Shown here: piece after piece, positions 1 through 64,000 of the stretch
Layout: each line of letters starts with the position of its first letter
Numbering within the stretch: the stretch's first letter is position 1
NCBI RefSeq assembly: GCF_003594885.1
Contig: NZ_QZEZ01000001.1
Location: forward strand, 744,001 to 808,000
Direction: 5' to 3'
From: Vallicoccus soli
GTDB lineage: Bacteria; Actinomycetota; Actinomycetes; Motilibacterales; Motilibacteraceae
Length of the DNA stretch: 64,000 nt
Made by a program: the position numbers and the translations under genes
The notes under the pieces: model-generated
Seen by the model: the letters and a program-made list of their open reading frames with translations, nothing else
The model's database searches: none
Told to the model about the DNA's origin: nothing

Positions 1-75
1 GGCGCTCAGCGCGGCGAGGCCCAGGTTGAAGGGGCCGATCCCGACGGCGACGAAGTCGTGCACGGGGGCGCTCAC
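1..75 (-). CDS. desB: Lysine/ornithine N-monooxygenase (siderophore), N-terminal fragment
   Basis: Only the first 25 codons lie in the window; the rest runs off the left edge. The peptide carries the FAD-binding motif GIGPFNLG at residues 12-19, the N-terminal signature of SidA/IucD/DesB hydroxylases that N-hydroxylate lysine-derived amines for hydroxamate siderophores. The GTG start overlaps the TGA of the upstream decarboxylase gene in a GTGA junction, so the two are probably translationally coupled, as desA and desB are in desferrioxamine clusters. The family is clear; whether the substrate is cadaverine or an amino acid cannot be told from this fragment. Confidence 0.75.
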   Translation of the reverse strand, partial: MSAPVHDFVAVGIGPFNLGLAALSA

Positions 76-1586
76 GCCGGCACCCCCTCGCGCTCGGCGC
101 GCGCCGGGCCCGCCGGGTGCGGCACGGCCCCGCGCAGCAGGTCCTGCCCGGCCTCGCGCACCAGCGCGAGCACGGCGCGCACGTCCTCGCGCGTCGTCGC
201 CGGGTTGAGCAGCGTGAGCTTCAGCCACGGGCGCCCGCCGACGACCGTGCGGGCCACCACGGCCTCGCCCTCGTCGAAGAGGCGGTCGCGGACCGCGCCG
301 ACGAGCAGGTCCGCCGTCGCCGCGGGCACCCGCCCGCCCGGCCCGGCGGGGCGGTAGCGGAACAGGACGGTGCTCAGCACGGGGGCGCTGTGGACCTCGA
401 CGTCGGGGTCGGCGAGGAGGTCCTCGTGGACCTGCGCCGCGAGGTCGATGCACGCGTCGAAGGCGTCGCCGACGGCGTCCGCGCCCATCGTCCGCAGGGT
501 GAGCCACAGCTTGAGCGCGTCGAAGCGGCGGGTGGTCTGCAGGCTGCGGTCCACCTGGTTCGGCACCCGCTCGCCGCGCGGGTTGAGGTACGCGGCGTGG
601 TGGGTCGCGTGACGCAGCGCGGCGCCGTCGCGCACGAGCAGCGCCGAGGACGCCACCGGCTGGAAGAAGCTCTTGTGGAAGTCCACGGTGAGGGAGTCCG
701 CGCGCTCCACGCCGTCGAGCAGGTGCCGGCGCCGGCGCGAGACGAGCAGGCCGCAGCCGTACGCCGCGTCGACGTGCAGCCGCACGCCGAGCTCGCCGCA
801 GACGTCGGCCAGCGCGGCGAGCGGGTCGACCGCCCCGAGGTCGGTCGTCCCGGCGGTGGCGACGACGGCGGCGACGACGTCGCCGGCCGCCCGCGTGCGC
901 AGCACGGCCGCGCGCAGCGCGGCGGGGTCCATCCGGTGCCGCGCGTCCGTCCCGACGGTGACGACCGCGCCGTCGCCGAGCCCGAGCAGCCGGGCGCCCT
1001 TGGCGACGCTGAAGTGCCCCTGGTCCGTTGCGAGGACCCGCAGGCGCGCCCCGGGCGGCAGCGCGCCCCCGGGCAGGGCCGCGAGGGCCTCCTCGCGGGC
1101 GAGCAGCAGGGCCTGCAGGTTGGACTGGGTGCCGCCGCTGGTGAAGACCCCGTCGGCGGCGGGCCCGAGACCGGCCCGCTGCGCGGTCCAGGCGACGAGC
1201 CGGCGCTCCATCAGCGTCGCCGTCGTCGACTGGTCCCAGGTGTCGACCGAGGTGTTGACCGCGGAGGCCAGCAGGTCGGCCGCGAGCGCCGGGACGGCGA
1301 CCGGGCAGTTGAGGTGGGCGACGTACCCCGGCTCGTGGAACCACACCGCGTGCTCCAGGTAGAGGCGGGACGCCTCGCGCAGCGCCGCGGTCGTGTCGCC
1401 GAGCGGGGCGTCGAGGTCGACGCCGGCGACGAGGTCCTCGAGGTCCTCGAGCGCCGCGCCCGAGCGCGGTCGCTGCACGACGCGCACCCGGTCGGTGAGG
1501 ACGTCGAGCGCGGTCGTCATGGCCGCGGCGTAGTGGTCCACCGTCGCCCCCGAGAACAGGTGCGCGGCAGGCGTGTGCTCCGTCAC
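72..1586 (-). CDS. desA: PLP-dependent amino acid decarboxylase, DesA-like (siderophore)
   Basis: A 504-residue group II pyridoxal-phosphate decarboxylase. GGTQSN (151-156), HVDAAYG (271-277) and the cofactor lysine in DFHKSFF (K305) are intact, and the length is normal for the family. In desferrioxamine pathways DesA decarboxylates lysine to cadaverine; diaminobutyrate decarboxylases look alike, so the substrate is inferred from the coupled N-monooxygenase gene and the iron box just upstream. The GTG start at 1586 has GGAGGG seven bases upstream. A siderophore-interacting protein gene is read divergently. Expression is probably repressed by iron through an IdeR/DmdR1-type regulator. Confidence 0.85.
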   Translation of the reverse strand: MTEHTPAAHLFSGATVDHYAAAMTTALDVLTDRVRVVQRPRSGAALEDLEDLVAGVDLDAPLGDTTAALREASRLYLEHAVWFHEPGYVAHLNCPVAVPALAADLLASAVNTSVDTWDQSTTATLMERRLVAWTAQRAGLGPAADGVFTSGGTQSNLQALLLAREEALAALPGGALPPGARLRVLATDQGHFSVAKGARLLGLGDGAVVTVGTDARHRMDPAALRAAVLRTRAAGDVVAAVVATAGTTDLGAVDPLAALADVCGELGVRLHVDAAYGCGLLVSRRRRHLLDGVERADSLTVDFHKSFFQPVASSALLVRDGAALRHATHHAAYLNPRGERVPNQVDRSLQTTRRFDALKLWLTLRTMGADAVGDAFDACIDLAAQVHEDLLADPDVEVHSAPVLSTVLFRYRPAGPGGRVPAATADLLVGAVRDRLFDEGEAVVARTVVGGRPWLKLTLLNPATTREDVRAVLALVREAGQDLLRGAVPHPAGPARAEREGVPA

Positions 1587-1601
1587 AGAGCGTCCCTCCG
1601 G

Positions 1602-1620
1602 CTAGCATAGGCTCACCTAA
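1602..1620. promoter_or_regulatory. Iron box (IdeR/DmdR1-type operator)
   Basis: The 19 bases match the known actinobacterial iron box TTAGGTTAGGCTCACCTAA at 16 positions, including the whole 13-base right part. The site lies 16 bases upstream of desA and about 68 bases upstream of the divergent siderophore-interacting protein gene, so one operator could repress both when iron is plentiful. The match is seen directly; regulator binding is inferred. Confidence 0.8.
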
Positions 1621-1688
1621 GTCGGAGCGAGACACTACACAGATGGCGGCGCCGCGGTCACCCCGGGCGACGCGAGGAGGGACGCGGC

Positions 1689-2429
1689 GTGCAGCACGGC
1701 TGGGAGGGGGTCGTCCTCAAGGCCCTGCGGGGCAAGGACTTCGTGCTGACGGTCCGGGGGACCGAGCGGGTGTCCGAGCGCTACCAGCGGGTCCGCGTCG
1801 AGGACGGCGGGCTGCTCGCGGCCTGCGGCGCGCACCCGGCCATGTGGGTGCGCCTCTGGTTCGACGACGGCGGCAGGCCGCACCAGCGGGCGTACACCGT
1901 GGTCGACCCCGACCCGGCCGCGGGGACCTTCGACCTCGAGTTCGCCCTCCACGAGGGCCCCGCCGCGCGCTGGTCGCTCGCGGCGGCCCCGGGCACGACG
2001 ATCGACGCGACCGTGCAGGGCACGCGCGACACCCCACCGCCCGCGGGGAGCCGCGCGCTGCACCTCGTCGGCGACCCGGCGTCGCTGCCCGCGGTCAACG
2101 CCGTGCTCGAGGCGCACCCGTCGACGCCCGCGCGGGTGTGGCTCGAGGCCGGGCACCCCTCCGACCGCGGGCTGCCCGTGCGCGCGGGGGCCCCGCACGA
2201 GGTCACCTGGGTCGACCGCGGCAGCGGCGAGGGCGCGGGGCGGGGCCTCGTCGACGCCGTCACCGCCGCCTGGTCCGGTGCCGAGGGCGGGGCGGCCGAC
2301 CCCGGGCGCGACTGGTTCTGGGTCGCCTGCGAGGCCGCGAGCGCGCGGGCCCTCGGCCGGCACCTGCGCCGCGAGCTCGGCGTGCCCAAGGCCCGCGTGG
2401 AGGCGACGGGGTACTGGCGCGCCACCTAG
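1689..2429 (+). CDS. Siderophore-interacting protein (FAD-binding ferric-siderophore reductase)
   Basis: A 246-residue member of the ViuB/SIP family, cytoplasmic flavoproteins that reduce ferric siderophores and release iron. Visible marks are the flavin-binding RAYT stretch at 67-70, the LVGDPASLPA segment around 126-135 and the characteristic C-terminus ending GYWRAT. The GTG start at 1689 follows a GAGGAGGG ribosome-binding site. It diverges from desA across the iron box, so uptake and biosynthesis are probably co-regulated. It ends 24 bases from the convergent dapD. Confidence 0.88.
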   Translation: MQHGWEGVVLKALRGKDFVLTVRGTERVSERYQRVRVEDGGLLAACGAHPAMWVRLWFDDGGRPHQRAYTVVDPDPAAGTFDLEFALHEGPAARWSLAAAPGTTIDATVQGTRDTPPPAGSRALHLVGDPASLPAVNAVLEAHPSTPARVWLEAGHPSDRGLPVRAGAPHEVTWVDRGSGEGAGRGLVDAVTAAWSGAEGGAADPGRDWFWVACEAASARALGRHLRRELGVPKARVEATGYWRAT

Positions 2430-2453
2430 GGCACCGGCGCCACGCGGCGGGCG

Positions 2454-3404
2454 TCAGTCGTTCGCGTGCAGGGCCGCGTTGAGCCCGCCCCAGCTGCCGC
2501 TGCGGGGCACGGCCTCGACCGCGCCGGTGACGCTGTTGCGCCGGAACAGCAGCCCCGGCACGCCGGAGAGCTCGAGCGCCTTGACGACCTGCCCGTCGGG
2601 CAGCAGCACCTTGGTGCCGGCCGTGACGTAGGTGCCCGCCTCGACGACGGAGTCGTCGCCGAGCGAGATGCCGATGCCGGCGTTCGCGCCGAGCAGCGCC
2701 CGCTCGCCGACGCGCACGACCTCCTTGCCGCCGCCGGAGAGCGTGCCCATGATCGACGCCCCGCCGCCGACGTCGGAGCCGTCGCCCACGACGACGCCGG
2801 CGGAGATGCGGCCCTCGACCATGGAGGCGCCGAGCGTGCCCGCGTTGTAGTTCACGAAGCCCTCGTGCATCACCGTGGTCCCGCTCGCCAGGTGCGCGCC
2901 GAGGCGGACCCGGTCCGCGTCGGCGATCCGGACGCCGGTGGGCACGACGTAGTCGACCATCCGCGGGAACTTGTCGACCCCCAGCACCTGCACCGGGCCC
3001 GACGCGCGCAGCCGCAGGCGGGTCTCCTCGAAGCCCTCGACCGCGCAGGGGCCGTGGTTGGTCCACACGACGTTCGCCAGCGCGCCGAAGACGCCGTCGA
3101 GGACGACCTCGTGCGGGCGCACGAGCCGGTGCGAGAGCAGGTGCAGGCGCAGGTACGCGTCCTGGGTCCCGGTGATCGGCCCGTCCAGGTCGGCCTCGAC
3201 GCGCTGCACGTCGAGCCGCACCCCGCGCCGCTCGTCCTGCCCGGCCAGCGCCGCGAGCGCCTCGGGCGCCGCGGCGTCCCCCGGCTCGCCGAGCGCGGGG
3301 GAGGGGAACCACGCGTCGAGCACCTGGCCGGCGCTGCTCGTGGTGACGAGGGCCCAGCCCCAGGCGCGGCGGGGGGCGGTGTCGGCGGCGGTCTCGGTGC
3401 TCAC
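2454..3404 (-). CDS. dapD: 2,3,4,5-tetrahydropyridine-2,6-dicarboxylate N-succinyltransferase
   Basis: A 316-residue protein of the long mycobacterial DapD type. It transfers succinyl from succinyl-CoA to tetrahydrodipicolinate in the lysine/meso-diaminopimelate pathway, in the cytoplasm. The second half shows the left-handed beta-helix hexapeptide pattern, with runs such as [26 protein letters not shown] and [10 protein letters not shown]. It diverges from dapE with only 20 bases between starts, so the promoters of the two succinylase-branch genes must overlap. No unusual residues were seen. Confidence 0.93.
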
Positions 3405-3424
3405 GGGCGGCTACGGTACCGAGG

Positions 3425-4483
3425 GTGCCGATCGACCTCGACCTGCCCGTGGACGACCTCACGGCCGCCCTGTGCGACGTGCCCAGCGTCAGCGGCGCCG
3501 AGGGCCCGCTGGCCGACGCGGTCGAGGCGGCGCTGCGCCGGGTCCCGCACCTGCGGGTCGACCGCGACGGCGACTGCGTCGTCGCCCGTACGGAGCTGGG
3601 GCGCCCCGAGCGCGTGGTCGTCGCCGGCCACCTCGACACCGTCCCCGTGGCCGGCAACCTGCCGGTGCGCCGCGAGGGGGGCGACCTCGTGGGGCGCGGC
3701 ACCTGCGACATGAAGGGCGGCGTCGCGGTCGCGCTGCGCCTCGCGGCCCACGTGCCCGGGCCGGTGCGCGACGTCACCTACGTCCTCTACGACCACGAGG
3801 AGGTCGAGGCCGCCCGCAACGGCCTCGGCCGGGTCGCGCGCACGCACCCGGAGTGGCTCGACGGCGACTTCGCGATCCTCATGGAGCCCTCGCTCGCCGG
3901 CGTCGAGGGCGGCTGCAACGGCACGCTGCGCGCGGAGGTGACGACGCGCGGCACCGCCGCGCACAGCGCCCGCAGCTGGACCGGGCACAACGCGATCCAC
4001 GACGCGGGCGAGGTGCTGCGCCGGCTCGCGGACTACGCCCCCCAGAGCCGGGAGGTCGACGGGCTCGTCTACCGCGAGGGGCTCAACGCGGTCGGGATCC
4101 GTGGCGGCATCGCCGGCAACGTCGTGCCCGACCTCTGCGTCGTCACCGTGAACTTCCGCTTCGCCCCCGACCGCAGCGAGGAGCAGGCGGCCCAGCACGT
4201 CCGGGAGGTGCTCGACGGGTACGAGGTCGCCGTCGTCGACTCCGCGCCCGGCGCGCGGCCCGGGCTCGACCACCCCGCCGCGGCCGCGTTCGTCGCGGCG
4301 GTGGGGGAGGAGCCGCGGCCCAAGTACGGCTGGACCGACGTCGCCCGCTTCTCCGCGCTCGGCGTGCCCGCCGTCAACTACGGCCCCGGCGACCCGCTCC
4401 TCGCCCACAAGGACGACGAGCGGGTGCCGGTCGAGCACCTGCACCGCTGCGAGCGGCGGCTGCGGGAGTGGCTCGGCGCCTGA
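3425..4483 (+). CDS. dapE: Succinyl-diaminopimelate desuccinylase
   Basis: A 352-residue M20-family metallopeptidase that removes succinate from N-succinyl-L,L-diaminopimelate. Metal-binding residues are visible: H69 and D71 in GHLDT, D95 in TCDMKGG, a glutamate pair in DHEEVE near 131-132, and a conserved C-terminal histidine (AHKDDE). The dimerisation domain is present and the length is typical. It faces dapD across a 20-base divergent gap and ends three bases before the convergent ABC permease gene, which leaves no room for a terminator. Confidence 0.93.
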   Translation: MPIDLDLPVDDLTAALCDVPSVSGAEGPLADAVEAALRRVPHLRVDRDGDCVVARTELGRPERVVVAGHLDTVPVAGNLPVRREGGDLVGRGTCDMKGGVAVALRLAAHVPGPVRDVTYVLYDHEEVEAARNGLGRVARTHPEWLDGDFAILMEPSLAGVEGGCNGTLRAEVTTRGTAAHSARSWTGHNAIHDAGEVLRRLADYAPQSREVDGLVYREGLNAVGIRGGIAGNVVPDLCVVTVNFRFAPDRSEEQAAQHVREVLDGYEVAVVDSAPGARPGLDHPAAAAFVAAVGEEPRPKYGWTDVARFSALGVPAVNYGPGDPLLAHKDDERVPVEHLHRCERRLREWLGA

Positions 4484-4486
4484 GGC

Positions 4487-5350
4487 CTACTTCTCCGCGC
4501 CGCCGGTCAGCCCCTCGGTGAGGAAGCGCTCGAGGAGCAGGAAGACCACGACCACCGGCACGGTGATGACCACCGACCCGGCCATGAGCACGGTCGTCGG
4601 CACCTCGATGCTGCCGGAGAGCTGCGCCAGGCCCAGCGAGACCGTCCAGCGCGAGCGGTCCTCGACGAGGAACAGCAGCGCGAAGAGGAACTCGTTCCAC
4701 GCGATGACGGCGACGAAGAGCCCGGTCGCGAGCACCGAGGGCAGCGCCAGCGGGAGCACGATGCGCCGGACGACCCCGAGGGTCCCGAGCCCGTCGACGA
4801 GCGCCGCCTCCTCGACGCTCTCGGGCACCGTCGTGAAGTAGTTGCGCAGCATGTAGATCGCCACGGGGACGGTCTGCGCGACGTAGACCAGCACGAGGCC
4901 CACGAGCGACCCGCGCAGCTGCAGGCGGCTGAGCAGCACGAAGAGGGGGATCGCCATGACGATCGCGGGGAGCAGGTAGACGCCGAGGAACAGCGCGCTC
5001 ACCTGCCGCCGGCCGACGAAGGGGAGCCGCGCGACGGCGTACGCGCCGGGGACGGCGACGAGGAGGGCGACGACCACCGTGGCCGCGGCGACGACCGCGC
5101 TGTTGGCGAGCAGGTCGACGAAGCCCTGCCCGCCCTCGTCGACGGGCGTGAGCACCTCGCGGTAGCCGGACAGGGTGAGCTCGCCGAGCCCGACGAGGAC
5201 GTCGCCGGGGTCGCGCAGGAGCTCGGCGATCGGCCGGGCCGAGAGCAGCAGCATGTAGGCGAAGGGCAGCAGGGTCGCGAGCAGGAGCCCCGCGACGACG
5301 ACGGGCCGGGCCACCCGCAGGACAGCGGTCTCCACGCGGTCGCGGCTCAC
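4487..5350 (-). CDS. ABC transporter permease, sugar type (MalG/CUT1-like)
   Basis: A 287-residue inner-membrane permease with about six hydrophobic segments and an EAA loop (EEAALVDGLGTLGVV) that should contact the ATPase. The start chosen is the GTG at 5350, which overlaps the stop of the upstream permease in a GTGA junction; the open frame continues upstream only as noncoding shadow. It is the last gene of a binding protein-permease-permease operon. Family members usually import mono- or oligosaccharides; the substrate here is unknown. No ATPase gene is linked. Confidence 0.9.
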   Translation of the reverse strand: MSRDRVETAVLRVARPVVVAGLLLATLLPFAYMLLLSARPIAELLRDPGDVLVGLGELTLSGYREVLTPVDEGGQGFVDLLANSAVVAAATVVVALLVAVPGAYAVARLPFVGRRQVSALFLGVYLLPAIVMAIPLFVLLSRLQLRGSLVGLVLVYVAQTVPVAIYMLRNYFTTVPESVEEAALVDGLGTLGVVRRIVLPLALPSVLATGLFVAVIAWNEFLFALLFLVEDRSRWTVSLGLAQLSGSIEVPTTVLMAGSVVITVPVVVVFLLLERFLTEGLTGGAEK

Positions 5351-6369
5351 AGCGGGTCCTCCCCGCGCCGGCGCAGCAGCCACAGGTAGAGCGAGACCAG
5401 CACGACGAGCACCGCGGCGAGCACGAGGCTCTGCGCCGCGGCCGCGCCGACGTTGCGCTGCACGGTGAGCAGCTCGTACACCCGCACGCTGGCGACGCCG
5501 GTGCCGGCGGCGCCGCCGGTGAGCAGGAAGATGTCGTCGAACTCGTTGAAGGTCCAGATGCTGCGCAGGACGACGAGGACCGCGATGACGGGGAGCAGCT
5601 GCGGCAGGACGATGTGCCGGAACGTCTGCAGCGGCGTCGCGCCGTCGACCCGGGCGGCCTCCTCGACGTCGGCGGGCAGCGCCTGCAGCCGCGCGAGCAG
5701 GAAGAGGAAGGCGAAGGGGAAGTAGCGCCAGCCCTCGAAGACGACGACCGTCAGCAGGGCCGTCGGCACGGGCACGTCCAGGCCGAGCAGCGACAGCTCG
5801 CCGCGCGCCTGCGACAGGAACGCGACGGGGTCGTCCCACCCGAGGAAGCGCTGCCCCCAGACGTTGACGACCCCGAACTCGGGGTTGAGCATCGTCCGCC
5901 AGACGAAGGTCACCGCGACGACGGGCGCGATGTACGGCAGCAGCATCGCCGCCCGCACGAGCCCCCGGCCGCGGAAGGGGCGGCGCAGCGCCAGCGCCGC
6001 GACGAGGCCGACGCCGACCGCCACCGCCGTCGAGCCGACGGTGTAGACGAGCGTCGTGCGCAGCGACTCCAGCAGCGCGTCCGACAGCAGGACCCGCTCG
6101 AGGTTGTCCAGCGTCAGCGGGTCGGTGAGGCCCGCCTGCCCGACGCGGATGAGCCGCAGGTCCTGGAAGGCGATGAGGACCGACCACAGCAGGGGGGCCA
6201 GCACGAGCGCCAGGACGATGACGAGCGTCGGCGACATCAGCCACAGGCCCGTGCGCCCGCGCCGCTGGGCCAGCGTGCGCCGGCGCCCGCGGCGCCCCCG
6301 GTCCCGGCCGTCCTGCGGGGGCGGCGCTCCGCGCTCGGCGAGCGCCGCCCCCGCGGGGGCGTCAGCCAC
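5347..6369 (-). CDS. ABC transporter permease, sugar type (MalF/CUT1-like)
   Basis: A 340-residue permease. It starts with a charged, arginine-rich cytoplasmic tail of about 40 residues, followed by a first membrane helix near 42-67 and five more. The EAA loop reads EEAARVDGATPLQTF, as in MalF-type permeases. The GTG start lies inside the end of the upstream binding-protein gene (8-base overlap), and the stop overlaps the next permease. The two permeases should form a heterodimeric channel fed by the lipoprotein encoded upstream. Confidence 0.9.
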   Translation of the reverse strand: MADAPAGAALAERGAPPPQDGRDRGRRGRRRTLAQRRGRTGLWLMSPTLVIVLALVLAPLLWSVLIAFQDLRLIRVGQAGLTDPLTLDNLERVLLSDALLESLRTTLVYTVGSTAVAVGVGLVAALALRRPFRGRGLVRAAMLLPYIAPVVAVTFVWRTMLNPEFGVVNVWGQRFLGWDDPVAFLSQARGELSLLGLDVPVPTALLTVVVFEGWRYFPFAFLFLLARLQALPADVEEAARVDGATPLQTFRHIVLPQLLPVIAVLVVLRSIWTFNEFDDIFLLTGGAAGTGVASVRVYELLTVQRNVGAAAAQSLVLAAVLVVLVSLYLWLLRRRGEDPL

Positions 6370-7774
6370 CGAGGTCCTCCTGCACGGTGCGCGCCTCCTC
6401 GGCCATCTGCGTCGCGGCGTCGGCGGGCTCGGCCCCGCCGCTCAGCGCCGTCGCGAGGGCCTGCGGCACGACGAACTGCCCGGCCACGGCCCCGGCCAGC
6501 TCGCCCTGCCCCTGCGGGAAGCCCCAGCGGGCGAAGGTCTCCGGGCTCGCCGCGACCGCGTCGAGCACCTCGGCCGGGTAGAAGTCGGACAGCGGCGCCT
6601 TGCGGTCGACGCCCGCCTCGAGCCCGCGCCACGCCGTGAGGAACGCCTCCGGGTCGTCCGCGGTCCCGGTGCGGACCGGCACCTTGCCCTCGGGCGCGAT
6701 GGCGAGCCACTGCTCGTACGCGTCCCCCATGACGTGCTGGACGAGCTCCGACGCCGCGTCCGCGTCGCCGCCGGAGAGCATCGCGAAGGAGACCACCTCG
6801 CCGTAGTTCGCCGGCCCACCGCTCGGGCCCTGCAGCGACGTGACGATGCCGGTGTTCTCCGCGAGGAACGTCGGGTCGGCGGCGCACTCGGAGCAGGTCG
6901 GCAGCGCGTCGTCGCGCAGCCCGGCGAGCTCGTCGAGGATGAACGAGGACCAGACGACCATGGCCGCGCGCCCGGCGAAGTACGCCGCCCGCGTCGTGTC
7001 GACGTCCTGGTTCCCGCTCGGGGCGTGCTCGCGCAGCAGGTCGGTCCAGAAGCCGACGCTCTCGACGCACGCGTCGCTGTCCAGGGCGACCTCCTCGCCG
7101 TCCACGAGCTCGCAGCCGTTCGCCAGCGCGACGTGCTCGAAGGTCTGCTGCGTGAACGAGTCGTTGGGAGCGGTGCTGGCGACGATCCCGCGCACGTCCC
7201 CCTGGTCCAGGGCCGCCGCGGCGGCGGCGAGCGCCTCGTACGAGTCCGGCGCCGGCAGCCCGGCCGCCTCGAACAGGTCGGTGCGGTAGAGCAGCAGCTG
7301 CGCCCAGCCGTCGCTGGGCACGGCGAGCTGCTCGTCGCCGTCCCGGGTCAGCTCGAGCGCACCGGCGGAGAAGGTGTCCTCGCCGAGCGCCTCGACGACG
7401 GACGCGGCCGCCCCCGTGTCGAGCAGCCCGTCGGTCTGCAGCCGGCTCACCGCCGCGAGCGGCGCGGCCGCGATGACGTCCGGGAGCTCGTCCGACGCCG
7501 CGGCCGAGCTCAGGACCGTCGTGAGCTGGTCCTCGGCGACGGGGACCAGCTCGACCTCGGTCCCCGTGCGCTCGCCGAACGCGTCGACGATCCGCTGCTG
7601 CGCCTGGACCCGGTCGGTGAGGTCCTCGACCGTCCAGACCGTGAGGGCACCGCCCGACCCGCCGTCCGACCCGCCGTCGTCGCCCCCGCAGGCCGTGGCC
7701 AGCAGCGCTGCCGCCGCCACCGCCGCGGCGAGGCGGCCGGCCCGCACCCGGGGCCCTGCCAGTGGACGCACCAT
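6362..7774 (-). CDS. ABC transporter substrate-binding lipoprotein (extracellular solute-binding family 1)
   Basis: A 470-residue secreted binding protein. The N-terminus is a lipoprotein signal: arginine-rich start, hydrophobic core, and LATAC with the lipidated cysteine at residue 29, followed by a Gly/Ser/Asp-rich linker. The rest resembles family 1 sugar-binding proteins, starting LTVWTVEDL. An unusual CSEC pair lies in the middle of the protein. The ATG at 7774 has a GGGGAGG ribosome-binding site. It heads a three-gene importer operon. The ligand is not deducible; family 1 members usually bind sugars. Confidence 0.88.
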   Translation of the reverse strand: MVRPLAGPRVRAGRLAAAVAAAALLATACGGDDGGSDGGSGGALTVWTVEDLTDRVQAQQRIVDAFGERTGTEVELVPVAEDQLTTVLSSAAASDELPDVIAAAPLAAVSRLQTDGLLDTGAAASVVEALGEDTFSAGALELTRDGDEQLAVPSDGWAQLLLYRTDLFEAAGLPAPDSYEALAAAAAALDQGDVRGIVASTAPNDSFTQQTFEHVALANGCELVDGEEVALDSDACVESVGFWTDLLREHAPSGNQDVDTTRAAYFAGRAAMVVWSSFILDELAGLRDDALPTCSECAADPTFLAENTGIVTSLQGPSGGPANYGEVVSFAMLSGGDADAASELVQHVMGDAYEQWLAIAPEGKVPVRTGTADDPEAFLTAWRGLEAGVDRKAPLSDFYPAEVLDAVAASPETFARWGFPQGQGELAGAVAGQFVVPQALATALSGGAEPADAATQMAEEARTVQEDLGG

Positions 7775-7868
7775 CGTCGCCTCCCCGTCGTCACGCGCGC
7801 CGGGAGGGGCCCGCGGCGCTGCGGTGCGCCGATGGTAGGGGCGTCGGGGCCGCGAGGGCGGGCACTCC

Positions 7869-7902
7869 GGCGGCGGCGCGCCCCGCGGGCCGCGCCGCCG
7901 CC
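7869..7902 (-). terminator. Hairpin terminator after wrbA
   Basis: A perfect 12-base inverted repeat (7869-7880 with 7891-7902) encloses a 10-base loop, 18 bases beyond the wrbA stop in the direction of transcription. It lacks a U tract, as is common in GC-rich actinobacteria. It separates wrbA from the ABC importer operon on the same strand. Confidence 0.6.
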
Positions 7903-7919
7903 ACGACGGGTGCGCTCCG

Positions 7920-8525
7920 TCAGCCCTTGAGGCGCTCGGCGACGCGCACGCACCGCGTCGCCATGTGGTCGAGCGCCGCGTGCTCCTCCTCGCCCGGGTC
8001 GATGTCGTTCGCACCGCCGGAGACGTGCGAGACGCCGTACGGGTTGCCGTCGTTGAACTTGACCGCGGGGTCGGTGTAGCCGGGCGGGACGATGATGCCG
8101 CCGAAGTGGTAGACGGAGTTGTACAGCGCGAGCAGGGTCGACTCCTGGCCGCCGTGCTTGGTCTGCGTCGAGGTGAAGCCGGCGTAGACCTTGTCCGCCA
8201 GCTTGCCCTGCGCCCACAGCCCGCCGAGCGTGTCGAGGAACTGCTTGAGCTGCGCGGCGACGTTGCCGTAGCGGGTGGGCGAGCCGAGCAGGACCACGTC
8301 GGCCCAGTCCATGTCGTCCGCCGTCGCCTCGGGGACGTCCTTGGTCGCCTCGGCGTGCGCCGCCCAGCCGGCGTTGCTGCGGACGGCCTCCTCGGGGGCG
8401 AGCTCGTGGACCTTGCGCACGCGGACCTCCGCGCCCGCCGCCTGCGCGGCCTGCCCGGCGCGCTGCGCCATGTGCGCGACGTGTCCGGTGGAGGAGTAGT
8501 AGATGACGGCGACGTTGACGGGCAT
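7920..8525 (-). CDS. wrbA: NAD(P)H:quinone oxidoreductase, WrbA type
   Basis: A 201-residue flavodoxin-like protein, the usual WrbA length. The FMN phosphate loop (YYSSTGHV, residues 9-16), GSPTRYGN (81-88) and the GGANDI stretch near the C-terminus fit the type IV quinone oxidoreductases, which reduce quinones by two electrons and limit oxidative stress. It is a single gene followed by a hairpin. Together with the ABC importer it separates dapE from the LOG gene, which are usually closer in actinobacteria. Confidence 0.92.
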   Translation of the reverse strand: MPVNVAVIYYSSTGHVAHMAQRAGQAAQAAGAEVRVRKVHELAPEEAVRSNAGWAAHAEATKDVPEATADDMDWADVVLLGSPTRYGNVAAQLKQFLDTLGGLWAQGKLADKVYAGFTSTQTKHGGQESTLLALYNSVYHFGGIIVPPGYTDPAVKFNDGNPYGVSHVSGGANDIDPGEEEHAALDHMATRCVRVAERLKG

Positions 8526-8635
8526 GGGACCTCCGGTGCTCGGCGCGGGGCGCGCCCTCGACGACTGCTTGCCGGGTCAACGACTACCCCACGGCGGGGC
8601 GTCGCGCACCCCCGGGCGTGGCTAGCCTGCCGCCC

Positions 8636-9505
8636 ATGGCCGTCGACCCGCAGCACGAGCCCCAGCCCGCCGCGCCCGCGCGCGACGTCCCCCCGCGCGA
8701 GCGCCAGCGCGGGCCGGTCGTCCTGCGCCGGGGCCAGGTCGAGGAGGGCACCACCACGGACCAGCGGCTGCTGGACAGCCGCGGGCCGGCGGACTGGGTG
8801 CACACCGACCCGTGGCGCGTCCTGCGCATCCAGAGCGAGTTCGTCGAGGGCTTCGGCACGCTCGCCGAGCTCGGGCCGGCCGTGAGCGTCTTCGGCTCGG
8901 CCCGCACCCACCGGGACTCCCCGGACTACGCGCTCGGCGTCGAGGTCGGCCGGCTCATCGCCGAGGCCGGGTACGCCGTCATCACCGGCGGCGGCCCCGG
9001 CGCCATGGAGGCGGCGAACAAGGGGTGCTGCGAGGCCGGCGGCACCTCGGTGGGCCTCGGCATCGAGCTGCCCTTCGAGCAGGGCATGAACGCGTGGGTC
9101 GACCTCGGGGTCAACTTCCGCTACTTCTTCGCTCGCAAGACGATGTTCGTGAAGTACGCCCAGGGCTTCGTCGTCCTGCCGGGCGGGTTCGGCACGCTCG
9201 ACGAGCTCTTCGAGGCGCTCGTCCTCGTCCAGACCCGCAAGGTGACCCGGTTCCCGGTCGTGCTGCTCGGCACGGCGTACTGGGGCGGGCTCGTGGACTG
9301 GGTCCGCAGCACCGTGCTGCCGCACGGGATGGTGTCCGGCGCCGACCTGGACCTGCTGCACGTCACGGACGACCCCCGCGAGGCCGTACGGCTCGTCATC
9401 GGCTCGGAGGAGGAGCGCGCGGCCGAGCTGCGCGCGGCCCGCGCCAAGGCCGACGCCGACCGCGAGGCGGGCGGCTGGGACCCCACCGCGGCCGGGCGCG
9501 GCTGA
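8636..9505 (+). CDS. LOG family protein (TIGR00730 Rossmann fold; probable nucleoside monophosphate phosphoribohydrolase)
   Basis: A 289-residue protein with the family marks GGGPGAMEA (118-126) and PGGFGTLDE (182-190). LOG proteins cleave nucleoside 5'-monophosphates to base and ribose phosphate, including cytokinin riboside phosphates. An 80-residue N-terminal extension precedes the fold, as in the actinobacterial subgroup near dapE. The ATG at 8636 was preferred over a GTG 18 bases upstream because neither has a clear ribosome-binding site and family members usually begin here. Physiological substrate unknown. Confidence 0.85.
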   Translation: MAVDPQHEPQPAAPARDVPPRERQRGPVVLRRGQVEEGTTTDQRLLDSRGPADWVHTDPWRVLRIQSEFVEGFGTLAELGPAVSVFGSARTHRDSPDYALGVEVGRLIAEAGYAVITGGGPGAMEAANKGCCEAGGTSVGLGIELPFEQGMNAWVDLGVNFRYFFARKTMFVKYAQGFVVLPGGFGTLDELFEALVLVQTRKVTRFPVVLLGTAYWGGLVDWVRSTVLPHGMVSGADLDLLHVTDDPREAVRLVIGSEEERAAELRAARAKADADREAGGWDPTAAGRG

Positions 9506-9520
9506 GGGCCGGCTGGCAGC

Positions 9521-9886
9521 ATGGCGGGCGTGCCGACCTGGGTCCTGCTCCTCGTCGTCGTCGTCCTCGGGGCGGTGGCGGTGGTGGTGACCGGCCTGCG
9601 CGGGCGCGGGCCCGACCCCGCCCCCGGGCCGGACGCGCACGACGTCGCGCCGGGCCCGGCAGCGGCCGTCGCCGGCGAGGAGGGCCTCGCCGCGCTGGAG
9701 CGGGCGCGCTTCCCGGTGGTCCTGCGCGGCTACCGCCCGGACGACGTCGAGGACGTCCTCGACCGCCTCCTGGGCGAGCTGCACGAGCGCGACCGGCGCA
9801 TCGCCGAGCTCGAGGCGCTCCTCGAGGACCGCGGGGCCCGCGCCCTGCACGAGCGGGAGGAGGGGCCGTGGCGTCCTTCGACGTGA
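9521..9886 (+). CDS. DivIVA-like domain membrane protein
   Basis: A 121-residue protein with one N-terminal membrane helix (about residues 5-25), a Pro/Ala-rich linker, and a short FPVVLRGYRPDDVEDVLDRL segment resembling the start of DivIVA/Wag31 proteins, followed by a short heptad helix. DivIVA domains place proteins at curved membrane or polar growth sites. It starts 15 bases after the LOG gene and overlaps the SRPBCC gene by 19 bases, so the genes form an operon. The precise role is unknown. An in-frame GTG at 9530 is an alternative start. Confidence 0.72.
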   Translation: MAGVPTWVLLLVVVVLGAVAVVVTGLRGRGPDPAPGPDAHDVAPGPAAAVAGEEGLAALERARFPVVLRGYRPDDVEDVLDRLLGELHERDRRIAELEALLEDRGARALHEREEGPWRPST

Positions 9887-10326
9887 CGGTCGACGTCGAC
9901 GCCCCCGTGCAGCGCACGTGGGACGCGCTCACCGACTGGTCCTCGCACGGTGCGTGGATCCCCCTCACCCGCGTGCGCGTGACCTCCCAGGGCGGTCGCG
10001 GCGTCGGGGCCGGGTTCGTCGGGCGCACCGGCGTCGGCCCGCTCGCCTTCGACGACCCCATGGTCGTGCAGGAGTGGGAGCCCCCGCGCGACGGGCGCCC
10101 CGGCCGCTGCGCGGTGCGCAAGACCGGGCGGGTCGTGCTCGGCGGGGCGTCCTTCACCGTCGCGGAGCGCCCGGGCGGCTCCCGGGTGGTGTGGCACGAG
10201 GACGTCGAGGTCCCGCCCGTCGCGCTGACCCGCCGCGCCGCCCCGCTCGTCGCCGCCGGCGGGCGCGCGCTGTTCGGGCTGGCGCTGCGGCGCTTCGCCC
10301 GGCGGGTGGAGCGGGCGGCGGCGTGA
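9868..10326 (+). CDS. SRPBCC (START-like) family protein
   Basis: A 152-residue polyketide cyclase/dehydrase-like protein starting ASFDVTVDVDAP, the standard first strand of the helix-grip fold; the WDALTDWSSHGAWIPLT region is typical of actinobacterial members. Such proteins bind hydrophobic ligands, but no ligand can be named. The GTG start, after GGGAGGAGGGG, lies inside the end of the DivIVA-like gene, and the stop overlaps tag in GTGA, so expression is probably coupled to both. Similar genes stand beside tag in other actinobacteria. Confidence 0.8.
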   Translation: MASFDVTVDVDAPVQRTWDALTDWSSHGAWIPLTRVRVTSQGGRGVGAGFVGRTGVGPLAFDDPMVVQEWEPPRDGRPGRCAVRKTGRVVLGGASFTVAERPGGSRVVWHEDVEVPPVALTRRAAPLVAAGGRALFGLALRRFARRVERAAA

Positions 10327-10895
10327 GCGGGCCGGTCGTCGGGGCCGACGGGCGGGCGCGCTGCCCCTGGGCCGCGGGGGAGCTCTACGAGCGCTACCAC
10401 GACGAGGAGTGGGGCCGGCCGGTCCACGGCACCGCGCCGCTCTTCGAGCGGCTGACCCTCGAGGCCTTCCAGTCGGGCCTGTCCTGGATCACCGTCCTGC
10501 GCAAGCGCCCCGCCTTCCGCGCGGCCTTCGCCGGGTTCGCGCCGGAGGTCGTGGCGGCGTACGGGCCCGAGGACGTCGAGCGCCTCCTCGGCGACGCCGG
10601 CATCGTGCGCAACCGGGCCAAGGTCGAGGCGACCGTCGCGAACGCGCGGGCCGTGCTCGCGCTCGACGTGCCCCTCGACGCGCTGCTGTGGTCCTACGCC
10701 CCCGACCCGCCGCCGCCGGCGCCGCGGACCACCGCCGACGTCGCCGCGACGAGCCCGGCCTCGACCGCGATGGCCCGCGACCTGCGGGCGCGCGGCTTCC
10801 GCTTCGTCGGGCCGACCACGTGCCACGCGCTCATGCAGGCCACCGGCATGGTGGACGAGCACCTCGCCGGCTGCTGGCGCCGCTCCTCGACGTGA
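10323..10895 (+). CDS. tag: DNA-3-methyladenine glycosylase I
   Basis: A 190-residue Tag-family base-excision repair enzyme that removes 3-methyladenine from alkylated DNA. Diagnostic segments are RCPWA near the start, YHDEEWGRPV, LEAFQSGLSWITVLRKR and RFVGPTTCHALMQA. The N-terminal cysteine, the HDEEWG segment and a late zinc-type cysteine/histidine set are retained. The start overlaps the preceding stop by four bases. It is the last gene of the LOG-DivIVA-SRPBCC-tag operon. Confidence 0.93.
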   Translation: MSGPVVGADGRARCPWAAGELYERYHDEEWGRPVHGTAPLFERLTLEAFQSGLSWITVLRKRPAFRAAFAGFAPEVVAAYGPEDVERLLGDAGIVRNRAKVEATVANARAVLALDVPLDALLWSYAPDPPPPAPRTTADVAATSPASTAMARDLRARGFRFVGPTTCHALMQATGMVDEHLAGCWRRSST

Positions 10896-11048
10896 CCGGA
10901 GCGTCACGCGAGGTGCCGGGCGGCGCGCCGGGCGCGCCCGTACGGGTGACGGTGGTCCGACCCCTGCCGCTCATGCGGGATGATGGTGCCCATCACACCA
11001 ACCGTGTGGCCGCGGCGGGCGCCGCGGTGCGCGACGAGAGGAGCGAGC

Positions 11049-11216
11049 ATGGCGGCTATGAAGCCGCGGACGGGCGACGGCCCGCTCGAGGTGACCAAGG
11101 AGGGCCGCGGCATCGTCATGCGCGTGCCCCTCGAGGGCGGTGGCCGCCTGGTGGTCGAGCTGTCGGCCGACGAGGCCAACGCGCTCGGCGACGCCCTCAA
11201 GGACGTCGCGGGCTGA
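11049..11216 (+). CDS. DUF3117 protein
   Basis: A 55-residue protein, nearly all of which matches the small, highly conserved actinobacterial DUF3117 family (MAAMKPRTGDGPLEV..., ending ALGDALKDVAG). It is preceded by GAGAGGAGCGAGC. Its own 153-base upstream gap suggests a separate promoter. The function is unknown; Mycobacterium has a homologue beside tag, and the same order is kept here. Confidence 0.93.
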   Translation: MAAMKPRTGDGPLEVTKEGRGIVMRVPLEGGGRLVVELSADEANALGDALKDVAG

Positions 11217-11274
11217 GCCCGCGCCGCACCGTCCCCGCACCCGGCCCGCTCGGGCCCGTCGGGGACGACGCGCC

Positions 11275-11321
11275 ACGACCCCGGTCGCGACCGCCCGCCA
11301 GGGCGGGGCGGCCGGGGTCGT
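11275..11321 (+). terminator. Hairpin terminator after the DUF3117 gene
   Basis: A 10-base perfect inverted repeat (11275-11284 with 11312-11321) encloses further GC-rich pairing, 59 bases downstream of the DUF3117 stop. No T run follows. The remaining bases up to 11469 are GC-rich and carry no convincing gene; they probably hold the pepA promoter. Confidence 0.55.
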
Positions 11322-11469
11322 AGCGTGTCACCCCGCAGGAGCTCCCCGGCGCCGCGCCCGAGCACGCCGTGCACCCCGTGCACCCCGTGCCCCCGGAGCG
11401 GCCCCGGCGCCCCTGCCCAGCCCGGGACCGGCCGCCGCCGGTCACCCGCACGCGAGGACAGGAGCCGCC

Positions 11470-13098
11470 GTGCCGCGCAGCGCGACGACCGAGCGCACCA
11501 CCGCAGCCGACGCCGCCCCCCGCCGGCGGCGCGCCCGCACGACGGGCACCGGCGCCGTGGCCACCCCGCTGCCCGCCCTCGAGGCGCGCGACGGCGGGCT
11601 CGACGCCCTCCTCGGGCAGGGCGACGCCGACGCGGTCGTGGTGTGGCTGCGGCCCGGCGACGACGGTCCCGTCCTCGACCCGGCCGCCGCTGGCGTCGGC
11701 GAGGCGCTCGGCGTGGACCTCGCCGACGAGGCGGCGCGCGCCGGCGCCCGGGGCTCCGAGGCCGAGGTCAATGCCGTACCGGTGCGCGCCGAGGGCGTCG
11801 CCGTCGAGGTCGTGCTGCTGGCCGGCGCGGGCGACGGCACGCCGCGCGCCCTGCGCCGCGCCGGCGCCGCCCTGGCGCGGCGGGCCCGCGGCCGGCGCGC
11901 GCTCGCGGCCGCCCTGCCGGAGGCCGTCGAGGGGCCGCGCGACGAGGCGGCCCGGGCCCTCGGCGAGGGGCTCGCCCTCGCCGCGTACGCCTTCCCCCGC
12001 CGCGGCACCACGCCGCCGCAGCCCGGCGCGCAGGGGGGCGCGCTGGGCCGGCTGCTCCTCGTCGAGCGCGGCGCCGCGGAGCCGCTGCGCCGGGCCGCCG
12101 CGACGGCCCGCGCGGTCGCCACCGCCCGCGACCTCGCCAACACCCCCGCCGACGTCGAGGACCCCGCGTGGCTCGCCGCGCGCGCCGGCGAGCTGCTCGA
12201 GGGGGCGGGGGTCGCCCTGCGGGTCCGCGACGAGGCCGAGCTCGCCGAGGAGGGCTTCGGCGGGGTCCTCGCGGTGGGCGCCGGCAGCGCCCGGCCGCCG
12301 CGCCTGCTCGAGATGGCGTACGAGCCCGAGGGTGCCGGGCGGCGCACCCCGCACGTCGTGCTCGTGGGCAAGGGCATCACGTTCGACTCCGGCGGCCTGT
12401 CGCTCAAGCCGCGCGAGGCGATGGTGCCGATGAAGACCGACATGGCCGCCGGCGGCGCGGTCGTCGCCGTGATGACCGCGCTCGCGGAGCTCGGCGTCAC
12501 GGCCCGGGTCACCGCGCTCGTGCCCGCCGCGGAGAACCTGCCCGGCGCCTCGGCCATGCGCCCGGGGGACGTCGTCACGCACTACGGCGGGCGCACCGTC
12601 GAGGTGCTCAACACCGACGCCGAGGGCCGGCTCGTGCTCGCCGACGCCCTGGCCTACGCCGACGCGGTGCTCGACCCCGACGTGGTCGTCGACATCGCCA
12701 CGCTCACCGGTGCCGCGTCGCTCGGGCTGGGCAGGCGCCACGGCGCGCTCTACTCCGGCGACGACGACCTCGCGGCCGCCCTCGTCGCGGCCGGCGTCGC
12801 GAGCGGCGACGCCCTGTGGCGCATGCCGCTCGTCGAGGACTACCGCCGCGCCATGGACTCGCCGGTGGCCGACCTGTCGAACATCAGCCGGGACAGCACC
12901 GTCAGCGGCGGCTCGATCACCGCCGCGCTCTTCCTGCGCGAGTTCGCGGGCGGGCGCCGCTGGGCCCACCTCGACGTGGCCGGGCCCGCCCGCGCCGACG
13001 GCGACGAGCACGAGGTGACCAAGGGCGGCACCGGCTTCGGCACCCGCGTGCTGCTGCGCTGGCTCGAGGGCCTCGGCGGGGGCCGGCGCCGGCGCTGA
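11470..13098 (+). CDS. pepA: Leucyl aminopeptidase (M17)
   Basis: A 542-residue cytosolic dizinc aminopeptidase that removes N-terminal residues from peptides. The catalytic C-terminal domain is complete: GKGITFDSGG, MKTDMAAG and the signature NTDAEGRLVL carry the metal and bicarbonate-site residues. The N-terminal domain is more variable and begins with a basic, Ala/Arg-rich stretch. The GTG at 11470 has GGAG nine bases upstream. It converges with the O-methyltransferase gene across a short hairpin-containing gap. Confidence 0.93.
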   Translation: MPRSATTERTTAADAAPRRRRARTTGTGAVATPLPALEARDGGLDALLGQGDADAVVVWLRPGDDGPVLDPAAAGVGEALGVDLADEAARAGARGSEAEVNAVPVRAEGVAVEVVLLAGAGDGTPRALRRAGAALARRARGRRALAAALPEAVEGPRDEAARALGEGLALAAYAFPRRGTTPPQPGAQGGALGRLLLVERGAAEPLRRAAATARAVATARDLANTPADVEDPAWLAARAGELLEGAGVALRVRDEAELAEEGFGGVLAVGAGSARPPRLLEMAYEPEGAGRRTPHVVLVGKGITFDSGGLSLKPREAMVPMKTDMAAGGAVVAVMTALAELGVTARVTALVPAAENLPGASAMRPGDVVTHYGGRTVEVLNTDAEGRLVLADALAYADAVLDPDVVVDIATLTGAASLGLGRRHGALYSGDDDLAAALVAAGVASGDALWRMPLVEDYRRAMDSPVADLSNISRDSTVSGGSITAALFLREFAGGRRWAHLDVAGPARADGDEHEVTKGGTGFGTRVLLRWLEGLGGGRRRR

Positions 13099-13111
13099 GG
13101 CGGGCGGCCCT

Positions 13112-13133
13112 GCGCCGTCAGCCGGGACGGCGC
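13112..13133. terminator. Bidirectional hairpin between pepA and the O-methyltransferase gene
   Basis: An 8-base perfect stem (13112-13119 with 13126-13133) with a 6-base loop sits between two convergent stops and could end transcription from either side. Confidence 0.5.
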
Positions 13134-13171
13134 CTCGGCCCCGTCCCGGCCCCGACCCGGCCGGCGCCGGG

Positions 13172-13819
13172 TCAGCGGCGCTTGACCGCGCAGAGCAGGC
13201 CGTCGCCCACGGGCAGCAGGGCCGGGACGAGCCGCTCGTCGTCGCGCACGGCCTTGCCGAACTCCCGGATCGCGACCGTCGCCGCGTCGCGCTGGGCGGG
13301 GTCGGCGACCCGGTCGTGCCACAGCGCGTTGTCCATGCAGAAGACGCCGCCGGGGCGCAGCAGGCGCAGGGCCTCGGCGAGGTACGCCTCGAGGTCCTGC
13401 TTGTCCGCGTCGACGAGGACCAGGTCGTAGTGCCCGTCGGTGAGGCGCGGCAGGACGTCGAGCGCGCGCCCGGAGATGAGGCGCGCGCGGTTGGCGGGGA
13501 TGCCCTCGGCGGCGAAGGCCTCGCGCGCCGCCCGCTGGTGCTCGGGCTCGACGTCGATCGTCGTGAGCACGCCCTCGGGGTGCATGCCCCGCAGCAGCCA
13601 CGTGCCGGAGACGCCGGTGCCGGTGCCGACCTCGACCACGTTGCGGGCGTCGATCGCGGCGGCGAGCAGGCGCAGCGCGGCGCCGCCGCCCGGGCCGACC
13701 GGGGTGCAGCCGAGCTCGGCCGCGCGGGCGCGGGCGTCGGTGAGGACGGCGTCCTCGGCGACGAGCTCCTCGGCGTACTGGCGCGATGCCTGCTGGGCGG
13801 CCTGCTGGGCGCTGGCGAT
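13172..13819 (-). CDS. O-methyltransferase (class I, SAM-dependent, COMT-like)
   Basis: About 215 residues. The SAM-binding motif VVEVGTGTG lies near residues 61-69, and the metal-binding VLVDADKQD and MDNALWHD segments are present, as in small cation-dependent O-methyltransferases such as the one next to sigE in Mycobacterium. The substrate is unknown. No ATG, GTG or TTG fits the N-terminus; the only start close to the family's normal beginning is an ATC at 13819-13817, five bases after GAGGAGG, so the start is provisional (see findings). It diverges from sigE. Confidence 0.82.
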   Translation of the reverse strand: MASAQQAAQQASRQYAEELVAEDAVLTDARARAAELGCTPVGPGGGAALRLLAAAIDARNVVEVGTGTGVSGTWLLRGMHPEGVLTTIDVEPEHQRAAREAFAAEGIPANRARLISGRALDVLPRLTDGHYDLVLVDADKQDLEAYLAEALRLLRPGGVFCMDNALWHDRVADPAQRDAATVAIREFGKAVRDDERLVPALLPVGDGLLCAVKRR

Positions 13820-13962
13820 GACTGCCTCCTCGACGACGTCCCCCGGTCGCTGCGCCCGGCGCGCGCGGCGCCCGGGCAGCCGGGGCCCGCCGCCGAGGAT
13901 AGTGCCCGCCGGAACCGGGCCCGGGCGCCGGGCGTTGCGGGGGTGCGGGGGCGCGACCGCGT

Positions 13963-13982
13963 CCCTGAGAAGACCCTGAGAA
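13963..13982 (+). promoter_or_regulatory. Direct repeat upstream of sigE (candidate response-regulator site)
   Basis: The nonamer CCCTGAGAA occurs twice with an 11-base period (13963-13971 and 13974-13982), 40 bases upstream of the sigE start. Head-to-tail repeats one helical turn apart are the usual binding pattern of OmpR-family regulators, and mycobacterial sigE is controlled by such a regulator (MprA). The repeat is seen; its role is inferred. Confidence 0.4.
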
Positions 13983-14022
13983 TGGCGCCCGGCGCTCGCC
14001 GGGGCCCGACGAGTGGGGGACG

Positions 14023-14787
14023 ATGGACGGGACCGCGCTGCTCGAACCCGGGGAGGTCGCCGTGACCGCCAGGCCTGGCACCACCGCACCCGAGCACGCC
14101 CCCGCGGCCGCCGCCGCGCCCGCCGCGCCGGCCGCGCCCGCCGCGCCCGCCGCGCCCCTGCCGGCCGGGGACCTCCCGGGCGGGGACCTCCCCGGCGAGG
14201 ACGAGGTCCGCGCCGCCGCCGAGGCCGCGCCGGAGTGGGTGCCGCCGTCCTGGGAGGACGTGGTCCGCACCCACTCGGCGCGGGTCTACCGGCTGGCGTA
14301 CCGGCTCACCGGCAACCAGCACGACGCCGAGGACCTCACCCAGGAGGTCTTCGTCCGGGTCTTCCGGTCCCTGTCGAGCTACACCCCCGGCACCTTCGAG
14401 GGCTGGCTGCACCGCATCACCACGAACCTCTTCCTCGACCAGGTGCGCCGCAAGCAGCGCATCCGCTTCGACGCCCTCGCCGACGACGCCGCGGACCGGC
14501 TCGCCGGGCGCGAGCCGACCCCGGCGCAGTGGTACGACGACCGCACCCTCGACGGCGACGTCCAGGCCGCGCTCGACGCGCTGCCGCCGGACTTCCGGGC
14601 CGCCGTCGTGCTCTGCGACGTCGAGGGGCTCTCGTACGAGGAGATCTCCGCGACCCTCGGCGTCAAGCTCGGCACCGTCCGCAGCCGCATCCACCGCGGC
14701 CGCGCGCAGCTGCGCGCGGCGCTCGAGCACCGGGCGCCCCGCCGCGCGGCCGAGGGGGCGCCCGAGGGCGCGGAGAGCGGGCGATGA
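14023..14787 (+). CDS. sigE: ECF RNA polymerase sigma factor SigE
   Basis: A 254-residue extracytoplasmic-function sigma factor. Region 2 (about 82-148, with [17 protein letters not shown]) and region 4 (about 185-240, with [25 protein letters not shown]) are complete. The first 70 residues are an Ala/Pro-rich, low-complexity extension. It directs RNA polymerase to envelope-stress promoters. A GTG at 14062 with GGGGAGG upstream is an alternative start that would drop 13 residues. The anti-sigma gene overlaps by ATGA, and htrA and tatB follow as in Mycobacterium. Confidence 0.92.
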
Positions 14788-15563
14788 CCGGCGCACGCAC
14801 CCCGCGCGGGCCCCACCTGGGTCCGCGGGTGTCCGCGCTCGTCGACGGGGAGCTGGGCCACGACGACCGGGACCGCTGCCTGGCCCACGCCGCCGAGTGC
14901 CCGCCGTGCCTGGCCGCCCTCGACGCCGAGCGCCGGGCCAAGGCCGCCGTGGCCCGCCTGGGCGCCGGCGCCGAGGACCGGGACGGTGCGGCCGCCGGGC
15001 TCCCGCCGGGGCTCGCCGCGCGGCTGCTGGCCATCGCGGACCCGCCGCCGGCAGCTCCCCCGGGCCCGCCCGCGGGCGCCGGCGCGGGCCTGGCCGGTGG
15101 TCCCCGCGGTGCCACCCGCCCCGGCCGCGGCCCCCAGCGCGAGGCGCGCCCCGGCGGGCGCGCCGACGCGACCGGCCCCGGCCGCCCCGGCGGCGCGCGC
15201 GAGCGCTCGCCGCTGCGCCGGGTGTCGGCCACCGCCGGCGGCCTCGTCGTGGCCGCCTCCGCGACCCTCGGGGTCGCGCTGCTCGTCGGCGGCGGTGCCG
15301 GCGGGGTCGGCGGGGGTGCCGCCCGCCCGCCCGTCGCGGCGCTGACCGGCTCCGCGCCGAGCGCGAGCGAGGTCGTCGAGCGGCCCCGCGCGCGCACCTC
15401 GCAGGTCGCCCTCGGCCGGCGCTGCTCCGGCGTGCCCGGCGGCGTCCCCGTGGCCCCCGCGGGGCTGCCCGAGTGCGTGCAGCGCCCGGCGGCGCCGGGC
15501 TGGTACGCCGCGTCGACCCGCGCGCTGCCCCTGCGCACCGCCTCGGCGGTCCTCGCCCCCTGA
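14784..15563 (+). CDS. rseA: Anti-sigma factor with zinc-binding ZAS motif (RseA-like)
   Basis: A 259-residue membrane anti-sigma factor, the likely inhibitor of the upstream SigE. The zinc-binding anti-sigma motif H35-x3-C39-x2-C42 is present near the N-terminus. A long Pro/Ala/Gly linker leads to one membrane helix (about 150-175) and an extracytoplasmic tail with a pair of cysteines. The ATG start overlaps the sigE stop, which favours equal synthesis. Release would occur by redox change at the ZAS site or by proteolysis. Confidence 0.87.
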
Positions 15564-15647
15564 CGGCCGCGGCGCCCGCGGGCGCGGACGGGTGCACCGG
15601 CGCCGCGCGGGGGAGGATGGACCGGTGGTCGACGGGCGGGAGGCGGC

Positions 15648-17093
15648 GTGAGCAGCACGGGCGGTGCGGGGACCGGTGGCACCGGGGCCGACTGGTGGGA
15701 GCGCCCTGCCGGCGCGAGCGGCTCCAGCGCCTGGGACGCCCCCGGCCCCGGCGGCGTCCCCGGGACCGGTGGCGCCGGAGGCGCCGGTGGTGACGCGTAC
15801 GGCGCCCCGGCCGCGCCCGGCGGTGGTGCGCACGGCGCCCCCCAGCGCGCCCCGGACCCCTGGGCCGGGCCGCAGGGCGGCTGGGCCGACGACCCGTTCG
15901 GCCCGAGCCCGTACAGCGCCCCCGGCACGTCCCCCGGCGCGCCCGCCGCGGCCTGGGGCGACCCCTTCGGGGGCACGGGCGGCGGCTACCCGCCGCCGGC
16001 CCCGCCCCGGCCGGTGCGCCGGCTCGGCGCGGGCGCCGCGCTCGCCCTGGCGCTGCTGGCCGGCGTCGTCGGCGGGGGCGTCGGCGGCACCGTGGGCTAC
16101 CTCGCCGCGGACCGCCAGGAGGGGTCCGTCCTCGACGGCGACGCGCGGCTCGGGCCCAGCGCGACGCGCTCGAGCGAGCGCCCCCCGGAGAGCGTCGCCG
16201 GCGTGGCCGCGCGGCTGCTGCCCTCGGTGGTGTCCATCGCGGTGGAGGGCACGAGCAGCGCGGGCACCGGCTCGGGCTTCGTGCTGCGCGAGGACGGCTA
16301 CGTGCTCACCAACAACCACGTCGTCGCGGCCGGCGCCTCCGGCGGCGAGATCACGGTGAGCTTCGACGACGGCTCGGAGCGGCCGGCGCGCATCGTGGGG
16401 CGCGACCCCAACTACGACCTCGCGGTCATCAAGGTCGAGGCGCGCGACCTGCCGGTCGCGGCGCTCGCCGACAGCGACGACGTCGTCGTGGGCGACCCGG
16501 TCATCGCGGTCGGCAGCCCGCTCGGGCTCTCCGGGACGGTCACCACGGGCATCGTCAGCGCCCTCGACCGGCCGGTGACCGCCGGCGAGAGCAGCGGCTC
16601 GGAGGCCGCCTTCATCAACGCGATCCAGACCGACGCCGCGATCAACCCCGGCAACTCCGGCGGCCCGCTCGTCGACGCCACCGGGCGCGTCATCGGCGTG
16701 AACTCGGCCATCGCCACGACGAGCTCCGGGCTGGGCGGGCAGAGCGGGTCCATCGGCCTCGGGTTCGCCATCCCCATGAACCAGGCCAAGCGGACGGCCG
16801 AGCAGCTCATCGAGACCGGGCGGGCGACGTACCCGATCATCGGCGCCGTGCTCGACGGGCGCTTCGGCGGCGAGGGGGCGCGGGTGCGCGAGCTGACCGC
16901 GGGCGGTCCGGCGGACAGCGCGGGGCTGCGCGAGGGCGACGTCGTGACCTCCATCGACGGGCGTCGGGTCGACGACTCCTCCGAGCTCATCGTGGCGATC
17001 CGGGCCCTCGAGCCCGGCGACCGCGTCGAGCTCACCGTCGAGCGCGGCGGGGACGAGCAGGTGCTCCAGGTCGAGCTGGGGGAGTCCGACTAG
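15648..17093 (+). CDS. htrA: HtrA/DegP-like membrane-anchored serine protease
   Basis: A 481-residue protease. A 120-residue Gly/Pro-rich cytoplasmic tail precedes one membrane helix (about 127-152). The trypsin-like domain has H224 (TNNHVV), D257 (NYDLAV) and S337 (GNSGGP), and a C-terminal PDZ domain begins near 400. It should degrade or refold damaged proteins outside the membrane. The GTG start follows CGGGAGGCGGC. Its place after sigE and the anti-sigma gene fits an envelope-stress operon. Confidence 0.93.
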   Translation: MSSTGGAGTGGTGADWWERPAGASGSSAWDAPGPGGVPGTGGAGGAGGDAYGAPAAPGGGAHGAPQRAPDPWAGPQGGWADDPFGPSPYSAPGTSPGAPAAAWGDPFGGTGGGYPPPAPPRPVRRLGAGAALALALLAGVVGGGVGGTVGYLAADRQEGSVLDGDARLGPSATRSSERPPESVAGVAARLLPSVVSIAVEGTSSAGTGSGFVLREDGYVLTNNHVVAAGASGGEITVSFDDGSERPARIVGRDPNYDLAVIKVEARDLPVAALADSDDVVVGDPVIAVGSPLGLSGTVTTGIVSALDRPVTAGESSGSEAAFINAIQTDAAINPGNSGGPLVDATGRVIGVNSAIATTSSGLGGQSGSIGLGFAIPMNQAKRTAEQLIETGRATYPIIGAVLDGRFGGEGARVRELTAGGPADSAGLREGDVVTSIDGRRVDDSSELIVAIRALEPGDRVELTVERGGDEQVLQVELGESD

Positions 17094-17119
17094 GGGAGGG
17101 GGCCCAGCGGGCCACCGGT

Positions 17120-17164
17120 CCAGCAGGTCCAGCAGGTCCAGCAGGTCCAGCAGGTCCAGCAGGG
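17120..17164. repeat. Nine-base tandem repeat between htrA and tatB
   Basis: Five head-to-tail copies of CCAGCAGGT, the last ending in G, begin 27 bases after the htrA stop. The repeat lies outside any supported gene, so its length could vary between strains and change htrA-tatB spacing or message stability. Confidence 0.9.
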
Positions 17165-17242
17165 CCGCGCGCGGGCGGCGCGCGGGCCGGGCCCGGCGGT
17201 TAGGCTGGCCCCGTCCGTGCGGCACGAGGAGTGCGAGGAGCC

Positions 17243-17674
17243 ATGTTCGGCATCAACGGCTGGGAGATCCCGGTCCTCGCGATCATCGCCCTGCTCGTGC
17301 TCGGCCCCGACAAGCTGCCGAAGTTCGCGGCCGACGCGGCGCGGATGATCCGCCAGGTGCGCCGCATGGCCACCGACGCGCGCGACGAGGTGACCCGCGA
17401 CCTGGGCCCGGAGTTCCGCGACATCGACCTGCAGGACCTCAACCCGCGCCGCTTCGTCACCAAGCACCTGCTCGAGGGCGACTCGTTCGGCCTCGACGAC
17501 GACGAGCCCGAGCGGCCCGCCCGCCGCTCGTCGACGGCCCCCCGCCCGCGCAGCGCGGCCGAGGGCACCGGGCGCCGGGCGCTCGGCTCCGGCGGCTCCG
17601 GCGGGCGCCCCGGCGGTTCGTCGGTCCCCGGCGCCTCGGGCGAGCGGCCGCCGTACGACCTCGACGCCACCTGA
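17243..17674 (+). CDS. tatB: Sec-independent protein translocase TatB
   Basis: A 143-residue Tat translocase subunit. It has a short N-terminal membrane helix (about 5-21), the LGPDKLP hinge, an amphipathic helix rich in Arg/Asp, and a long disordered Arg/Gly/Ser tail. With TatA and TatC it exports folded twin-arginine proteins. The ATG at 17243 was chosen because GAGGAG precedes it and the peptide then begins MFGINGWEIPVL, the family's usual start. It closes the sigE-rseA-htrA-tatB block. Confidence 0.93.
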   Translation: MFGINGWEIPVLAIIALLVLGPDKLPKFAADAARMIRQVRRMATDARDEVTRDLGPEFRDIDLQDLNPRRFVTKHLLEGDSFGLDDDEPERPARRSSTAPRPRSAAEGTGRRALGSGGSGGRPGGSSVPGASGERPPYDLDAT

Positions 17675-17703
17675 CGCCCTCGCCCTGACGCCCTCGCCCT
17701 GAC

Positions 17704-17733
17704 GCCCGACCCCCTGGACCGGCGGGGTCGGGC
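17704..17733. terminator. Hairpin between convergent tatB and mrp
   Basis: A perfect 10-base stem (17704-17713 with 17724-17733) with a 10-base loop lies between the two stop codons. A short direct repeat of about 14 bases precedes it. It probably ends transcripts from both directions. Confidence 0.6.
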
Positions 17734-17747
17734 GCGTCGGGCCCGGC

Positions 17748-18899
17748 TCAGCGCCGGGTGGGCGTGATGGTGAGGGAGCGGCCGGCGAGGCCGCGGGCGC
17801 GGGTGGAGAGGCGGTCGGCGACCGCCCCGAGGGCCTGCGCGGCCGGGGCCGCCGGGTCGGTGAGCACGAGGGGCACGCCCTGGTCGCCGCCCTCGCGCAG
17901 CCGCACGTCGAGCGGCACCTGGCCGAGCAGCGGCACCGGGGCGCCCAGCAGCCGGGTGAGCCCGTCGGACACCGTCTGCCCGCCGCCCGAGCCGAAGACG
18001 TCGACCCGCTCGCCGCAGTGCGGGCAGGGCAGCCACGCCATGTTCTCCACGACGCCGACGACGTGCTGGCGGGTCTGCGTGGCGATCGCGCCCGCGCGCT
18101 CGGCGACCTCCGCCGCGGCCTGCTGCGGCGTCGTCACCACGAGCAGCTCGGCGCCGGGCAGCAGCTGGGCCACGGAGATCGCGATGTCGCCGGTGCCCGG
18201 CGGCAGGTCGAGCAGCAGCACGTCGAGGTCGCCCCAGAAGACGTCGGCGAGGAACTGCTGCAGCGCGCGGTGCAGCATCGGCCCGCGCCAGACCACCGGG
18301 GCGTTGTCGGCGACGAACATGCCGATGCTGATGACCTTCACCCCGTGCGCCGACGGCGGCAGGATCATCTGCTCGACCTGCGTGGGCCGGCCCGTCACGC
18401 CGAGCATGCGCGGGACGGAGTGGCCGTAGATGTCCGCGTCGACGACGCCGACCTTGAGCCCGCGGGCGGCGAGCGCCGCGGCGAGGTTCACGGTCACCGA
18501 GGACTTGCCGACGCCGCCCTTGCCGGAGGCGACGGCGTACACCCGGGTCAGCGAGCCGGGCGCCGCGAAGGGGATCTCGCGCTCGGCCTGCCCGCCGCGC
18601 AGGCTGGTCTGCAGGTCGCGGCGCTGCTGGTCGCTCATGACGTCGAGGACGACCTCGACGCCGGCGACGCCCGGCACGGCCCCCACGGCGGCGGTGACGT
18701 CGCGGGTGATCTTGTCCTTGAGGGGGCAGCCCGCCACGGTGAGGTAGACCTCGACGCGGACCCGGCCGTCGTCGCCGACGCGCACGTCCTTGACCATGCC
18801 GAGCTCGGTGATCGGGCGGTGGATCTCGGGGTCCTGCACGGTCGCCAGGGCGGCGTCGAGCGCGGAGCGGTCGGGGAGCGTGGAGGACGGGGTCGGCAC
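17748..18899 (-). CDS. mrp: Mrp/NBP35 family ATP-binding iron-sulfur carrier (ApbC-like)
   Basis: A 383-residue P-loop ATPase that carries and inserts Fe-S clusters. An N-terminal MIP18/DUF59 domain (about 10-85) is followed by the deviant Walker A GKGGVGKSS (126-134) and the Mrp CPHC pair that holds the bridging cluster. The GTG start gives the family's normal length. It is transcribed alone, divergent from the MarR gene and convergent with tatB. Confidence 0.92.
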   Translation of the reverse strand: MPTPSSTLPDRSALDAALATVQDPEIHRPITELGMVKDVRVGDDGRVRVEVYLTVAGCPLKDKITRDVTAAVGAVPGVAGVEVVLDVMSDQQRRDLQTSLRGGQAEREIPFAAPGSLTRVYAVASGKGGVGKSSVTVNLAAALAARGLKVGVVDADIYGHSVPRMLGVTGRPTQVEQMILPPSAHGVKVISIGMFVADNAPVVWRGPMLHRALQQFLADVFWGDLDVLLLDLPPGTGDIAISVAQLLPGAELLVVTTPQQAAAEVAERAGAIATQTRQHVVGVVENMAWLPCPHCGERVDVFGSGGGQTVSDGLTRLLGAPVPLLGQVPLDVRLREGGDQGVPLVLTDPAAPAAQALGAVADRLSTRARGLAGRSLTITPTRR

Positions 18900-18973
18900 C
18901 CGACGATGCTACGTGCGGCCCTCCCGGTGCGCCGGGGCGCGGTCCGCGGTGAGGCAGCCCTAAGATCCGCAGC

Positions 18974-19450
18974 GTGAGCAGCAGCCCAGCAGCGAGTGGC
19001 CGTCGCCGCCGACGGCTCACGGCGGACGAGCTGGAGGCGTGGCGGGTGTTCCTGCGCGCGCACGCGCTGCTGACCCGCCGCCTGGAGGCCGACCTCGTGG
19101 CCGAGCAGGGCATGTCCCTGGCGTCGTACGACGTGCTGGTCACCCTCGTCGACGCGCCCGCCCGCTCGCTGCGGATGACCGAGCTCGCCGACCGGGTCCT
19201 CATCAGCCGCAGCGGCCTCACCCGGCTGGTGGACCGGCTCGAGCGCGACGGGCTGGTGCGCCGCGAGCCCGCGCCGGACGACGCGCGCGGGCTGCTCGCC
19301 GTCCTCACCGACACCGGGTACGACCGCCTGCGCCGCGCCTCCTCGACGCACCTGCGGGGCATCGACGAGTACGTCGTCTCCCGGCTCACGACCGGGGAGC
19401 TGCTCGAGACCGGGCGGGTGCTCGGCAAGCTCGTCGACCGGCTCGACTGA
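18974..19450 (+). CDS. MarR family transcriptional regulator
   Basis: A 158-residue winged-helix regulator. The recognition region (ELADRVLISRSGLTRLVDRLERDGLV, about 70-95) and the DDARGLLAVLT wing are typical of MarR. Members usually repress neighbouring genes until a small phenolic or oxidant is bound. The nearest divergent gene is mrp, 74 bases away, so autorepression or mrp control is possible. The target is not evident. Downstream bases 19451-19519 hold only GC-rich direct repeats. Confidence 0.88.
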   Translation: MSSSPAASGRRRRRLTADELEAWRVFLRAHALLTRRLEADLVAEQGMSLASYDVLVTLVDAPARSLRMTELADRVLISRSGLTRLVDRLERDGLVRREPAPDDARGLLAVLTDTGYDRLRRASSTHLRGIDEYVVSRLTTGELLETGRVLGKLVDRLD

Positions 19451-19519
19451 CGCGACCGGCTCGACCGGCTCGACGGGAGCGGCCGGCTCGGCCGGCTCGC
19501 GGGGGCGGCCGCCGGCCGG

Positions 19520-20320
19520 TCAGGACAGCAGCGGCTCCCAGACGCCGACGGCGACGCTGAGGGCGGTCGCGCCGAGCGCGAGGGCGGTGGCGCCCGCGAG
19601 CAGCGCCACGTCGCCGCGGTCGAGCACCTGGCGGCGGGCGTACGTGCGGGCCAGCCCGCTGTCGAAGCCGCGCGCGTCCATGGCGGTGGCCAGCCGGGTG
19701 GCCCGGCGCACCGCGGCGACGAGCAGGCCGAGCAGGGTCCCGGTGCCGAGGCGCACCGCCGCCACCGGCCCGCGGGCGTCGACCCCCCGGGCGCGCCGGG
19801 CCCGCGCCAGCGAGCGCCGGTCCTCCGCGAGCAGCAGGACGAGGCGCCACGCGGCGAGGGCGCCGTACACGGGCCGGGGCGGCAGGCGCAGCTGCTGGGC
19901 CAGGGCGTCGGCGAGGTCGACGGGGTCGATCGTGGCGAAGGCGACGACGCCCGGCAGCGCCACGGCGAGCACGCGCAGGCCGGCGGTGAGCCCGACGGCG
20001 AGGCCGTCGGCGGTGAGGTGCAGCGGCCCGGCGTCGAGGAGCACCCGCCCGGTGCCGACGTCGGTGAGCAGCGCGTTGGCGAGGGCGAGGCTCAGCGCCG
20101 CGATGAGCAGCGGCCAGCCGCGGCGCAGCAGCGCCCGCGGCGGCACCCCGGCGAACGGCAGGGCGAGCAGCTCGGCGGCCAGCAGCACCGCCGGGGTGAG
20201 CGGGTCGACGGTGACGAGCAGGACGGCCATGACGACGAGGGCGGCGCCGAGCTTGGCGAGCGGCCCGCGGCGGGCCAGCGGCGCCGACGGGTCGGTGGCG
20301 AGCGGGGCGAGCAGGCTCAC
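19520..20320 (-). CDS. ECF transporter transmembrane component EcfT (YkoC-like)
   Basis: A 266-residue membrane protein with about five hydrophobic segments and the two coupling motifs that dock onto the ATPases: ARRARGVDARG and AMDARGFD. The GTG start overlaps the stop of the ATPase gene in GTGA. It couples ATP hydrolysis to movement of the substrate-binding S component. As third gene of a TPP-riboswitch operon it probably serves thiamine or hydroxymethylpyrimidine uptake. Confidence 0.88.
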   Translation of the reverse strand: MSLLAPLATDPSAPLARRGPLAKLGAALVVMAVLLVTVDPLTPAVLLAAELLALPFAGVPPRALLRRGWPLLIAALSLALANALLTDVGTGRVLLDAGPLHLTADGLAVGLTAGLRVLAVALPGVVAFATIDPVDLADALAQQLRLPPRPVYGALAAWRLVLLLAEDRRSLARARRARGVDARGPVAAVRLGTGTLLGLLVAAVRRATRLATAMDARGFDSGLARTYARRQVLDRGDVALLAGATALALGATALSVAVGVWEPLLS

Positions 20321-21780
20321 GCGGCCGCCCCGGCGGGCGCGGGCGGGCGGGCCAGGGCGAGCCGCCGGTCGGCGAGCGCCGCGGCGAACGGCTCGTCGTG
20401 GGTGACGGCCAGCAGGCTGGTGCCGCCGTCGCGCAGCGCGGCGAGCAGGTCGAGCAGCTCGGCCCAGGTGCGCGCGTCCTGCCCGAAGGTGGGCTCGTCG
20501 AGGACGAGGACGTCCGGCGCGGTGGCGAGCGCGGTGGCCACGGACAGCCGCCGCTTCTCCCCGCCGGAGAGGGTGAAGGGGTTGGCCCCGGCGAGGCCGT
20601 CGAGGCGCAGCCGGGCCAGGAGCTCGTCGACCCTGGCGCGCGCGGCCGCCTCGGGGACGCCCGTGCGCCGCGGCCCGAGCAGCAGCTCGTCGTCGACGCG
20701 GGCGGTGAGGAACTGGTGCTCCGGGTCCTGGAAGACCGTCCCCACCCGGCGGCAGAGGTCGCGCGCGCGCCACCGGTGCAGCGGGCGGGCCCCCGCCCCG
20801 GGCAGCCGGACGGCGCCGGCGGCGGGGGCGAGCAGCCCGGCGAGGGCGAGGGCGAGCGTGGACTTGCCGGCGCCGTTCGGCCCGACGACGGCGGTGGCCT
20901 CCCCGGCGCGCAGGGCCACGTCGAGCCCGTCGACGACGGGCGGGCGCCCGGGGTGCGCGAGGACGAGGCCGTCGCCCTCGAGCACCGCCGGGCCGGGGGC
21001 GCGCGCCGCCCGGCGCGGCGGCGCCGCGGCGGCCCCGGGGACCCAGACGCCGGCCGCGGCGAGCGCGCGGCCGTGCGCGGCGAAGACGGCGCCGGGCGCG
21101 CCGTCGGCGACGACGCCCCCGCCCGGCTCGAGCACCACGACCCGGTCGACGAGCTCGAGCGCGTCGGCGACGCGGTGCTCGACGAGCAGGAGCGTCGCGC
21201 CGGTCGCGTCGAGGGCGCGGCGGACCGCGGCCCGTACGAGCGCCGCCCCCTGCGGGTCGAGGTTCGCCGTCGGCTCGTCGAGCAGCAGCAGCGCCGGCTC
21301 GGCGGCCACGGCCCCCGCGAGGGCCAGGCGCTGCTGCTCGCCGCCGGACAGCGCGGTGGTGGGCCGGTCGTGCCCGTACGGGAAGCCGACCGCCCGCACC
21401 GCCGCGTCGACCCGCGGCCAGATCTCCGCGGCGGGCACCCCGCGGTTCTCCAGGCCGAACGCCACGTCGTCGCCGGCCCGCGCCATCACCAGCGAGGTCT
21501 CCGGGTCCTGGAACAGCATCCCGACCCGCGTGCGCTGCCGGTCGGCGGGCGCGCCGTCGACGAGCGCCGCGCCCTCCTGCTCCGCGGCGGTCGACGCGTC
21601 GAGCAGCCCGGCCAGCCCGGCCAGCAGCGTCGACTTGCCCGCGCCGGAGGGCCCGAGGAGCAGCACCCGCTCGCCGGGCTCGACGCGCAGGTCGACCCGG
21701 CGCACCGCCCAGCGGCGGCGGCCCGCGTGCCGCCAGCCCCAGCCGCGCAGGTCGACCCGCGCGGGCGCCGTACCGCTCAC
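20317..21780 (-). CDS. ECF transporter ATPase with two fused ABC domains (YkoD-like)
   Basis: A 487-residue protein with two complete nucleotide-binding domains: Walker A GPSGAGKST and GPNGAGKST, signatures LSGGEQQ and LSGGEKR, and Walker B LLLDEPTAN and LVLDEPTFG. Such double ATPases power vitamin ECF importers. The GTG at 21780 overlaps the S-component stop; the open frame upstream of it is shadow. In Bacillus ykoD is likewise a double ATPase in a thiamine-regulated operon. Confidence 0.92.
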   Translation of the reverse strand: MSGTAPARVDLRGWGWRHAGRRRWAVRRVDLRVEPGERVLLLGPSGAGKSTLLAGLAGLLDASTAAEQEGAALVDGAPADRQRTRVGMLFQDPETSLVMARAGDDVAFGLENRGVPAAEIWPRVDAAVRAVGFPYGHDRPTTALSGGEQQRLALAGAVAAEPALLLLDEPTANLDPQGAALVRAAVRRALDATGATLLLVEHRVADALELVDRVVVLEPGGGVVADGAPGAVFAAHGRALAAAGVWVPGAAAAPPRRAARAPGPAVLEGDGLVLAHPGRPPVVDGLDVALRAGEATAVVGPNGAGKSTLALALAGLLAPAAGAVRLPGAGARPLHRWRARDLCRRVGTVFQDPEHQFLTARVDDELLLGPRRTGVPEAAARARVDELLARLRLDGLAGANPFTLSGGEKRRLSVATALATAPDVLVLDEPTFGQDARTWAELLDLLAALRDGGTSLLAVTHDEPFAAALADRRLALARPPAPAGAAA

Positions 21781-22394
21781 ACCTCGCGCTGCTGGGCGCG
21801 CCCGGCGGCGAAGGGGGCGAGCACGCCGGTCCGGGCCAGGGCCCGGACGAGCCACCAGGCGAGGACGCCGGCGAGGACCCCGGTCGCCATCGAGCTGGCG
21901 ACGTACACGGTGCGGGCGCCCGCCCCGAGCGCGTAGCTCAGGACGACCGACTCGTAGACGCCCATGGCGAAGCCGGCGCCGACGCCGGCGAGCGCCCCGG
22001 CGACCACGCCCCAGCGGCGGTAGAGCAGCGCGGCGAGCACCAGCTCGGCGCCCAGGCCCTGCCAGACGCCGGACATGAGCACCGACAGGCCCCAGACGCT
22101 GCCGAAGAAGAGCGACACGGTGGCGGCGACGAACTCGGTGTAGAGCGCGGCGCCCGGCCGGCGCACGACCAGCCCGCCGACGACGCCGGGCACGAGCCAG
22201 ACGAAGGCGAGGAGCGGCTGCGCCGGGCTGCCGGACAGCGGCGCCGAGACGACGCTGTAGAGGTAGTTGTTCCAGACCGCGAAGACGAGGCCGAAGGCGA
22301 CCGCGATGACGGAGGCGACGACGATGTCGACGGTGCGCCAGCGGCCCGGGACGCGCCCGTCCGCCGCGGCTGCCCGTCGTGAGGTGTCGACCAT
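21777..22394 (-). CDS. ECF transporter substrate-binding S component (YkoE-like; thiamine or HMP)
   Basis: A 205-residue membrane protein with about five to six helices, resembling the YkoE family (VWNNYLYSVV, SGVWQGLGAELVLA, MGVYESVV). YkoE proteins bind thiamine precursors, commonly hydroxymethylpyrimidine. The assignment to thiamine metabolism rests on the TPP riboswitch about 120 bases upstream. The start is ATG at 22394 with GGCAGGAGCTC upstream. The operon order ykoE-ykoD-ykoC is the standard one. Confidence 0.88.
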   Translation of the reverse strand: MVDTSRRAAAADGRVPGRWRTVDIVVASVIAVAFGLVFAVWNNYLYSVVSAPLSGSPAQPLLAFVWLVPGVVGGLVVRRPGAALYTEFVAATVSLFFGSVWGLSVLMSGVWQGLGAELVLAALLYRRWGVVAGALAGVGAGFAMGVYESVVLSYALGAGARTVYVASSMATGVLAGVLAWWLVRALARTGVLAPFAAGRAQQREV

Positions 22395-22455
22395 GGTGCT
22401 GAGCTCCTGCCCCTGGGAGAGGACCGGAGGGCGTGACGTACTGAGCGGCCCCGGG

Positions 22456-22502
22456 CAGCACGGCGCGCACCGGGGGACGGACCCCTGGTGCGCGCGGTGC
22501 TG
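22456..22502 (-). promoter_or_regulatory. Hairpin between TPP riboswitch and ykoE-like gene (likely expression platform)
   Basis: Arms 22456-22471 and 22487-22502 pair at 15 of 16 positions around a 15-base loop that itself contains complementary G and C runs. It begins 12 bases past the aptamer in the transcript and ends about 60 bases before the start codon, where a transcription attenuator would lie. No U tract follows. Confidence 0.6.
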
Positions 22503-22514
22503 CGAGGCCTGAAC

Positions 22515-22600
22515 CGACTCCCTGCGCTGGCATGACCCAGATCAGGTTCGAGGGTCTGCGGGCGGGCCCGCACTCTCAGCGCTGCTGCGCTCCCCTGTCG
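22515..22600 (-). ncRNA. TPP (THI-box) riboswitch
   Basis: Read on the minus strand, the segment has the conserved THI-box parts in order: GGGGAGC, GCTGAGAGTGCGG, CAGACCC, GAACCTGATCTGGGTCATGC and CAGGGAG. Closing bases 22597-22600 pair with 22515-22518 to form the end of P1. TPP binding should switch off the ECF importer genes downstream. Confidence 0.95.
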
Positions 22601-22644
22601 CGTGGACGTGTGCGCCGCGACGCTAGCACGCGCGGGGCGGCCCC

Positions 22645-23277
22645 TCAGCCCGGCGGGCGCTCCTCGTCGTCGCGGCGCAGGGTCTTGCGCAGGTCCTTGC
22701 GGATGCCCGAGCGCAGGTCCTTGGACAGGTCCCGGCTCAGGTCGCGGCTCAGGTCGCTCTTGAGGTCCGAGCCGAGCTCGTCGCGCAGCTGCTCGCGCAT
22801 CTCGTCGAGCAGGTCGCGCAGCTCCGAGCGCAGGAAGTCGCGGGTGGCCACGTCGCCGACGCTGATGCGCAGCGAGGCGAGCTCGCGCGTGAGGTACTCG
22901 GTGTCGGCGATCGTCCGCTCGGAGCGGGCGCGGTCCTGCTCGTACTGGACGCGGTCGCGGTCGTCCTGGCGGTTCTGCGCCAGCAGGATGAGCGGCGCGG
23001 CGTACGACGCCTGCAGCGACAGCATGAGGGTCAGGAAGATGAACGGGTAGTCGTCGAAGCGCATCTCGACCGGAGCAAGCGCGTTCCAGAGCACCCAGGC
23101 GAGCACGAAGCCCGTCATGTAGACGAGGAAGCGGCCCGTGCCGAGGAACCGCGCGATGCGCTCGCTCAGCCGCCCGAAGGCGTCGGGGTCGTACGACGGC
23201 GCCACGACGACCCGGCGGCGCACCTCGCGCGGCTGGTCGAGCCGCGCCACCCGGCGCGACCGCTCCTCACGCGCCAC
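22645..23277 (-). CDS. DUF1003 membrane protein
   Basis: A 210-residue protein with two membrane helices (about 48-68 and 80-100) joined by the conserved DDYPFIFL segment, which marks DUF1003. A long charged coiled region follows and ends in a repeating four-residue pattern (DLSRDLSRDLSKDL, about 175-190). The function of the family is unknown. The GTG start lies 11 bases inside the end of the MgtE-N/CBS gene, and mycobacteria keep the two side by side, so they probably act together. Confidence 0.88.
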   Translation of the reverse strand: MAREERSRRVARLDQPREVRRRVVVAPSYDPDAFGRLSERIARFLGTGRFLVYMTGFVLAWVLWNALAPVEMRFDDYPFIFLTLMLSLQASYAAPLILLAQNRQDDRDRVQYEQDRARSERTIADTEYLTRELASLRISVGDVATRDFLRSELRDLLDEMREQLRDELGSDLKSDLSRDLSRDLSKDLRSGIRKDLRKTLRRDDEERPPG

Positions 23278-24535
23278 GCTGAGCCCCCGCGGGCTCGTCG
23301 GCCGCCTGCTGGCGCCAGTCGTCGGGCAGCAGGTGGTCGAGCACGTCGTCCACGCTCACCACGCCCACGAGGTGGTCCGCCTCGTCGACGACCGGGACCG
23401 CCACGAGGTTGTACGTCGCCAGGTGCCGGGTGACCGCGGCGAGCGGCGTCTCCGGGCGCACGGGCTCGATGCCGTTGTCGACGATGCCCGCGACGAGGGT
23501 CGACGGCGGCTCGCGCAGCAGCCGCTGGATGTGCGCGATGCCGAGGTACTTGCCGGTGGGGGTCTCCAGCGGCGGGCGCACCACGTAGACCATCGAGGCC
23601 AGCGCCGTCGACAGCTCGGGGTTGCGCACCCGGGCGAGCGCCTCGGCGACCGTGGCGTCCGGGGCGAGGATCACCGGCTCGGTCGTCATCATGCCGCCGG
23701 CGGTGTCGTCGCCGAAGGCGAGCAGCCGGCGCAGCGGCGCGGAGTCCTCGGGCTCCATGAGCTCGAGGAGCTTCTCCGCCTCGTGCGGCTGGAGCTCGGA
23801 CAGCAGGTCGGCGGCGTCGTCGGGGTCCATCGCCTCGAGCACGTCGGCGGCGCGCTCCTCCTCGAGCTTGCCGAGGATCTCCACCTGGTCGTCCTCGGTC
23901 ATCTCCTCGAGGACGTCGGCCAGCTGCTCGTCGGCCAGCGCGGCGGCCACCTCGAGGCGGCGCTTGGGGGAGAGGTCGTGCATGACCTGGGCGAGGTCGG
24001 CGGGGCGCAGCTTCTCGAAGGTCGCCAGCAGGTTCGCCGCGCCCTGGCCCTCCTCGGCGAGCGAGAAGCCGGTGACCGCGTCCCAGTCCACGAGCAGCGT
24101 CTCGCCCCGGCGGCGCAGCCCCTTGGCGGGCCGGCTGACGAAGACCTTGGCGACGAGCCACTCGCGCAGGCGCGTCTCCTCCATCGCCACGTCCTCGACG
24201 GTGACCGTGGTGCCGTCCTCGACCAGGGTGACGCTGCGGTCGAGCAGCTCGCCGAGCACGAGCGTCTCCGTCGCCCGCTGCTCGAACCGGCGCATGTTGA
24301 CCAGGCCGGTCGTGATCACCTTGCCGGCGTCGAGCGCCGTCACCCGCCCGATCGGCAGGAACACCCGGCGGCGGCCGAACACCTCGACGACGAGCCCCAG
24401 CACGCGCGGCGGCTGGCGCCCGATCCGCAGGGTCACGACGACGTCGCGCACCTTGCCGACCTGGTCGCCGGTGGGGTCGAACACGGCGAGGCCGGCGAGG
24501 CGCGCGATGAAGACCCTGCTCGGCGCTCCGCTCAC
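23267..24535 (-). CDS. MgtE N-domain and CBS-pair protein with PRC-barrel start, no membrane domain
   Basis: A 422-residue soluble protein. Residues 1-90 resemble a PRC-barrel, 170-285 form the MgtE intracellular N domain of helical repeats (LADEQLADVLEEM, LDPDDAADLL type), and 290-410 hold two CBS domains. In MgtE Mg2+ channels these parts sense Mg2+, but the five-helix channel is absent, so this is a sensor or partner rather than a channel. It precedes and overlaps the DUF1003 gene. Ligand unknown. Confidence 0.88.
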   Translation of the reverse strand: MSGAPSRVFIARLAGLAVFDPTGDQVGKVRDVVVTLRIGRQPPRVLGLVVEVFGRRRVFLPIGRVTALDAGKVITTGLVNMRRFEQRATETLVLGELLDRSVTLVEDGTTVTVEDVAMEETRLREWLVAKVFVSRPAKGLRRRGETLLVDWDAVTGFSLAEEGQGAANLLATFEKLRPADLAQVMHDLSPKRRLEVAAALADEQLADVLEEMTEDDQVEILGKLEEERAADVLEAMDPDDAADLLSELQPHEAEKLLELMEPEDSAPLRRLLAFGDDTAGGMMTTEPVILAPDATVAEALARVRNPELSTALASMVYVVRPPLETPTGKYLGIAHIQRLLREPPSTLVAGIVDNGIEPVRPETPLAAVTRHLATYNLVAVPVVDEADHLVGVVSVDDVLDHLLPDDWRQQAADEPAGAQRGA

Positions 24536-24595
24536 GGGGCGAGGCTACCGAGCCGCGGCGGGCCGGCGGACGCCACGGAGCGCCATGATGGGCCG

Positions 24596-25480
24596 GTGCT
24601 GCGCTACGAGGTCGTCGACGTGTTCACCGCCACGCCCTTCGCGGGGAACCCGCTGGCCGTCGTCCTGGGGACGGAGGGGCTGGCGACCGAGCAGCTGCAG
24701 GCCCTCGCCCGCGAGTTCCACCTGTCGGAGACCGCGTTCCCCACCGTCCTCGAGGACGACCCCGACGCGGACTACGCGATGCGGATCTTCACCCCCGAGA
24801 CCGAGCTGCCGTTCGCCGGGCACCCGACGGTCGGGACCGCGTGGGTGCTCGCCCGCCTCGGGCACGTCCTCACCGGGCCGCTGCGCCAGCGGTGCGGGGC
24901 GGGGACGTACGACCTGGACGTCGCGGCCGCGCCCGGGGGCGGACCGGGGCGGGTCGAGCTCGACGGCGGCGCGCCGGACGTCGGCGGGGAGCTGGCGGCC
25001 GACCGGCTGCTCGAGGCGGTCGGCCTGGGCCCGGACGACGTCGCCGCGCCGCCGCGGCGCGCCGGCACGGGCCTGGGGTGGACGCACCTGACGGTGCGGC
25101 ACGGCGCTGTCGCCCGGGCCGTCGCCGACGTGACGCGGCTGCGCGCGGTGGCCGACCTCGCCCCGGTCGGGGTCTACCTGCACGAGGTGCACCACGCGCC
25201 GCACGGGCTCGACGTGCGCGCCCGCGCGTTCACCCCCGAGCTGGGCGTGACCGAGGACCCCGCCACCGGCTCGGCCGCGCTCGGCCTCGGCGGGCACCTC
25301 GTCGCCTCCGGCCTCGCACCGGGCGACGGCACGACGGCGTACGTCGTGCGCCAGGGCGTGGAGATGGGCCGGCCCTCGGTGCTGCACGCGCTCGTGGCGG
25401 CCTCGGGGGGAGCGGCCACCGGGACGCGGGTCGCCGGGGACGTCGTGCCCGTGGCGTCCGGGGAGGTGCGCGTCCCGTGA
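24596..25480 (+). CDS. PhzF family isomerase-like protein
   Basis: A 294-residue protein of the PhzF/diaminopimelate epimerase-like fold: [16 protein letters not shown] start, catalytic-glutamate segment SETAFP near residue 43, [12 protein letters not shown], and [15 protein letters not shown] near 220. Family members catalyse proton shifts in phenazine or other metabolites; most, like this one outside a phenazine cluster, have no known substrate. The GTG at 24596 is the only fitting start; two nearby ATGs are out of frame. It is coupled to the next gene by GTGA. Confidence 0.87.
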
Positions 25481-26697
25481 CCCCGGCCGCGGCGGACCCG
25501 GCGACCGGGGCCGGGCAGCCCCCCCGCGCGCGCCGCCTCGCGGGCGTCGACGCGGCGCGGGGCGTCGCGCTGCTCGGGATGATGGCCGTCCACGTCCTGC
25601 CGGACGTCGACCCCGACGGGAGCACCTCCCTGGCGTACCTCCTCGCCAGCGGCCGGGCCGCCGCGCTCTTCGCCCTGCTCGCCGGGGTCGGCCTGGCGCT
25701 CGCCCACGGCGGGTCGCGGCGCCTGCCGCAGGGGAGGGGCTGGGCGGCGGACGGGGCGGGGCTCGCGGTCCGCGCCGCGTGCATCGGGCTGGTCGGGCTG
25801 CTGCTCGGCGAGGTCGACAGCGGGGTGGCGGTGATCCTGCCGTACTACGCCGTGCTCTTCGTGCTCGCCGTGCCGCTGCTCGGGCTGCGCCCGCCCGCCC
25901 TCGTCGGCGTCGCCGTGGCGGCGGCCGCCGTCGTGCCGGTGCTCAGCCACGACCTGCGCCGCGCGCTCCCGGCCCCCGACCGCACCAACCCGACGCTCGC
26001 CGACCTCGCCGCCCCGGGCGACCTGCTGCGCGAGCTGCTGCTCACCGGCTACTACCCGGCGCTGCCGTGGGTGGCGTACGTCGCCACCGGGCTCGCCGTC
26101 GGCCGGCTCGCGCTCGGCGCGGTGCGGGTGCAGGCCGGGCTGCTCGCGGTCGGCGCCGCCCTGGCGCTGGGCGCCGCGGGGGCGTCCTCGCTGCTGCTCG
26201 GACCGCTCGGGGGTCGCGCGGCGCTCGAGGCCGACCTCGCGGGCTACCCGCCGGCGGAGGTGGACCGGCTGCTGGCGTCGTCCCAGTACGGCACCACCCC
26301 GCCCGGGACCTGGTGGTGGCTGGCCCTGGACGCCCCGCACTCCAGCACCCCCCTGGACCTCCTGCACACGACCGGCACGTCGCTCGCGGTGCTCGGTGCC
26401 GTGCTGCTGCTCGCCCGGGTCGCCGGGCCGCTGCTCGTGCCGCTGGCGGCGGCGGGCGGGATGACCCTGAGCCTCTACTCCGCCCACGTCCTGCTGCTCT
26501 CCTCGGGCCTGCTGCCCGCGGAGCCCCTCGCCTCGTGGCTCGTGCAGTGCGCCGCCGCCCTCGCGGGGGCGACCGCCTGGCGCCTCGCCGTCGGTCGCGG
26601 TCCGCTCGAGGCGGCGGTGGCCGGGCTCGTCCGGCCCGTGCGCCGCGCGGTCGGGGGTGTGCAGGAGCCGTCGCCACGGGGCAGTGTGGAGCGGTGA
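25477..26697 (+). CDS. Multi-pass membrane protein, DUF418/heparan-N-acetyltransferase-like
   Basis: A 406-residue membrane protein with about ten hydrophobic segments. The N-terminal GVDAARGVALLGMMAVH matches the first helix of DUF418/DUF1624 and acyltransferase-3-like families. It is a putative acyl transfer protein; no acceptor can be named. Its GTG start overlaps the PhzF-like stop and its stop overlaps the next gene by four bases, placing it inside a tightly coupled chain (24596-28548). Confidence 0.75.
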   Translation: MTPAAADPATGAGQPPRARRLAGVDAARGVALLGMMAVHVLPDVDPDGSTSLAYLLASGRAAALFALLAGVGLALAHGGSRRLPQGRGWAADGAGLAVRAACIGLVGLLLGEVDSGVAVILPYYAVLFVLAVPLLGLRPPALVGVAVAAAAVVPVLSHDLRRALPAPDRTNPTLADLAAPGDLLRELLLTGYYPALPWVAYVATGLAVGRLALGAVRVQAGLLAVGAALALGAAGASSLLLGPLGGRAALEADLAGYPPAEVDRLLASSQYGTTPPGTWWWLALDAPHSSTPLDLLHTTGTSLAVLGAVLLLARVAGPLLVPLAAAGGMTLSLYSAHVLLLSSGLLPAEPLASWLVQCAAALAGATAWRLAVGRGPLEAAVAGLVRPVRRAVGGVQEPSPRGSVER

Positions 26698-27521
26698 CCG
26701 ACGACCCCGTCGAGGCCATGGCCCTCACGAGCCGCGAGGCGCTGCGCGACCGCGCCGGAGCCCTGGTGGAGGAGGCGTGCGCGTGGGCCGTCGGGCTGTC
26801 CGACCGGCCCTGGGTCCAGCGGCGCCACGGGCGCGTCGTCGACGGCGGGCAGACGATCGGCTCGCGCGCCCTCTCGGGCCTGCCGCTCGCCGGCGAGGAG
26901 GACGCCCGGCTCGAGCTCGGCGACGCCGCCCCCGGCAGCTTCCAGGACGCCCTCGGGGCGCTCGCCCCCGACGGCACCCTGCTCGCCGAGCGCTTCGACG
27001 ACGAGGTCCTCGTGCCGTTCGCCCTGGCGGCGGGTGTCGTGGCGGCCGGGCGGCTGCAGCGGGCCGACCCGCAGGGCTGGGCCGACCTGCTCGACGAGCT
27101 CGGCGAGGACGGCAGCGACCTCGAGGCGGTGGTGCGCGCCGGCGAGTGGGACGCGCCGCTGCGCGCCGACGCCGAGCAGCTCGTCCTCGGCGCGCTCGGG
27201 CGGCGCCCCCTCGCGGAGGTGGAGGCCGAGGGGCTGCCGCTGGCGGTGGTGCGCGCGGCCGAGGCCCAGACCCGCGCCGCCGCCGAGCGCCCGCCCGCCG
27301 CGCCGCCCGGGGCCGCGGCCCTGGAGGGCGCGGTGTTCCTCGCCGAGGCCGCCGTGGCCGGGGCCGGGCTCACCGTGCCCGTGCCGCCGGACGAGGCCGA
27401 GGTCCTGCTCCTCGCGCTGCGCGACGAGGGGCTGGAGGAGGACGAGGTCCTGGCCGTGCTGCCGCTGCTCCCGCTGGCGCCCGGCACGGCCGCGGCCGTC
27501 GCGGCGCGGCTCTCGCCGTGA
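26694..27521 (+). CDS. Uncharacterised acidic protein, 275 residues
   Basis: I do not recognise a family. The protein is soluble, acidic and Ala/Leu/Glu-rich, has no signal peptide or membrane helix, and seems to be mostly helical. An aromatic cluster DRPWVQRRHGR occurs near residue 40. The C-terminal third contains two motifs of alternating acids and leucines (VPPDEAEVLLLAL, GLEEDEVLAVLP). It is locked between the membrane protein and downstream genes by GTGA overlaps on both sides, so it is very likely expressed with them. Confidence 0.7.
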   Translation: MTDDPVEAMALTSREALRDRAGALVEEACAWAVGLSDRPWVQRRHGRVVDGGQTIGSRALSGLPLAGEEDARLELGDAAPGSFQDALGALAPDGTLLAERFDDEVLVPFALAAGVVAAGRLQRADPQGWADLLDELGEDGSDLEAVVRAGEWDAPLRADAEQLVLGALGRRPLAEVEAEGLPLAVVRAAEAQTRAAAERPPAAPPGAAALEGAVFLAEAAVAGAGLTVPVPPDEAEVLLLALRDEGLEEDEVLAVLPLLPLAPGTAAAVAARLSP

Positions 27522-27604
27522 CGCGGGCGGGCGCGGTCCGGCCGGTGCCCGCGGACCGCCCGGTCCCCGACGAGGTCCTGGCGGCGCGAGGGCGCCGGCC
27601 GTGA
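27518..27604 (+). CDS. Possible 28-residue micro-ORF bridging two genes
   Basis: A GTG at 27518 overlaps the stop of the preceding gene and a TGA at 27602-27604 overlaps the GTG of the next, so the frame fills the whole 79-base gap. The peptide is basic and proline-rich (VTRAGAVRPVPADRP..., ending ARGRRP). It may be a translated coupling element or chance in GC-rich DNA; nothing else supports it. Confidence 0.35.
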   Translation: MTRAGAVRPVPADRPVPDEVLAARGRRP

Positions 27605-28548
27605 CGGGCGGGTGGTCGCCCGACGTCCTCGGGGAGCCGTACGCCGCCCGCACCCTCGCCCTGCGCCCGGACGCGGAGGGGGAGGTCGTGGCCACGCTCG
27701 TGCGGCGGGGCGCCCCGGCGTCGCGGCGCGCGGTGCTCTACGTGCACGGCTTCGTCGACTACTTCTTCCAGACCCACCTCGCCGACGCGTGGGCCGCGCG
27801 CGGCTACGACTTCTACGCCCTCGACCTGCGCAAGTACGGCCGCTCGCTGCTCCCGCACCAGACGCCGAACCTCTGCCTGTCGCTGGAGGAGTACGACGAG
27901 GAGCTCGACGCGGCGGCCCGCGTGGTGCGCGAGGAGGACGGGCACGACGTGCTCGTCGTCATGGCGCACTCGACCGGCGGGCTCGTCGTGCCGCTGTGGG
28001 TGGACCGGCGGCCGGGCCCCGTCGACGCGCTGGTGCTCAACAGCCCGTGGTTCGACCTCAACGCCGGGCTGCTGCAGCGCACCGTCGGAACGCGCGTGCT
28101 CGACGTCGTCGGGGCGCTCGACCCGCGGCGGCGGGTCGCGACGCTGCCGTCGGTGTACGGCCGGGGCCTGCACGCGTCCACCGGCGGGTCCTGGGACTAC
28201 GACCTGGCGTGGAAGCCGCTCGACGGGTTCCCCGTGCTCGCGGGCTGGCTCCGGGCGGTGCGCCGGGGGCACGCCCGGCTGGCCTGCGGCCTCGCCGTCG
28301 ACTGCCCGGTGCTCGTGTGCGCCTCGACGCTGAGCGGCCCGGCCGACCGGTGGTCGGACCTGCTGACGCGGGCCGACTGCGTGCTCGACGTCGAGCACAT
28401 GGCGGCGCGCGCGACGCGGCTCGGGCCCCGCGTCACGGTCGTACGGGTCGAGGGGGGCATCCACGACCTCGCGCTGTCGCCGGAGCCCGCGCGCCGACGG
28501 TTCCTCGACGAGGTGTTCCGCTGGGCGTCGGCGTACGTGCCGGGCTGA
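27601..28548 (+). CDS. Alpha/beta hydrolase (lysophospholipase-like)
   Basis: A 315-residue serine hydrolase. The oxyanion motif YVHGFVDYFF (near 48-57), nucleophile elbow AHSTGG (near 122) and catalytic histidine GGIHDLAL (near 290) are in the expected order; the acid is probably the aspartate of the LDVEH region. It resembles the monoglyceride lipase/lysophospholipase group. The GTG start at 27601 overlaps the stop of the possible micro-ORF. The natural ester is unknown. Confidence 0.85.
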   Translation: MTGGWSPDVLGEPYAARTLALRPDAEGEVVATLVRRGAPASRRAVLYVHGFVDYFFQTHLADAWAARGYDFYALDLRKYGRSLLPHQTPNLCLSLEEYDEELDAAARVVREEDGHDVLVVMAHSTGGLVVPLWVDRRPGPVDALVLNSPWFDLNAGLLQRTVGTRVLDVVGALDPRRRVATLPSVYGRGLHASTGGSWDYDLAWKPLDGFPVLAGWLRAVRRGHARLACGLAVDCPVLVCASTLSGPADRWSDLLTRADCVLDVEHMAARATRLGPRVTVVRVEGGIHDLALSPEPARRRFLDEVFRWASAYVPG

Positions 28549-28655
28549 CCGCGCGGGGCCGGCGCCGCGGGGCGGGGCGGGTGCGGCGGGCGGGCCGGCG
28601 GGCGTACCGGCAGGAAAAGGGCGGGCGCCGGGGCGTGCCGGGGGCCTAGCGTGGG

Positions 28656-28675
28656 CCGGCCCCGAGCGGGGCCGG
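28656..28675. terminator. Hairpin between hydrolase and ABC transporter genes
   Basis: An 8-base perfect stem (28656-28663 with 28668-28675) closed by a GAGC loop stands 107 bases after the hydrolase stop and 19 bases before the ABC gene start. It may end upstream transcription or form part of the ABC leader. Confidence 0.4.
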
Positions 28676-28694
28676 GCGGGGGTCGCGGGGCGAG

Positions 28695-31600
28695 GTGCGC
28701 GGGGCGGCAGGGGCGCGGGACGGGGGGGTCGGGGTGCGGGCGGAGCGGCGGCCGGAGCCGGTCGGGTGGCAGCGGCTGCGGGGCCGGGGGGCGTCCGTCG
28801 CGCTGGCGCTCGCCGCGGTCGCAGCGCTGGCGGAGACGCTGGGCAGCGTCGTCGCGGGGCAGGTGGCGGCGGGCCCGGAGTGGGGCGCGATCGGGCAGCT
28901 GGCGGCGCTGCTCGTCGGCTCCGCGCTGCTCGACACCGCGGGGCGCACCGTCGCCTCCGGCGTGGTGGGCACCGCCGAGGGACGGCTCCGCGCCGACCTG
29001 CTGCGCTCGGCGCTGCACCAGCCGCTGCCGGCCCTCGAGGAGCAGGCGGTCGGCGAGGTGCTCGACCGGGTCGACGACGACCCGGCGCAGGTGGCGAACC
29101 TGCTGCGGCGCGCCGGCTGGGAGATGGGCCGCGCGGTCCTGCGCTCGGTGCTGGCCTGGGTCGTCGCGGGGCTCACCTGGTGGGGCGCCTGGCTCGCCTT
29201 CCCGGTCGTGGCCGCGGTGGCGCTGCTCGTGGTGCGACCGTTGACGCCGATCATCGCGGAGCGCAAGCAGGCCGAGGAGGCCGCCTGGTCCGAGCACGCG
29301 GCGCAGCTCGAGGAGGCCGTCGCCGGCCGCGACGACGTGCGCTCCTCGCTGGGCCAGGCCCACGTGGTGCGCCAGTACGCCCGCCGCAGCGCCGCCCTGC
29401 TCGACCGCGTCCGCGCCACGTGCCGGGCGTCGACGACGGCGGCCCTGCGCGCCGGGCTCGTGCTGCACGCGCTCCTCGCCGCGCTCGCGCTCGGCGGCAC
29501 CGCGCTGGTGGCCGGCGGCCGCCTCGGCGTGGCCGAGCTGGTGACGCTGTGGCTGCTGGCGACGTCGTTCGTCGGCCAGCTCAGCCGGGTGACCGACCAC
29601 CTGCCCGAGCTGCAGGCCGGGCTCGGCGCGGTGGCGCGGATCCGGGCGCTGCTGCAGGCGCCGCAGGAGCCGGAGGGCGGGGCGCCGCTGCCGCCCGGTT
29701 CCGCCGACGTCGAGTTCCGGGGGGTGACCTTCGGGTACGACGGCGGCTTCGCCCTGCAGGGCGTCGACCTCGTCGTCCCGGCGGGGACCACGTGCGCCCT
29801 CGTCGGGCGCACCGGCGCGGGCAAAGTCGACCCTCGCGAAGCTCGTCCCGCGCGCGGTCGAGCCCCGGCCGGGGCAGGTGCTCGTGGCCGGCCAGGACGT
29901 CACCCGCACCGCCCTGGACGACCTGCGCCGGGCCGTCGGGGTCGTCACCCAGCGCACCGAGGTCCTCGCCGCGACCCTCGAGGAGAACATCACGCTCTTC
30001 GCCGACGTGCCGCGCGAGCGCGTCGACGCCGCGGTCGAGGCGCTCGGGCTCGGCTCCTGGGTGGCCTCGCTGCCGCAGGGGCTCGCGACCCGCCTCGGCG
30101 TCGGGGGCACGACGCTCTCGGCGGGGGAGGAGCAGCTCGTCGCGTTCGCGCGGCTCCTCGTGCGCGACGTGCGGGTCGTCGTCCTCGACGAGGCGACGGC
30201 CCGCATGGACCCGCAGACCGAGCAGCGGGTGACCCGCGCGACGGAGCGGCTGCTCCGGGGCCGTACGGGCCTCCTCGTCGCCCACCGGCTCCCCACGACG
30301 GAGCGCTGCGACGCGGTCGCCGTCCTCGACGGCGGCCGGGTCGTGCAGCACGGGGCCCGCGCCGACCTCGCCGCCGCCCCCGGCCCCTTCCGCGACCTCC
30401 TGCGGGCGTCGGGCCGCGCGGCCGCGCCGCTGCCGCCCGCCGCCCCCGGCGCGCTGGCCCGCGCCGGGCGGCGGCGGGGGCGCCCGGAGCCGGCGCCACC
30501 GCGCCCGTCGCTGGGGCGGACGGTCGTGCGGCTGCTCGGGGCGTACCCGCGCTGGGGGCTCCTCGGCGGCGCGCTCTTCCTCGGGCCGGTGCTCCTGGGC
30601 TCGTACGGGGCCGTGTCCGGCGCGCTCTGGGGCGCGCTCGTCGCCGGCCTCGAGGCCGGGGAGCGGCCGTGGGGGGCCGCCGCCGGGCTCGCGGCGGGGC
30701 TGCTCGTGGCGCCGGTCGCGGTGGCGGGGGCGTTCCGGACGTACCCGCTGTGGTGGTCGGCGGTGCACCTGCGGATGCGCCTGGCGGTGCTGCTGGGCCA
30801 GACCGCGCAGCGGCGGCTGCGGCGCACCCCGCCGGGCGAGGTGGTGGCGCGCGCGCTCGACTCCGAGCGCATGGTGCTGTACGCCGACCGCTGGGTCGAC
30901 GTCGCCTTCAGCCTCGTGGCCGTGGCCGCGACCGCCGCCCTGGGCGGTGCCGCGCTGTCGGCGGCCGTCCTGGGCGGGGTGCTCGTCGGCTCCGCGCTGG
31001 TGTCGGCGGCGGGGGCGCCGCTGGCCGGTGCGGCGGCCCGCGAGGCCGGCGACCGCCGGGCGCTGCTCGGGCGCTCGCTCGCCTCCACGCTCGACGCCGC
31101 GAGGACCGTGAAGCTCGCCGGGGCGACGGCGGCGGTGCGGGCCCACCTGGAGGAGGTCGACGCGCAGCGCACCGCGGCCTCGGTGCGCGAGCACCGGGTG
31201 CGCTCGCTGCTGCTCGGCGTGCCCGGCGTGCTCGTGCAGGCGGGCGTCGTCGCCGGGTGGGCCGCTCACCTCGTCGGCGCCTTCGACCTGGCGACCGCGC
31301 TGCTCGTGACGACGGCGGTCAGCGGCTTCGGCTGGTTCGGCACGGTCGCCGGCGCCGCCGTCACCGAGGCGCCGGTCGCCCGGCGGTGGCTGCGCGCGAC
31401 CGCCGAGCTGGCGGGGCGGGACGACCTCGTGCGCGCACCGGCCGAGGTGGACCTCGTGCACGGCGCGGCGCCGCCGCCGCCCGAGGCGCCGCGCGAGCCG
31501 CTGCGCCGGCTCGTCCTCGAGGGCGTCGGCGCGGTGCACGACGACGGCACGGTCGGGGTGGAGGGCGTCGACCTCACCGTGGACCGGGGGGAGCTCGTCC

Positions 31601-32181
31601 TGCTCGCGGGGCGGGTCGGCTCGGGCAAGTCCAGCCTGCTGTCCAGCCTGGCGGGGCTCGTCGACCACGAGGGCACCGTGCGCTGGAACGACCGGGCCGT
31701 CGCCGACCCGCAGGTGTTCCTGCGCCCCGGCCAGGTCGCGTACGTCGGCCAGGTCCCCCGCGTCCTGTCCGGCACGTTCCTCGACAACGTGGCCCTCGAC
31801 CACGCGCGCGACGTGGCGGCCCCGCTGGAGGACGCCCGGATGGGGCCCGACGTCGCGGCGGCCGGCGGGCACGCCGCCCTCGTCGGCCACCGCGGCGTAC
31901 GCCTCTCCGGCGGGCAGGTGCAACGGCTAGCGCTCGCCCGGGCCCTCGCCACCGGCGCCGAGCTGCTCGTCGCCGACGACGTGTCGTCGGCGCTCGACGC
32001 GCGCACCGAGGTCGAGCTGTGGGAGGCGCTGCGCGCCCGCGGCACCACCGTCGTCGGGTCGAGCTCCAAGCGCTCCGCCCTCGAGCGCGCCGACACCGTC
32101 GTCGTCCTCGACGGCGGCCGCGTCGCCGCCACCGGCCGCTGGGAGGACCTCGCCGGCGACTGGGGGCACCTGGCGGGGTGA
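28695..32181 (+). pseudogene. Fused full ABC transporter (TMD-NBD-TMD-NBD) interrupted by a +1 base in the first Walker A
   Basis: Joined, this would be a 1161-residue exporter-type ABC protein: TMD1 (about 30-310), NBD1 (about 335-560), TMD2 (about 600-880) and NBD2 (about 925-1161). The first frame reads GRTGAGK up to residue 377, but an extra A in AAA at 29823-29825 then shifts it; dropping one A restores GKSTLAKLVPRAV and the rest runs open to 32181. NBD1 otherwise keeps LSAGEE, VVLDEAT and the H-loop histidine. NBD2 has GSGKSS and LSGGQ, but VADD replaces Walker B LDE and serine replaces the H-loop histidine. The start may be 28695 or the GTG at 28734. It is either disrupted or a sequencing error. 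Confidence 0.8.
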
Positions 32182-32621
32182 CGCGGGGTAGTGCCGCGGG
32201 GCCGAGGCCTCGCCGCTCGGAACGGCGGCTCGTCGTCGAGCCCGGGCCACGAGCTGTGGGAGCGCTGAGGGCGGATGGTGTGGGCGTTCGCGTGCTGGTC
32301 CCGGGCGGTGGTGGCGCGCAGCGGCGGTGCGTAGGGGCTGAGGCTGGGGCCGGTGGTGCTGGTGCGTCCGGTGCGGCTGGTCCAGGTGGTGGTGGGGCCG
32401 GTGTCGGGAGTCTCGTCGGTCTGGCAGCGGGCGGCGGGGCGGGCGCAGCCGGGGAACACGCAGGTGTGGTTGCTGGCCAGGACGTGGTCGCGCAGCTGCT
32501 GGGCCGGCTCGTACCGACGGCGTCCGGCGTCGAGCAGGTGCCCGGTGACCGGGTCGCGCACCCAGCGCTGCCAGGCGGTGTCGGCGGCGAGGGAGCGGGC
32601 GATGCTGGCGGGGAGGACGCC

Positions 32622-32693
32622 GCCGGTGGCGCCGGTGACGCCGATGGCGCCGGTGGCGCCGATGGCGCCGGTGGCGCCGGTGGCGCCGGTGGC
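32622..32693. repeat. Nine-base tandem repeat inside the HNH pseudogene
   Basis: Eight copies of GCCGGTGGC or one-base variants (GCCGATGGC, GCCGGTGAC). On the minus strand it encodes Gly-Ala-Thr/Ile triplets between LREEPALA and GGVLPASIA, where intact relatives have a short linker, so it is a slippage expansion. Confidence 0.92.
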
Positions 32694-32892
32694 GAGCGCG
32701 GGTTCCTCGCGCAGGCCGAGCAGGGTGGGCAGGTCGCCGTGCACGTGCAGCGTGAGGTGCCGGCCGTGACGGTGGGCAGGGTGGGGTCGTCGAGGGCGTG
32801 CAGCGCCCAGGCGAGCAGGGTGTTCACGCGGTGCTGCCCGAGCAGCAGCTCCCGCTCACCCAGCTCATCCTGCTCGCCGTCAGTCCTGCCGT

Positions 32893-32979
32893 GATCATGC
32901 GCGGATGGCGCGGGGGTGCCGATGTCGTCGTCGGCGCGCTGCCCGTCGGGGGCGGGGTGCGCGCCATCCGCGCATGATC
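32893..32979. repeat. 20-base inverted repeat pair containing GATCATGCGCGGATGG
   Basis: Arms 32893-32912 and 32960-32979 are perfect reverse complements, 47 bases apart. The inner 15 bases of the right copy and its flank (32970-32984) recur as a direct repeat at 33091-33105. The family looks like a small dispersed palindrome; both outer copies border remnants of broken genes. Confidence 0.85.
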
Positions 32980-33098
32980 GCGGCGGTGGGTCGGTGGGTG
33001 CTGCCGGGCGTCCGGCTGCCGGTCTTGGCGGCGTTGCGTGCGGCGTGGGCGGCGGTGTCGAATCTCCCGCAGTCTCGTGCTCCGCCACGAGCGCATGA

Positions 33099-33410
33099 TC
33101 GCGGCAGGCGTCGGCCGACGAGGTCGAGCGGGGGCCGGACCACGGTGTCGTCGGCGACGTCCACGTCGGCGAGAACCACCGGGGCTACCTCGGCTCCGGG
33201 CACCTCGACCTCGGCGCGTTCTTCCACGCACTGTCCGACGTGCGGTACACCGGGCCCGTGACCTTCGAGTCGTTCTCCTCCGCGGTCGTGGCACAGGGCC
33301 TGTCCAACGACCTCGCCGTGTGGCGCAACCTCTGGGACGACGGCGAGGACCTCGCCCGCCACGCCCGCTCGTTCATGGCCGACCGCATCGCGGCGGCGCA
33401 GCGCCGGTGA
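33099..33410 (+). pseudogene. Sugar phosphate isomerase/epimerase, C-terminal remnant
   Basis: About 100 codons without a usable start encode the end of a TIM-barrel isomerase/epimerase of the hydroxypyruvate isomerase/ketose 3-epimerase type: HVHVGENHRGYLGSG, TGPVTFESFSS, LAVWRNLWDDGEDLARHA. An in-frame TGA at 33096 and the palindromic repeat at 33091-33105 stand where the missing two thirds should begin. The stop overlaps the kinase start by GTGA, so the original gene was operonic with it. Confidence 0.8.
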
Positions 33411-34063
33411 CGGAGCTCGCCCCGCTGCTGGACCGCGCGCGCTCCCTCGTCCGCGGGGGAGGGCGCGCGGTGCTCGGCATCACCGGCAGCCCCGGTGCCG
33501 GGAAGACCACGCTGGCCGAGGCGCTCGTACGGGCCCTCGCCGCAGCGCCGCCGGAGGGGCTGGGGCCCGACGGGGTGGCGCACGTGCCCATGGACGGGTT
33601 CCACCTCGCCGACGTCGAGCTCGACCGGCTCGGCCGGCGCGAGCGCAAGGGGGCGCCGGACACCTTCGACGCCGCCGGGTACGTCGCGCTCGTGGAGCGG
33701 CTGCGCCGCGACGCGGACGAGGTCGTCTACGCGCCGGCGTTCGAGCGGACCCTCGAGCAGCCGGTGGCGGGCAGCATCCCGGTGCCGCCCGCCGCCCGGC
33801 TCGTCGTCACCGAGGGCAACTACCTGCTGCTCGACGAGGGCGACTGGCCTCGGGTGCGCCCGCACCTGGACGAGGTGTGGTTCTGCGAGGTGCCCGCGCA
33901 GGAGCGGGTGCGCCGCCTCGTGGGGCGCCACACCGCGTTCGGCAAGGCGCCGGACGCCGCCGAGGCCTGGGTCGCGACGGTCGACGAGTCGAACGCGGCG
34001 CTCGTCGAGGCGACGAGGGCCCGCGCGGACCTGTTGGTCCCGACGGGCACCCCGTACGCCTGA
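33407..34063 (+). CDS. Nucleoside/nucleotide kinase family protein (uridine kinase/PanK-like; probable sugar kinase)
   Basis: A 218-residue P-loop kinase with Walker A GSPGAGKTTLAEAL (residues 27-40), MDGFHLAD and DTFDAAGYVALVERL, all typical of the uridine kinase/pantothenate kinase-like group often found beside sugar isomerases and importers. The arginine-rich lid (EVPAQERVRRLVGRH) is present. It starts by GTGA overlap with the truncated isomerase gene, so its substrate was probably a sugar handled by that enzyme; promoter loss may have left it silent. Confidence 0.82.
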   Translation: MTELAPLLDRARSLVRGGGRAVLGITGSPGAGKTTLAEALVRALAAAPPEGLGPDGVAHVPMDGFHLADVELDRLGRRERKGAPDTFDAAGYVALVERLRRDADEVVYAPAFERTLEQPVAGSIPVPPAARLVVTEGNYLLLDEGDWPRVRPHLDEVWFCEVPAQERVRRLVGRHTAFGKAPDAAEAWVATVDESNAALVEATRARADLLVPTGTPYA

Positions 34064-34064
34064 G

Positions 34065-34616
34065 TCAGGTGCGGCCCCGGCGGCGGCGCAGCCGGCGGGC
34101 CCGTCCCAGCACCGTGGGCAGGGGGCCGCGCGTCGTCGCGGGGGTCGGGGCCGGGGCTGCGGCGAGGGAGCCGTCGGGCATGGCGCCCGGCTGCTCGAGC
34201 AGCTCGCCGGTGGGCTCGAGCCGCGTCACGCGCGACGCCTCCCGCCAGCGCCGGTCCTGCTCGCCCAGGTCGCGAGCGTTCAGCCGCTTGGAGGCGAGGG
34301 CGGCGACGGCGGCGCCGTACCGCTCGCTGCCCGGCTCCTCGTCCAGGACCCGGGCGACCCAGGTCACGAGCCGGCCGCCCTGGTCCTTGCTGCGCACCGT
34401 CACCACCGCGCGGTCGACCCCCGGTGCGAGCGGGTCGAGCGGCTGCTCGCCGCCGCCGTGGACGACGTACGCCGCGCCCTCGGCCCACGCGTGCCACGCC
34501 GGCACCGGCCGCCCGCCGGCGACGGACACCCAGAGCAGGCCGGAGCGGGTGCAGGCCTCGGCCACGAGCGCCTGCGCCCAGGCGGGGTCGGCGTCGTCCT
34601 CGGCGTGCCCTGTCAC
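34065..34616 (-). CDS. Conserved actinobacterial hypothetical protein
   Basis: A 183-residue soluble protein. The first 120 residues (LLWVSVAGGRPVPAWHAW, AAYVVHGGGEQPLDPL, VTVRSKDQGGRLVTWVARV) resemble an uncharacterised actinobacterial family with a pattern reminiscent of small split-barrel proteins; I do not assign an activity. The tail is Pro/Ala-rich and ends in ten arginine-rich residues. It is convergent with the kinase gene (1-base gap) and divergent from the EamA transporter (35 bases). Confidence 0.75.
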   Translation of the reverse strand: MTGHAEDDADPAWAQALVAEACTRSGLLWVSVAGGRPVPAWHAWAEGAAYVVHGGGEQPLDPLAPGVDRAVVTVRSKDQGGRLVTWVARVLDEEPGSERYGAAVAALASKRLNARDLGEQDRRWREASRVTRLEPTGELLEQPGAMPDGSLAAAPAPTPATTRGPLPTVLGRARRLRRRRGRT

Positions 34617-34651
34617 CGGGCCAGGGTAGGGCCGCTGGCAGGATCCCCGGC

Positions 34652-35575
34652 GTGACCGCCCCCGCCGCGGCGCGGCCGCGGACCCTCGGGCGGCCGGGCG
34701 CCGCCGACGCCCTGCTCATCGCCGTCGGCGTCGTGGGGGTGTCGACCTCCGGCCCCCTCATCGCCGCGATCGCCGCGCCGGCCCTGGCGGTGGCGCTGTG
34801 GCGCAACGCCCTGTCGCTCGCGCTGCTCGTGCCCGCCGTCGCGCTGCGGCACCGGGCCGAGGTCGCGGCCGTGGGGCGGCGCACCCTGCTGCTCGGCCTG
34901 CTCGCCGGGCTGCTGCTGGCCGGTCACTTCGCGCTGTGGGTCCCGAGCCTGTCGATGACGTCGGTGGCCTCGGCGACCGCCCTCGTCTGCACTCAGGCCG
35001 TCTGGACCGCCGTGTTGGCGCGCCTCGCCGGGCACCACGTGCCGCGGCGCGCCTGGCTCGGCATGGCGGTCGCCCTCGCGGGCGTGCTCGCGGTCAGCGG
35101 CGTCGACGCGGCGCTGAGCCGCGAGGCCCTGCTCGGCGACCTGCTCGCGCTCGGCGGCGGGGTGTTCTCCGGCGCGTACGTCGTGCTGGGCGCCGAGGTC
35201 CGCCGCCACCTGAGCACGACGACGTACACGGCGGTCTGCTACGGCGCCTGCGCCGCGGTGCTCCTCGCGGTGTGCCTGGCCGCGGGCGTGCCGCTCGGCG
35301 GGTACGCCGCCCGCGACTGGTGGCTGCTTGTCGCCCTCACCGTCGCCGCGCAGATGCTCGGGCACAGCGTCTTCAACCTCGTGGTGCAGCGCGTCAGCCC
35401 CGTCGTGGTCAGCCTCTGCATCCTCCTCGAGGTCCCCGGCGCGGCCCTGCTCGCCGCGCTGTGGCTCGGGCAGGTGCCGCCCGCGGCCGCGGTGCCCGGG
35501 ATGCTCCTCGTGCTCGCCGGCATCGCCGTCGTCGTGCGCGCCGACCCGGCCGCGCCGGAGGCGCCGCAGGGGTGA
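34652..35575 (+). CDS. EamA/DMT family transporter
   Basis: A 307-residue inner-membrane protein with ten predicted helices in two EamA repeats of five (about 15-150 and 160-300). Drug/metabolite transporters export amino acids or other small metabolites; the substrate cannot be inferred. The GTG at 34652 is preferred since the protein then begins immediately before helix 1, and family length is normal. Confidence 0.87.
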   Translation: MTAPAAARPRTLGRPGAADALLIAVGVVGVSTSGPLIAAIAAPALAVALWRNALSLALLVPAVALRHRAEVAAVGRRTLLLGLLAGLLLAGHFALWVPSLSMTSVASATALVCTQAVWTAVLARLAGHHVPRRAWLGMAVALAGVLAVSGVDAALSREALLGDLLALGGGVFSGAYVVLGAEVRRHLSTTTYTAVCYGACAAVLLAVCLAAGVPLGGYAARDWWLLVALTVAAQMLGHSVFNLVVQRVSPVVVSLCILLEVPGAALLAALWLGQVPPAAAVPGMLLVLAGIAVVVRADPAAPEAPQG

Positions 35576-35643
35576 AGGTGGCTTCACAGCACCTGCGGCC
35601 GGGACTACCTTCCAGGTCCCATCCCTCGTCGCGGGGAGGCGCT

Positions 35644-37524
35644 GTGCACCGCGTGCGGGTCGTCCTGGTCCTCCTCGCCCTGGTCGCCGCGGCCCCGGCG
35701 CCCCCGGCGGGCGCCGCTCGGGCCCCGGCGCAGGGTCCCGTCCAGGCCGACCGAGCGCTGACGGCCAGCCGTGCGACGGTCCTGCCCGTCGCCTGGACCC
35801 GGCAGGTCGTGCACGCCGGCCAGGGGGTCGTGCTCGCCACGCGGCTGAGGGGACCCGACGGCCGGGACCTGGAGGAGCCCGTGACGTTGTACGGCCGGTC
35901 CGCCGGGCAGACGCGGTGGCGCGCCCTGCAGCGCTTCCCCGACGGCGGCCGGGTGGCCGCGGACGAGTCGCCGCGCACCGATGCCGAGTACTTCTTCCGC
36001 CACTGGCCGTCGGCGCGCCTCGGCCTCGCCTCCAGCCCCGTCATCCGGATCGACGTGCAGGAGGACCCTTCTCCGGCGGTCACCCTGCAGCTCGTCCCGG
36101 GGGCCCTGCAGACCTTCGGGCCCATCGACAGCTGCTGCCCGAACCTGGTGGCGGACGAGCGTCTCGGACCCGCGGTGGAGGGCGAGCTGCTCCAGGTGCA
36201 GGGCGCGTACGTCGACCCTGGATCCGCCACTGGCACGACCCGGTTCCCCGTCCTCCAGACGTGGACGAGTGGCCGGTGGCGGGCGATCGGGGGAGGCAAC
36301 CTCGCTCGCTCCTCATGGCACACGACGACCGCGGCACCCTCGGCCGGTCGGCACCTGTACCGCGCGGTGCTGCCGGCGGCGCCTGGGCTCCCCGCCGTGG
36401 TGTCCGGGGTGCGCGAGCTCGTCGTCACCCGGCAGAGGACCGCCCTGAGCGCGCCGCCCCAGGCGCGGCAGGGGACGGTCCTGCGGTTCCGCGGTCTCTC
36501 CGCGCCCCACCGCCCTGGCCGTCACTTGGCTGTGCAGGAGCTGCGGGACGGCCGTTGGCTGTCCGTCGCGAGCACTGGCACGGGCACCGGTGGCGCGTCC
36601 AGCCTGGCCCTGCGGGCGCCAAGGCCGGGCGTCCACCGCTACCGCGCAGTCGCCGCCGACTACAGCGGAGCGCCGGCGAGGGCGTCCCTCCCGGTGGACG
36701 TCGAGGTCCTGCCGTCGCCTGTTCCCCGTCCGTGGGTGACGCACCTGGACGAGCTGAGCCCCGCCACCGGGGAGCGCGAGCACCTGGTGCGGGGCCCGGT
36801 ACTCATCGAGGGCCGTACCTACCGGCGGTCCGTCCAGATGTCCAACGGCGGGAGCATCGTCGTCGAGCTCGGGACGCACGCCGCCACGCTCAAGGCCGCC
36901 GTGGGCGCCGGACCACCGGAGGTGGGCCTCGACCCCGTGCCGGTCTTCACGGTGGTGGTCGACGGGCGTACCGTCCTGCGCCGGATGGTGCCGTCCCAGA
37001 GCGCGTTCCCGCTGTCGGTCGACGTGCGCGGTGCCCGCCGGGCCGTTCTGACCTTCAGCAGCCGGGGCAGCATCTACGAGAACGAGTACCCGCCTCCTCG
37101 GCTCCTCCTCGGAGACGCGGTGGTCACGTCGCGGGCGGAGCCCCAGCGAGGGCTGGTGCCGGACGCGCTCTACCTCCTGGACCTCCCGCCGGTGTCGACG
37201 CGCGGGGATGTCGGCCTTGACGACGACGGGGACCACAAGCTCCGCAGCGGGCCGTCAGAAGGTGCTCTTGAGTACGACCTACCGCGCCCCTACAGGAGGT
37301 TCACCGCTACCGCGCGCCTCTTCGGCGAAGTCGTCGACGCCGTGGGCTCCGTGCGGGTCGTGGGGGACGGCCGCTTGCTCGCCAGCTACGACGAGGTCGG
37401 GACGGACTACCGGCGCGTCGACGTCGACGTCACGGGTGTCCGTCATCTGCGCCTCGAACTGGCGGCAACTGCAGGGGGGCTGAGCTACGGCCTGGCCGTG
37501 CACGACGCGGCACTCCTACCTTGA
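35644..37524 (+). CDS. Secreted protein with two NPCBM-like domains
   Basis: A 626-residue protein with a signal peptide (residues 1-24, cleavage after GAARA or nearby). The first half contains Ig-like beta segments with an SCCPN cysteine pair. The second half holds two galactose-binding-like NPCBM domains: about 395-515 (ATLKAAVGAG...VFTVVVDGRTVLRR...GARRAVLTF) and about 540-626 (FTATARLFGE...SVRVVGDGRLL...VTGVRHLRLEL). Such domains bind carbohydrate; no catalytic domain is seen. Codon choice from about 36500 is visibly less GC-extreme than in neighbours, which suggests transfer. GGGGAGG precedes the GTG start. Confidence 0.75.
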   Translation: MHRVRVVLVLLALVAAAPAPPAGAARAPAQGPVQADRALTASRATVLPVAWTRQVVHAGQGVVLATRLRGPDGRDLEEPVTLYGRSAGQTRWRALQRFPDGGRVAADESPRTDAEYFFRHWPSARLGLASSPVIRIDVQEDPSPAVTLQLVPGALQTFGPIDSCCPNLVADERLGPAVEGELLQVQGAYVDPGSATGTTRFPVLQTWTSGRWRAIGGGNLARSSWHTTTAAPSAGRHLYRAVLPAAPGLPAVVSGVRELVVTRQRTALSAPPQARQGTVLRFRGLSAPHRPGRHLAVQELRDGRWLSVASTGTGTGGASSLALRAPRPGVHRYRAVAADYSGAPARASLPVDVEVLPSPVPRPWVTHLDELSPATGEREHLVRGPVLIEGRTYRRSVQMSNGGSIVVELGTHAATLKAAVGAGPPEVGLDPVPVFTVVVDGRTVLRRMVPSQSAFPLSVDVRGARRAVLTFSSRGSIYENEYPPPRLLLGDAVVTSRAEPQRGLVPDALYLLDLPPVSTRGDVGLDDDGDHKLRSGPSEGALEYDLPRPYRRFTATARLFGEVVDAVGSVRVVGDGRLLASYDEVGTDYRRVDVDVTGVRHLRLELAATAGGLSYGLAVHDAALLP

Positions 37525-37556
37525 CCGCGCCGCCGACTCATCGAGACCGGTCCCCG

Positions 37557-39155
37557 TCACGCGGCGACGAGCGCGGCCGCGTCGACGACCCGGTCCCGCC
37601 CGCCGGCCTTGGCGGCGTAGAGGGCGCGGTCGGCGGCGTCGAGCAGGGCCGCGGCGGTGGCGCCGGCGCCGGGGGAGGCGGCGACGCCGACGGAGGCGGT
37701 GACGCGGACGGGGGTGCCGCCGAGGACGTGGACGCGCCGGGCGCACTGGCGGCGCAGGCGCTCCCCGCGGCGCACCGCCTGCGCGGCCGCGGCACCGGGC
37801 AGCACGAGGACGAACTCCTCGCCGCCCCAGCGGGCGACGGTGTCGCCGGCGCGGGCGCCCTCGACGAGGTCCTGCGCCAGGCCGCGCAGGACGGCGTCGC
37901 CGGCCGGGTGCCCGTGGGTGTCGTTGACGGCCTTGAAGTGGTCGACGTCGACGACGAGGACCGCGACGGGCCCGCCGCCCTCGAGGGCCGCGTCGAGGGC
38001 GCGCTCGAGGTGCCGCCGGTTGTGCAGGCCGGTCAGGCTGTCGCGCTCGACCTCCTCGGCGAGCTCGGCGCGCAGCCCCTCGATGACCTCGAGCTGCTCG
38101 CGCAGGCGCCGGTGGGCCTCGGCGAGCTCGGCGTGGCGGGCGTGCTCCTCGCTGACGTCGCGGGTCACGACGACGCGCCCCGCCTCGGCCCCCCGCCCGT
38201 CGAGCAGCAGCGAGATGCGCAGGTCCAGGTGCAGGCCGGGCCGCGGCTCGAGCAGCTCGCGGCGCTCGCGCCCGGCGACCGGCGCCATGACGGCGGGGGA
38301 GACGACCTCGGCGGCGGGCAGGCCCACCACGTCGACGGGGCCGTGCGGGCGCAGGGTCCGCAGCATCGCCCGGCCCGCGGGGTTGAGGTCGAGCACCAGC
38401 CCCTGCGCGTCGACGACGAGCACGGCGTCCGACATCGTCTCCACGACCTGCCCCCGCGCCACCGGGACGAGCTGCATGAGCCCCTGGCGGGTCAGGGCCC
38501 ACCAGGCGACGACGCCGGTGACCGTGAAGAACAGCGGGGTGTGGTCGGCGCTGCGGCCGTCGTGCGAGGCGACGAGGGACGCCGCGTTGCCGACGATGGG
38601 CACGACCGAGGCGACGAGCAGGCTGCTCACCTGGCGCCGCTGCACGCCCGGCGCCTGCAGCCACGAGCGGGCGAGGAGGACCAGCCCCACCGCGAGGACG
38701 GAGTAGCTGTACGCGGTGTGGGCGAGGAACAGCGGGCCCAGCCAGGTGTGCAGCTCGGCCGGGTCGCCCTCGTGCCACTGGCGCACGAAGAGGCGGTGCA
38801 GGTCGTTCGTGGCCACGGCCGAGAGCGCGAGGGCGGGCTCGACCGCGAGGAGGGCGTACGTGCGCCGCCCGGGCCGCCAGCCGCGGTCCGCCACCGAGCG
38901 GCACATGCAGAACGCGCTCGCGACCGTGCCCACGACGCCGACGAAGCCGACCTCGGTGGCCCGCGACTGCACCTCGAGCGGGAGCGGCAGGTGCGCCAGC
39001 GACCAGCAGGCCGACCACCAGGCCAGGCTCGCCATCGTGGCCGCGAGGGCCGGCGCCGCCGGGGTGGCGCGGCGCCGCTGCCAGGCGAGCCCGGCGACGG
39101 CGACGGAGACGAGGGCCGAGACGACGTACAGGGCGAACAGCGGCAGCTGCGGCAC
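37557..39155 (-). CDS. Membrane diguanylate cyclase (7TM sensor-PAS-GGDEF)
   Basis: A 532-residue protein. Seven membrane helices fill residues 5-225 in the pattern of the histidine-kinase N-terminal 7TM sensor region; a PAS domain follows (about 238-335), then a short coiled coil and a GGDEF domain. The active site is intact (GGEEF, 444-448), as is the inhibitory RxxD site five residues upstream (RAGD, 435-438). It should synthesise cyclic di-GMP in response to a membrane-associated signal, with product inhibition. Confidence 0.92.
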   Translation of the reverse strand: MPQLPLFALYVVSALVSVAVAGLAWQRRRATPAAPALAATMASLAWWSACWSLAHLPLPLEVQSRATEVGFVGVVGTVASAFCMCRSVADRGWRPGRRTYALLAVEPALALSAVATNDLHRLFVRQWHEGDPAELHTWLGPLFLAHTAYSYSVLAVGLVLLARSWLQAPGVQRRQVSSLLVASVVPIVGNAASLVASHDGRSADHTPLFFTVTGVVAWWALTRQGLMQLVPVARGQVVETMSDAVLVVDAQGLVLDLNPAGRAMLRTLRPHGPVDVVGLPAAEVVSPAVMAPVAGRERRELLEPRPGLHLDLRISLLLDGRGAEAGRVVVTRDVSEEHARHAELAEAHRRLREQLEVIEGLRAELAEEVERDSLTGLHNRRHLERALDAALEGGGPVAVLVVDVDHFKAVNDTHGHPAGDAVLRGLAQDLVEGARAGDTVARWGGEEFVLVLPGAAAAQAVRRGERLRRQCARRVHVLGGTPVRVTASVGVAASPGAGATAAALLDAADRALYAAKAGGRDRVVDAAALVAA

Positions 39156-39242
39156 GGCACCCCCTCCCGGCGGGCCCCCGACGGGCCCTCACGGGCAGGA
39201 TCGGCAGCGGGCCGCCCGGCCTGAACGCCGCGGGTGCGCCGG

Positions 39243-39602
39243 CTACGCCCGGCGGGCGGCGACGAAGGAGCGCACGGCCAGCGCGACGAAGGCCGCGCAG
39301 ACCACGAGCGTCGCCCAGCCGGCGGCGGTCGCGATGCCCGCGTCGTCCGAGCCCGCGGCCGGGCGCGCCACGAGCTGGCCGACGGTGCCGAGCACGCCGA
39401 GCAGGCCCACCGCGGCCGCGGCGTGCATCGCGTGCTTGCGCGCGGTGCCGCCGCGCAGGCCGACGGCGCCGGCCCCGGCGATGAGCAGGCCCAGCAGCGC
39501 GGGGATGAGCGCCGTCGGGCTCGCCCCCGGGCCGGACGCCGCGTAGGCGACCACGCCCACGACGACGAGCAGCGCCCCTGCGGCGACGGCGGTCCTCGGC
39601 AC
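39243..39602 (-). CDS. Small four-helix membrane protein
   Basis: A 119-residue protein that is almost entirely hydrophobic, with four predicted helices (about 5-22, 28-48, 62-80, 92-112) and a basic end. It resembles uncharacterised actinobacterial small membrane proteins; no function can be given. The GTG start is at 39602. It lies between BrkB and the diguanylate cyclase genes on the same strand, with gaps of about 90-130 bases. Confidence 0.75.
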   Translation of the reverse strand: MPRTAVAAGALLVVVGVVAYAASGPGASPTALIPALLGLLIAGAGAVGLRGGTARKHAMHAAAAVGLLGVLGTVGQLVARPAAGSDDAGIATAAGWATLVVCAAFVALAVRSFVAARRA

Positions 39603-39720
39603 GGTGGTCCCTCCAGGGTCGGTGGCGACGGGGTGGCGGGGCGCGGACGCACCGCGCCCCCGCCGGGACGGGTCCCGACGGGGGCGAGGCTACCGGGGGC
39701 GGTCGCCGCCCGCGCCCTGC

Positions 39721-39738
39721 GAGGGCGGCACCGCCCTC
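39721..39738 (-). terminator. Hairpin at the end of the BrkB-like gene
   Basis: GAGGGCG (39721-39727) pairs with CGCCCTC (39732-39738) around a GCAC loop, overlapping the stop codon. It could slow or end transcription of the BrkB-like gene; no U tract follows. Confidence 0.4.
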
Positions 39739-40780
39739 AGTGGTGGTCGATCTTCTTCGTGTCGCGCGGCGGCAGCTGGATCTGGTCCTCCGCGCCCGGG
39801 ATGCCGGCCTGCAGCTGGCGCCCGCGCTCGGTCTCGGCGTCGAACTCCGCGCCGAAGAGCAGGGCGAGGTTCGTGATCCAGAGCCACAGCAGGAAGATGA
39901 CGACGCCGGCGAGGCTCCCGTACGTCGCGCCGTAGCTGGAGAAGTTCGCGACGTAGAACCCGAAGCCCAGCGAGGCGACGACCCACACGAGCAGCGCGAT
40001 GAACGAGCCCATGCTGATCCAGTGGAACTTGGGCTGGCGCACGTTCGGCGTCGCGTAGTAGAGGCCCGCGATGAGCAGCGCCACCACGACGACGAGCACC
40101 GGCCACTTGGCCCAGTTCCACACCGTCACCGCGGTGTCGCCGAGCCCGATGACGTCGCCGATGGACTGCGCGACCGGGCCGGTGGCGACGAGCGCGATGG
40201 CGACCGCGGCGACGACGACGAGGCCGACCACGGTGATGAGCAGCTGCAGCGGGCGCATCTTCCAGAACGGGCGCCCCTCCTCGACCTCGTAGATCCGGTT
40301 CATCGCGCGCGAGAACGCGCCGACGTACCCCGACGCCGACCAGATCGCGCCGAGCAGGCCGAAGCCGATGCCCGCGCCGGCCGCGTTGGTGACCACGTTG
40401 CTGATCGGGCCCTCGAGCGCCTCGACGCCGCTCTGCCCACCGAGGTCGGAGACGATCTGCAGCAGGTTGTCCACCGCGCGCTGCGGGTCGGACACCAGCC
40501 CGATGAGCGACACCATGGCGATGAGCGCGGGGAAGAGGGCGAGCAGCGCGTAGTACGTCAACGCCGCCGCCGAGTCGGTGCACTGGTCCTCGTTGAACTC
40601 CTTGACCGTGCGCTTGAGGACGCCCTTCCAGGACGACCCCGTCAGGTCGGTCGGCGAGTCCGGCTTGCGCGGGTCGTCGGGGTCGGGGGCGCCGTACGCC
40701 GCGCCGGGCTCGGACCGCCTGACCTGGAGGTCGTCGCGGTCGGACCCGCGGGCCTCCTCGGTCAACTTCCTGCTCGCCAC
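39737..40780 (-). CDS. YihY/virulence factor BrkB family membrane protein
   Basis: A 347-residue protein with six helices. The family pattern SAAALTYYALLALFPALIAMVSL (start of helix 1, about 68-90) and the IWSASGYVGAFSRAMNRIYE segment near 145 are clear, as is the C-terminal LWLWITNLALLFGAEFDAE. Members are often called RNase BN by mistake; they are uncharacterised membrane proteins, possibly transporters. Hydrophilic tails of about 55 and 40 residues flank the membrane part. The GTG start follows GGAGGTGCC. Confidence 0.9.
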   Translation of the reverse strand: MASRKLTEEARGSDRDDLQVRRSEPGAAYGAPDPDDPRKPDSPTDLTGSSWKGVLKRTVKEFNEDQCTDSAAALTYYALLALFPALIAMVSLIGLVSDPQRAVDNLLQIVSDLGGQSGVEALEGPISNVVTNAAGAGIGFGLLGAIWSASGYVGAFSRAMNRIYEVEEGRPFWKMRPLQLLITVVGLVVVAAVAIALVATGPVAQSIGDVIGLGDTAVTVWNWAKWPVLVVVVALLIAGLYYATPNVRQPKFHWISMGSFIALLVWVVASLGFGFYVANFSSYGATYGSLAGVVIFLLWLWITNLALLFGAEFDAETERGRQLQAGIPGAEDQIQLPPRDTKKIDHH

Positions 40781-41256
40781 GAGGGCACCTCCGATCGCGC
40801 CGCGGACCCTCCGCGACCGACCGTCCTGTCCCCGCAGGCGCCGGCGCTAAGCCTCCGCGGCGCGGCCCGCGGACGTGCACGAGGGCCGGGACCCTCGCGG
40901 GTGCCGGCCCTCGGCGGGAGCGGGTGGGGAGCGTCGTCGCGGCACTCGCCGCATGCGCCCGGTGCCCGGCCCCGCGCTCGCGCTGCGGGACGGGGTCGAC
41001 TGCGACGCGGTCAGGGGCGCGCCACCCGCCGTGCTGTGGTCCCCGTGGCTGTCAGGGAGCGTGCTCCCGGACCGGGGTCTGCGTGCGCCTCTCCAAACGT
41101 CGCTCCTTCCCCTGGGGGTGGGTCCGACGTCTCCGACGGTACGCCGCGCGCCCGGCCAGTCAACCCCCCGCGGCGTGTCGGAGGATGGGGGCCGAGCGAC
41201 CCCGCTCGGCGCACCACCCCCGCCCGCGAGGGCCCGGACCGCACCAGGAGGCCGCG
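40781..41256. other. Divergent intergenic region, 476 bases, without a supported gene
   Basis: No convincing coding frame, tRNA or known RNA family was recognised. The region must hold the promoters of the BrkB-like gene (left) and the stress-protein gene (right, with AGGAGG before its ATG). It contains one strong hairpin at 40881-40912 and several C- and G-runs near 41110-41190. Some small RNA could be encoded here. Confidence 0.5.
40881..40912. terminator. Strong hairpin in the divergent gap
   Basis: GAGGGCCGG (40881-40889) pairs perfectly with CCGGCCCTC (40904-40912), and inside it ACCC pairs with GGGT around TCGC, with one G-G mismatch between. It looks like a terminator, yet both neighbouring genes point away from it, so it may end an unannotated small transcript. 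Confidence 0.5.
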
Positions 41257-41709
41257 ATGACCGGCACGGCAGCGCGCGAGAGCGTCGCGCGCACGACCTC
41301 GTACGCCACCGCGCAGGAGGCCGTCGACCTGCTGGCCGACCGCGGCTTCCCCGTCGAGGCGGTGCAGATCGTCGGCACCGACCTGCGCCTCGTCGAGCAG
41401 GTGTACGGCCGCCTCGACCGCGGCCGCGCCGCGCTCATGGGCGCGGCGAGCGGCGCCTGGGTCGGCCTGCTCGTGGGGGTGCTGCTGGCGCTGTTCGCCA
41501 CCTCCGGCACGGCCGCCGTGCTCCTGCTGCTGTGGGGCCTGCTCGTCGGCGCGGCGTTCGGCGCCCTCGCCGGCGTCGCGGCGCACGCCCTGAGCGGCGG
41601 GCGCCGCGACTTCGTCGCGCGCAGCCAGGTGGTGCCGCAGCACTACGACGTGCTCGTCGAGGCCCCGCACGTGGCGCGGGCGCGCGAACTGCTGGCCGCG
41701 GGGCGCTGA
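41257..41709 (+). CDS. General stress protein 17M-like (YflT-type) with glycine-zipper membrane hairpin
   Basis: A 150-residue protein. Residues 15-55 (TTSYATAQEAVDLLADRGFPVEAVQIVG) match the heat-induced stress YflT domain of Bacillus general stress proteins. A two-helix membrane hairpin rich in glycine and alanine follows (about 65-112), then a short soluble end. The biochemical role is unknown. ATG at 41257 has AGGAGG upstream. The next gene starts three bases after its stop. Confidence 0.83.
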   Translation: MTGTAARESVARTTSYATAQEAVDLLADRGFPVEAVQIVGTDLRLVEQVYGRLDRGRAALMGAASGAWVGLLVGVLLALFATSGTAAVLLLLWGLLVGAAFGALAGVAAHALSGGRRDFVARSQVVPQHYDVLVEAPHVARARELLAAGR

Positions 41710-41712
41710 CCC

Positions 41713-42756
41713 GTGGCGCCGGCGGGGGCGGCTGCGGTCGCCGCGCACGTGCGGCGCCAGGCCGGGTGGTGCGCCGACCTCGGCTCGCCGCTCTACGCCG
41801 CGCTGCTCGCGCGGGCCGCGGACGACGTCGACGCGGGCGGCCCGGTCGCCGAGGCGCTCGCCGACCACGAGGGCGACCCCGACGACGACGCGCTGGCGCT
41901 GCGCCTCGCCGGCACGGTGCACCGGCTCGTCCTCGCGCGCGAGGCCCCGGCGCTCGCCCTGCACTACCCGTCGGTGGGCGGCACCCCGGGCCCGCCGGAG
42001 CAGGTGTGGGGCGCGTTCCGCGACGTCGTGGCGCAGCGCCTGCCCGCCGTGCGGGCCGGGCTCGCCTCGGCCCCGCAGACCAACGAGGTCGGGCGCAGCG
42101 CGCCCCTGCTCGGGGGGCTGCGCCACCTCGCCGCCCGCGCGCCGCTGCCGGTGCGCCTCGTCGAGGTGGGGTCCAGCGCGGGGCTGAACCTGCGACCCGA
42201 CCTCGTCCGGGTGCAGGGCGACGACGGCTGGGAGGGGCCGCGGGCGTCGCCGGTCGCCCTCCCCGGCGCGTGGCGCGGTCCCGTGCCGCGGGCGGGCGTG
42301 CGGGTCGTCGAGCGCCGCGGCTCGGACGTGGCCCCGGTCGACCCCGCGACGACGCAGGGGCGGCTGCGGCTGACCGCGTACGTCTGGCCGGACATGGCCG
42401 AGCGGCTGGCCCGCCTGCGGGGCGCCCTCGAGCTCGCCCGCCGGGCCCCCGCGCGGCTCGAGCGCTCGGGCGCCGCGGCAGCGGTGTCGGCGCTGCGCCC
42501 GGCCGAGGGCGCGTGGACCGTCGTGCACCACTCGGTCGTGCGCCAGTACCTCCCCCCGGCGGAGCGCGACGCCCTCGACGCCGCGCTGGAGGCGCTCGGC
42601 GGCGCGGCCTCGCCCGCCTCGCCCGTCGCCCACCTCGCGCTCGAGCCCGAGGGCGGGCGCTTCGTCGTGCGGCTGCGCACCTGGCCGGACGGGGACGACG
42701 CGGTGCTCGGGACGGCCGCGCCCCACGGGGTCCCCGTGCGGTGGGGCGACGGCTGA
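41713..42756 (+). CDS. DUF2332 protein
   Basis: A 347-residue soluble protein of the DUF2332 family, recognisable from RRQAGWCADLGSPLYAALL, LHYPSVGG, QTNEVGRSAPLL, VEVGSSAGLNL and TAYVWPDM. The VEVGSSAGLNL segment resembles a SAM-binding glycine motif, so a methyltransferase-like fold is possible, but no activity is known. It follows the stress-protein gene by three bases and is convergent with the NUDIX gene. Confidence 0.88.
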   Translation: MAPAGAAAVAAHVRRQAGWCADLGSPLYAALLARAADDVDAGGPVAEALADHEGDPDDDALALRLAGTVHRLVLAREAPALALHYPSVGGTPGPPEQVWGAFRDVVAQRLPAVRAGLASAPQTNEVGRSAPLLGGLRHLAARAPLPVRLVEVGSSAGLNLRPDLVRVQGDDGWEGPRASPVALPGAWRGPVPRAGVRVVERRGSDVAPVDPATTQGRLRLTAYVWPDMAERLARLRGALELARRAPARLERSGAAAAVSALRPAEGAWTVVHHSVVRQYLPPAERDALDAALEALGGAASPASPVAHLALEPEGGRFVVRLRTWPDGDDAVLGTAAPHGVPVRWGDG

Positions 42757-42767
42757 GGGCACCGCGG

Positions 42768-43178
42768 TCACGGGTCGAGGGCGCCCCAGGCGGTGAGGTG
42801 CCCGAGCAGGCCGTCGACGAGGTCGAGCCCCGGGAGGTCGGCCACGGGCACGAAGCGGGCCTCGGCGGCGTCGTCCCCGGCGCGCAGCGCGCCGCCGGCG
42901 AGGGTGCAGGCGTGGTCGCGGACGTCGTACACGGCCCCGCCGGGGCCCGGCACCCGCACGGCGCCGAGCAGCGGCCCCACCACCACCTCCAGCCCGGTCT
43001 CCTCGCGGACCTCCCGGCGCACGGCGGCCGCGTCGTCCTCCCCGGGCTCCACCCGCCCGCCGGGCACCGACCACCGCCCGGCCTGGGGCGGACGGCCGCG
43101 GCGGACGAGCAGCAGGGCGCCGGAGGCGTCGCGCACGACCGCTCCCACGCAGGGCACGGCGCGCTCGCCCACGGCCAC
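42768..43178 (-). CDS. NUDIX hydrolase
   Basis: A 136-residue pyrophosphohydrolase. The Nudix box is complete: GGRVEPGEDDAAAVRREV followed by REETGL, with the glutamates that bind metal. Length and the VPCVGAVVRD start are typical of MutT/ADP-ribose pyrophosphatase-like proteins. The substrate cannot be determined. The start is GTG at 43178. Confidence 0.9.
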   Translation of the reverse strand: MAVGERAVPCVGAVVRDASGALLLVRRGRPPQAGRWSVPGGRVEPGEDDAAAVRREVREETGLEVVVGPLLGAVRVPGPGGAVYDVRDHACTLAGGALRAGDDAAEARFVPVADLPGLDLVDGLLGHLTAWGALDP

Positions 43179-43264
43179 CCCTCGTGCTCGTACGGCCCCG
43201 CGCCGTCGCGCTGGGTGACGGCAGCCTATTGACGGGCGCGCGGCGGGGGAGGACCGTCGGGGGG

Positions 43265-43897
43265 ATGAAGGGCACGCCCACCTGCCCGCGCTGCAGCGAG
43301 GCGGCGCACCCCCCGGGGCTGTGGTCCAGCGCCTGGACCTGCCCCGTGCACGGGGAGGTCGCGCCCCTGCAGCCGCTCGTCCAGCCCTCGCCCGACGTGC
43401 TCGCGCTCGTCGCCAAGGAGGCGCGGGTCCCCGCCTGGCTGCCGTGGCCGCTGCCGCGCGGCTGGCTCGTCACGGGCGTCGCGCACGCCGGGGACGACCG
43501 CACCGGCCCGCGCGCGGTGGCCCTGGCCTGCTCCGGCCCGGCGCCGCTCGGCGGGATGGGCGAGCTCGTCCTCGTCGCCGAGGAGCCCGGTGTCGGGCTC
43601 GGGGCGCGGTACGCCGGGCTGCCCGGCCCCGACCCGGGCGAGGCGCCGTCGGCCCCGCCGGCCGCCCGGCTGCAGGCCGCCGGGCACGAGACCGCGCTGT
43701 GGTGCCTGCCCGCGCCGGCGGACCGGGCCGCCTTCGTGGGCGAGGCCCGCGGCTGCTGGCTGTGGCTCGTGCTCTGGCCCGAGCCGTGCGGCGCCATGCT
43801 GCTCGAGGACCTCGAGCTCGCCGACGCGCGCGACGTCGTGCCCGAGCTGGCGCTGGTGCCCGTGGGCGCCCTCACACCCCGGCTGCAGCCGGAGTAG
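43265..43897 (+). CDS. DUF6758 family protein with N-terminal zinc ribbon
   Basis: A 210-residue protein starting MKGTPTCPRCSEAA; CPRC (7-10) and CPVHG (26-30) form a likely zinc ribbon. The rest includes PRGWLVTGVAHAGDD and CGAMLLEDLEL, characteristic of an actinobacterial family of unknown function kept upstream of PHP and MarC genes, as it is here. No membrane helix. The ATG at 43265 was chosen because it opens the zinc ribbon. Confidence 0.82.
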   Translation: MKGTPTCPRCSEAAHPPGLWSSAWTCPVHGEVAPLQPLVQPSPDVLALVAKEARVPAWLPWPLPRGWLVTGVAHAGDDRTGPRAVALACSGPAPLGGMGELVLVAEEPGVGLGARYAGLPGPDPGEAPSAPPAARLQAAGHETALWCLPAPADRAAFVGEARGCWLWLVLWPEPCGAMLLEDLELADARDVVPELALVPVGALTPRLQPE

Positions 43898-43935
43898 GGG
43901 TCCCGGCGGGGGAGCGGCCGTTACGCTGGCCGCTC

Positions 43936-44802
43936 GTGCGCATCGACCTCCACACCCACAGCCGGGCCAGCGACGGCACCGACGCCCCGGCCGGGGTCGT
44001 CGCCGCCGCGGCCGCCGCGGGGCTCGACGTCGTCGCGCTCACCGACCACGACACCACGTCCGGCTGGGCCGCCGCCGCGGCCGCGCTCGACGCCCTGGCG
44101 CGCCCGCTGGTCCTCGTGCCCGGGATGGAGCTCTCCTGCGAGCACGAGGGCACCAGCCTGCACCTGCTCGCGTACCTCGCCGACCCGGCGCACCCGGCCC
44201 TCGCGGCCGCCGTCGCGCGGGTGCGCGAGGACCGCGTCCCCCGGGCCCGCGCCATGGTCGAGAGCCTCGCCGCCGCCGGGCTGCCCGTGACCTGGGAGGC
44301 CGTGCTCGCCCGCGCCGCCGGGGGCACGGTCGGGCGCCCGCACCTCGCCGACGCGCTCGTGGACGCCGGCGCGGTGCGCGACCGCGACGAGGCCTTCGCC
44401 GGGCCGCTCAGCACGCGCAGCCCGCACTTCGTCCGCCACGCCACGCTGCCGGCGCTCGAGGCCGTGCGCCTCGTCGTCGCCGCGGGCGGGGTCCCGGTGC
44501 TCGCGCACCCGCGGGCCGGGCGCCGCGGGCGCACGGTGGACGACGCCGCCGTCGCCGCGATGGCGCGCGAGGGCCTGGCCGGGCTCGAGGTCGACCACCG
44601 CGACCACGAGCCGGCCGAGCGCGCGCACCTGCGCGGGCTCGCGGCCGACCTCGGGCTGCTCACGACGGGGTCGAGCGACTACCACGGCACCGGCAAGCGC
44701 AACCGGATCGGCGAGGAGACCACGCCCCCGGAGGCGTACGAGGCCCTGCTCGACCGCGCGACCGGCGCGGTCCGCCCGCTCACGGCGGGGGCCGCCGCGT
44801 GA
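43936..44802 (+). CDS. PHP domain phosphoesterase
   Basis: A 288-residue PHP protein. Metal ligands are visible in [12 protein letters not shown] (residues 4-15), LTDHDT (about 37-42), [15 protein letters not shown] and a final SSDYHGTG. Close relatives hydrolyse 3',5'-nucleoside bisphosphates or act as 5'-3' exonucleases on short oligonucleotides (RNase AM/YciV type). The start is GTG at 43936. It is coupled to marC by GTGA. Confidence 0.87.
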
Positions 44803-45407
44803 GCTGGTTCGACACCCGGCTCTTCGGCGAGTCGTTCCTGACCCTGTTCGTGATCATGGACCCGCCGGGGACCATCCCCCTCTTCCTCAGCCTCACCAGC
44901 GGGCGGTCCGCCCGGGTGCGCAAGCGCATCGCCGGCCAGGCCGCCTCGGTGGCGCTGCTCGTCATCGTCCTGTTCGCGCTGTTCGGGCAGACGATCCTGT
45001 CGTACCTGCACATCTCGCTGCCCGCGCTGAAGTGCGCCGGCGGCCTGCTCCTGCTCCTCGTCGCCCTCGAGCTGCTCACCGGCAAGGCCGACGAGCCGAC
45101 CGCGACGACCGGCACCAACGTGGCGCTCGTGCCGCTCGGCACGCCGCTGCTCGCCGGGCCGGGCGCCATCGTCGCGACGATGGTGTTCGTGCAGCAGGTC
45201 GACGGCTGGGGCGACGCGGTCTCGCTGAGCGCCGGGGTGCTCGCGGTGCACGGGATCCTCTGGCTGACGATGCGCTTCAGCGTCGGCATCATCCGGGTCA
45301 TCAAGGACTCCGGCGTCCTGCTCATCACGCGCATCTCCGGCCTGCTGCTCTCGGCGATCGCCGTCCAGCTCGTCGCGGACGCCGTCCGGGAGTTCGCGAC
45401 GGGGTAG
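44799..45407 (+). CDS. MarC family membrane protein
   Basis: A 202-residue protein with six helices, a complete MarC/UPF0056 family member: [17 protein letters not shown] (about 18-34), [11 protein letters not shown] near 118 and ITRISGLLL near the end. Function is unproven despite the multiple-antibiotic-resistance name. It overlaps the PHP gene by four bases and completes the DUF6758-PHP-MarC trio common in actinobacteria. Confidence 0.9.
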
Positions 45408-45463
45408 CGCGCGGCCGGGACGGGCAGGGGAGCGGGACGTACGCGAGCAGCGAGGGGTCAGCA

Positions 45464-46204
45464 GTGGCGCAGGGCACGGTCCGGTGGTTCGACGCGGGCA
45501 AGGGCTACGGGTTCATCGAGCCCGACGAGGGCGGCGGCGACGTCTTCGTGCACTTCTCGGCGATCGTCGAGGACGGGGGGTTCCGCACCCTCGAGGAGGG
45601 CCAGCGGGTCGAGTACGGCTCCTCGACCGGCCCGCGCGGCGGCCCGGTGGCCGAGGACGTGCGCCCGCTCGGCGGCGCGCCGGCCCCGGCCGAGGGGCCG
45701 CGCGGACCGGTCGTCACCGGCACGGTCGTCCGGTACGACGCCGACCGCGGCTTCGGCTTCATCCAGGTCGACGACGTCTTCGTGCACGCCAAGGAGGTCC
45801 GCGGGCTGCGCGGCGAAGGGCTGCAGGAGGGGGACCGGGTCGAGCTCGAGCTCGTCGAGGGCCCGCGCGGGCCGCAGGCGCTCGACGTCGACCTGCTCCC
45901 GCCGCCGCGCCCGAGCGCCGCGGCGCGCCCCGCGCGCGGGCGCCAGCAGCGCCCGGCCCCGGCCCGCGGCGGGTCCGGCGGCGGCGCCGGCGGCGAGGTC
46001 GAGGGCACCGTGCAGTGGTTCGACGCCGGCAAGGGCTTCGGCTTCATCACCCCCGACGACGGGGGCGACGACGTGTTCGTCCACGTGTCGCAGGTCGAGG
46101 GCGACGACGGCCCGGCGGCGCTCGCCGAGGGCCAGCGGGTGCGCTTCGGCCGCGCCGAGGGCGACCGCGGCCCGACGGCCTCGCGCGTGCGCAGCGCGGA
46201 CTGA
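45464..46204 (+). CDS. Protein with three tandem cold-shock domains
   Basis: A 246-residue single-stranded nucleic acid-binding protein with three cold-shock domains at about 2-67, 84-141 and 179-243. RNP1 motifs are KGYGFI, RGFGFI and KGFGFI; RNP2 motifs are VFVHF, VFVHA and VFVHV. The first and third keep the WF pair; the middle one is shorter and has RY instead. A Gly/Arg/Pro linker separates the second and third. Bacterial cold-shock proteins are usually single domains of about 70 residues, so this architecture is unusual. It likely acts as an RNA chaperone. Confidence 0.9.
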
Positions 46205-46242
46205 GCCCGGGCGCCCGGCCCGGGCGCTAGGGTCCCGCGGGC

Positions 46243-47667
46243 ATGGGGGACCTCCGGGCCGCGCTGCGCTCGCCGTGGCTGCCGCCCGTCGCGCTGGTGC
46301 TCGTGCTGGTGCTGCCCGGCATCGGCGAGCGCGCCCTGTGGCAGGACGAGCTGGCGACGCGTTCGGCGGTCGACCGCTCGCTGCCGGACCTCGTCCTGCT
46401 GGCGAGCCACCGCGACGGTGTCGTCGCCGCCTACTACGCGCTGGTGCAGGCGTGGTCGTGGGTGGCGGGCCTCTCGCCGGCCGCCCTGCGGCTGCCGTCC
46501 GCGCTCGGGGTCGCGGCCGCGGCGGGCCTCACGGCGCAGGTCGGTGCCCGGCTGGCGGGGCGCCGGGCCGGCCTCCTCGCCGGGCTCGTCCTCGCCGTGC
46601 TCCCCGCCGTGGCGCAGTACGGGCAGGAGGCGCGGGCGTACGGCCTGACCATGGCCGCGGGAGCCCTCGCGACGCTGCTGCTCCTGCGCCTCCTCGAGCG
46701 GGCGTCGCGGGGCCGCGCGCTCGCGTACGCCGCCTCGGTGCTGGTCCTCGGGTGCCTGCAGCTGACCGCGCTGCTGCTGCTCGCCGGGCACGCCGCGCTG
46801 GTCCTCGCCGCGCGCCGGGGCGCCACCGCCGAACCCCCGGCCCGGCGCGCGTGGGCGGCGGCGACCGGGAGCGCGCTGCTCCTCCTGCTGCCCCTCGCCT
46901 ACGTGGGGTCCCGGCAGAGCGGCGTCGTCGGCGGCCTCGAGCCCCCCGGCTGGCAGGACGTCGCGGACCTGCCGGCCGGGCTCTTCGGCGCCTCGACCGT
47001 CGGCGGCGCGGTGCTCGTCCTGGCGGCGCTGAGCGCCCTGCGCCGGGACGTCCGCGGGCCGGCCCTGCTGGCGGCGGCGGCGCTGCCGCCGCTCCTGCTG
47101 CTCCTGCTGTCCCAGGTGACGCCGCTCTGGCGCGACCGCTACGCCCTCGTGACCCTGCCCGCCTGGGCGCTGCTGGTCGGCGCCGCGCTGGCCCGGGCGG
47201 GGCGCCGGGAGGGCGCCCTGGCCCTCGCCGCCCTGGCGCTGCTGGCGCTGCCCGACCAGGTGGACCTGCGCGGCCCGGTCCGCAGCGGGCAGCCGGACTT
47301 CCCGGCCCTCGCCGCGGTCCTGGCCGAGCGAGTGCGCGAGGGCGACGCCGTCGTCGTCCCGACCGCCCGCGGGGCGCGCATGCGCCAGGGGCTGCAGGCC
47401 TACCTGCCCCCGGGGGCCTGGCCCGAGGACGTGCTCGTGCGCGAGGGCGCGGTCGAGGCCGGCGAGCTGGACGCGGTGGAGTGCGACCCCGCCACCTGCT
47501 TCCCCGACCCGCTGCCCCCGCGCGTCTGGGCCGGGTGCCGCCGGGACTGCCGCGACCCCCTCGCCGCGCTCGAGCCCGAGACGGCCCGGCTGCTGCGGGG
47601 GGCGTACGAGGTCGAGCGGACGTGGCGGGCCGGCGCAGGTGCCGTGTCCCTCCTCGTGCTCCGCTGA
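46243..47667 (+). CDS. GT39-like membrane glycosyltransferase
   Basis: A 474-residue protein with about ten membrane helices. The first periplasmic loop contains WQDELAT (33-39), equivalent to the catalytic Asp-Glu region of PMT/ArnT-like enzymes, and QEARAYGL near 125, also typical. The C-terminal 130 residues are soluble and cysteine-bearing. It probably moves sugar from polyprenyl phosphate to an extracytoplasmic acceptor. It stands alone, with no other sugar-coat genes near. Confidence 0.8.
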   Translation: MGDLRAALRSPWLPPVALVLVLVLPGIGERALWQDELATRSAVDRSLPDLVLLASHRDGVVAAYYALVQAWSWVAGLSPAALRLPSALGVAAAAGLTAQVGARLAGRRAGLLAGLVLAVLPAVAQYGQEARAYGLTMAAGALATLLLLRLLERASRGRALAYAASVLVLGCLQLTALLLLAGHAALVLAARRGATAEPPARRAWAAATGSALLLLLPLAYVGSRQSGVVGGLEPPGWQDVADLPAGLFGASTVGGAVLVLAALSALRRDVRGPALLAAAALPPLLLLLLSQVTPLWRDRYALVTLPAWALLVGAALARAGRREGALALAALALLALPDQVDLRGPVRSGQPDFPALAAVLAERVREGDAVVVPTARGARMRQGLQAYLPPGAWPEDVLVREGAVEAGELDAVECDPATCFPDPLPPRVWAGCRRDCRDPLAALEPETARLLRGAYEVERTWRAGAGAVSLLVLR

Positions 47668-47755
47668 GCCCCGCGCCCCGGGCCCTGCGCGGCGCGCCCT
47701 GTGCCAGGCTGGCCCCCCGGCAGCGAGGGGCAGCGAGTGACGAGGAGGCACGCAG

Positions 47756-48856
47756 GTGGCAGCAGCGCGGGTGCGCGGGGTGGTGGCGCGGGGCAAGGGG
47801 CAGCCGGTCTCGCTCGAGACGGTGCTCGTGCCCGAGCCGGGTCCGGGCGAGGCCCGGGTGCGGGTGCAGGCGTGCGGGGTGTGCCACACGGACCTGCACT
47901 ACCGCGAGGGCGGCATCAACGACGACTTCCCGTTCCTGCTGGGCCACGAGGCCGCGGGCGTCGTGGAGTCCGTCGGGCCGGACGTCGCGGACCTCGCCGT
48001 CGGCGACTACGTGGTGCTCAACTGGCGCGCCGTCTGCGGCCACTGCCGCGCCTGCCTGCGGGGGCGCCCCTGGTACTGCTTCGCCACGCACAACGCCACC
48101 CAGCGCATGACGCTCGAGGACGGCACGCCGCTGGCGCCGGCGCTGGGCATCGGCGCCTTCGCCGACCTCACGCTCGTGGCCGCCGGGCAGTGCACGAAGG
48201 TCGACGAGCGCGCGCGGCCGGCGGTCGCCGGCCTGCTGGGCTGCGGCGTCATGGCCGGCATCGGTGCGGCGATCAACACCGGCGGGGTGACGCGCGGGGA
48301 CTCGGTGGCGGTCATCGGGTGCGGCGGCGTGGGCGACGCGGCGATCGCCGGGGCGCGCCTCGCGGGCGCGTCCACGATCGTCGCGGTCGACGTCGACGAG
48401 CGGAAGCTGGAGCGGGCCCGGGGCTTCGGCGCCACCCACACGGTCGACGCGCGCGAGCAGGACGTCGTCGAGGCGGTGCAGGGCCTCACCGGGGGCTTCG
48501 GCGCCGACGTCGTCATCGAGGCGGTCGGGCGGCCGGAGACGTACCGCCAGGCGTTCTACGCCCGCGACCTCGCCGGCACCGTGGTGCTCGTGGGGGTGCC
48601 CACGCCGCAGATGGAGCTCACCCTGCCGCTGCTCGACGTGTTCGGCCGCGGCGGCGCCCTGAAGTCCTCCTGGTACGGCGACTGCCTGCCGTCCCGGGAC
48701 TTCCCGATGCTCGTCGACCTCTACCTGCAGGGCAGGCTGCCGCTGGACGGCTTCGTCACCGAGGAGGTCGGGATCGGCGACGTCGAGGAGGCGTTCCACC
48801 GGATGGAGAGCGGCGACGTGCTCCGCTCGGTCGTGGTCATGGAGGGGCAGGGCTGA
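47756..48856 (+). CDS. mscR: S-(hydroxymethyl)mycothiol dehydrogenase
   Basis: A 366-residue class III-type zinc alcohol dehydrogenase. The catalytic zinc motif [22 protein letters not shown], structural cysteine set ([15 protein letters not shown]) and NAD motif GCGGVGDAA are present. [13 protein letters not shown] and the overall sequence match the mycothiol-dependent formaldehyde dehydrogenase/S-nitrosomycothiol reductase. It oxidises the formaldehyde-mycothiol adduct. The GTG start follows GAGGAGG. The stop overlaps the MBL gene start. Confidence 0.92.
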
Positions 48857-49482
48857 TGGCGCGCATCGAGCGGGTCGTGACGAGCGGGGTCTTCTCGATC
48901 GACGGCGAGGACTTCGACGTCGAGAACAACGTGTGGATCGTCGGCGACGACGAGGAGGTCGTGGTCGTCGACGCCGCGCACGACGCGCAGGCGATCCTCG
49001 CCGCCGTCGGCGAGCGGGACGTGCTGGCGGTGGTCTGCACCCACGGGCACAACGACCACATCGGCGCCGCCGTGGAGGTCGCGGAGGCGACGGGCTCGGA
49101 GATCGCGCTGCACCCGGCGGACGGGATGTTCTGGGAGCAGGTGCACCCCGACGACGTCCCGGACATCGAGATGGCCGAGGGCGGCTGGTTCGACGTCGCC
49201 GGCGTGCGCCTCGACGTGCTGCACACGCCCGGCCACTCGCCCGGGGCGGTCTCGCTGCACGTCCCGGACCTCGAGGTCGTCTTCACCGGCGACACCCTGT
49301 TCCAGGGCGGGCCCGGGGCGACGGGGCGCTCGCACTCGGACTTCCCGACGATCCTCGCGTCGATCAAGGAGAAGCTGCTCGTCCTGCCGAACCACACGCG
49401 GGTGCTGACCGGGCACGGCGACGAGACGACCATCGGCGCCGAGGCGCCCGACTACGACGCCTGGGTCGCCCGCGGGCACTGA
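48856..49482 (+). CDS. MBL-fold hydrolase paired with mscR
   Basis: A 208-residue metallo-beta-lactamase-fold protein with HGHNDH (about 55-60), HTPGHSPG, a GDTLF segment and GHGDETT; the two-zinc site is complete. In mycothiol-producing bacteria such genes follow mscR and are thought to hydrolyse the resulting S-formylmycothiol, by analogy with glutathione hydrolases. The TGATG junction couples its translation to mscR. Confidence 0.87.
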   Translation: MARIERVVTSGVFSIDGEDFDVENNVWIVGDDEEVVVVDAAHDAQAILAAVGERDVLAVVCTHGHNDHIGAAVEVAEATGSEIALHPADGMFWEQVHPDDVPDIEMAEGGWFDVAGVRLDVLHTPGHSPGAVSLHVPDLEVVFTGDTLFQGGPGATGRSHSDFPTILASIKEKLLVLPNHTRVLTGHGDETTIGAEAPDYDAWVARGH

Positions 49483-49552
49483 GGGCGGCGGGCCCGGGGC
49501 GGGGGAGCGTACGCGCGCCGGCGGGCCAGGGGGAGGGTCGGAGCGGGCAAGA

Positions 49553-49614
49553 CCGGGTCAACACCACATCACCAACTCTTTGCGACCGTACCCTCACAGA
49601 AGGTATTGACCCGG
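49553..49614 (+). promoter_or_regulatory. Promoter region of the S1 protease gene framed by an inverted repeat
   Basis: CCGGGTCAA (49553-49561) and TTGACCCGG (49606-49614) form a perfect 9-base inverted repeat around an AT-richer segment. Inside it TTGCGA (49580-49585) and GGTATT (49602-49607), 16 bases apart, could be -35 and -10 elements. A dimeric regulator could bind the arms. Assignment is tentative. Confidence 0.4.
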
Positions 49615-49677
49615 GCGCGACGGGCTGGTGAGACTGCGGCCCTCACGGGGAACTCCCACTCACCCTTGGAGCCGCAG

Positions 49678-50802
49678 ATGCGCTCGTCCACCCTGGGCCG
49701 CCGCGCCACCCTCCTCGCCGCGGCCTGCGGCATGGCCGCCGCGGGCGCCGTCGGGACGGTCACCACCGCCACGACGGCCGCCGCCACCCCCGCGGGCCCC
49801 GCCGCCCCCCGCGCCGCCGCCCCCGCGGCGCAGGCCGCGGCCCCGGCCGAGCTCGCCGCCACCCGCGCGGCCGCGGCGGCCGGCGCCCTCGAGGCCGGCG
49901 CCGGGGCCAGCGCCGCGGGCAGCTGGCTCGAGGACGGCCGCGTCGTCGTCGCCGTCACCGACCGCGCCGCCGCGGCCCGGGTCCGCGCCGCGGGCGGGAC
50001 GGCCCGGCTCGTGGCGCGCAGCGCAGCGCAGCTCGCCGGCGCCCAGCGCCACCTGGACCGGACGGCCGCCGTCCCGGGCACCTCGTGGGCGGTGGACCCG
50101 CGCACCAACCGCGTCGTCGTCACCGCCGACGAGAGCGTGCGGGGCGCCGACCTGGCGACGGTGACCGCCGCCGTGCGCGCCCTGCGGGGCGCGGCGGTGC
50201 TCGAGCGCACCCCCGGCACGCTGAGCACCACGCTCGCCGGCGGCGAGGCGGTCTACGGCGGTGGCGGGCGCTGCTCCCTCGGCTTCAACGTGCGCAGCGG
50301 CTCGACGTACTCGTTCGTCACCGCCGGGCACTGCACGGACCTGGGCAGCACCTGGTACGCGAACTCGGCGCAGACCGCCGTCCTGGGCAGCCGCACCGGC
50401 ACGAGCTTCCCCGGCGACGACTACGGCATCGTGCGCTACGCGGCCGGCCAGCCCACCGCGCCCGGCTCGGTCTCCCTCTACAACGGCAGCACCCGCGACA
50501 TCACCGGTGCGGGCACGCCCGTCGTCGGGCAGACCGTCTACCGCAGCGGCAGCACCACCGGCCTCCACAGCGGCACGGTGCAGGCCCTCAACGCGACGGT
50601 GAACTACGCCGAGGGCAGCGTCCGCGGGCTCATCCGCACCACGGTCTGCGCCGAGCCCGGCGACAGCGGCGGCGCGCTCTTCGCGGGGAACACCGCCCTG
50701 GGGCTCACCTCCGGCGGCAGCGGCGACTGCCGGCGCGGGGGCACGACGTACTTCCAGCCGGTCACCGAGGTGCTCAGCCGCTACGGCGTGAGCGTCTACT
50801 GA
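49678..50802 (+). CDS. Secreted S1 family serine protease (streptogrisin/alpha-lytic type)
   Basis: A 374-residue preproenzyme. The signal peptide contains GRRATLL, compatible with Tat or Sec export. A pro-region of the alpha-lytic protease type follows (about 55-185), and the mature domain starts near 190. The catalytic triad is H218 (TAGHC), D248 (DDYGIV) and S330 (GDSGG); C199 with C219 is the conserved first disulfide. It should be secreted and self-processed to digest extracellular protein. An ATG at 49678 was chosen; the frame is open further upstream without a good ribosome-binding site. Confidence 0.92.
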
Positions 50803-50844
50803 GCCGACGCCCGACGGCGTCCGCGACCCTGTCCGGGGTGCCGG

Positions 50845-50878
50845 GCCCGTCGCCGCCTCACGCGAGGCGGCGGCGGGC
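50845..50878 (+). terminator. Hairpin terminator after the S1 protease gene
   Basis: Arms 50845-50859 and 50864-50878 pair at 14 of 15 positions plus one G-T wobble, with an ACGC loop. The hairpin lies about 45 bases after the protease stop and overlaps the end of the convergent MpaB-like gene. Confidence 0.6.
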
Positions 50879-51685
50879 CTGCGTCAGGTGCGGGCCCTCC
50901 CGCAGCGCCGCCGGGAGCGCGAGCAGCGACAACCGCAGCGCGCGCAGCCCCGCCGTCGTGGCCAGGTCGGTCGTCGGCAGGCCGGGCAGGCGGAACATCC
51001 GCCGCGCCCAGCCCGGCAGCGCGGAGAACGCGAGGCCGGCCACGCCCGCCCATGCGGGGCGCGCCGGCGTGGCCACCTGCACGAGGGTCGGCATGGGCGG
51101 CAGGAGGACGAAGCGCGCCGCCTCCCGGGCCTCCGGGGTCGCCGCCAGCTGCGGTCGCACGTCCCGGAAGTAGTCGGCGAGGTCGGCGCTGCTCGCCGGC
51201 ACGGGCACCCCGCGCACCCCGACGAGCCGGGCGAGGCGCACCTGCTCGGCCACGTACGCGTCGGCGTCGGCGCCGCCCACCCCGCCGCCGCGGCGGACCG
51301 TGGACAGCAGCGAGTCGACCAGGCAGCAGTGCACCCACAGCAGGAGGTCCGCGTCGCTCGCGCGGTAGTCGCGCCCGGTCGTCGGGTCGGTGCCGGCGAC
51401 GGCGCGGTGGACGCGCCGCACGGCGGCCGCCGCGCGGCGCGCGTCCTCGGTGGTGCCGAAGGAGACCGTGCCGACGTACTCGGCCGTGCGCTGCAGCCGG
51501 CCCCAGGGGTCGGACCGGAACGAGGAGTTCTGGGCGACGCCGGCCATGGCGACCGGGTGCAGCGACTGCAGCAGCAGGGCGCGCAGGCCGCCGATGCCGG
51601 CGAGCGGGTCGCCGTGGACCCGCCAGGTCACCGACCCGGGCCCGAAGAGCCCCGGGTCGCCCGTACCGTCCCGCTCCGCGCCCAC
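50858..51685 (-). CDS. MpaB/latex-clearing-like oxygenase family protein (DUF2236)
   Basis: A 275-residue protein of the DUF2236 family: GPGSVTWRVHGDP start, LLLQSLHPVAMAGVAQNS, DPWGRLQRTAEYV and LLWVHCCLVDSLL. The conserved arginine and histidines are those that bind haem b in latex-clearing proteins and fungal MpaB. Most bacterial relatives have no known substrate. The GTG start at 51685 lies 59 bases from the divergent esterase gene. Confidence 0.87.
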   Translation of the reverse strand: MGAERDGTGDPGLFGPGSVTWRVHGDPLAGIGGLRALLLQSLHPVAMAGVAQNSSFRSDPWGRLQRTAEYVGTVSFGTTEDARRAAAAVRRVHRAVAGTDPTTGRDYRASDADLLLWVHCCLVDSLLSTVRRGGGVGGADADAYVAEQVRLARLVGVRGVPVPASSADLADYFRDVRPQLAATPEAREAARFVLLPPMPTLVQVATPARPAWAGVAGLAFSALPGWARRMFRLPGLPTTDLATTAGLRALRLSLLALPAALREGPHLTQARRRLA

Positions 51686-51744
51686 CCGCCCAGCGTCGCA
51701 CCGCCCGGACCGGGGCGCGCGCCGGGGCGGCTACTGTCGGGCGG

Positions 51745-52782
51745 GTGAGCAGCAGCCGCCCGGCGGAGCCCCGCGTCGCCGGGCGCACGGCGCACCTGCG
51801 GCTCGCCGACCCCGAGGGCCGCTGGCGGTCGGTGCGCCTCTGGCAGGAGGTCGGCCTGCCCGGGAGCCGGCTCGACCTGGCCCCGGCCGACGGCGGGTGG
51901 GAGCTCGCCCTCGACCTGCCCGCGGACGTCGACCGGGTCGAGTACCTCTTCGTCGCCACCGGCCCCGACGGCGGGACCGAGCACCTGCTCGACCCCGCGA
52001 ACCCGCGTCGCGTCGGCGGCGCCTTCGGCGACCACTCCGTCCTCGAGCTGCCCGGGTACGCGCCCCCGCCCTGGCTCGGCGTCGACGCGCCGGAGGGGAC
52101 CCGCGAGCCCCTCGCCGCCGGGGGCGTCGACGGGCAGCTGTGGGCGTCGGCCGGGCTCGCGGGGGACGCCCCCGCCCCGCTGGTCGTCGCCCACGACGGG
52201 CCCGAGTACGACGACCTCGCCGCCCTCACCCGCTGCCTCGCCGGGCTCGGGCGCCCGGTGCGCGCCGCGCTGCTCGCCCCCGGCCCGCGCGACGAGCGCT
52301 ACTCGGCCGACCCCGCCTACGCCGACCTGCTCGCCGGGGAGGTGCTGCCGGCGCTGCGCGCGCGGGTGCCCGTGACGGGGGTGCTCGGCCTCGGGGCGAG
52401 CCTCGGCGGCCTCGCCTGGCTGCACGCCCAGCGCCGCCACCCCGGCGTCGCCGACGCGCTGCTGCTGCAGTCCGCGACGTTCTTCCACCGGCGCCTGGAC
52501 CCCCAGGAGGCGGGCTTCGCGCGCTTCGGGCGCATCGCGCGCTTCGTCGAGGAGGTGCTCGCCGCGCGCACGGCCCCCCGCCCGGTGCCGACGGTCCTCA
52601 CCTGCGGGCGCCGGGAGGAGAACCTCGCCAACAACCGCGCGGTCGCGCAGGCGCTGGCCCGCCAGGGGTACGGCGCCCGGCTCGTCGAGGTCGCCGACGT
52701 GCACAACTACACCGCCTGGCGCGACGCGCTGCAGCCGCACCTGGGCGCGCTGGTGGCCCGGGTGGCGAGGGCCGCCCCGTGA
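51745..52782 (+). CDS. Enterochelin-esterase-like hydrolase (Fes/IroE type)
   Basis: A 345-residue protein. The N-terminal 110 residues form an all-beta domain like the Fes/CBM48 N-domain (HLRLADPEGRWRSVRLWQEV, LLDPANPRRV). The hydrolase domain has HDGPEYDD, the nucleophile elbow LGASLGG (near 218) and a late histidine in DVHNYTAW (near 327). Fes-like enzymes cut ester-linked siderophores, but others act on different esters. It is first in an operon with a second esterase and an ATP-grasp protein. Confidence 0.82.
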   Translation: MSSSRPAEPRVAGRTAHLRLADPEGRWRSVRLWQEVGLPGSRLDLAPADGGWELALDLPADVDRVEYLFVATGPDGGTEHLLDPANPRRVGGAFGDHSVLELPGYAPPPWLGVDAPEGTREPLAAGGVDGQLWASAGLAGDAPAPLVVAHDGPEYDDLAALTRCLAGLGRPVRAALLAPGPRDERYSADPAYADLLAGEVLPALRARVPVTGVLGLGASLGGLAWLHAQRRHPGVADALLLQSATFFHRRLDPQEAGFARFGRIARFVEEVLAARTAPRPVPTVLTCGRREENLANNRAVAQALARQGYGARLVEVADVHNYTAWRDALQPHLGALVARVARAAP

Positions 52783-53483
52783 GCGGGGAGGTGCGCGCGT
52801 ACGGCCACTGGGGCCGCCCCGTGCTCGCCTTCCCCGCCGAGGACGGGCGCGCGGGGGACTGGGAGGCGCACGGCCTCGTCGACGCCGTGCGCCCGCTGCT
52901 CGACGCGGGCCGCTGCAAGCTCTACTGCGTCGACAGCGACGACGGCGCGTCCTGGTCCGACCGCTCGGTGCCCACGGAGGAGCGGGCGCGCCGGCACGAC
53001 GGCTACGAGGGCTGGCTGCTCGGGCACGTGCTCCCCGGCATCGACGCCGACTGCGGCGGGCCGCAGGAGGTCGTGGCGGTCGGGGTCAGCCTCGGCGCCT
53101 TCCACGCGGTCAACCTCGCCCTGCGCCACGCCGACCGGGTGCCGCTGGCGATCGGCCTGTCCGGCAACTACGAGCCGTCGACGTGGCACGGCTGGGGCGA
53201 GCGCGGGTTCGCCGCGTTCGTGCACGACCCCTCGGCGTACGTCCCCCAGCTGCACGGGGACCACCTGCGGTGGCTGCAGGAGCGCCTGTCGGTGCTCCTC
53301 GTCGTGGGCGAGGGCGCGTTCGAGGTGCACCCGACCCGGGCCCTGCCCTCGACCCGGCACCTCGCGCACCTGCTCGCCGACAGGGGGATCCGCTGCGAGC
53401 TCGACGTCTGGGGCCCCGACACCCCGCACGACTGGCCCTCGTGGGCGCGCCAGCTGGCCCACCACCTGCCCCGCTTCTGCTGA
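52779..53483 (+). CDS. Esterase-family alpha/beta hydrolase (EstA/antigen 85-like fold)
   Basis: A 234-residue hydrolase. The serine elbow is GVSLGAFHAVNLA (near 106), and PHDWPSW supplies the catalytic histidine near the end. There is no signal peptide, unlike mycolyltransferases, so it is cytoplasmic. The GTG start overlaps the upstream esterase stop by four bases, and an ATP-grasp ligase starts 20 bases downstream. The substrate is unknown; the tight linkage suggests all three act on one product. Confidence 0.83.
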   Translation: MSGEVRAYGHWGRPVLAFPAEDGRAGDWEAHGLVDAVRPLLDAGRCKLYCVDSDDGASWSDRSVPTEERARRHDGYEGWLLGHVLPGIDADCGGPQEVVAVGVSLGAFHAVNLALRHADRVPLAIGLSGNYEPSTWHGWGERGFAAFVHDPSAYVPQLHGDHLRWLQERLSVLLVVGEGAFEVHPTRALPSTRHLAHLLADRGIRCELDVWGPDTPHDWPSWARQLAHHLPRFC

Positions 53484-53502
53484 CGGGGCTAGGGTGCGGC
53501 GG

Positions 53503-54753
53503 GTGAGCGACGTCACGCACCTCGTGGGCCTGCTGCTCGGCACCGAGGACGACTGGCCCACCGCCTTCGAGGCGCTCGTGCGCCGGCTCGGGACGGTGGC
53601 GGACGGCTCGGGCGGGCAGCACGCGTACGCGACCGAGCGGGTCACCATCGAGCCCTTCTCGCTGCGCCAGGGCGCCCGGCACGACCTCGTGATCGACCGG
53701 CTGGCCTACTGGTACTTCGTGCCGCGGGAGTGGCTGAAGAAGGTCGCCCTCATGGACGACGTCTACCTGCTCAACAGCCCGTTCACCTTCCAGGCCATGG
53801 AGAAGCACGCGGCGTACTGCGCCATGATGCGGCTCGGGCTCAAGGTGCCGGAGACGGTCCTGGTGCCGTACAAGAACCCGGTCGACCACCAGAAGTACGT
53901 CTACACGGCGGCGCGCTACAACCGCCCCTTCGACCTCGAGGCCGTGGCCGACGGGCTGGGCTACCCGCTGTTCATGAAGCCGTACGACGGCGGAGCCTGG
54001 CGCGGGGTGTCGATGGTCCGCGACCGCGACGACCTGCACCGGGCGTACGACGAGTCCGGCGAGATGCTCATGCACCTGCAGCAGGCGGTCACCGGCTACG
54101 ACGTCTTCGCCCGGTCGCTGTCCATCGGCGCGGAGACGACGGTCATGAAGTTCGACCCGGACCAGCCGATGCACGCGCGCTACTCGGTGGACCACGCTTT
54201 CCTCGAGGCCGGCACCGGCGACGAGGTGGTGACCATCGGCCGTACGGTGAACGCCTTCTTCCGCTGGGAGTTCAACTCCTGCGAGACGCTGGTGCGCGGC
54301 CGCGACGTGCACCCCATCGACTACGCGAACGCCTGCCCCGACGTCGCCATCACCTCGCTGCACTACTACTTCCCGTGGGCGATGCGGGCCCTGCTCAAGT
54401 GGTCGGTCTACTGCACGGTCACCGGCAGGCGCCCCGCCCTGCACGTGGACACGGCGCCGTGGTTCGCCGTCGCCGACCGCGACGACCTGTCGTACGAGGA
54501 GAAGCTGCGGGAGTACCGCGCCCTCGCCGACGCCCACTTCGAGGTCGAGCGCTACCAGGACTTCTGCGACAGCCGGCTGCGGCACGTCGACGCGATGGTG
54601 CTCGAGTACGTCGAGTCCGCCGACTTCGACGCCCTGCTCGTCGACACCGTGCGCTCCACCTTCCCCGCGCACGAGCACGACCACTTCGTCGCGCACTACC
54701 GCGGGCTGCTCGGGCAGTGGGCCCACGACGAGCGGGCCCGGCTGTCGGCCTGA
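53503..54753 (+). CDS. ATP-grasp family ligase-like protein
   Basis: A 416-residue soluble protein. The ATP-grasp phosphate-loop region reads PLFMKPYDGGAWRGVS (155-170), and downstream segments with FDPDQPMHARYS and TVNAFFRWEFNSCETL fit the second ATP-binding lobe; the family usually joins a carboxylate to an amine or thiol with ATP. The N-terminal 100 residues are a distinct domain. Length and sequence differ from known glutamate, D-Ala or carbamoyl ligases. Third gene of the two-esterase operon. Substrates unknown. Confidence 0.75.
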   Translation: MSDVTHLVGLLLGTEDDWPTAFEALVRRLGTVADGSGGQHAYATERVTIEPFSLRQGARHDLVIDRLAYWYFVPREWLKKVALMDDVYLLNSPFTFQAMEKHAAYCAMMRLGLKVPETVLVPYKNPVDHQKYVYTAARYNRPFDLEAVADGLGYPLFMKPYDGGAWRGVSMVRDRDDLHRAYDESGEMLMHLQQAVTGYDVFARSLSIGAETTVMKFDPDQPMHARYSVDHAFLEAGTGDEVVTIGRTVNAFFRWEFNSCETLVRGRDVHPIDYANACPDVAITSLHYYFPWAMRALLKWSVYCTVTGRRPALHVDTAPWFAVADRDDLSYEEKLREYRALADAHFEVERYQDFCDSRLRHVDAMVLEYVESADFDALLVDTVRSTFPAHEHDHFVAHYRGLLGQWAHDERARLSA

Positions 54754-54774
54754 GGCCGGGGCCGTGCCGGGGGC

Positions 54775-55632
54775 TCAGCCGGCCGAGCCCCAGAAGCCGT
54801 AGAGCAGCGCGGCGGTCGCGGCCGGGTTCTCCACCGCGGGGGAGTGCGCGCTGCGCGGCACCACCTCGTAGCGCGCACCGAGGCGCCGGGCCATCTCGGC
54901 CTGCTGCGCGTGGGGCCAGGCGTCGTCGGCCTGCCCGTGCGCGACGAGCACGGGGCTGCCGCCGAGCGCGGCGGCGAGCGCGTCGACCCGGTCGGGCTCG
55001 GCGAGCAGCTGCTCGCCCATCACCCGCAGCCCCTCCGGGTCGTTGCCGACGAAGCGGCGGCGCAGGAACTCCGCGACCGCCGGCGGCGGCTGCGGCAGCC
55101 CGGCCGCCGCGGCGAGCGCGACCGCCTGCTCGTGGATCACCGGCAGGTCGTGCTCCGGCAGCGCCTGCAGGAGCAGGCGCAGCGTCTGGGCGCGCTGCCC
55201 GGGGATCGGGCCGGGGCCGCTGCACAGCAGGGTGAGCGAGGCCAGCGCCCCCGCCGGCGCGGCGAGCGCCGCGGAGCGCGCGACGAGCCCGCCGAAGGAG
55301 TGCCCGAGCAGGTGCACCCGGCCGCCGAGGTGCTCCACGAGGGCGAGCACGTCCGCGGCGAGCCGGTCGAGCGCGTAGGCCCCCGGCTCGTCCGCGTGCG
55401 GCGACTCGTGCTGGCCGAGCTGGTCGACGGCGACCGCCCGCCAGCCCTCGGCCGCGAGCAGGGGCAGCGCGGCGACGAAGTCCTCCTTGCTGCCGGTGAA
55501 CCCCGGCACGAGCAGCGCCGTGCCGCGTGCCGCGCCCGGGTCCGCGACGAGCCCGGCGCGCCACCCGCCCGGAACGGGCAGGCGCTCGGCGCGCACGGGC
55601 TCGGGCAGCTCGACGGACGCGGGGGTGCTCAC
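54775..55632 (-). CDS. Alpha/beta hydrolase
   Basis: A 285-residue hydrolase with LLVPGFTGSKEDF (oxyanion turn near 41-53), the nucleophile elbow GHSFGG near 112 and SAHSPAVENP carrying the catalytic histidine near 260. It resembles the LipV/BioH-like esterase group; lipV lies in the same conserved neighbourhood in Mycobacterium. The substrate is unknown. It is convergent with the ATP-grasp gene (21-base gap). Confidence 0.87.
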   Translation of the reverse strand: MSTPASVELPEPVRAERLPVPGGWRAGLVADPGAARGTALLVPGFTGSKEDFVAALPLLAAEGWRAVAVDQLGQHESPHADEPGAYALDRLAADVLALVEHLGGRVHLLGHSFGGLVARSAALAAPAGALASLTLLCSGPGPIPGQRAQTLRLLLQALPEHDLPVIHEQAVALAAAAGLPQPPPAVAEFLRRRFVGNDPEGLRVMGEQLLAEPDRVDALAAALGGSPVLVAHGQADDAWPHAQQAEMARRLGARYEVVPRSAHSPAVENPAATAALLYGFWGSAG

Positions 55633-55665
55633 GCCGCCCAGGCTAGCGAGGCGGGGCCGGGCGGC

Positions 55666-57555
<1,890 letters not shown>

Positions 57556-57599
57556 CCTGTACGGGCACCAGGGTACCCGCCCGGGGCTAGGGTGCCGCC

Positions 57600-58373
57600 G
57601 TGAGCGAGATCGGCGCGGCGGGCGGCACGGGCGGGACGAGCGGCGGGGGCCCCGGCGGGGAGCCCGCGGGCGTGCCGGAGGCGGTCGAGCCGGCCTTCCC
57701 CGAGGGCTGGAGCGACCCCGACTACCACGCCGCGGTCGTCGACCTCCTGGGGCTGCTCGCGCTCACCGAGCTCGTCGCCTTCGAGCGGCTCGCCGACGAC
57801 GCCGCGCTGGCCCCCACGCTGCCCGACAAGGCCGCGCTGGCGGGCATGGCCGTCGCGGAGTACGGCCACTTCGTGGTCCTGCGGGACCGGCTCGAGGCGA
57901 TGGGCGTCGACCCCGCGGCGGCGATGGAGCCCTTCGTCGCGCCGGTCGAGGCGTTCCACGAGCGCACCGCGCCGGGCGACTGGCTCGAGGGGCTCGTCAA
58001 GGCCTACGTGGGCGACGGCATCGGCATCGACTTCTACCGCGAGATCACGGCGTACGTGGACCCGGCCACCCGGGCCCTCGTCGTCGGGGTGCTCGCGGAC
58101 ACCGGGCACGCGGAGTTCGTCGTGGGCCGGGTGCGCGCCGCGATCGCGGCGGACCCGCGGGTCGCCGGCCGCCTGGCCCTGTGGGGGCGCCGGCTCGTGG
58201 GGGAGGCGCTGGGCCAGGCCCAGCGCGTCGCGGCCGAGCGGGACGCGCTGTCCACCCTGCTCGTCGGCGGCGCCGAGCGCCCGGGCGCGGACCTGGCGGA
58301 GATGGGCCGGATGCTCGCGCGGCTCACCGAGGCGCACACCCGCCGCATGGCCGCCCTCGGCCTGTCGGCGTAG
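57600..58373 (+). CDS. Ferritin-like fold protein (diiron-type helical protein)
   Basis: A 257-residue helical protein with a 35-residue Gly-rich N-terminus. LTELVAFERLADDA, AVAEYGHFVVLRDRL and DTGHAEFVVGRVRAA carry the Glu/His residues expected of a ferritin-like diiron fold related to tRNA hydroxylases. The actinobacterial version sits next to a DEAD helicase and DUF3107 gene in many genomes, as here. Its activity is unknown. The GTG start is at 57600. Confidence 0.83.
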   Translation: MSEIGAAGGTGGTSGGGPGGEPAGVPEAVEPAFPEGWSDPDYHAAVVDLLGLLALTELVAFERLADDAALAPTLPDKAALAGMAVAEYGHFVVLRDRLEAMGVDPAAAMEPFVAPVEAFHERTAPGDWLEGLVKAYVGDGIGIDFYREITAYVDPATRALVVGVLADTGHAEFVVGRVRAAIAADPRVAGRLALWGRRLVGEALGQAQRVAAERDALSTLLVGGAERPGADLAEMGRMLARLTEAHTRRMAALGLSA

Positions 58374-58438
58374 CGCTGCCCGCCGGCGCAGCGCTGCCCG
58401 CCGGCGCAGCGCTGCCCGCCGGCGCAGCGCTGCACCGG
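58373..58438. repeat. 18-base tandem repeat after the ferritin-like gene
   Basis: Three full and one partial copies of an 18-base unit, GCGCTGCCCGCCGGCGCA, start at the ferritin-like gene's stop codon. Neighbouring copies create the palindrome CAGCGCTG at each junction, so the RNA can form several alternative hairpins between the two convergent genes. It may act as a terminator. Confidence 0.9.
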
Positions 58439-58475
58439 CCCCGCGAGCGCGGGCGGCGCAGCGCCGCGCCGCGGG

Positions 58476-58703
58476 TCACATCGCGCCGAAGCCCACCCGG
58501 CGCGCCTCGGGCTCGCCGATCTCGACGTACGCGACCTTGTCGACGGGCACGAGGACGCGCCGGCCCTTCTCGTCGACGAGGTCGATCAGCCCGGTGCCGG
58601 ACGAGAGCGCGGCGGACACCGCCTCCGCGACCTGCTGCGCGGTCTCGGCGCTCTCGAGGACGACCTCGCGCGCGGCGTTCTGCACGCCGATCTTGACCTC
58701 CAC
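58476..58703 (-). CDS. DUF3107 protein
   Basis: A 75-residue protein matching the small actinobacterial DUF3107 family (VEVKIGVQNAAREVVLES..., DKVAYVEIGEPEARRVGFG). It has a regular beta-alpha pattern and no catalytic motif. Mycobacterium has its homologue (9.4 kDa antigen) between a TetR gene and the DEAD helicase region, the same order as here. The function is unknown. Confidence 0.92.
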   Translation of the reverse strand: MEVKIGVQNAAREVVLESAETAQQVAEAVSAALSSGTGLIDLVDEKGRRVLVPVDKVAYVEIGEPEARRVGFGAM

Positions 58704-58860
58704 TGGTGCCTCTCCCTCGCTCGGTGCCCGGGGCCCGCGGTGCGGCGCCCGGCCTGGCGCCCACGCTACTGGCGGGCCCGTCGCGGCGGCAGGCGGGAGG
58801 CGGGCCGGGGCCGTACGCCCGCGGCGAACGGCGCGCCGCCGCCCTCGGCCGGCGCGGCGC

Positions 58861-59493
58861 TCAGCCGGGCTCGCCGCTGCGCGGGAACCCGCGGATGCCC
58901 CGCCAGGCCAGCCGGGCGATGAGCTCCGCGGCCTCGGCGCGGGGCAGCCCGCCCTGCCCGGCCACCCAGTAGCGGGCCGTCACCTGGGCCATCCCGGCCT
59001 GGGCCACCCCGAGGAGCATCGACTCCTCCCGGGGGAGCCCCGTGTCCTCCTCGATCACGTCGGCGATGGCCTCGGCGCACTGCTCGGTGACCCGTTCGAG
59101 GCGCTCGCGCACGGCGGGCTCGTTGGTGAGGTCGGACTCGAAGACGAGCCGGAACGCCGCGCCCTCGTCCTGCACGAAGCGGAAGTAGCTCTCGATGAGC
59201 GCGGCCACCCGCAGCTTGTTCACCGTGGTCGAGGACAGCGCGGCGCGCACCTCGCCCATGAGGGCGCCGATGTGCACGTCGAGCAGCGCGAGGTAGAGCT
59301 CGAGCTTGCCCGGGAAGTGCTGGTAGAGCACCGGCTTGCTCACCCCGGCGCGCTCGGCGATGTCGTCCATCGCGGCGGCGTGGTAGCCCTGCGCGACGAA
59401 GACCTCCTGCGCGGCCTGGAGCAGCTGCTCGCGCCGCTCGGGGCGCGAGAGCCGCGCGCGCACCCCGGCGTCGGTCCCGGGGGTGCTCGTCAC
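58861..59493 (-). CDS. TetR/AcrR family transcriptional regulator
   Basis: A 210-residue regulator. The DNA-binding domain (about 18-65: RREQLLQAAQEVFVAQGYHAAAMDDI, AGVSKPVLYQHFPGKLEL) is typical, and the C-terminal ligand domain resembles that of the mycobacterial regulator in the same gene order. It probably controls itself or DUF3107; no operator was identified. The start is GTG at 59493. Confidence 0.9.
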   Translation of the reverse strand: MTSTPGTDAGVRARLSRPERREQLLQAAQEVFVAQGYHAAAMDDIAERAGVSKPVLYQHFPGKLELYLALLDVHIGALMGEVRAALSSTTVNKLRVAALIESYFRFVQDEGAAFRLVFESDLTNEPAVRERLERVTEQCAEAIADVIEEDTGLPREESMLLGVAQAGMAQVTARYWVAGQGGLPRAEAAELIARLAWRGIRGFPRSGEPG

Positions 59494-59582
59494 GGCGCTC
59501 CTCGTCGGCGGGCGGGGCTTCGGGCGGGGCTGGGGCAGGCTCGGGGCGGTGCCCGCGGTGCGGGGATCCTACGGCGACCCCC

Positions 59583-59870
59583 TCAGCGGTAGTCCTCCTC
59601 GTCCTGGCCGACCTCGGCCCGCTGCTCGGCCACGTCGGCCGGCTCGGCCTCCACGGCCGGGTCGACGGCCCCGGTGGTGCCCGCCCCCGTGGACAGCGCC
59701 CCGTCGCCGGCCCCGTCGCCGGCCCCGTCGCCGGCCCCGTCGCCGTCGCCCGGCACGGCGGGCGCCGCCTGCTCGAGCGCGTCCGCCTCCGGCGCGGCGC
59801 CGGTGAGGTCGGCGTCCGCGACGCCCGGCACGCCCTGCCCGCTGCTCCCCGACGCGCTGCTCTCCGCCAC
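59583..59870 (-). CDS. Small acidic hypothetical protein with internal repeat
   Basis: A 95-residue, strongly acidic, disordered protein starting at a GTG, with GDGA repeats in the middle and the ending EVGQDEEDYR. I recognise no family. It could be a real low-complexity protein or an open frame in repetitive GC-rich DNA; a weak GGAG element upstream of the start and its fit between TetR and MoeZ genes are the only support. Confidence 0.4.
   Translation of the reverse strand: MAESSASGSSGQGVPGVADADLTGAAPEADALEQAAPAVPGDGDGAGDGAGDGAGDGALSTGAGTTGAVDPAVEAEPADVAEQRAEVGQDEEDYR
59699..59746. repeat. 12-base tandem repeat
   Basis: Four copies of CCCCGTCGCCGG, the last imperfect at its end. On the minus strand it encodes the Gly-Asp-Gly-Ala repeats of the small acidic protein, so its length is likely variable. 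Confidence 0.9.
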
Positions 59871-60025
59871 GGTGCTCCCCTCTGCGCGCGGTCCGTCCGC
59901 CGCCGCCCGTACCTGCCCCGACGGGCCGGGGGAATCACCTCAGCGGGCCCGCCGTTGTCCACGGTCGACCGACGCCCACCGCCGGGCGCCCCCTGCCCGG
60001 ACGCCCACTGCCTGGAGGACCGCCG

Positions 60026-61219
60026 ATGCCCGGCCTGCCCCCGCTCGTCGAGCCCGCCGACGAGCTCACCGTCGACGAGGTCCGGCGCTACTCGCGCCAC
60101 CTGATCATCCCGGACGTCGGCATGGCCGGTCAGAAGCGCCTGAAGAACGCCAAGGTGCTGGTCATCGGCGCCGGCGGCCTCGGCTCCCCGGCGCTGCTCT
60201 ACCTCGCCGCCGCCGGCGTGGGCACCCTGGGCGTCGTCGAGTTCGACGAGGTGGACGAGTCCAACCTGCAGCGCCAGGTCATCCACGGCCAGAGCGACGT
60301 CGGGCGCAGCAAGGCGCAGTCCGCCCGCGACTCCATCCGCGAGGTCAACCCGCTCGTCGAGGTCGTGCTCCACGAGGAGCGGCTCGACACGACGAACGTC
60401 ATGCGCATCTTCGAGCCGTACGACCTCATCGTCGACGGCACCGACAACTTCGCCACGCGCTACCTGGTCAACGACGCGGCCGTGCTCATGGGCAAGCCGT
60501 ACGTCTGGGGCTCCATCTACCGCTTCGACGGGCAGGCCTCGGTGTTCTGGGCCGAGCACGGCCCCTGCTACCGCTGCCTCTACCCCGAGCCCCCGCCGCC
60601 CGGCATGGTCCCCTCGTGCGCCGAGGGCGGCGTGCTGGGCGTGCTCTGCGCCTCGATCGGCTCCATCCAGGTCAACGAGGCCATCAAGCTGCTCACCGGC
60701 ATCGGCGAGCCGCTCGTCGGCAGGCTCATGGTGTACGACGCGCTCGAGATGGAGTACCGCAAGGTCAAGGTCCGCAAGGACCCGGAGTGCGCCATCTGCG
60801 GCAAGAACCCGACGGTCACCGGGCTCATCGACTACGAGGCGTTCTGCGGCGCGATCAGCGACGAGGCCGCCGACGCGGCCGCGGGCTCCACGATCTCCGT
60901 GCGCGACCTCGAGGGCATGCTGCGCGAGCGCGAGGCCGGCGAGCGCGACTTCGTCCTCGTCGACGTGCGCGAGCAGAACGAGTACGAGATCAACCGCATC
61001 CCGGGCTCGGTGCTCATCCCGAAGGGCGACTTCCTCAACGGCACCGCCCTCGGGCAGCTGCCGCAGGACAAGCCGGTCGTGCTGCACTGCAAGTCGGGCC
61101 AGCGCTCGGCCGAGGTGCTCGCGATCGTCAAGGGCGCCGGGTTCTCCGACGCCGTGCACGTCGGCGGCGGGGTGGTGGCCTGGGTGAACCAGGTCGACCC
61201 GTCCCAGCCGTCGTACTGA
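60026..61219 (+). CDS. moeZ: Adenylyltransferase/sulfurtransferase MoeZ
   Basis: A 397-residue two-domain protein. The E1-like adenylation domain (about 15-275) has GAGGLGS (48-54), a DNFATRYLVND segment and CYRC/CAIC zinc cysteines. The rhodanese domain (about 290-397) has the persulfide cysteine in HCKSGQRS. It activates sulfur-carrier proteins and loads sulfur for molybdopterin, thiamine or cysteine-type pathways. ATG with TGGAGG upstream. Helicase and alkyltransferase-like genes follow, as in Mycobacterium. Confidence 0.93.
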   Translation: MPGLPPLVEPADELTVDEVRRYSRHLIIPDVGMAGQKRLKNAKVLVIGAGGLGSPALLYLAAAGVGTLGVVEFDEVDESNLQRQVIHGQSDVGRSKAQSARDSIREVNPLVEVVLHEERLDTTNVMRIFEPYDLIVDGTDNFATRYLVNDAAVLMGKPYVWGSIYRFDGQASVFWAEHGPCYRCLYPEPPPPGMVPSCAEGGVLGVLCASIGSIQVNEAIKLLTGIGEPLVGRLMVYDALEMEYRKVKVRKDPECAICGKNPTVTGLIDYEAFCGAISDEAADAAAGSTISVRDLEGMLREREAGERDFVLVDVREQNEYEINRIPGSVLIPKGDFLNGTALGQLPQDKPVVLHCKSGQRSAEVLAIVKGAGFSDAVHVGGGVVAWVNQVDPSQPSY

Positions 61220-61251
61220 GGCCGCCGCCCGCACCCGCCGGACCGCACGCC

Positions 61252-61653
61252 GTGGCGCCCCGTCCCCGCACGCCGGGGGCCGGGGCGCCCGCGTCCCCGG
61301 GGCCGGCGTACGAGGAGCGGGTCCTGCGCCTCGTCGAGGCGGTGCCGCCCGGACGGGTGCTGCCGTACGGCGCCTTGGCCGCCCTGCTCGGCGAGGGCGG
61401 GCCGCGGCAGGTGGGCCGGGTGCTCGCCGGCGCGGGCGGCGGCGTCCCGTGGTGGCGGGTGCTCCGGGCCGACGGCTCGCACGCGCCGCCGCTGGCCGCG
61501 CGCGCCCTGCCCCTGCTGCGGGCGGAGGGGACGCCGCTGCGGCCCGACGGCCTGCGCGTCGACGTGGCGCGGGCGCTCTGGCGCCCCGGCCCGGGCGAGG
61601 TCGCGGCCGCGCTCGGCGACCTCGCCGCCCCGGGCGACCCGCCCGACGGGTGA
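61252..61653 (+). CDS. Alkyltransferase-like protein (MGMT family lacking the catalytic cysteine)
   Basis: A 133-residue protein with the MGMT DNA-binding fold: VPPGRVLPYGALAALLG helix-turn-helix and VGRVLAG. The alkyl-acceptor motif PCHR is PWWR here (residue ~63), so it cannot accept alkyl groups itself. Such alkyltransferase-like proteins bind O6-alkylguanine and hand the lesion to nucleotide excision repair. The GTG start at 61252 lies 33 bases after moeZ; the helicase gene follows. Confidence 0.85.
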   Translation: MAPRPRTPGAGAPASPGPAYEERVLRLVEAVPPGRVLPYGALAALLGEGGPRQVGRVLAGAGGGVPWWRVLRADGSHAPPLAARALPLLRAEGTPLRPDGLRVDVARALWRPGPGEVAAALGDLAAPGDPPDG

Positions 61654-61661
61654 CCCGCGCC

Positions 61662-61700
61662 GCCCGGCCGGGGGCGCCCGGCCGGGGGCGCCCGGCCGGA
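61662..61700. repeat. 14-base tandem repeat before the helicase gene
   Basis: Nearly three copies of GCCCGGCCGGGGGC lie between the alkyltransferase-like gene and the helicase start. Each unit contains CCCGGCCGGG, so hairpins are likely; it may terminate or pause transcription. Confidence 0.85.
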
Positions 61701-61730
61701 GCTGTCGGACCGGCCTGGTGCAATGCCCTC

Positions 61731-64000
61731 GTGCAGCAGGTCGCCCACGACGCCGCCCCGGCCTACCGCCTCGTCCGGCGCGAGGGCGCCGCCGCGGGCC
61801 CCCCGGACCTCGACGACGCCCAGCGGGCGGTCGTCGGGCACGAGCGCGGCCCGCTGCTCGTCCTCGCCGGGCCGGGCACGGGCAAGACGACGACGCTCGT
61901 CGAGGCGGTCGTGGCGCGCATCGAGTCCGGCGTGGACCCCGAGCGCGTGCTGGTCCTGACCTTCGGGCGCAAGGCGGCCGGCGAGCTGCGCGAGCGGGTC
62001 ACCGCGCGCCTGGCCCGCACGCTGCGCCAGCCGCTCGCGCGCACCTTCCACTCCTACGCCTTCGGCGTCCTGCGCCGCGAGGCCGCGCGCGACGGCGACC
62101 CGCCGCCGCGGCTGCTGTCCGGTCCCGAGCAGGACCTCGTGGTACGCGAGCTGCTGCGCGGCGAGCTCGCCGGCGAGGCCGACAGCCGCTGGCCGGCGGG
62201 CCTGCGCGCGGCGCTGACGACCCGCGGCTTCGCGCAGGAGCTGCGCGACCTGCTCCTGCGCTGCACCGAGCGCGGCGTGCTCCCCGAGGACCTCGACGCG
62301 CTGGGCGCGCGGCTGGACCGCGACGACTGGCGCGCCGCGGCGCGCTTCGCCCACCGCTACGCCGAGGTGTCGGCGCTCGCGGGGGAGGGGGCGTACGACC
62401 CCTCGGGGCTCGTGCGCGCGGTGGTGGACCGGCTCGCCGACCCGCACGACGACCTCGCCGAGCGCGAGCGGGCGGCGTACGACTGGGTCTTCGTGGACGA
62501 GTACCAGGACACCGACCCGGCGCAGGAGGCGCTGCTGCGGCACCTGGTGCCGCCGGGCGGCGACCTCGTCGTGGTGGGCGACCCCGACCAGTCCATCTAC
62601 GGCTTCCGCGGCGCCGACGTGCGCTGCATCCGCCGCTTCCCCGAGGTCTTCCCGACGCGCTCGGGCGCCCCGGCGCCCGTGGTGCGCCTCGTCACCTGCC
62701 GGCGCAGCGCCCCCGCCGTGACGACGGCCGCCACCGCGGTGGCCGAGGGGCTGCGCGGCCCGCGGCGGGGGGCGGCGCTCGTCCCCGTCCCCGGCCGGGC
62801 GCCGGGCGCGGTGGACGTGCTCGTGACGGGCTCGCGCAGCGCCGAGGCGGCGCTCGTCGCGGGGGCGCTGCGCCGCGCCCACGTCGTCGACGGGGTGCCG
62901 TGGTCGCGGATGGCGGTGCTGCTGCGCTCGACCCGGGGGCGCCTGCCGGTGCTGCGCCGCGCGATGCTCGCCGCCGGGGTCCCCGTCGGCGTCGCCGCCG
63001 AGGAGCTGCCGCTGGGCGACCAGCCGGGCCTGCGCCCGCTGCTCGACGTCCTCGCCGTCGGGGTGCGCCTCGCCGCGGCGCCCGCCGGCGCACCGGCGCC
63101 GACCGGCGCGGCCGCCACCGCGGTGCTCGACGAGGAGGTCGGGCTCGCCCTGCTCACCGGGCCGCTGGGGCGCCTGGACGCGCTGGGGCTGCGCCGCCTG
63201 CGCCGGGAGCTGCGCCGCGCCGCCTTCGCCGCGGGCGAGGACCGGCCCGCCGCCGAGCTGCTCGCCGAGGCCTTGCTGCACCCCGCCGCGCTCGCGGTCC
63301 AGCTCGCGGACCTGCCCGAGCCCGTGCGCCGGCCCGCCGAGCGCGTCGCGGCCCTCCTCGCGACCGCCGCGGCCGCGGCGCGCGAGCCCGCCGCCACCGC
63401 GGAGTCGGTGCTGTGGGCGGTCTGGGAGGCGTCCGGCCTGGGGGCGCGCTGGCAGGCCGCCAGCCTGCACGGCGGGGCCCGCGGCGCGGCGGCCGACCGC
63501 GACCTCGACGCGGTGATGGCGCTCTTCGACGCGGCCGCGCGCTTCGTCGACCGCCTGCCCGGGGCCGCCGCGGGGGCCTTCCTCGAGCACCTGCGGGGCC
63601 AGGAGATCCCGGGCGACACGCTGGCGGCGCGGGCCCCCGAGGGCGAGGTGGTCCGCGTCCTGAGCGCCCACGCCGCCAAGGGGCTGGAGTGGGACCTCGT
63701 CGTCGTGGCCGGGGTGCAGGAGGGGGTGTGGCCCGACCTGCGCGTGCGCGGGAGCCTGCTCGGCACCGACGACGTCGTCGAGGCGGCGGACGCGGGCGAG
63801 CGCGTGCCCGGCTCGCGGCTGCCCGGCCTGCTCGACGAGGAGCGCCGGCTGCTCTACGTGGCGGTCACCCGCGCCCGCGAGCGCCTCGTGCTCACGGCCG
63901 TGTCCGACCCGGAGGAGGGCGAGGTGCCCTCGCGCTTCGTCGACGACGTGGTGCTCGGCGAGGACGACGCGGCCGTCGTGGTCCCCGGCGGGCCGGGCGC
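61731..64000 (+). CDS. adnA: UvrD/RecB-type helicase, AdnA-like, cut by the window end
   Basis: The first 756 codons are present. Motor motifs of superfamily 1A helicases are clear: GPGTGKTTT (about 45-53), FGRKAAGELRERV, FVDEYQDTDP (near 250), GDPDQSIYGFRGAD (near 283), SAHAAKGLEWDLVVVAG (near 645) and YVAVTRARERLVL (near 705). The order after MoeZ and the alkyltransferase-like gene matches Mycobacterium adnA, which with AdnB resects broken DNA. The C-terminal RecB-like nuclease domain expected for AdnA would lie beyond the edge. GTG at 61731 is the chosen start. Confidence 0.88.
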   Translation, partial: MQQVAHDAAPAYRLVRREGAAAGPPDLDDAQRAVVGHERGPLLVLAGPGTGKTTTLVEAVVARIESGVDPERVLVLTFGRKAAGELRERVTARLARTLRQPLARTFHSYAFGVLRREAARDGDPPPRLLSGPEQDLVVRELLRGELAGEADSRWPAGLRAALTTRGFAQELRDLLLRCTERGVLPEDLDALGARLDRDDWRAAARFAHRYAEVSALAGEGAYDPSGLVRAVVDRLADPHDDLAERERAAYDWVFVDEYQDTDPAQEALLRHLVPPGGDLVVVGDPDQSIYGFRGADVRCIRRFPEVFPTRSGAPAPVVRLVTCRRSAPAVTTAATAVAEGLRGPRRGAALVPVPGRAPGAVDVLVTGSRSAEAALVAGALRRAHVVDGVPWSRMAVLLRSTRGRLPVLRRAMLAAGVPVGVAAEELPLGDQPGLRPLLDVLAVGVRLAAAPAGAPAPTGAAATAVLDEEVGLALLTGPLGRLDALGLRRLRRELRRAAFAAGEDRPAAELLAEALLHPAALAVQLADLPEPVRRPAERVAALLATAAAAAREPAATAESVLWAVWEASGLGARWQAASLHGGARGAAADRDLDAVMALFDAAARFVDRLPGAAAGAFLEHLRGQEIPGDTLAARAPEGEVVRVLSAHAAKGLEWDLVVVAGVQEGVWPDLRVRGSLLGTDDVVEAADAGERVPGSRLPGLLDEERRLLYVAVTRARERLVLTAVSDPEEGEVPSRFVDDVVLGEDDAAVVVPGGPG

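Follow-up and report, generated by a model that had tools for sequence, protein, structure and literature searches.

A recurrent actinobacterial operon of two esterases and an ATP-grasp ligase

RimK, LysX, ArgX and the D-Ala-D-Ala ligases are the described enzymes that the ligase of the locus presented here (AG) resembles, with an ATP-grasp core that aligns at Z 16-19, a Lys assigned by eye to the KP motif and a conserved Arg204. AG differs from them in its low sequence identity (about 10-16%), a DxxN motif rather than ExN and a helical C-terminal extension of ~107 residues. The first of two accompanying esterases (E1) resembles Fes and IroD (PF00756 with Enterochelin_N) in that both domains are homologous and the Ser and His are kept, but it scores far below the equivalog, is tied to an ATP-grasp ligase and comes from a genome without a catecholate NRPS. 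CE1 feruloyl and acetyl esterases with a CBM48 act on polysaccharide esters, whereas E1 and the second esterase (E2) sit with a ligase. The neighbourhoods of ATP-grasp/GCS2 amidoligases surveyed by Iyer et al. 2009 reportedly link ligases and hydrolases in one operon. The present locus is like these neighbourhoods in that respect, and a shorter AG paralogue (AGc) sits with a circularly permuted (CP) ATP-grasp protein and a GCS2 protein. Literature searches that did not cover the Iyer et al. 2009 survey found no description of the trio.

The window, a 64,000-nucleotide stretch of the Vallicoccus soli genome, encodes E1, E2 and AG in a tight operon on the plus strand (Table 1). The gene calls agree with the original prediction of two esterase genes overlapping by four bases and an ATP-grasp gene close behind, with 19 bases between the end of E2 and the start of AG. 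An alternative GTG start of AG lies at 53494, and the family alignment favours 53503. Conservation at the protein level across many genera, from 77% down to 29% identity and with invariant catalytic residues, excludes chance open reading frames in high-GC DNA. The trio is flanked in the window by genes for a protease, a DUF2236-like protein, an alpha/beta hydrolase and a DEAD helicase (names assigned by eye), which give no functional hint. PADLOC returned no anti-phage defence match.

Table 1 Features of the esterase and ATP-grasp locus, in positions of the window.
Feature	Positions	Strand	Remarks
E1, Fes-like serine esterase, two domains, 345 aa	51745-52782	+	GTG start, TGA stop
E1 domains: E-set type N-terminal domain and PF00756 hydrolase	51745-52782	+	
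E1 nucleophile Ser219 codon, GASLG	52399-52401	+	invariant column; role inferred from PF00756 family
GTGA, E2 start overlapping E1 stop by 4 bases	52779-52782	+	sequence
E2, PF00756 esterase, single domain, 234 aa	52779-53483	+	GTG start, TGA stop
AG, ATP-grasp ligase, 416 aa	53503-54753	+	GTG start, TGA stop
AG residues 1-308, RimK-like ATP-grasp core	53503-54426	+	model match to 5zk6
AG Lys159	53977-53979	+	invariant
AG Arg204	54112-54114	+	invariant
AG Glu261	54283-54285	+	invariant
AG Asp273	54319-54321	+	invariant
AG Asn276	54328-54330	+	invariant
AG residues 309-416, helical C-terminal extension	54427-54750	+	outside RimK matches

Both esterases belong to the PF00756 serine esterases (23.4 bits for E1 and 41.9 bits for E2, cut-off 22) and keep the nucleophile Ser of the GxSxG motif and the catalytic His. 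Ser219 and His320 of E1 are invariant in an alignment of 94 relatives. Ser104, Glu182 and His217 of E2 are 99-100% conserved among 102 relatives and probably form its catalytic triad. In a profile comparison, E1 is homologous to the enterochelin esterase Fes over its full length (positions 10-341 against 2b20, E 2.4e-30), but it fails the NCBIfam equivalog for Fes with 33.6 bits against a cut-off of 222. The CE1 feruloyl/acetyl esterases with CBM48 (7b5v, 6ne9, 6rzo) are the next-best solved relatives of E1 and the best of E2. By eye, neither protein has an obvious secretion signal.

AG falls below every Pfam and NCBIfam cut-off and has only sub-threshold ATP-grasp matches. It fails the RimK family TIGR00768 (16.3 bits, cut-off 143.4; 30.4 bits for its relative L111), the D-Ala-D-Ala ligase family PF07478 (15.9 bits, cut-off 24) and the NCBIfam D-Ala-D-Ala ligase models (about 20 bits, cut-offs 243-262). 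Some relatives match PF07478 better than the window AG (best E 1.4e-5), and the AG sequence profile finds D-Ala-D-Ala ligases first. AG belongs to an ATP-grasp family that has no curated model of its own, and it could be placed in no known pathway, in keeping with the suggestion that the system may be undescribed.

The AlphaFold model of AG, built from a 79-sequence alignment (pLDDT 81, pTM 0.85), clearly predicts an ATP-grasp fold of the RimK / D-Ala-D-Ala-ligase type. The best match is RimK (5zk6, Z 19.3, rmsd 3.0 over 261 residues, model residues 6-306), followed by synapsin, ArgX/LysX, ITPK1, PurK and D-Ala-D-Ala ligases, a ranking in which rows within about 1 Z count as tied. The active sites of E1, E2 and AG alike consist of nearly invariant residues. 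Across its clades AG keeps, among others, K79, K101, K159, R204, R226, E261, D273, N276 and D280 without variation. Among the putative ATP- and metal-binding residues, assigned by eye, Lys159, Glu261, Asp273 and Asn276 are invariant; the metal motif reads DxxN where ExN is usual, which counts against the mechanism proposed below. Arg204 fits, as matched by eye, an arginine by which Burroughs et al. (PMC4431377) recognise ATP-grasp ligases of the peptide type. The C-terminal extension has conserved residues (P388, E391, H398, G401, W406) and is mostly missing from AGc.

A scan of a GTDB-based collection for AG relatives yielded 258 stretches, and the best 80 were kept as loci. Among these best 80 of 258, E1-E2-AG is contiguous in 30, E1-AG occurs in 28, E2-AG in three and AG with a distant E2 behind it in one, while AG stands alone in 14, for example in Nonomuraea. 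Four of the 80 loci are cut off; 46 of the 76 with enough flank lack one or both of the adjacent upstream esterases beside AG. A fixed sample of 296 evenly drawn Actinomycetota genomes (AG threshold E below 1e-30) contains AG in 24 genomes, E2 in 23 and both in 21, a co-occurrence with a Fisher p of about 7e-27 when relatedness is ignored. A divergent AG clade of about 44% identity, with the gene order E1-AG-E2, comes from a different taxonomic order, where 19 of 119 genomes encode it, one copy being a fragment. In each of the 18 full loci E2 comes immediately after AG; E1 lies in front of AG in 16 and within about 4 kb in the remaining two. Linkage that is kept in a different gene order argues for selection on the linkage itself. 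The trio thus recurs, by its contiguous loci, the AG/E2 co-occurrence and the divergent clade, where its absence from other genomes had been named as the finding that would speak against the original prediction. The proposed arrangement as a unit stands as recurrent linkage, but not as an obligatory trio, given the 46 loci without the full upstream pair. Distance-matrix correlations between the proteins were set aside because they are confounded by species history.

The AG loci in named relatives are actinobacterial save for two MAG contigs, one labelled Spirochaetaceae (L014) and one Acidobacteria (L076), that carry typical actinobacterial AG loci. These are probably misbinned actinobacterial DNA, so we claim no spread beyond Actinomycetota. 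A search of plasmids for AG gave no match. Two AG frames contain one in-frame stop each, TAG in L098 (G001:C11) and TGA in L119 (G310:C94), and are broken genes or sequencing errors.

AG also occurs without local esterases. Three Nonomuraea genomes encode AG and lack E2, and since AG stands there without E1 or E2, the esterases are dispensable to it in Nonomuraea. Some Actinoplanes relatives carry E2 elsewhere in the genome and others lack it. Several genomes whose AG has no local esterases encode a second cassette, AT_C-S51-E1c-E2d, with a cyanophycinase-like S51 peptidase and with homologues of the trio esterases (E1c, E2d) located beside other ATP-grasp ligases. Often found beside this cassette are AT_A and AT_B, ATP-grasp proteins that resemble carbamoyl-phosphate synthase and D-Ala ligase. 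Of the seven genomes that encode AT_A, five also encode AG (p 4e-5, relatedness ignored), and AT_A is absent from the window genome. The additional ATP-grasp ligases AT_A, AT_B and AT_C, the S51 peptidase, E1c and E2d occur together with AG in L160, L166 and L189. The large cassettes at L160:4406-14001 and L189:5020-15669 encode four ATP-grasp proteins, an S51 peptidase and two esterases. One of these cassettes also has an ABC-2 exporter, and both have the look of a cluster, so far undescribed, for a peptide or conjugate. AGc lies in an operon with E2c, a circularly permuted ATP-grasp protein and a GCS2 ligase. The AGc-CP ATP-grasp-GCS2 operon is seen at L107:6501-10591, with E2c in front, and at L108:5845-9208.

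Neighbouring genes in relatives include several tied to polymers. E2 is followed by the glycogen synthase GlgA in two relatives of one family (L111, L133). Three loci (L147, L148, L140) have an amylosucrase-like GH13 enzyme behind E2, and that of L140 matches amylosucrase at E 7e-146. Alpha-1,4-glucan is the product of both GlgA and amylosucrase, two unrelated proteins, and their presence in the same place suggests a common theme. GlgB and pgm (the latter named by eye) are encoded near AG in Intrasporangiaceae (Knoellia, Pedococcus, Segeticoccus) and in L165. These links to glucan genes come from about three independent lineages and may in part be due to chance. At L140:2687-10298, the genes E1-AG-E2-PgsB-PgsC-amylosucrase all run in the same direction, so that poly-gamma-glutamate synthase genes are joined to the trio operon. 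In five loci of a single family a DrrAB-like ABC pair immediately precedes E1-E2-AG, and such a pair also adjoins AG in L160. At L150:7427-8368 lies the gene of a CHAD-like protein (identified by eye), which overlaps the end of AG by four bases. Carbohydrate and peptide genes are absent around the window trio and most other loci.

Two neighbours were rejected as partners. Although 16 loci have the GCS2 gene F10 next to AG, this gene is a general one in actinobacteria, found in 47 of the 296 genomes; in the window genome it is on a contig other than that of the trio. DUF2252 adjoins AG only in Nonomuraea and is near it in Thermoactinospora.

We tentatively propose, at somewhat short of an even chance, that E1, E2 and AG act in the cytoplasm as a single functional unit by which a group is attached to and removed from a carbohydrate or poly-amino-acid product. 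AG would bind ATP, turn a carboxylate into an acyl-phosphate and join this to an acceptor amine or hydroxyl, as RimK, LysX and the D-Ala-D-Ala ligases do. E1 and E2, as serine hydrolases of the enterochelin-esterase superfamily, would then act on the ester or amide bond so formed, by cleavage or transfer, and the Fes/CBM48-like N-terminal domain of E1 may serve to bind the acceptor. An acyl or aminoacyl group would most likely be put on a product of the carbohydrate or poly-amino-acid type and be taken off it again (or trimmed). What the data show are the operon and its recurrence, the folds and the conservation of catalytic residues; the bond type, the acceptor and the action of all three enzymes on one product we infer. 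That the ligase and the hydrolases share one molecule, as originally suggested, is reasonable in view of the co-occurrence, the overlapping genes and the gene-order shuffling with linkage kept. On the further suggestion that this molecule is small or a modified peptide, the neighbours in relatives (glycogen synthase, amylosucrase, PgsBC) hint at polymers or carbohydrate no less strongly. Glucan, poly-amino acid and small peptide are all candidate substrates. The specific version in which AG adds an acyl or aminoacyl group to a storage or surface alpha-glucan (or poly-amino acid) of actinobacteria, and the two esterases reversibly remove or transfer it, is doubtful in our view.

A pathway for a peptide metabolite is possible, if on the unlikely side. 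Here AG would be one of several ATP-grasp ligases making a small peptide or amino-acid conjugate, E1 and E2 would release, cyclise or detoxify it, and the ABC-2 exporter would secrete it in some lineages. The combined cassettes of L160, L166 and L189, the AT_A genomes that also carry AG, the DrrAB-like pair and the AGc operon with its CP ATP-grasp and GCS2 ligases are consistent with such a pathway, but the window genome has neither AT_A nor an NRPS condensation domain, and most trio loci lack a further ligase or exporter. The full-length homology to Fes could instead make E1 a ferric-siderophore esterase and AG an enzyme that builds or tailors the siderophore. An IucA/IucC NIS siderophore synthetase is indeed encoded in the genome (G000 contig C1:740862-741617, minus strand, 271 bits), about 2.4 kb outside the window on its left side and about 54 kb upstream of the trio. 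For siderophore genes, the original remark that they are missing thus applies to the neighbourhood only. The whole genome gave no match to NRPS condensation domains (PF00668) and lacks a catecholate NRPS pathway. As a rule, IucA/IucC siderophores contain amide linkages and not a trilactone. With E1 far under the Fes cut-off and no siderophore gene recurring next to the trio in the loci examined, siderophore hydrolysis is improbable.

The structural matches of AG raise two further readings. ITPK1 and PPIP5K2 align with the model at Z 16-17, as would suit a kinase acting on a sugar or inositol with chemically unrelated esterases. RimK aligns better, however, LysX and ArgX align equally well, D-Ala-D-Ala ligases come first in the sequence profile, and the amide-ligase Arg is conserved, which makes a kinase very improbable. 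Macrocyclases of the MdnC and CdnC type are among the Foldseek matches, and AG could accordingly be imagined to cyclise a short ribosomal precursor into a graspetide. There is nearly no space for a precursor between the trio genes, and the flanks of 30 trio loci, taken out to 600 bp, hold no short sequence that is conserved family-wide; those found are common only to close relatives, and the widest, with five partners, is the downstream GCS2 gene. We consider a graspetide extremely improbable.

The attachment and removal of a group by one set of enzymes remains our preferred reading. The recurrence, across many actinobacteria, of a ligase-hydrolase operon built around an ATP-grasp family without its own curated model suggests a make-and-break chemistry, so far undescribed, that acts on a small molecule or polymer. 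AG is encoded in about 8% of the sampled Actinomycetota genomes and is tied to two esterases, indicating a metabolic function overlooked by annotation. Should the glucan link be true, bacterial alpha-glucan would be enzymatically modified in a new way; should the peptide link be true, the operon would stand for a compact conjugate pathway of a non-NRPS kind. E1, E2 and AG are three small soluble enzymes, so either link is testable.
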